A stretch of 20,436 bases of DNA. Source: a virus. The position numbers and the translations under genes were made by a program. Position 1 is the first letter of the stretch; each line of letters opens with the position of its first letter. Under the pieces are notes generated by a model. The model was not told the origin of the DNA and searched no databases. It was given only the letters and a program-made list of their open reading frames with translations. This document shows, piece by piece, positions 1 through 20,436 of the stretch. The DNA lies in IMG/VR virus record IMGVR_UViG_3300008450_000604, positions 1 to 20,436 of that record. One strand, given 5' to 3'.

Positions 1-608
1 ACGCTCGGGCTGACGGGGATCGCGGCGCGCAGGCGGTAGGCGGTCGAGGCCACGGCACCGGGGACGTCGGCGATCAGGCCGCGGGTGGCGTCGACGCCTG
101 CCGTGCCGGTGGTGATCGTGCCGACGGACATGCTGGCGTTGACGGTGACGGTCGATGCGTTGGCGAGGGTGACCGTCTTGTCGCCGGTGGTGGTGAAGGT
201 CTGCGCGGTCGCGCCCACGAAGTTGACGTCGCCGATTTTGGTCCACGCGCCGGGGATGGACCCGCTCGACTCCACCGATGCGTAGTAGGGCAGGCTGGGG
301 ACCTCCTGCCCGTCGGCGGTCCGGGTGACGGTCAGGGTGCAGATGATCCCCTGCCCGTCCGACGTCGGCAGGACCCACGGCCCGAGCCCCGATCCCGACG
401 ACGGGGTGACAGGGTCGCCGGTCGCCGTGTCGGTCGCGGTGAGGGCGTAGGTGATGCCCGAGGCCGGGGCGTCGGGGTGGGTCCACGTCAGAGAGACGGA
501 CGTGGTGCCCTGGGCCTCGGGCGGGCCTTGCGTGGGCGGGGTGGGGGCGGTGAGGGGGTCTGCGCCGCCTCCGACCTCGATCTGTACGTAGCCGCGGCGG
601 CCGCTCAT
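1..608 (-). CDS. FN3-like tail tip/fibre protein, 3'-truncated by window edge
   Basis: About 202 residues are visible from ATG at 608, and the frame is open to the left edge, so the C-terminus is missing. The ATG overlaps the stop of the upstream 125-aa gene (ATGA), which fixes the start and implies translational coupling. After a short N-terminus and a Pro/Thr-rich linker (about residues 16-35), residues 30-110 show a fibronectin type III-like pattern (SVSLTWTHPDAP, then ITYALTATD, LTVTRTADG). A Thr/Val-rich beta region follows (TFTTTGDKTVTLANA). FN3-like domains are common in siphophage tail tip and host-contact proteins, and this gene lies downstream of the hub-like genes. A host-attachment or tail-tip role is therefore inferred, not shown. 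No enzymatic motif is visible in the part present. Confidence 0.7.
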   Translation of the reverse strand, partial: MSGRRGYVQIEVGGGADPLTAPTPPTQGPPEAQGTTSVSLTWTHPDAPASGITYALTATDTATGDPVTPSSGSGLGPWVLPTSDGQGIICTLTVTRTADGQEVPSLPYYASVESSGSIPGAWTKIGDVNFVGATAQTFTTTGDKTVTLANASTVTVNASMSVGTITTGTAGVDATRGLIADVPGAVASTAYRLRAAIPVSPS

Positions 609-982
609 CGTCCGACCCCAAGCTCAATCGAGACTGCGGCGGTCCCGCTCTGGGCGGCGAGAAAGATCGAGCGGTTGGGAATGACTCCGACCGTGCCGGG
701 CTTGTCTTCGGCGTCCCGCATCACCACGGAGAACTTGCCCTCGCTGCCGCTGACGGAAACCGACACCTTGTCAGAGGTGCCGCTCGCCGCCGCGCCGGCG
801 ACGGGCTGCGTCCGGCCTGCCACGCCGTTTGCCAGCGCGTAGTACATGCTCGCCGAGGACGTGATCACGACGACCGTGCACCACGACGGCAGGATGATCT
901 CGTGCCAGTTGGTGTTCATGGCGCTGTCAAGCAGCCGGGTCGCTGGGGCGCGGAGGTATCCAGACAGGTCAATCGTGGCCAT
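605..982 (-). CDS. small beta-rich tail-associated protein of unknown function (125 aa)
   Basis: ATG at 982 is preceded by a good Shine-Dalgarno (TTGGAGGTC, 6 nt from the ATG), and only 3 nt separate it from the stop of the upstream hub-like gene. The protein has no signal peptide. It is rich in Ser, Ala, Val and Thr with alternating hydrophobic residues (CTVVVITSSASMYYAL, DKVSVSVSGSEGKFSVVM, GTAAVSIELGVGR), which suggests a small all-beta domain. I do not recognise a family. Its place between the hub-like protein and an FN3-like protein suggests a tail-tip or baseplate accessory component. It could also be a small trimerising fibre adaptor. Both ideas rest on position alone. Confidence 0.75.
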   Translation of the reverse strand: MATIDLSGYLRAPATRLLDSAMNTNWHEIILPSWCTVVVITSSASMYYALANGVAGRTQPVAGAAASGTSDKVSVSVSGSEGKFSVVMRDAEDKPGTVGVIPNRSIFLAAQSGTAAVSIELGVGR

Positions 983-985
983 CGG

Positions 986-2563
986 TCAGACCTCCAAGCG
1001 GTCGGCGGCGTCATCGGGGAGCGTCGCCAGGGTCAGGCTCACTATACCCCGAAGCGGGTCGGGCTGCACGGAAACGACCATCGCCAGCCGGGCCGACCAT
1101 CCGAGCGCGGTGCTGGCATAGAGCCCGCCGGCGTAGGGGTACGTCCACCGCACCACGTCACCGGGGCACAGATCCCAGACGTCGAGGCCGACCACGTCAC
1201 AGGTGATCGACTCGCCGAGCACCCATGCCCATACCTTCAGCCGGGCCAAGGTCGCGCTGCGCACGTCGGAGCCGTAGGCCCAGAGCGACGCGGACACGTC
1301 GTAGACCTTGAGGACCGCTGACGGGTAGGACCGGACCGGGGAGCCTGCCGACGACGTGGCGGACGTGTCTTTGACGCCGACGTTGCCATAGGTCAGGTTT
1401 GACCAGTCTGGGGTCGCCACGCTCAGCGACGCGGGTTCGACCTGCGCCGGGTCGATCCCGTACCGCTGGACCCGGGCCGTCGCGGCGCTCTGGGGGCGGA
1501 GGTCCTGACAGCAGCGCAGGGTGATCAAGCCCTGTCGGACAGTCAGGAACACGCCGTAGGGCGCGATCACGCCGTTGAGCCATGCAAGGCCGTCGTCGGG
1601 ATTCGGGTCAACGACGACCTCGATCTCGCCCCCGCCGGTCATGCTGGTCAGCGCGCTGTTCGTACTGCTCTGGATGTCCGCCACGTCGACGTGTAGGCCG
1701 TCCCGCAGGCCGTATCCCCACGTCTCGGGCAGGACGTCATAGGCGCCGTTGGTGCCTGCGCCGGTCGACGTCAGGATCTTGCAGACGAAGGCCGGGATGG
1801 TCCCGAAGACGAGCGGCACGTACTCGACAACGCTGCCCAGCGCGGCGTTTACGGCGGTGGTGCCGTAGGTCACCGACGCGCTGACGCCGGTCAGGCGGTT
1901 GGGTCCTGTCGCTGACCCGGTGAACCGCAGGTAGAAGGCCGCCGCTCCGCTTGCCGGTGTGATCTTGACGACGCCGGTCGCCCCGGTCTGTCGGGTCGCC
2001 GCAGGCTCGGCCGCGCCGATGGTCAGCGTGGTGTCTCCGACCGTGTAGCCGGCCGAGAGCGTCGTCGGGGCGCGGTACTTGGAGAACAACTGCGGCTCGG
2101 CCTTCAGGTCACCGCCGCCGGCCCATCGAGCGGTCAGCGCTGCGACGATATCCCAGACCTCGAAGGTCAAGACGCTGTCCGCGCCGATCTCGGTCTTGGA
2201 GATCCGCCCCTGCGCGATGGTCTGAAAGTCGGTCCACGCATCGCCGGGAAAGCCCATGCGCAGCCGCACCACGGTCCCGCGACCCAAGGCGCGCAGGATG
2301 GTCAGGCGCCGGCCCTCTTCGGGTGCGCCTGCGATGACCGCGAAGCGCCACGCGCCGGACTCCGGCACCCATTCAATCGGCTGGACGCTGTACTGACCGA
2401 AGGTCAAACCGTCGACATGGAGCCACGGATAGACCGTCTGCAGCGCGCCGGCGGTGATCGGCGCCGAGGCAAACAGGTCGAGGCTCTCTTCGGACTGGAT
2501 CACGAAGATCGGCGCGAGCACGCCCGCGGCGAGTCGCTCCCGGAAGACCAGCGGCCACCCCAT
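986..2563 (-). CDS. putative tail hub/baseplate protein (525 aa)
   Basis: ATG at 2563 overlaps the upstream stop as TGATG. The protein has a beta-rich N-terminal half with the run RGTVVRLRMGFPG, then TDFQTIAQGRIS and LTFEVWDIVAAL (about residues 95-145). A central region is rich in Gly, Thr and Ala. Residues 300-500 include GGGEIEVVVDPNPDDG and VVRWTYPY, and look like a second set of beta domains. In siphophages the second large gene after the tape measure usually encodes the central hub (Tal/gp27-like). Size, beta content and position fit, but no peptidase or lysozyme motif is visible, so the hub label is inferred. It is presumably virion-associated at the distal tail end. Confidence 0.75.
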   Translation of the reverse strand: MGWPLVFRERLAAGVLAPIFVIQSEESLDLFASAPITAGALQTVYPWLHVDGLTFGQYSVQPIEWVPESGAWRFAVIAGAPEEGRRLTILRALGRGTVVRLRMGFPGDAWTDFQTIAQGRISKTEIGADSVLTFEVWDIVAALTARWAGGGDLKAEPQLFSKYRAPTTLSAGYTVGDTTLTIGAAEPAATRQTGATGVVKITPASGAAAFYLRFTGSATGPNRLTGVSASVTYGTTAVNAALGSVVEYVPLVFGTIPAFVCKILTSTGAGTNGAYDVLPETWGYGLRDGLHVDVADIQSSTNSALTSMTGGGEIEVVVDPNPDDGLAWLNGVIAPYGVFLTVRQGLITLRCCQDLRPQSAATARVQRYGIDPAQVEPASLSVATPDWSNLTYGNVGVKDTSATSSAGSPVRSYPSAVLKVYDVSASLWAYGSDVRSATLARLKVWAWVLGESITCDVVGLDVWDLCPGDVVRWTYPYAGGLYASTALGWSARLAMVVSVQPDPLRGIVSLTLATLPDDAADRLEV

Positions 2564-3345
2564 CAGGTCCGCCCCTGCAGCCCGCGGGGCGCGCTCAGGG
2601 TGGCCGACCCACGCGGGGCCCGGCCGATGGCCTGCTCCAGCGACCTCAGCAGCGCCGACGTGTGAGGCGTGGTCGACGTTCCGAGCGCGACGCCCCGCAG
2701 CGCGGCGAGGTGCCCGGGGTGCTCGATCAGCGGGAGCGTGAGCGTGTGGTATAGCTCGCGGTCGCTGACCAGCTCGGCGATGTCGCCCGGGTCGAGCGTC
2801 AAGACCGGCCAGAACCCGTAGGGGCGGATCGCGATGGGCGTGCTGCGCAGGTTGCCGTAAACACCGCTCTGCAGCGTCAGGATGCCCGACGACGACACCG
2901 AAGAGAAGGGGCGGTCCTCAAGCGCGCTCTCGGGGTTCGGCGACTGGATCAAGAGCCGGTCTCCTGCGACGAGCGCCGCGGACGGCTCCCACGCGGCCAT
3001 CTGTGAGCCGCCGCTGGTGAAGAGGATCGACTGCCCCGCGTTGATCGGGCGGTCGCTGAAGGCAAGGATGGCCTTGGACGGCTCCAAGGCGAAACCGACC
3101 GCGCCGCCCCTGCGCAGGTGGGCGATGAGCTGCCGATAGTCGTCGACGTCGGCGGCGGGGATCTGCGGGACCTCAATCGTGACCCGCCATCGGCTGCCGT
3201 ACTGGACCCGGACGGCGAGCCCGCCGGGGGTTGACGCCCCGTCGGCGAGGCTCTCTTGCACAGCCTGCAGGTCGGACGGGTACACGTCGAGCGTGTTGAG
3301 GCGCGCCGATCCCCATCCGTACCAGTAGAAGCGCGAAGCCGACAT
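2563..3345 (-). CDS. putative distal tail protein (260 aa)
   Basis: ATG at 3345 overlaps the tape-measure stop (TGATG), and the gene's own stop overlaps the start of the hub-like gene in the same way. It is the first gene after the tape measure, the usual place for the distal tail (Dit-like) protein joining tail tube and hub. The N-terminus (FYWYGWGSARLNTLDVYPSD) and the segment VRVQYGSRWRVTIEVPQIP look like a compact beta domain. LIAHLRRGGAVGFALEP and GFWPVLTLDPGDIAEL follow. There are no membrane segments or catalytic motifs. I cannot match a named family with confidence, so the call rests on gene order and beta character. Confidence 0.75.
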   Translation of the reverse strand: MSASRFYWYGWGSARLNTLDVYPSDLQAVQESLADGASTPGGLAVRVQYGSRWRVTIEVPQIPAADVDDYRQLIAHLRRGGAVGFALEPSKAILAFSDRPINAGQSILFTSGGSQMAAWEPSAALVAGDRLLIQSPNPESALEDRPFSSVSSSGILTLQSGVYGNLRSTPIAIRPYGFWPVLTLDPGDIAELVSDRELYHTLTLPLIEHPGHLAALRGVALGTSTTPHTSALLRSLEQAIGRAPRGSATLSAPRGLQGRT

Positions 3346-5747
3346 CAGGTGCCCCCGATCACGGTTGTACCACGCCGCAGACCGCCAGGACGGGTCATCC
3401 GGTCGAGGTCACGAAGGGCGCGCGGCACCACGTCGGGGTGGAGGCTGGCGGCCTGCAGGACCAGCGTGGGGCCTCCCTGCGCGCTCTGGCGGCTGCGCCC
3501 GGTGCGCGGGTCGGTCGGCTGCCCGGGGCGGCCTCGGGGGTCGGTGACGGCGAGAGCTGCGGCCTGCAGGTCCCGAAGCTCTTGGGCGCGGCCCTCGCTG
3601 ACACGGCGGCCTCGGCCTTGATCCCCGGGCGTGAAGATGTCCTTGAACCACGATTTTACGCGGTCCCACGTCTCCCGCCACCACTCCCGCACGCCGTCGG
3701 CGATGCTGCGGGCGATGCCCCGGAAACCGCCGATGTCGCGCCACCAAAGGACGATGCCGCGGACGATGGCGACGGGTAGCTCGATGAGGATCGCGACAAA
3801 CATCCGGGGCACGTTGGCGATCAGGGCGGGGATCAGCTCGGTGATCAGCGTCACGACAAGGTCGGGGATGAACTTGCGGACCAACGCAGGCAGCATCTTG
3901 AAGCCCGCGATGAGGCCGTCAACGCCGGACATCAGGCTCTTAGACGTAGCGCCCGCGCCCTGCTGCCCGAGCGCGGTGATTCCGCTGATCGCTGCGCCGA
4001 TGGCTGCGCCGTAGGGGCCGGCGACCGCGGCGATCTTGCCGAGCATGCCGTCCTGGCCGGCGAAGGCATCGGCAAACTTTGCGGCGAGGGCGGTGACGCC
4101 CTTACTCATCGCTCCGGTGATGTCTCCACCGATCACGTCACCGATGGCGCCACCGACCCGGGCGCCGCGCTGGACCGCCTTGGCATACTCTGCGCCGAGG
4201 GTGGTCATCAGCCCGCGGAGGTCCTTCTCCACGCCTGCCAAGCCCGACACGACACCGTTGACCAGCGCGTCGGTGACCTGACCCGAGAGGTTATCAGCCC
4301 AGCCCTGCAGGCCCGGGTTGTCCGCAGCCAAGCGTTGCGCATCGCTGAGAAGCAGGGTCAACCGCTGATAGTCGTCGAGCACGTCCTGCGGCGGGGCGAT
4401 CTGGTTGATCGCCGCTTCGAGGTCTCGGGCCGACTGGATCGCCGCGGGCGGGATGAGGTCAGCCGGGACCGACAGGGCGGACTCAAGGCGCTCGCGGTCT
4501 TGGAATGCATCGAGAGCCTTGACCAGATCGTCATACTTGGCCTTCAGCTCTGACAGGTGCCGCTTGGATTCTTGCCGGGCCTTGTTGGCGGCCTCTTCGC
4601 GGTCCTTCTCTTCGGCCAGCGCCCGGCCGTACTCTTCTGTGGCAGTGATGATGCCGAGGCGCTCGGTGTAGAGCTTGCCCAACTCATCGCGCTCCTTCTC
4701 GGCCGCGGCGAGCTTCTCGGTCGCGGTCTGTCGGGAGATCGCCGCCTCTTCGCGCTGCGACTCGGTGAGACTGTTTAGGACGCTGGTGTCCTTCATCTTC
4801 GCGTCAACAGCGTCGATATGCGCCTTCTGCTGCTCAATCGTGAGCGCGATGTCGCGGCGCTTCGACTCAACCTGATCGTCAAGGGCGATCCGGGACCGCT
4901 CGGACTGCGCGGCGTAGCGGTCGATCTCTCCGGTCAGCTCTTTGAGTCCGATCTCGGCGTCTTTGTTTGCAGCCCGAAGTCCTGCGATGGCAAGCCGCAC
5001 GCCGTCGATCTTCTCTTGCGCAGTCGCGGCGCGGTCGCCAGTCTCTTGCAGGCGGGCGCCCAGCCGACCGTTCGCGTCGTCAGCGTCGGTGGTCGCGTTC
5101 TTGAGCGCGATCATCGCTGTCACGAGCGCGGCGGCTGCGATGGCTACACCCGCGAGCATGCCAGCCACGGGCGCCAGCTTTGTCAGCATCCCACCGAACG
5201 ACGCTTTGAGCACTTCGGCCGCTTCGGTGGCGTCGCCCAAGGCTGCTGCGATCTCCGGGCCCTGCTGCATCAGGACCATAAACGGAGAGCCGCCGCCAGC
5301 CAACTGCTGCCCGACGTCCATCAGGTTGTAGCGGAGGGTCATCACCCGTCCGCTCAGGTTCTTGATCTGGTCTGCCTTGCTCCCGTCCGGATCCGGGTCA
5401 GGGATCGGCGGGATGGGTGACGGCGAGGGCATCGGGCCGGGTGTTGGTGATCCGTCCGCCCCTTGCTGTCCGCGCGGCAAAAACCGCCCGTCAGGGCCAC
5501 GCTGGGGACCGACCTTGCCCTGCTGTGCCGCCAGCGCAGCCGCAGCCCGCGCCGCTTCCTCCGACGCCTGCGCCTGCCGCTCAAGCGCCGCCGCGGTGTC
5601 GGCCGCCTGTTGATCGAGCGCGTCGCCTGACTTGGTGACGGCGGCCTGTTCGCTGGCCAACTTGTCAGCGTTGCTCGCCGCAGCCAAAAACGCCCGGCTG
5701 GCCTCGTCTTTGGCCCGGATGATCGCCTCGATGATGTTGTCTGCCAA
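3345..5747 (-). CDS. tail length tape measure protein (800 aa)
   Basis: The start is TTG at 5747, placed 6 nt after GAGG-type Shine-Dalgarno sequence lying in the end of the chaperone frame; no upstream ATG is in frame. Residues 1-75 are Ala/Glu/Gln-rich and probably coiled coil. Residues 80-125 form a Pro/Gly-rich linker. Residues 141-170 carry the TMP_2-like block (NLMDVGQQLAGG, then PFMVLMQQGPEIAA), typical of lambda-H/prophage tape measure proteins. A hydrophobic segment lies at about 191-216, followed by long charged helices to about 450 and further hydrophobic stretches near 640-690 (MFVAILIELPVAIVRGIVLW). The protein sets tail length and probably enters or crosses the host membrane. 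At about 0.15 nm per residue, 800 residues predict a tail near 120 nm, an inferred upper estimate. Confidence 0.93.
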   Translation of the reverse strand: MADNIIEAIIRAKDEASRAFLAAASNADKLASEQAAVTKSGDALDQQAADTAAALERQAQASEEAARAAAALAAQQGKVGPQRGPDGRFLPRGQQGADGSPTPGPMPSPSPIPPIPDPDPDGSKADQIKNLSGRVMTLRYNLMDVGQQLAGGGSPFMVLMQQGPEIAAALGDATEAAEVLKASFGGMLTKLAPVAGMLAGVAIAAAALVTAMIALKNATTDADDANGRLGARLQETGDRAATAQEKIDGVRLAIAGLRAANKDAEIGLKELTGEIDRYAAQSERSRIALDDQVESKRRDIALTIEQQKAHIDAVDAKMKDTSVLNSLTESQREEAAISRQTATEKLAAAEKERDELGKLYTERLGIITATEEYGRALAEEKDREEAANKARQESKRHLSELKAKYDDLVKALDAFQDRERLESALSVPADLIPPAAIQSARDLEAAINQIAPPQDVLDDYQRLTLLLSDAQRLAADNPGLQGWADNLSGQVTDALVNGVVSGLAGVEKDLRGLMTTLGAEYAKAVQRGARVGGAIGDVIGGDITGAMSKGVTALAAKFADAFAGQDGMLGKIAAVAGPYGAAIGAAISGITALGQQGAGATSKSLMSGVDGLIAGFKMLPALVRKFIPDLVVTLITELIPALIANVPRMFVAILIELPVAIVRGIVLWWRDIGGFRGIARSIADGVREWWRETWDRVKSWFKDIFTPGDQGRGRRVSEGRAQELRDLQAAALAVTDPRGRPGQPTDPRTGRSRQSAQGGPTLVLQAASLHPDVVPRALRDLDRMTRPGGLRRGTTVIGGT

Positions 5748-5750
5748 CGG

Positions 5751-6432
5751 CTACCTCATCGAGTCGGAGAGGGCGGAGAGGAGCGCGGGAATGGGGCCGT
5801 GCTCTGCGTCGTGAGCATACCCCGCGCGGGCGCAGACTGCATCCCAGACCACGGCCTCCCAGGGGTCGGTCAGGCCGAGGACTGCGGAGGGTCGCTGGCC
5901 ATACCGGCGCGCGGCGAGGTCTGTGGTGACGGCGAGGTCAGGATCAGCCCGCGCGAAACGAACCGACCGACTGGACCGCCTCCAGGGCCTGCCGCATGGC
6001 CTCCTGAGTGATGGCGATCTGGCCCGATGCGCTGACCGACAGGATCGACAGGCGACCGGCGGCGGGGTCATCCTTGCCCACGCCGACGATCTGACAGTCG
6101 GTCCACACGTCGGAGCCCTGCGCCCGGACGCCGGTCACAGCGGCCAAGACCGCCTTCTCGCCGCCGTCGAGCATCGCCCGGATCGTCGACTCGATGACCG
6201 CGCCAGCCGGGGCGGCCTCGGCACCGGCGGACGGCTGCGACTGCGCGACCGCGGCGCCGATGACCCCGGACAGGAGCCCCGCACGGGTGGCCTCGGCGAC
6301 CGAGAAGCGCTTGACGCGCCACTCGACTGGGACGCCGTTGGAGATGTCGGGGACCGCGGCGGTGCCGGCGACGGAGAGGGAGGCGAGGCTGAAGGCCGGG
6401 GCGGCCGGGGCCTCGGGGGCATCAGGCGTCAT
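5751..6432 (-). CDS. tail assembly chaperone, predicted frameshift product (G-T type)
   Basis: This entry joins the 162-aa chaperone frame to an overlapping downstream frame ending at 5751. The downstream frame reads ARADPDLAVTTDLAARRYG and LTDPWEAVVWDAVCARAGYA, which look like real protein. It has no credible start near the junction: its only upstream ATG (6071) gives an Arg/Ser-rich antisense-like peptide. Relative to the first frame the second is +1, equivalent to -2. Near the stop the codons are tcg-ttt-cgc-gcg-ggc-tga. A tRNA-Phe slip from TTT to TTC would give +1, and an Ala tRNA re-pairing from GCG to GCG in CGCGCG would give -2. Siphophage tail chaperones are usually made as a short and a frameshifted long form, both acting on the tape measure before tube polymerisation. 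The fused protein would be about 226 aa. Confidence 0.6.
5944..6432 (-). CDS. tail assembly chaperone, short form (162 aa)
   Basis: I chose ATG at 6432, which overlaps the major tail gene's end by 11 nt. An in-frame extension to 6489 would lie wholly over the tail tube gene and reads as shadow sequence. The Ala/Pro-rich N-terminus is followed by FSLASLSVAGTAAVPDI, VEWRVKRFSVAEATRAG and a long helical C-terminal half (ESTIRAMLDGGEKAVLAAVTG, then ITQEAMRQALEAVQSVG). Position between tail tube and tape measure, size and helical content match the first tail assembly chaperone (lambda gpG type). It should be a cytoplasmic assembly factor absent from the virion. It was identified mainly by synteny, because these proteins diverge quickly in sequence. 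Confidence 0.8.
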   Translation of the reverse strand: MTPDAPEAPAAPAFSLASLSVAGTAAVPDISNGVPVEWRVKRFSVAEATRAGLLSGVIGAAVAQSQPSAGAEAAPAGAVIESTIRAMLDGGEKAVLAAVTGVRAQGSDVWTDCQIVGVGKDDPAAGRLSILSVSASGQIAITQEAMRQALEAVQSVGSFRAG

Positions 6433-7339
6433 AGGTGGCCTCGCCGTTGGTGAGCACGATCCCGGGGTTGCCGATGCTCTCGAACTCAATCGACGTGGTG
6501 AGGTCGGAGATGGACTCGCCGATGGTCTCGCTCACCTTGACCGTGCAGTCCTGAATGGTGTAGACCAGCGTCTTCGCACCGGTCGCGGTGTCGGTACAGG
6601 TGATCACGAGGTCGCCGGTGGTGTCGGCGACCTCGGAGGACCGCGGGGTAAACGAGTCCTTGTCAACAACGATGGTGGTCCTCACCTCGCGGACGCCGAC
6701 AGAGGGCTCAGCGGTGCGGAGCGACCCAAGCTGCGGGCGGCGGTTCAGGTTGTTCGAGAGCACCGACGACAGGCTCTTGATCGTGCCCAAAGACGACCCG
6801 CCCCAAGTGACGGTGACCTCGAAGTGCTCGATGGGGACGGCACTGGTCAGCGACGGCGAACCGGCGGACGATGCGGCGGCCTTGGACTGCGCGATGATGT
6901 CGAAGGCGAACGTGACCTCGCTGCCCGGGGTCGCGTTCATCGTCATGCTGTTGACCTTGCACCCCGCGAAGACCTCGCTGTTGCCCGACGTGCCGACCAA
7001 CTGCTCGATGGTTAGGGAGGGCAGCGCGGAGGCAGCGGCGAAGGTGAACGGTCCGGCACCGCTGACGGTCCCGAGCGCAGCCCGCAGGAGCATCCCGAGC
7101 GCGCTGTAGGACCCCGGGACGGTGACGGTCCCGCCGACCTGCTCATCGGCCACGAAACGGGTCTCGACGAAGGCTGCCGACGTGTGCGCCAGCCGGCCGC
7201 GGGTCGCGCGGTTGCGGGGGGTCTGCGTCAGCGACGACCCGTTGAGGTGGCACCACTTGGTGCGGCTAACAGCGGTGCCGGCGGTGGACTCAAGGCCCAA
7301 GCCGAGGCACGATCCGAGGGAGCGGTAGGGGACGGCCAT
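6422..7339 (-). CDS. major tail tube protein (305 aa)
   Basis: ATG at 7339 has an excellent Shine-Dalgarno (AGGAGG, 7 nt upstream) in a 32-nt spacer after the DUF2341-like gene. The protein is rich in Ser, Thr, Gly and Val with regular beta-strand patterns. The N-terminus (LGLGLESTAGTAVSRTKWCHL) resembles the 'phage tail tube protein' family, in which the start reads like a strand-loop over the first 40 residues. Typical tube elements include GTVTVPGSYSALGMLLRAAL, a central MTMNATPGSEVTFAFDIIAQ and the C-terminal DLTTSIEFES. It polymerises into the tail tube around the tape measure protein. The 305-residue length suggests an added C-terminal beta domain beyond the minimal tube fold. Position just before the chaperones supports the call. 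Confidence 0.88.
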   Translation of the reverse strand: MAVPYRSLGSCLGLGLESTAGTAVSRTKWCHLNGSSLTQTPRNRATRGRLAHTSAAFVETRFVADEQVGGTVTVPGSYSALGMLLRAALGTVSGAGPFTFAAASALPSLTIEQLVGTSGNSEVFAGCKVNSMTMNATPGSEVTFAFDIIAQSKAAASSAGSPSLTSAVPIEHFEVTVTWGGSSLGTIKSLSSVLSNNLNRRPQLGSLRTAEPSVGVREVRTTIVVDKDSFTPRSSEVADTTGDLVITCTDTATGAKTLVYTIQDCTVKVSETIGESISDLTTSIEFESIGNPGIVLTNGEATYDA

Positions 7340-7371
7340 GGTGCGGGCCTCCTATGGGGCGGGAGAGAGGG

Positions 7372-8187
7372 TCAGATCGTGGGGGCGATGGCTCGGACGG
7401 TGATGACGCGCTTGTCGAGGGCGCCGGCGGACTGGCCCCAGCCGATGGTCAGCGTCAGCATGCCGTTCACGTTGGTGGTCGGGGTGACCAAGCCGCGGAC
7501 GGTCGAGCTGTCGGAGTCGGTCCAGACCCGTAGGCTGAGCGCGGACACCCATGCGGCGAGGGCGGCGCCGGCGGCATCCTCGGCGGCGACGTAACACCAG
7601 TCGATGTCCTCGAATGCGGTGGACCCACGGTAGGACGCGCCGACTCCGAAGGACAAGCCCTGCAGCGGCGGGGTGATGAAGTGCCGCCGCTCGTTGACGA
7701 TGGCAACGACGGTCTGCGATGGCTCGGGGGTCAGCGATGCTGCGGACTCCGACCATGCTCCGTTGTCGATCAGGATGGTGCGCCCGGCGGGCATGGCCCG
7801 GGGGGACTCTGCCGATGCGACGACGGTGTTGGCGAAGGGGCCGGCACTCGGATCGGCGCTGACAACCGTCGCGGGGCCCCAGTACAGGTAGACGACCTGC
7901 ACAGACCCGCTGACGGCGGTGGCAGCGAGCGCCACATCAAAGTCAAACTGCGCGATCTTGCTCGCATATGTCCAAGTCGCCCGCTCGTGAGGGATCGCCG
8001 ACCCATTGGAATAGGCGATCATCACGTCGTAGCCGTTGCTCTGGACGGTGCTCCAGAACGCTTCGAGGTCCGGGCCGATGGTCAGGCGCGCGACGACGGA
8101 CGCACCGGGGGCGATGCCGGTGGTGTCGACGGTGACGGCGATGCGGGAGGCGTACTGCGACCCGTTGGTTGCGATGGCCCAACTCAT
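7372..8187 (-). CDS. DUF2341-like protein in the tail locus (271 aa)
   Basis: ATG at 8187 overlaps the preceding stop (ATGA) and has GGAAGG upstream. In-frame sequence further upstream is shadow of the tail terminator gene and was excluded. Residues 14-104 match the DUF2341 pattern: an opening strand (SRIAVTVDTTGIAPG), a centre with GYDVMIAYSNGSAIPHER, and a closing VVYLYWGPA corresponding to the family's hallmark IYLYYGN. The C-terminal half (RTILIDNGAWSES to VWTDSDSSTVRGLVTP) looks like a second beta domain. DUF2341 is a small beta module known mostly from surface proteins and suspected of ligand binding. Placed between tail terminator and tube genes, this is probably a virion tail or tube decoration protein, but the role is inferred. 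Confidence 0.78.
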   Translation of the reverse strand: MSWAIATNGSQYASRIAVTVDTTGIAPGASVVARLTIGPDLEAFWSTVQSNGYDVMIAYSNGSAIPHERATWTYASKIAQFDFDVALAATAVSGSVQVVYLYWGPATVVSADPSAGPFANTVVASAESPRAMPAGRTILIDNGAWSESAASLTPEPSQTVVAIVNERRHFITPPLQGLSFGVGASYRGSTAFEDIDWCYVAAEDAAGAALAAWVSALSLRVWTDSDSSTVRGLVTPTTNVNGMLTLTIGWGQSAGALDKRVITVRAIAPTI

Positions 8188-8636
8188 GGGACAGCCTTCC
8201 ACTGCCACCGGGCAGTGAGCACACAGACCCCGGCACCCGACGGCAGGCCGAGATCGGCAGCCGACGTGGGCAGGGTGATCGAAGAGACGTGGCAGTCGCG
8301 GACGATGGCGCCCAGCGTGCGGTTCGCGAGGAAGTGCGTCCGGAGGGTCTGCCACAGGTCGAGGATCGCGGCGTCGCGGGCCCGGGGGGTGTCGGCGGTC
8401 GCGGGGGCGTAGATCCTGACCTCGCACGGGAGGTCGACCAAGTCGCTGCGCAGGTTGCCGCCCTCGACGGCCAAGCGGCCCTCGACCGGGCGCCACTGGA
8501 CCAGCTTGCCGCTCGGAACGGTGTTGCCCGCCCCGATGCCATAGATCACCGTCGCCGCGGACAGACCGGTCACGCCCTCCAGAGCGGACTGGATGGCCGC
8601 GAGGACGTCGGTGATCGTGGTGGCGGAGTCGCTCAT
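8184..8636 (-). CDS. tail terminator-like protein (150 aa)
   Basis: ATG at 8636 overlaps the stop of the gp10-like gene as ATGA, and the stop overlaps the next ATG identically. The protein opens with a helix (ITDVLAAIQSALEGVTG), followed by beta strands (LPCEVRIYAP), a second helix (ARDAAILDLWQTLRTHFLAN) and terminal strands (VCVLTARWQWKAV). This alpha/beta order is characteristic of lambda gpU/tail terminator-like proteins, which cap the tail tube and join it to the head. The place directly after the HK97 gp10-like gene and before the tube gene fits that role. Sequence similarity alone would not prove it. Confidence 0.72.
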   Translation of the reverse strand: MSDSATTITDVLAAIQSALEGVTGLSAATVIYGIGAGNTVPSGKLVQWRPVEGRLAVEGGNLRSDLVDLPCEVRIYAPATADTPRARDAAILDLWQTLRTHFLANRTLGAIVRDCHVSSITLPTSAADLGLPSGAGVCVLTARWQWKAVP

Positions 8637-9217
8637 CGGGCTGCGTCGATCTCGGTCTTGAGGTGTTTGGCGAACTGGGCAGGGAGTCGCCGGGCGGCCT
8701 CTTCTGCGCCGGGGCGGAGGAAGGGGCGGGCGGCGCGGGGGCGCAGGCTGCGCACCAGCTTATACCACGGGACGCCGCTTGCCTTGTGAATCAGGTATGC
8801 GCTCTGCCCGTCCTTTGACCGCTGGACGTAGAACAGGCCCGCGCCGGACTGCCGGATGGGGGTCGGGTAGCGGTCGACCCCGGCTTGCGTCTTGGCCGGC
8901 CCCAAAGGGATGCGGAAGAACTGCGCGTTCTTCGGCTTTGCGGCGCCCTTGAAGCCGTACTCGATGACCCCGGCATAGACCACATCGGCCGCGCCCTCGA
9001 CGCGCCCGCCTGCCCTCACCACGGCCTCGGGGCCCTGCGCGCCCTGCCGGACGATGCCCGAGATCGACCGGCGCAGGTGGCCGCTGAGGACCGGCGCGCG
9101 GCCCTTGGCCTCGCCCTCGGCGATGAGGGCGGTGGCGGTGAGCGCCCGCCCCACGGCCCGTGCGACGCCGGTCTGGCCGACGGCGCGGAGCTTCGCGGCG
9201 AACTGCTCGGGGGTCAT
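8633..9217 (-). CDS. HK97 gp10-like neck/tail completion protein (194 aa)
   Basis: I chose ATG at 9217 because it forms the same TGATG overlap with the upstream stop as several other junctions here; a GTG one codon earlier (9220) is possible. The N-terminal helix (QFAAKLRAVG) and the signature GEAKGRAPVLSGHLRRSISG (about residues 34-53), then DVVYAGVIEYGFKG, match the HK97 gp10-like family, whose hallmark is a 'P-hydroxy-TG-L-R-S' turn followed by Y-A-x-x-x-E-x-G. The C-terminus ARPFLRPGAEEA is also typical. Such proteins sit at the head-tail interface. Residues 90-135 hold a longer insertion than usual. Confidence 0.88.
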   Translation of the reverse strand: MTPEQFAAKLRAVGQTGVARAVGRALTATALIAEGEAKGRAPVLSGHLRRSISGIVRQGAQGPEAVVRAGGRVEGAADVVYAGVIEYGFKGAAKPKNAQFFRIPLGPAKTQAGVDRYPTPIRQSGAGLFYVQRSKDGQSAYLIHKASGVPWYKLVRSLRPRAARPFLRPGAEEAARRLPAQFAKHLKTEIDAAR

Positions 9218-9813
9218 CACAGCACCGGGATGCGGTAGGGGGCGAGCGCCTGCGCGACGGCGGCGGGGATGGTCTCGTCTCGGAGGCTGACGGAGACCCC
9301 ACCCTCGGACACCGACGACTGGCCCTGCGACCGGCGGAGGGTGAAGAGGTGCCGCGTCTGCATCGCGACGGCTTGCTCAAGGTCATCGGGCAGGGTCGAC
9401 CACCCCGCGGTGACGCTGGCCTTGATGCCCCGGCGCTCCAAGGTCAGGGCGGGGGCGGAGGGCAGCAGGTCGAAAGCGCACATCAGCGCGTCGGTCTCGT
9501 AGGTCGCGCTGTCGACGAGGGTATCGGACCCGAAGGCGCGCAGCGGGTCGCTGTAGAGCGACGTCCACGCGGTGACGTTGTGCACGCGCAGCAGGACGCG
9601 CCGGCCGTCGGCGCTGACGTGGAGGTCAGGTTCGCGGAGGACGTAGGCGGTCGACCCGAGCGTGTAGGCGCCCGACGAAGCCCGCGCCATGCCGCACCAC
9701 TGCGCGATCTGCGCGTCGGCGGCGTCGATCAGGGCCTCGATGGTGGCGTCCTCACCCGTGCCGGTGATCTCCGGCATCAGGGTGCGCACGCGCGCTGCGG
9801 TGATCACAGGCAT
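9217..9813 (-). CDS. head-tail connector/adaptor protein (198 aa)
   Basis: ATG at 9813 overlaps the upstream stop (TGATG). The N-terminal helical part (RVRTLMPEITGTGEDATIEA, then LIDAADAQIAQWCG) is the usual opening of gp6-like head-tail connectors, in which a short helix bundle binds below the portal. A central beta-rich insertion follows (YVLREPDLHVSADGRRVLLR). The C-terminal part, VTAGWSTLPDDLEQAVAMQT then RHLFTLRRSQG, is the family hallmark: a strand, then a helix starting at P-x-D-L-x-x-A. It forms a ring joining portal and tail. The assignment is well supported by both pattern and gene order. Confidence 0.86.
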   Translation of the reverse strand: MPVITAARVRTLMPEITGTGEDATIEALIDAADAQIAQWCGMARASSGAYTLGSTAYVLREPDLHVSADGRRVLLRVHNVTAWTSLYSDPLRAFGSDTLVDSATYETDALMCAFDLLPSAPALTLERRGIKASVTAGWSTLPDDLEQAVAMQTRHLFTLRRSQGQSSVSEGGVSVSLRDETIPAAVAQALAPYRIPVL

Positions 9814-10082
9814 CAGCGGCCCCCGGTGAGGTCAGGGTCGGTCGGCTCGGCGGGTGGGTCGTCGTCGTCGCCCGGCCCTGCCTGCGCGCCGGGGGCGGTG
9901 ACCATCCGGCGCGTCAGGTAGGGGAGCCCTCCCACGGCCCGGCCTGTGGCAGCGTAGGCGCGCGGGAGGGCGGCGGCGAGCGCAGGGCCGGCCAGCGGCG
10001 CGGGCGCGGCACTGGGGGCGTCCTGCGGGGGCACAGCGGGCGCCCCGGCCGCGGCGGGGGCTGCGGTCGGGGCGGCGGGCAT
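9813..10082 (-). CDS. small Ala/Pro-rich protein of unknown function (89 aa)
   Basis: ATG at 10082 and the stop at 9813 both sit in TGATG overlaps with neighbours, so the gene fits the operon precisely. The first 40 residues are almost entirely Ala and Pro. A short hydrophobic/basic patch follows (GGLPYLTRRMV), and the end is acidic (GDDDDPPAEPTDPDL). There is no recognisable domain, and it is probably disordered. It could be a capsid-associated or assembly peptide linking decoration and connector genes, or a fast-evolving linker gene. The neat overlaps are the main evidence that it is real. Confidence 0.6.
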   Translation of the reverse strand: MPAAPTAAPAAAGAPAVPPQDAPSAAPAPLAGPALAAALPRAYAATGRAVGGLPYLTRRMVTAPGAQAGPGDDDDPPAEPTDPDLTGGR

Positions 10083-10477
10083 CAGGAGCGGATCTCGGTG
10101 CAGGAGAAGCTCACGAGGCCCGAGAGGACCGCGCCGGTGTTCGCGAAGGTCTTCGCGACGCTGACGGTCTCCAGCGGGCTGACCTCAAGGTCAGTACCCG
10201 AGCCGGTGAGCGTCAGGCTGTAGACCGTGCCGGCGACGAGGTTGCCCTGGGCGACGTTGGTGGTCAGGGTGGCGATGGTGGTATCGCCGGCCTTGATCGT
10301 CAGCGTGCCGGTGTTGCTGGCGTCAGCCGTGACCGCGGTGTCAGGCACAAAGGTGACGCGCTCGATCAGGAGCTTGACGGGCAGGGTGTTGACGCCGTAG
10401 CGGGCGACTTCGTTGGCACCGGCCGCGGCGCTGCCGATCTTCGGGCAGTCAATCTGGTGGTAGACGGGGGCGGACAT
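10082..10477 (-). CDS. probable capsid decoration/head stabilising protein (131 aa)
   Basis: ATG at 10477 follows a GAGGTGA Shine-Dalgarno. The gene lies directly after the major capsid gene, the usual place for a cement or decoration protein. The sequence is a compact beta sandwich by pattern: VKLLIERVTFVPDTAVTAD, GTLTIKAGDTTIATLTTN, VYSLTLTGSGTDLEVSPLET and a final VLSGLVSFSCTEI. The RVTFVPDTAVTADASNTGTL stretch resembles a motif seen in head decoration proteins of actinophages ('VTYVPDAA-x-x-x-A-x-T'). That resemblance is from memory. Role: binding the outside of the assembled shell. A tail or head-fibre protein is the main alternative. Confidence 0.72.
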   Translation of the reverse strand: MSAPVYHQIDCPKIGSAAAGANEVARYGVNTLPVKLLIERVTFVPDTAVTADASNTGTLTIKAGDTTIATLTTNVAQGNLVAGTVYSLTLTGSGTDLEVSPLETVSVAKTFANTGAVLSGLVSFSCTEIRS

Positions 10478-10512
10478 TGGTCACCTCGGAAGGGGAGAGA
10501 GGGGCGCACCGG

Positions 10513-10546
10513 CTGCCGGCGGGACGGGTGAGCGCCCCGCCGGCAG
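10513..10546 (-). terminator. strong GC-rich hairpin after the major capsid gene
   Basis: CTGCCGGCGGG (10513-10523) is repeated exactly inverted as CCCGCCGGCAG (10536-10546), a perfect 11-bp stem with a 12-nt loop. It begins 11 nt after the capsid stop. No T tract follows, so it is not a standard intrinsic terminator. A 3'-end stabiliser, attenuator or partial terminator between capsid and decoration genes is the likely role. Confidence 0.5.
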
Positions 10547-10557
10547 GGTTGGGGTCA

Positions 10558-12171
10558 TCAGGTGGCGTCGTAGCCGACCACGACGTTGACCGTGCTGGCG
10601 CTGGTCAGCGCGGTGCTGTGGTCGGGGCTCTCGAAGGCGTACCGACCGCTGGCGACGAGCGTGGTGGTGTTGTTCAGGATGTTGGTGTCGCTCTCCAGGG
10701 TCAGGCCCTTGCGGGTGCCGAGGATGAAGCGGTCCAGGTCAGCCATCACGATCGACTGCTTGGTGTTGTTGCCGGCGGTCGCCGAGTGCAGGCCGTCGGT
10801 GTGGAACGCGCCGGTCTCGGCGCCGGTGCGGCCCAGCGGCCAGGACCGGATCACGGGCTTGCCGCCGATGGCGAGGACCTGACCGGTCAGGATCGTCGCG
10901 GCCGGGCCGAACTTCTCCAGGCTGACAACCTCGGTGATCGTGCTGAAGCGGTTCAGGATGTTCTCGAACGACGCGAAGATCGCGACGCGGCTGTTGTTCT
11001 GGCCCACGCCGCCGCTCATCTTGGCGTGCATGCCCTGGATCTTGGCGAAGGTGTACGACGAGGCCATGTCGTACTTCGCGGTCGCGCCGATGTCGAAGGC
11101 GCGGGCGCGGAGGCCCAGGAACGCGCGACGGTGGTCGAGGCTGCCGCCGACGTTGGAGCCGCCGGACGGGGCGGTGACCGGGAACACGCCCTCAGGGGCC
11201 CATGCGGCGAGGCTGTCCTGATGGGTGGCGTTGGTGTCACCGTTCAGGATCGCGTCAAAGAGGGCGAGGGCGGCACCCTCGGCCATCTGCGCGCGAAGCT
11301 CGGGCAGGAAGGTGATGATCGCGTCAGCGTCGGCGTTGCGGTCGAACTGCACCGCGCAGGCCATGTCCTTGACGTTGTAGCTCAGGGCGCCGGTGCCCAT
11401 CGCGGAGAGCAGGAAGTCGGCGGCGGCGCTGGCCGTCGCGGCGCCCTGCAGGAAGGGCCGGGGGCGGGCGGTGCCGAGCGGGCTCTTCATGTTGCGGTCG
11501 GTGATGCTCTTCTGGACGAAGAGGCCGACCGGGCTGTCCATGATCGCGGCGGCGGCGACGCGGAGCATCTCGGGCGCGAGGACCTCGCCAGGGATGAGGT
11601 CGCTGCCGTTGCCGGACGAGACGCCGAAGACGCGCTTGATCACGCTGTCGCGGTCGGGCGCGAGGCCCATCCGGTACACGCGGTCAGCGATGCGGGCGAC
11701 GATCTCGGGGTTGTGCTCACGGTAGGCGCGGAGCAGCTCGCCGCTCGACATGCGGCCGGTGTTGAAGCCCTTGCAGGCGAGGCGGACGAGGCCGGCTTCC
11801 CAGAGGTTCTTGGCCTCAAGGTGACCGTCGCCGAAGGTGCGGGTCGAGGTCAGGAGGCCGTCGCTGACCTCCTTGTGGACCTGCCCCTCGACGGTGTAGG
11901 AGCGCGACACCGGGAACAGCGCCAGCTCTTCGTTCTTGCCGAACTCGCGGGCGATGCTCGCGGCGGGGCCGTCCATCGTGACGGTCTGGGCAGCGTTCAG
12001 GGCCTTGACGCTGGCGATCTCGGCTTCGAGCTTGTTGACAGCGTCGGCGCGGCGCTCGTTCTCAAGCTTCTGGGCGGCGATGTCAGCGCTGATCGGAGCC
12101 ATCGCGCGGGTGATGCTCTCACCAACGAGAGCGGAGAGCTTGCCTTCAAGCTCGGGGAGGTTTGCGGCCAT
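10558..12171 (-). CDS. major capsid protein, HK97 fold (537 aa)
   Basis: ATG at 12171 has a textbook AAAGGAGG (12177-12184) five nt upstream. Residues 1-65 form a strongly charged heptad-like helix (AAQKLENERRADAVNKLEAE), typical of the N-terminal delta/scaffold domain that HK97-type protease removes. The mature part includes LIPGEVLAPEMLRVAAAAIM, FLQGAATASAAADF, the spine-helix region LPELRAQMAEGAALALFDAI followed by LNGDTN, and a C-terminal DRFILGTRKGLTLESDT near the P-domain end. The gene directly follows the prohead protease, and no separate scaffold gene is present, consistent with a fused delta domain. At 537 residues it is longer than HK97 gp5 (385), so inserted domains are likely. Confidence 0.92.
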   Translation of the reverse strand: MAANLPELEGKLSALVGESITRAMAPISADIAAQKLENERRADAVNKLEAEIASVKALNAAQTVTMDGPAASIAREFGKNEELALFPVSRSYTVEGQVHKEVSDGLLTSTRTFGDGHLEAKNLWEAGLVRLACKGFNTGRMSSGELLRAYREHNPEIVARIADRVYRMGLAPDRDSVIKRVFGVSSGNGSDLIPGEVLAPEMLRVAAAAIMDSPVGLFVQKSITDRNMKSPLGTARPRPFLQGAATASAAADFLLSAMGTGALSYNVKDMACAVQFDRNADADAIITFLPELRAQMAEGAALALFDAILNGDTNATHQDSLAAWAPEGVFPVTAPSGGSNVGGSLDHRRAFLGLRARAFDIGATAKYDMASSYTFAKIQGMHAKMSGGVGQNNSRVAIFASFENILNRFSTITEVVSLEKFGPAATILTGQVLAIGGKPVIRSWPLGRTGAETGAFHTDGLHSATAGNNTKQSIVMADLDRFILGTRKGLTLESDTNILNNTTTLVASGRYAFESPDHSTALTSASTVNVVVGYDAT

Positions 12172-12176
12172 CGTGG

Positions 12177-12184
12177 CCTCCTTT
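12177..12184 (-). promoter_or_regulatory. ribosome binding site of the major capsid gene
   Basis: AAAGGAGG lies five nt before the ATG, the strongest site in the late operon apart from that of the HTH gene at the right. It fits the need for very high capsid expression. Confidence 0.8.
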
Positions 12185-12225
12185 GGGTGGGATGACCGGG
12201 AGGGCCGCCCGGCGCGGAGAGAGAG

Positions 12226-12960
12226 TCAGGAAACGGTGATCGGGAACAGTCCGGTCAGGGCGCGGGCGAAAGCATCAAGATCGAAGTCCGGCCCGTCATC
12301 GGGCGGCGGGGCGGACTTGCCCTCGGCGACGGGCGCGGGCTCGGGAGCCAGGGCGGCGGCCTTGCCCTCCATCGTCGCCTCGGGGTGCATCGGCACGCCG
12401 ACGATAGAGCACTCCAGCAGGTTGTTCTCGCTGAAGACGTACCCGCGTTCGGCATACAAGGGGTGGTCGGTCGGGTACTTGCTCCGGTCGGTGGCCTTGC
12501 CCGGGATGAAACCGACAGAGGCGGCCCGCAGCGTCTTTTCGTCGAGCATGGCCCGGATGGTGCGGCCTTCGTCGCTCGCATCGGTGGGCACGAAGTCGCC
12601 CTTGAGCACGCCGCCTTCGACGCGGACGCGCTCCCAGCGACCGACCGGGAGGCCCCAGGACCGGTGATTGAAGAACGCGACAGGGTTCGCGGCGAAGCGG
12701 TCGAGCTTCCAAGACTGCTCGACCACGTCATCGGCGCCGTCCGGGGTGCCCACCGACATCACGAAGGGGTATCGGCCGGGCTCGCGGGCCGGCTTGCCTT
12801 CGCCCTCTTCGTCGGCCTCCATCCCAAGCAGCGCCCGATAGACCGCGGCGGGCGGGGTCTCTCCAGGCAGCAGCGCGCCGGCGGCCTTGCGCCCCGCATA
12901 GTCGCGGGTCACAGCCTCGGGCGTGGCACAGACGGGGGCGACGATGGTCGGGATGGTCAT
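12226..12960 (-). CDS. HK97-type prohead maturation protease (244 aa)
   Basis: ATG at 12960 is 2 nt after the MuF gene's stop, with GAGG in the coupled end of that gene as Shine-Dalgarno. Family S78 blocks are present in order: VAFFNHRSWGLPVGRW with the candidate catalytic H99, GDFVPTDASDEGRTIRAML, the serine block LRAASVGFIPG with S148, and LLECSIVGVPMHPEA with E183 as the probable third conserved acid. The last 50 residues are Ala/Pro/Asp-rich and probably self-cleaved or disordered. The enzyme cleaves the delta domain of the capsid protein and other head proteins inside the prohead before DNA packaging. Its place directly before the capsid gene is canonical. Confidence 0.93.
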   Translation of the reverse strand: MTIPTIVAPVCATPEAVTRDYAGRKAAGALLPGETPPAAVYRALLGMEADEEGEGKPAREPGRYPFVMSVGTPDGADDVVEQSWKLDRFAANPVAFFNHRSWGLPVGRWERVRVEGGVLKGDFVPTDASDEGRTIRAMLDEKTLRAASVGFIPGKATDRSKYPTDHPLYAERGYVFSENNLLECSIVGVPMHPEATMEGKAAALAPEPAPVAEGKSAPPPDDGPDFDLDAFARALTGLFPITVS

Positions 12961-12962
12961 GG

Positions 12963-14162
12963 TCAGTCCTCGATCACAGGGCGGGTAGAGCAGCGGCAGT
13001 TGATGTCCTGCCTTGCAATATTGAACCCGCCGGGGGCTGGGGCGGACGCGCCCACGTCTTCGCCGGACGGTATCACAAACATACCCCCGGGTGCAACTTT
13101 TTGACCGTGGCAGCGGCGATGGGAGCGGTCGGGCTCAAGGACCCGTGGCGCGCGCAGCCATTCGATCTGCACGTCGACGCCCAAGTTGGCGGCGTCGCTG
13201 TAGGCGAGGAGGCTGCCGGCGTTCAGGGCGCGGGCAGACTCGGTCCGGGCGATGGTCAAGGCTCGCGCCGGCGAGAAGGCTTGGGAGGACCGGATGCGCT
13301 CTTGGATCTGCGACAGGCTCTCACCGGCTTGGATGCCGGCATAGACCTCCGCCTCGATCTGCCGCTTGGTGGTCTCGCTGACGCGGGTCACTTGCTCCGC
13401 GAGCAGCTTCTGTGCCGGGCTCAGGGTCGGGTCATAGGTGATGCCGCCGAGCCAATCGCGGAAGAGCCCCCATCCGATCTGGACGACGCTCTCGACGATG
13501 CCGGCGACCGCTTCGGCGAGGATGATGGCCTCGCGCGCTGCCGTGAAGAGCCCGAGCACGTCGTCGATCAGGATGACGCGCTGGACTCTCGGGGCGCCGG
13601 GGGTGAGCGGCAGCATGCGCGACTGGACACCCCGGGCGGCGTCGATGTCGGCGAGGCGGGCGATGATGCGGTCCCGCTGGGCGGTCAAGGCTTTGGACCA
13701 TGCCCGCGCCATGACGGCCTCGGATGACCGCAGGGCCGACCGGAAGAGGCGCTGTGCCTGCCGGGCGGACGGGGACCGGGACCGGCGCGCGGCGCGGGTG
13801 ACGATGCCCCGGCGCAGGCGGAGGGTGCGGCGCTTGGGCGCCTTGATCTTGTCTCGGCGGACGCGGGCCCAGTCCCGCCCGGCATCGCCACCCCAGAGGA
13901 GCCATGCGATCCAGCCGGCGGACGGGTCGGTCTCGCTCTCCCAGCCGGGCGCCTGCGCGTCGACGGCGTGGCGCGAGAAGTATGAGTGCATCCGCAGGAT
14001 CGTCGACTCGCTCAGCGTGACCCGGTTCTGCAGGTCGCGGGCGCGCGCGACACCGACCGCCGTGCCGCCCCTCCCGTGCTCGGCGCGCAGGCGGAGCCCC
14101 TTGCGGGCCGCGGCGGCCATCGCTCGGGTCGGCTTGCGCTCGGCGTCGGTGAGACGGGGCAC
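12963..14162 (-). CDS. MuF/SPP1 gp7-like head morphogenesis protein with extra N-terminal module (399 aa)
   Basis: GTG at 14162 overlaps the portal stop by one base (TAGTG) and has GGAGGAG just upstream. Residues about 250-391 form the MuF domain: TTKRQIEAEVYAGIQAGESL, RALTIARTESARALNAG, then CHGQKVAPGG and the closing INCRC with C361, C389 and C391. Residues 11-100 are a separate module (RGGTAVGVARARDL, RMHSYFSRHAVDA, AWLLWGGDAGRDWA) that I remember from other phage structural proteins but cannot name functionally. Residues 100-140 are extremely Arg/Lys-rich and might bind DNA. MuF proteins are minor head components, often ejected with DNA. Position between portal and protease fits. Confidence 0.88.
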   Translation of the reverse strand: MPRLTDAERKPTRAMAAAARKGLRLRAEHGRGGTAVGVARARDLQNRVTLSESTILRMHSYFSRHAVDAQAPGWESETDPSAGWIAWLLWGGDAGRDWARVRRDKIKAPKRRTLRLRRGIVTRAARRSRSPSARQAQRLFRSALRSSEAVMARAWSKALTAQRDRIIARLADIDAARGVQSRMLPLTPGAPRVQRVILIDDVLGLFTAAREAIILAEAVAGIVESVVQIGWGLFRDWLGGITYDPTLSPAQKLLAEQVTRVSETTKRQIEAEVYAGIQAGESLSQIQERIRSSQAFSPARALTIARTESARALNAGSLLAYSDAANLGVDVQIEWLRAPRVLEPDRSHRRCHGQKVAPGGMFVIPSGEDVGASAPAPGGFNIARQDINCRCSTRPVIED

Positions 14163-15640
14163 TACTCCTCCCCGGACAGGGCGGCGAGGTCGTCGCGAAC
14201 GGATGCGAGGGCGGCGAGGGCTTCGGCCTTGGCCTCGTCCGTGGCGTCGGGATCGGCGAGGACGTCAAGCGCATCGGTCATGTCGGCGACCATGCCCGGC
14301 ACGTCTTCGAGCGCGTCGGAGACGTCGGGCATGTCCTCGGGGTCATCGCTGTCGTCGTCTGGCGAGTCGTCGACCGGGGGCGGGGGCGGCGCGCCTGGGG
14401 TCGCGGTCTGCGTGACCGGGGCGGAGGTGAAGGCGCCGGGGGGCAGGTCATCCCAACCCTCGTAGGCGTAGGCGACGGCCGCATCCATGCCGTTCGCGAT
14501 GTGGGCGGTGATCCGGTCGAGCGTGGCCTTCATCGCGCCCTGCAGCGCAGGCACGCCGCTGAAGTCGTGCTCGACGGTGATGCTGTCGTCGCGGTCGACG
14601 CTGCGGGCAAGGGCGGTCAGCGCTTCGTCGAACTCGGCGACGCGGCCCTGAAGCTGCGTCCAATAGGCGGTCATCTGCGTGTCCGACGTTGCCCAGGTGT
14701 TGGCGCCGTCCGCGCCGATGCGGACCGGGGGCACTGACAGCACGGCCAGCACGCTCTCGCGAATCCAGCGGCGCTGCTGCGGGGCCTCCATCTCGCGAGG
14801 GGCCCAGCCGAGGATCGACAGCTCTGCGTTAGCCTCGCCTGAGACGACGACCCCGCCGTCGTTGTCCACGAACAGACGCTTGAGCGCGTCGCGGATCGTC
14901 TCGACCTGTCGCGCGCTCCACGCCGACACGCCGTCGCCCTTGGGGCGGTAGATCGCGGCGGGGCGGCCGGCGGCGGCGGCTTTGGCTGCGCTTGCGGAGA
15001 GGGCCCTGTCGGCGAGCAGGTCGCTGTGGAGCACCTGCGTCGCGCCGAAGCCCGACAAGATCTCAGGCCCGTCTTGCCAGCCGAGGGCCAACATCGCGAT
15101 GACCTGATCGGGCCTGTACTGCTTGATCTGGTCGAGGCCGATGTCGTACCCGAGCGGCGTGCCGTCCGCCCCGGGCACCACGCGGACGCGGGCCGGGTGC
15201 GACCACCGGACGCCGACCGGGACGCCCCGAGCGGCGCCCCAGAGGACCACGCTGGCCGTCTTGCCGGCGAGGATCCGGTCGGTCATCACCTGCTTGCGCC
15301 ACGTCCGCTGCGACGGGAAGCCGGTGTTGGCGAGCATCCCGTGGACCCAGTGCTTGGGCACGGGTTCGCCGTTCCGCTTGACCACGATGGGCAAGCTCGC
15401 GAGGTCGTCGGTGATGGCCTCGGTGCATGCGTAGACATACGCATTGCCCTTGGCTGAGAGCGCGAGGGTCGGGCTGTAGACTGACTCAATCGGCGCGCCC
15501 GCGGCGTAGTCCCCGCCGGCGACGACTTCCTTCGGCTTCTCGACGGTCGACGTGAGGCCGAGCGCCCGAGCGACGGCGGCGACGGCCCGCCCGGTCAGGG
15601 TGGACGTGCGCAGGGCGAGGGGTGCGGGATCGGCGCTCAT
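14162..15640 (-). CDS. portal protein, HK97 type (492 aa)
   Basis: ATG at 15640 is used because the longer frame to 15892 is a shadow of the terminase gene. HK97-type portal landmarks are visible: ANAYVYACTEAITDDLASLP-like crown/wing entry (residues 65-84, starting KGNAYVYA), DRILAGKTASVVL (121-133), the clip/stem region WSARQVETIRDALKRL, and the closing ESVLAVLSVPPVRIGADGAN (295-314) followed by TQMTAYWTQLQ. It forms the dodecameric ring at one capsid vertex through which DNA enters and leaves. Residues 418-422 are polyproline, and 423-492 form an unusually acidic tail. The start has no convincing Shine-Dalgarno, and a promoter-like sequence lies just upstream. Confidence 0.93.
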   Translation of the reverse strand: MSADPAPLALRTSTLTGRAVAAVARALGLTSTVEKPKEVVAGGDYAAGAPIESVYSPTLALSAKGNAYVYACTEAITDDLASLPIVVKRNGEPVPKHWVHGMLANTGFPSQRTWRKQVMTDRILAGKTASVVLWGAARGVPVGVRWSHPARVRVVPGADGTPLGYDIGLDQIKQYRPDQVIAMLALGWQDGPEILSGFGATQVLHSDLLADRALSASAAKAAAAGRPAAIYRPKGDGVSAWSARQVETIRDALKRLFVDNDGGVVVSGEANAELSILGWAPREMEAPQQRRWIRESVLAVLSVPPVRIGADGANTWATSDTQMTAYWTQLQGRVAEFDEALTALARSVDRDDSITVEHDFSGVPALQGAMKATLDRITAHIANGMDAAVAYAYEGWDDLPPGAFTSAPVTQTATPGAPPPPPVDDSPDDDSDDPEDMPDVSDALEDVPGMVADMTDALDVLADPDATDEAKAEALAALASVRDDLAALSGEE

Positions 15641-15646
15641 GTGTGC

Positions 15647-15676
15647 AGCATAGCCCAGCGGCGTTGTCAAGGTCAA
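15647..15676 (-). promoter_or_regulatory. possible promoter giving leaderless portal mRNA
   Basis: TTGACC (15671-15676), an 18-nt spacer and TATGCT (15647-15652) resemble a sigma-70 promoter. The -10 box ends 6 nt before the portal ATG, so transcription would begin at or next to the start codon, and that start lacks a Shine-Dalgarno. The evidence is pattern only. Confidence 0.3.
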
Positions 15677-17442
15677 GAACGCGGCGCGGGGGCCTCGTCT
15701 TCGGATGCAGGCGCGGCGGCGCGGCGCAGGGCATAGCAGAGGTAGCGCAGGCAGTCGTGGGCGTGGTCGTCGCCGTCGGTCTCGTAGCGGTCGACGTCGC
15801 CGCCGCGGCCGGTCTTGCGCCACGTCAAGCGCGAGGTCTCGCGGATCAGGTTGGTGCAAGTGTCGTGGATGACCACCCCGGGCGTGCCCCACTTCTCGCG
15901 GATTGCGAAGCGCTCGTGTAGCGCGTCAAAGGACGCGGGCCGGGCCTTGGGGGCTGGGGCGGTCGGGAGGTCGTATTGCGACTGGAGCACGCCGCGCTGG
16001 TCCTTACCCTCGGGGTCCGCCCATCGCTTCGACACTGCATCGGCTGTGCAGCCCGAACCGCCGCACGTCTGGCACCCCGTGCCGCCGGGGCGGAAGGCGC
16101 GCACGCGCCACGCCTGCCACACGTCGCCGCCGATCTCGGGGGGCTGACAGTCCGGGCAGCCCTCGACGCGCCAGATCTCGGCGGCGTGGTCGGAGAGCAG
16201 CATGTCTGCGGCGTAGTGCTCGCGGTAAATGTGCAGCACGTCGGCGCTTTCGTCGTGGGCAGCCCAGAGGTGGCAGAAGGGGGCACGGGAGCCGAAGTCG
16301 ATCACGCCGTAGCGGGTCCACTCCGCGGGGGGCGCGAAGCTCGGAACGACGTAGGGCGGGCCGTTGTGGAAGTCGGGGTGCACGGCGCCTTCAAGGGCCA
16401 CGATCTCGCCGCGGAGGCGGGCGCGCTTGATGGCCTCGGGTGCGGTTGCCCACTTTGACAGGACCACTTCGCGCGAAACGTAGGGGTTGTCCACCGCATG
16501 CAGGAAGTCGACGAACAGGCGCGGGGGGCGCGGGGTGCCGCGCTCCATGTGCTTGAGGCGGTCGAGCAGAAAGGGGGTCCAGCCAGACAAGGCGGTCATG
16601 CTGTTGAACACGAGGCCGTCTTTGTCGGTGGTCCGGGCCCGGATCGACTGGTAGCCGATGGGGCTCGGGATCTCCTCGTCGACCCACGCGAAGCCGATGG
16701 CGGCGCCTTCAAAGGGGTTTTTGGCGTTCTCGGCGCTGCCCGACTGCGCGGCGGCCTTGCAGATCACCTTGCCGCCCTGGGGCAAGCGGACCTCGGCCTC
16801 GCCCTGCGGGTTCTCCCAGCCCCGCCGCTTGCTGCCGGCGGGCAGGTAGAGGTCGAGCTTCGGGCGCTGGATCTGCAGGCTCATCCCGAAGGTTTGGCTG
16901 ACAGCCCAGGTCAGGGTGGGGCCGCGCTGCAGGCGGGCGAGCGACAGGCCGTTGCCCAGCGCCCAGGCTTGCACGTCGGGGTGGTCGGCGCCCTGGGCGA
17001 AGGCCACGGCAAGCTGCGCGCCGGCTTCGGTCTTGCCGGTCCGGTTGCCGCCGAGCGCGAAAGCTTCGTCATAGTCGGCGATCAGCAGGTCTTGCACAAG
17101 GCCAAGCTGCGACGTAGCGACCCGCTGCGCGCCGCACCGGGGGCAGGTGTGCAGCCCGCCGCGGTTTGGCTCGCGGGTCATGGGCCAGCCCCGGCGGCCC
17201 TTGGGTGGCGCGGGGGCGGTCGGGTCGGGGTGCGGGCAGACCTCGCACTCGGGCGACCACAGGCGCGCGTAGGCCAAGGGGTGCGCGGTGCGGTGGCGGT
17301 CGAGGACTTCGAGTTGCTTGTGCAGGTCGAGGATCGCGGCGGTCAGGGCCTTGGGGGGGAGGACGCCCCGGCGTGCGCAGTCGGCGACCGCAGCGTCAAG
17401 CTCGGCGAGGATGGCGGCCGGGCTGTCCTGCGCGACGGTCAT
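15673..17442 (-). CDS. terminase large subunit (589 aa)
   Basis: ATG at 17442 overlaps the upstream stop (ATGA). The ATPase domain has Walker A GGNRTGKT at residues 131-138, Walker B AIGFAWVDEE with D255/E256, and a coupling-motif-like SMTALSGW at 281. The nuclease (RNase H-like) domain starts at RYGVIDFGSRAP with D382 and ends at DDHAHDCLRYLCY (residues 558-570), with D527 in VIHDTCTN as another candidate metal ligand. Two cysteine clusters stand out: C66/C69 plus C100/C103 before the ATPase, and C429/C432 with C457/C460/C465 inside the nuclease. Function: ATP-driven DNA packaging motor and genome cutting at the portal. It is a full-length, intact protein. Confidence 0.95.
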   Translation of the reverse strand: MTVAQDSPAAILAELDAAVADCARRGVLPPKALTAAILDLHKQLEVLDRHRTAHPLAYARLWSPECEVCPHPDPTAPAPPKGRRGWPMTREPNRGGLHTCPRCGAQRVATSQLGLVQDLLIADYDEAFALGGNRTGKTEAGAQLAVAFAQGADHPDVQAWALGNGLSLARLQRGPTLTWAVSQTFGMSLQIQRPKLDLYLPAGSKRRGWENPQGEAEVRLPQGGKVICKAAAQSGSAENAKNPFEGAAIGFAWVDEEIPSPIGYQSIRARTTDKDGLVFNSMTALSGWTPFLLDRLKHMERGTPRPPRLFVDFLHAVDNPYVSREVVLSKWATAPEAIKRARLRGEIVALEGAVHPDFHNGPPYVVPSFAPPAEWTRYGVIDFGSRAPFCHLWAAHDESADVLHIYREHYAADMLLSDHAAEIWRVEGCPDCQPPEIGGDVWQAWRVRAFRPGGTGCQTCGGSGCTADAVSKRWADPEGKDQRGVLQSQYDLPTAPAPKARPASFDALHERFAIREKWGTPGVVIHDTCTNLIRETSRLTWRKTGRGGDVDRYETDGDDHAHDCLRYLCYALRRAAAPASEDEAPAPRS

Positions 17443-17918
17443 TCAGCGGCCGGGTCGGGCTCGTTGTACCAGCGGCGAAGCACCTCAGCGCCGGCCGGGT
17501 CGGTCAGAACAAGGTCGCCGTAGCAGGTTGCGCACGTTCTCGGCGCGTCGGCCGCGGGCCCTGCGCTCTCGGGTCCGCAGTGGGCGCAGACCAAAGACAG
17601 GGCCTCGCTGTGGGCTTCTTCCTGCGATGGGGTCTCGTTAGCGACCAGCTCAAGGTCGAAGCCGGTGACGATGTCTTCATCGTGGTCGAAGTTCGCCATC
17701 AGGCGCACGCCGCTTTCGGCCAGCCACCCGTTTAGCAGGCCAAGCATCCCCAGCATGGAGCCAACGTCGGACCTGACCACGCGGCACTCCGTCAGGCGGT
17801 ACCAGACATCAGCGTTGCACGGGGAAAGCGTGCGAACCTGCCGATACATCGCGCGCCGGTCGAGGGCCGCGAGTTCGTTCAGGTAGCGGCACAGATCGGC
17901 GGCGACGTCGGCGCTCAT
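17439..17918 (-). CDS. small CxxC-CxxC protein between the terminase genes (159 aa)
   Basis: The start and stop both lie in ATGA overlaps with the terminase genes, so the gene belongs to the packaging cistron. Residues 1-70 look helical (AADLCRYLNELAALDRRAMY). The region around 75-95 is acidic (NFDHDEDIVTGFDLELVAN). C111/C114 and C129/C132 form a CAHC ... CATC pair that could bind one zinc ion. I do not recognise a family. Placement between small and large terminase genes suggests an accessory role in packaging or DNA recognition, but this is inference from position. It could also be a moron-like regulatory protein retained in the operon. Confidence 0.8.
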   Translation of the reverse strand: MSADVAADLCRYLNELAALDRRAMYRQVRTLSPCNADVWYRLTECRVVRSDVGSMLGMLGLLNGWLAESGVRLMANFDHDEDIVTGFDLELVANETPSQEEAHSEALSLVCAHCGPESAGPAADAPRTCATCYGDLVLTDPAGAEVLRRWYNEPDPAAE

Positions 17919-18406
17919 TCACCGCCCTCCCCATTGTCGGCGTCGGTGGTGGGCTCGGGGTCGGCGGCCGGCGCAGCGGGCAGCCCGCCGGACAGGGCGG
18001 CGCGGGCGCGGCCCAGGATCGCGGCGAGGCCGGCGGCGACGTCGGTGGCGCTCTGCTCTTCGACCTTGATCGTGATCTCGTCGACCTTGACCGCGCCGGC
18101 CCGGTCGAGGATGGAGTTCGCGGCGGCCACGCGGGCGGCCTGCGGGGCGGCGGCATCGCTGGCGACCTCATGCAGCGCATCCATCGCCGTCGTGACCATC
18201 TCGGACAGGCGCCCCCGTGCGGCGGCGATGGACTCGGCCCGGCGGCGGTCGCGCTCGGCGTGGATCTCGGGGGTGTGCCAGCCGGACACGGTCGCCCGGT
18301 TGACCCCGTACTTTTCGGCCACGGAGGTCGGCGCCATGCCGGACAGCAGGTCCTCTTGCCCCAGCCTGCGCTTCTCACTGATGCTCAGGGTGTGCAGACT
18401 GCTCAC
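17915..18406 (-). CDS. small terminase-like HTH protein (163 aa)
   Basis: GTG at 18406 is preceded by AAGGG about 9 nt upstream; no better in-frame start is apparent. Residues 8-45 form a helix-turn-helix (LSISEKRRLGQEDLLSG, then SVAEKYGVNRATVSGWH). A basic/charged helix follows (AERDRRRAESIAAAR) and then helices about to residue 95. Residues 100-120 hold a beta/charged piece (VKVDEITIKVEEQSATDV), and the C-terminus is a disordered Ala/Pro/Asp tail. HTH plus oligomerising helices immediately upstream of large terminase is the usual layout of the small terminase subunit, which recognises the packaging site. A transcription regulator with the same HTH is the alternative, but the operon position favours terminase. 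Confidence 0.78.
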   Translation of the reverse strand: MSSLHTLSISEKRRLGQEDLLSGMAPTSVAEKYGVNRATVSGWHTPEIHAERDRRRAESIAAARGRLSEMVTTAMDALHEVASDAAAPQAARVAAANSILDRAGAVKVDEITIKVEEQSATDVAAGLAAILGRARAALSGGLPAAPAADPEPTTDADNGEGGE

Positions 18407-18441
18407 GGTTGGAACCCTTTCGCTCTGCTTTGCTCACAGCC

Positions 18442-18507
18442 CCCAGGACCGCCCCGAGAGCCTCCCCCGACCTGCCGCCCGCCTTGCCCCGCCGTCGCGG
18501 TCCTGGG
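18442..18507. repeat. 11-bp perfect inverted repeat upstream of small terminase gene
   Basis: CCCAGGACCGC at 18442-18452 is exactly inverted as GCGGTCCTGGG at 18497-18507, with a 44-nt GC-rich spacer. The nearer arm ends 35 nt before the GTG start. It could be a binding site for the terminase or a regulator, or an RNA stem in the leader. No repeat of the arm was noticed elsewhere in the window. Confidence 0.65.
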
Positions 18508-18618
18508 CGCCCCTGCGGGCCTGTAGCTGGTCTGGAGAGCGACCGCCGCGCCTCCCGCCCGGTGATGCCCCACCGGTCAGGCGCTCACGCCGAGCTTGGC
18601 CCGGCGGCCGCTGGTGTC

Positions 18619-18647
18619 AGTGTAGCGCAGGGGGCGGCGGGGTGCAA
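18619..18647 (-). promoter_or_regulatory. candidate promoter for the late operon
   Basis: TTGCAC (18642-18647) and TACACT (18619-18624) are separated by exactly 17 nt on the minus strand. The match to sigma-70 boxes is moderate (3/6 and 4/6). Position just after the HTH gene stop and before the long leader of the small terminase gene is what makes it plausible. Confidence 0.35.
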
Positions 18648-18662
18648 TAGGGCGGGCGGGCA

Positions 18663-19013
18663 TCACTGTCGGATCATCACCCTGAGGGTGTAGATCTGAC
18701 CGGCGTCGGCGTCGATCACGTCGAGCCCGATCACTTCCCCCGGTGTTGTTGACGTGTGCAGCACGCGAACGCCGCCGAACTTGGCGATCTCGTACTGCCT
18801 CGCAGCGCGGGGCTTCTTGCTCTTCGGTTCGGTCACCACTATCGGTGGCGGAACAACCGGCTGGCCATACTTGAGGCTGCTGCACGCCCGGTGTGTGGCG
18901 CCGTAGCTGACGCCGTGCTTGGTGGCGATGTCCACAAGTCCAAGCCCTGCGGCTCGGTCTGCCCTGATGCTGTTGATCTCATCCTGAGTGAGCGGGCTGC
19001 GGTTGCGTGCCAT
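18663..19013 (-). CDS. small helix-turn-helix DNA-binding protein (116 aa)
   Basis: I chose ATG at 19013 because AAAGGAGG (19022-19029) lies 8 nt upstream; a longer in-frame start near 19100 would run over this site and adds an unlikely Cys-rich leader. Residues 8-44 make a helix-turn-helix (LTQDEINSIRADRAAG, then LVDIATKHGVSYGATHRACS). A Pro/Lys-rich linker (PPPIVVTEPKSKKPRAARQ) leads to a small beta domain (VRVLHTSTTPGEVIGLDVID). It is probably a DNA-binding regulator or an early/late switch protein; HTH homing or packaging accessory roles are alternatives. It lies just before the late operon's candidate promoter, so it may control it. This last point is inferred. Confidence 0.8.
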   Translation of the reverse strand: MARNRSPLTQDEINSIRADRAAGLGLVDIATKHGVSYGATHRACSSLKYGQPVVPPPIVVTEPKSKKPRAARQYEIAKFGGVRVLHTSTTPGEVIGLDVIDADAGQIYTLRVMIRQ

Positions 19014-19021
19014 GCCTGCCG

Positions 19022-19029
19022 CCTCCTTT
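19022..19029 (-). promoter_or_regulatory. ribosome binding site deciding the HTH gene start
   Basis: AAAGGAGG sits 8 nt before ATG 19013, which makes this start much more likely than the longer reading frame beginning near 19100. Confidence 0.85.
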
Positions 19030-19079
19030 GCGGCTGGACACAGGATAACAGGAAACAGTGACAACGTAGTTATCTCGCA

Positions 19080-19105
19080 GTCCCGTATCCTGATTGTCAC
19101 GGGAC
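19080..19105. repeat. 7-bp inverted repeat at the end of the doubtful small gene
   Basis: GTCCCGT (19080-19086) and ACGGGAC (19099-19105) form a 7-bp stem with a 12-nt loop overlapping the stop of the 72-aa frame. No T tract follows on either strand, so a terminator call is not supported. It shares the GGGAC core with other arms in this region. Confidence 0.45.
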
Positions 19106-19315
19106 AGACGGTCTCGCCTTGGCCGGGCCTTCTGGCCAGTGAGTCCGTAGCTTCATGGCTTCGTTTAGCCCAATGGGCACGCGGGACAGAGTTTCAGAGG
19201 TAGGCCGCACTCCTGTGGCCCTCTGCAAAAATCTTTTTCGGCGCTGATCTCCTCTGAAAAAGATTATCCGCAGCGCCTCCTCACAGTAGGTGCTTACATC
19301 TTCAAGTCTGACCAT
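19097..19315 (-). CDS. doubtful small gene (72 aa)
   Basis: ATG at 19315 follows AAGGGAGGA by about 10 nt, a reasonable Shine-Dalgarno. The product (MVRLEDVSTYCEEALRIIFF, then RGDQRRKRFLQRATGV) has a short amphipathic start and a basic middle, but matches nothing I know. Its codons differ clearly from the neighbours: AGA, ATA, CTA, GTA and AAA are used, and the stretch is AT-richer. That suggests recent acquisition or a non-coding regulatory segment. A 10-bp palindrome lies inside the frame. The Shine-Dalgarno and the otherwise empty 450-nt interval are the only arguments for coding. Confidence 0.4.
   Translation of the reverse strand: MVRLEDVSTYCEEALRIIFFRGDQRRKRFLQRATGVRPTSETLSRVPIGLNEAMKLRTHWPEGPAKARPSVP
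19230..19265. repeat. AT-rich 10-bp palindrome
   Basis: AATCTTTTTC (19230-19239) and GAAAAAGATT (19256-19265) are exact inverted copies with a 16-nt spacer. The A5/T5 runs stand out against the GC-rich surroundings. Operator, bent DNA or origin element are possibilities; a terminator is less likely because the stem is AT-rich. Confidence 0.6.
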
Positions 19316-19463
19316 TCTACCTATATCCTCCCTTCATGGCTCACTTTCCAGGGACAAAGCCTCTGACCAGCCGTGCCCATCCTGTCCCTAAGCGCACCCG
19401 CAGCGGACAGGTGAAGGCCCCAGCAGACGCATCCGCCAGGGCCTAAACACCGCAGCCGTGGGC
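19316..19463. other. gap after the DUF927 gene with alternative hairpins
   Basis: No gene is seen. The interval holds AGGGACA (19350-19356) paired with TGTCCCT (19383-19389), the overlapping pair CCTGTCC (19381-19387) with GGACAGG (19405-19411), and a 6-bp pair AGGCCC/GGGCCT (19415-19420, 19439-19444). The first two share one arm, so they exclude each other. No T tract follows any of them. Confidence 0.5.
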
Positions 19464-20436
19464 TTAGTTGTCGTCTGTCCCGTCAAGGACCGGCAGGCTC
19501 GGGTCGTTGTCCCAGGCCAGCGCCCCGGGTCGCTCCGCGTCCCGCTCACTGTCCGCCCGACCCTTGCCGGCCCGACGCGCCGCTGCCCCGGCAGCCGCAG
19601 ACCGCTTCTCGGCCACCTCCAGGGCGTACTCCGGCAGGGCCGCAGTCAGCTTGACAGCCACGAACCGGGTGCGGCTGCCGCTCAGCACGCGCCGCGGGTT
19701 GTTGCCCTTGTCGTCGAGGGCGCGCCAGCCGCGGTCCTGCCATCGAGCCAAGATCTCCGTGGGGCGGAACCCAGCCTTGGCGAGCGCGGCGTCGAGCTTC
19801 GTGGGGATCCAGTAGGCGATCCCAGCCTCCGGGTCGAAGATGCCGTCCCAGCCTGCGCTGGGCGTCTCGTTGGCCACCGCAGCGCCGGCCGCCAAAGGCC
19901 AGCGATCAGGGTGCGAGACACGGGCGCCTTCAGCGGCAAGCAGCGCAGCGAGGGGCTGGTCAGCGTCCGCAGCGCCGGCCCGGATGGACTTGAGGAGGGC
20001 TGTGCGGACTGCCGACCATTGTGCGTCGGTGATCGTGACGAGGCCAGCCTCGGTCGCCAGAGCCAGAGCAGTCAGGATCGTCGCCGCAGGCAGCCGCAGC
20101 CGCAGGGCCACCCCATCGTCCCCCACTTGCGAGCGCAGCCACTCTCCCCACTCGTCGCACAGTCCGCGGGCGCGCTCGATCTGCCCAGGGGAGCAGAGGT
20201 GCCGCACAAACCCTGCGCCGAGGTGCCCCCAAGACCGAGACGCAGCCGTGACCGCCGCCTCCGCTTCGTCAGCCGACCGGAAGACCTGCCCCCAGAGCGG
20301 CAGCACCCGGGCCCGGGTGCCTGCGTCGCTTGAGAACGACGTCAAGGGCTGTTCTCCGGTCAAGATGCCGACCGAGCGCCAAGTGTGCAGAGCGCGCACC
20401 CCGCCGTCCGCCGACCCGCGCCCCCGCTCGGTCCCG
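19464..20436 (-). CDS. DUF927-type replication helicase/primase protein, 5'-truncated by window edge
   Basis: The frame is open through the right edge, so 323 C-terminal residues are visible and the start lies outside. A GTG at 20399 is internal. The first visible residues, TGERGRGSADGGVRALHTWR then SVGILTGEQPLTSF and SSDAGTRARVLPLWG, match the end of the DUF927 ATPase core, where W-R-x-x-x-x-(S/T)-G-E and the arginine-containing G-T-R-A-R motif are conserved. A helical region and a C-terminal domain follow (WDGIFDPEAGIAYWIPTKLD, LARWQDRGWRAL). The end is Ala/Arg-rich and acidic. DUF927 proteins are phage and plasmid replication proteins, commonly next to or fused with a primase domain. Role: probable replicative helicase of the phage. 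Confidence 0.8.
   Translation of the reverse strand, partial: GTERGRGSADGGVRALHTWRSVGILTGEQPLTSFSSDAGTRARVLPLWGQVFRSADEAEAAVTAASRSWGHLGAGFVRHLCSPGQIERARGLCDEWGEWLRSQVGDDGVALRLRLPAATILTALALATEAGLVTITDAQWSAVRTALLKSIRAGAADADQPLAALLAAEGARVSHPDRWPLAAGAAVANETPSAGWDGIFDPEAGIAYWIPTKLDAALAKAGFRPTEILARWQDRGWRALDDKGNNPRRVLSGSRTRFVAVKLTAALPEYALEVAEKRSAAAGAAARRAGKGRADSERDAERPGALAWDNDPSLPVLDGTDDN

Follow-up and report, generated by a model that had tools for sequence, protein, structure and literature searches.

How is the second of two overlapping reading frames reached in a phage tail module, when it lies in the +1 (= −2) frame relative to the first, while most known tail-chaperone shifts are −1? The question arose from a 20,436-base IMG/VR virus record with a GC content of about 70%, the whole of which we analyzed and refer to as the window. 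Its minus strand carries a tail module made up of a tail tube gene, two small overlapping ORFs (ORF1 and ORF2) and then the tape measure gene, and portal, Mu-F-like, capsid and connector genes are found further upstream in the reading direction (Table 1). An earlier note on this DNA had read the ORF pair as a frameshifted tail chaperone and had proposed two sites for the shift within the last ORF1 codons (tcg-ttt-cgc-gcg-ggc-tga), either a +1 slip at TTT_C with the junction GSF-ARADPD or a −2 slip on GCG with the junction GSFRA-RADPD; both junctions follow from the sequence. Comparison of 12 distinct sequences supports the frameshifted chaperone reading, and the evidence set out below makes it very probable, as far as comparative sequence data go, that the two ORFs specify a gpG/gpGT-type tail chaperone pair made via a programmed +1 frameshift, with the P-site tRNA-Phe slipping at UUU_C.

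Table 1. Coordinates of the tail module features in the window
Feature	Position	Strand	Remarks
Tail tube gene (context)	6422..7339	minus	PF18906 Phage_tube_2, E=1.3e-20
ORF1	5944..6432	minus	Short tail assembly chaperone, gpG-like by position; 162 aa
GGAGG	5979..5983	minus	−25 to −21 from TTT; candidate stimulator, from the junction alignment
Shift site TCG_TTT_CGC	5953..5961	minus	TTT 5958-5956, C 5955; +1 slip UUU to UUC proposed
ORF2, from the shifted TTC codon	5751..5957	minus	Chaperone C-terminal, gpT-like domain; 68 aa, +1 frame
CGC_GCG	5950..5955	minus	Rival −2 re-pairing site, judged unused; elsewhere in the far clade, absent in L013
Tape measure gene (context)	3345..5747	minus	TTG start at 5747 (GTG or ATG in relatives); PF06791 TMP_2, E=1.1e-9; PHROG tape-measure families

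ORF1 begins with an ATG at 6432 and ends with a TGA at 5944-5946, and ORF2 is open as far as the TGA at 5751-5753. At the junction, around position 5950, the GC content by codon position shifts its register. We found no X_XXY_YYZ heptamer in the ORF1 register of the overlap, either in the window or in four relatives, which bears out what the earlier note had said about a classical heptamer. With a +1/−2 frame and no heptamer in register, the locus does not belong to the canonical −1 slippery type.

For comparison we scanned IMG/VR with the tube, chaperone (ORF1 and ORF2) and tape-measure proteins as queries and obtained 15 contigs with a related tube. The junction is covered by 13 other IMG/VR contigs, which together with the window give 12 distinct sequences, near-duplicates being taken once. 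These represent only two clades, well separated from each other: clade 1 consists of the window and L005-L008, and the far clade 2 of L009/L010, L012-L018 and L030. Over 350 nt at the junction the DNA is 73-97% identical within a clade and about 57% identical between clades, and the tail tube DNA is likewise about 57% identical between clades. The gene order, with the overlapping ORF pair between the tail tube and tape measure genes, is the same in the relatives; ORF1 is conserved in the 12 distinct loci, and the +1/−2 relation of the two ORFs is retained in all of them, in both clades, a recurrence well beyond chance. The ORF1 stop codon lies 12 nt past the start of the TTT codon in clade 1, including the window, and 36 nt past it in clade 2, so that a stop beside the site is not a conserved signal. 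We observed no match when annotated phages were searched by tblastn with ORF1, ORF2, tube, portal and tape measure, and none in two genome-collection scans for relatives. When viral sequences were scanned further, with the tube, ORF2, tape measure and ORF1 as queries, the same two clades came back together with L063 (IMGVR_UViG_3300013126_003256), which belongs to another phage and is about 37% identical in the tape measure. At 2433-3037 this phage has an unrelated chaperone pair in an apparently −1 relation, and the +1 arrangement is therefore not general among the tape-measure relatives.

We next compared the junction across these relatives, a check that the earlier note had suggested, and the result points to TTT_C. 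A re-pairing scan of every codon in the permitted overlap yielded TTT_C as the sole +1 or −2 site found in 12 of 12 distinct sequences, and because it is the only re-pairing site common to all of them the homologues favour +1 at TTT_C over −2 at GCG. All 12 distinct loci offer UUU_C, where the new frame would begin at UUC. The conserved context is TC(G/C)_TTT_C, and the A-site codon is CGC or CGT in 11 of the 12 distinct loci, window included, and CTT in the remaining one, L013 (TCC_TTT_CTT_GGG_CGC_CCA). The TTT itself is invariant (12/12), and the genes of the window use TTC and TTT at a ratio of 118:21, i.e. TTC makes up 85% of the Phe codons. TTT_CGN occurs a single time in the 6,141 codons of the window, at the shift site. 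ORF1 has 33 invariant residues with synonymous freedom, among which TTT is the sole clearly non-preferred codon that never varies; the other never-varying codons are few and all preferred ones.

The pattern of selection changes at the same place. Before the site the variable alignment columns fall mostly at third positions of ORF1 codons and after it mostly at third positions of ORF2 codons: counted by ORF1 codon position (1/2/3), the 150 nt preceding the site gave 23/19/55, the 33 nt that follow it 11/4/1 and the stretch after that 48/8/6. For this register switch, Fisher tests gave P = 6e-5 (+4..+36) and P = 4e-12 (+37..+198), values that serve as a guide only, since the sequences are related and not independent. 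In a change-point model the best position is +9 to +12, and roughly 0 to +15 lies within about 2 log units. Furthermore, the fusion predicted for a +1 shift at TTT_C aligns gap-free across the junction between the clades (SF-ARADPDL versus SF-VAAQPGL). Taken together, re-pairing, codon choice and selection are three lines that agree, and they point to a shift at TTT_C (5958-5955).

The strongest competitor that the sequence offers is a Mu-like −2 frameshift, in which the P-site tRNA-Ala would re-pair from GCG two bases back on CGCGCG and the fusion would contain one extra residue (GSFRA-RADPD). CGC_GCG is present in the window and in its four close relatives, and in six of seven far-clade sequences a CGC_GCA, which could re-pair to GCG, follows 6 nt later. 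However, this places the site at different alignment positions in the two clades, and there is no good one in L013 (CGC CCA), so that none is common to all loci as would be expected for the phage Mu type. A −2 shift would also leave the invariance of the rare TTT codon unexplained, and would place ORF1-frame residues ahead of the far-clade junction for which the near clade has no counterpart, whereas the +1 fusion needs no gap. We regard the −2 shift as unlikely; of the two sites put forward in the earlier note, TTT withstood the comparison and GCG, moved in the far clade and absent in L013, did not. A change of frame in the mRNA instead of on the ribosome, by transcriptional slippage adding or removing bases in some transcripts, would likewise join the frames, but the sole run at the site consists of three T, and longer ones are not conserved. 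Transcriptional slippage is known from homopolymer runs far longer than this and is hardly plausible here.

It is also conceivable that no frame change takes place and that ORF2 is an independent gene, with translation beginning at a codon of its own or resuming past the ORF1 stop by reinitiation. There is indeed an ORF2-frame ATG in the window at 6071, and a GTG or TTG occurs at +4 in some far-clade loci, but these starts are not conserved and the loci share no ORF2 start codon. In two close relatives of the window, L006 and L007, a stop closes the ORF2 frame 38 nt upstream of the shift site; between this stop and the site they contain no ATG, GTG, TTG, CTG, ATT or ATC, and no ATG, GTG or TTG follows until +106, which lies within the conserved domain. 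ORF2 must therefore be reached by a frame change in these phages. In addition, the ORF2 frame shows no coding register upstream of the site. A start codon of its own for the second frame, which the earlier note had named as a finding that would overturn the frameshift, is excluded by L006 and L007, and we consider a separate gene very unlikely. The note had named a sequencing error near the junction in the same sense. Metagenome contigs can carry indels, and one might suspect that the frame change was introduced in error during sequencing or assembly, or that ORF2 is a decaying pseudogene fragment. We found no specific support for an error, and the +1 (= −2) relation described in the note was confirmed in the window and recurs identically in 13 other contigs, by which a sequencing error is excluded. 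ORF2 is, moreover, under purifying selection, its third positions accounting for 48 of the 62 variable columns, and we give next to no credence to an error or a pseudogene.

Returning to the +1 shift at TTT_C, we analyzed the surroundings of the site for elements that could stimulate it. The sequence GGAGG is invariant in the window and 11 relatives (12/12), although the codon whose third base supplies its first G may encode Leu, Met or Arg, depending on the locus. The gap between GGAGG and TTT is 20 nt, longer than that of the prfB stimulator, and no Shine-Dalgarno-like element was found at the prfB spacing. GGAGG may have arisen by chance, may cause weak pausing, or may stimulate shifting in the manner of a Shine-Dalgarno sequence, though from unusually far away. 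RNA structure, downstream or upstream, was considered as a conserved stimulator and rejected (z-scores of −1.0 to +1.1 in four sequences, and of −1.0 to +1.0 on the downstream side), and a search of the window against Rfam gave no match. Phage tRNAs able to alter decoding were absent from the loci scanned. The A-site codon of the window's clade, CGC, is a common one (40 per 1000), and no slow A-site codon is obvious in this clade; that of the second clade, CGT, is little used in the genes of the window (2.9 per 1000).

The products of ORF1 and ORF2 were modelled separately. The AF2 model of the ORF2 domain consists of four helices (pLDDT 88.9), and the first-ranked Foldseek match is the tail assembly chaperone of Arthrobacter phage Wollypog (probability 1.00, E-value 0.15), with those of Microbacterium phage Rachella (rank 3, 0.98) and Mycobacterium phage Onyinye (rank 9, 0.69) also among the top ten. 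All three named chaperones are from actinobacteriophages, and their E-values are weak (0.15 to 3.3). Against the PDB the ORF2 model gave no informative match. These modelled fold matches support the chaperone reading, short of proof. ORF1 showed no chaperone or other family match when compared with family profiles, and its AF2 model is of low confidence (pLDDT 52); its single strong Foldseek match was set aside, as the underlying model is too poor. We identify ORF1 as a chaperone by position.

From these observations we infer the following course of translation. Most ribosomes would reach the ORF1 stop and release the 162-aa short chaperone. A minority, whose P-site tRNA-Phe (anticodon GAA) is paired with UUU, would slip forward by one base to UUC at a moment when the following zero-frame codon (CGC, CGU or CUU) is still undecoded in the A site. 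UUC is a better match than UUU for the single tRNA-Phe, so that forward slippage would be favourable as long as the A site is empty, an explanation that follows Firth et al. (PMC3498833). The slipped ribosomes would continue in ORF2 and produce a 226-aa fusion with the junction ...VGSF-ARADPDLAV.... As in lambda, the part common to both chaperone forms would be expected to cover the tape measure protein, with the tail tube subunit recruited by the added domain.

The host of this family of uncultured phages is probably bacterial, judging from one gene in one relative: in the 48-kb far-clade phage G006, L065:4844-6061 matches the C-terminal domain of the bacterial-type DNA polymerase III beta clamp. 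The neighbours of this gene include ribonucleotide reductase class II domains (partial match), ThyX, a YqaJ-like recombinase, a ParB-like protein and a GmrSD N-terminal domain protein.

Among known systems, lambda produces a short and an extended chaperone, gpG and gpGT, the latter with a C-terminal extension made by frameshift (PMC5009743). Lambda and most tailed phages have the same gene order as the present phages, but the shift there is −1, whereas here it would be +1 at UUU_C without a heptamer. The earlier note had named phage Mu and Listeria PSA as the best-known exceptions. The tail chaperone of Mu is made by a −2 shift (PMC3498833), with the same net frame and in the same kind of gene; a −2 site, however, is not conserved in the present family. 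The +1 shifts of Listeria PSA concern capsid and tail-shaft genes and not the chaperone (PMC5009743), and although PSA, A118 and A500 also use +1 in structural genes, they do so with proline CCC and a stop codon or pseudoknot.

Closer precedents than PSA are the HF1-group haloviruses, including HSTV-2 (Hafunaviridae), for which a slip at the same kind of site has been proposed and which likewise have two ORFs in a +1 relation between the tail tube and tape measure genes. In HSTV-2 (L064, KC117376) the first ORF is in a +1 relation to the second, TCC_TTT_CGC lies at 15486-15494 near the end of the first ORF, and a joined tail chaperone is annotated. These are archaeal viruses, HSTV-2 with a tail sheath gene, and their chaperone has no evident sequence relation to the present one; the present family, by contrast, probably has a bacterial host, and its site was tested by comparing two divergent clades.

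Sites of this kind are also known or proposed for viruses translated by eukaryotic ribosomes. In influenza A the +1 shift to PA-X at UCC_UUU_CGU was shown by mass spectrometry (PMC3498833); the E-P-A layout UCN_UUU_CGY is the same as here, but the gene is an unrelated one of an RNA virus. Plant amalgaviruses join two ORFs by reading UUU_CGN as U_UUC_GNN (PMC6356274) and thus share the UUU_CGN site, but they are eukaryotic double-stranded RNA viruses and the product is a polymerase. Firth et al. (2012) had predicted a class of +1 sites with UUU_C and restricted neighbouring codons (PMC3498833). The authors of PRFect, whose training set counts 350 forward-shift motif sites in actinobacteriophages, state that a general motif for forward shifts has yet to be identified (PMC10885494). 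Our literature search, which took in few subscription papers, found no published bacterial phage with a UUU_C site in the tail chaperone; a search for UUU_CGN in phages turned up only the plant viruses, and the HF1 haloviruses and influenza were found by a separate search.

For annotation, these loci provide a motif to look for in +1-related chaperone ORF pairs that lack a heptamer, and, as a probably bacterial system whose site is short and conserved, they make reporter and mass-spectrometry tests easy and would allow the E-site and A-site codon rules to be measured. We tentatively suggest, as a possibility that we do not yet favour, that UCN_UUU_CGY is a minimal +1 cassette that functions with the ribosomes of bacteria, archaea and eukaryotes and needs no stop codon, Shine-Dalgarno sequence or downstream structure, that it arose independently in viruses of all three domains, and that the present phages are a bacterial example pinned down by comparative data. 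The proposed +1 shift at UUU_C would be rare but not unprecedented: such a site is already established or proposed elsewhere, and the present phages would add an example of unrelated sequence and probably bacterial host.
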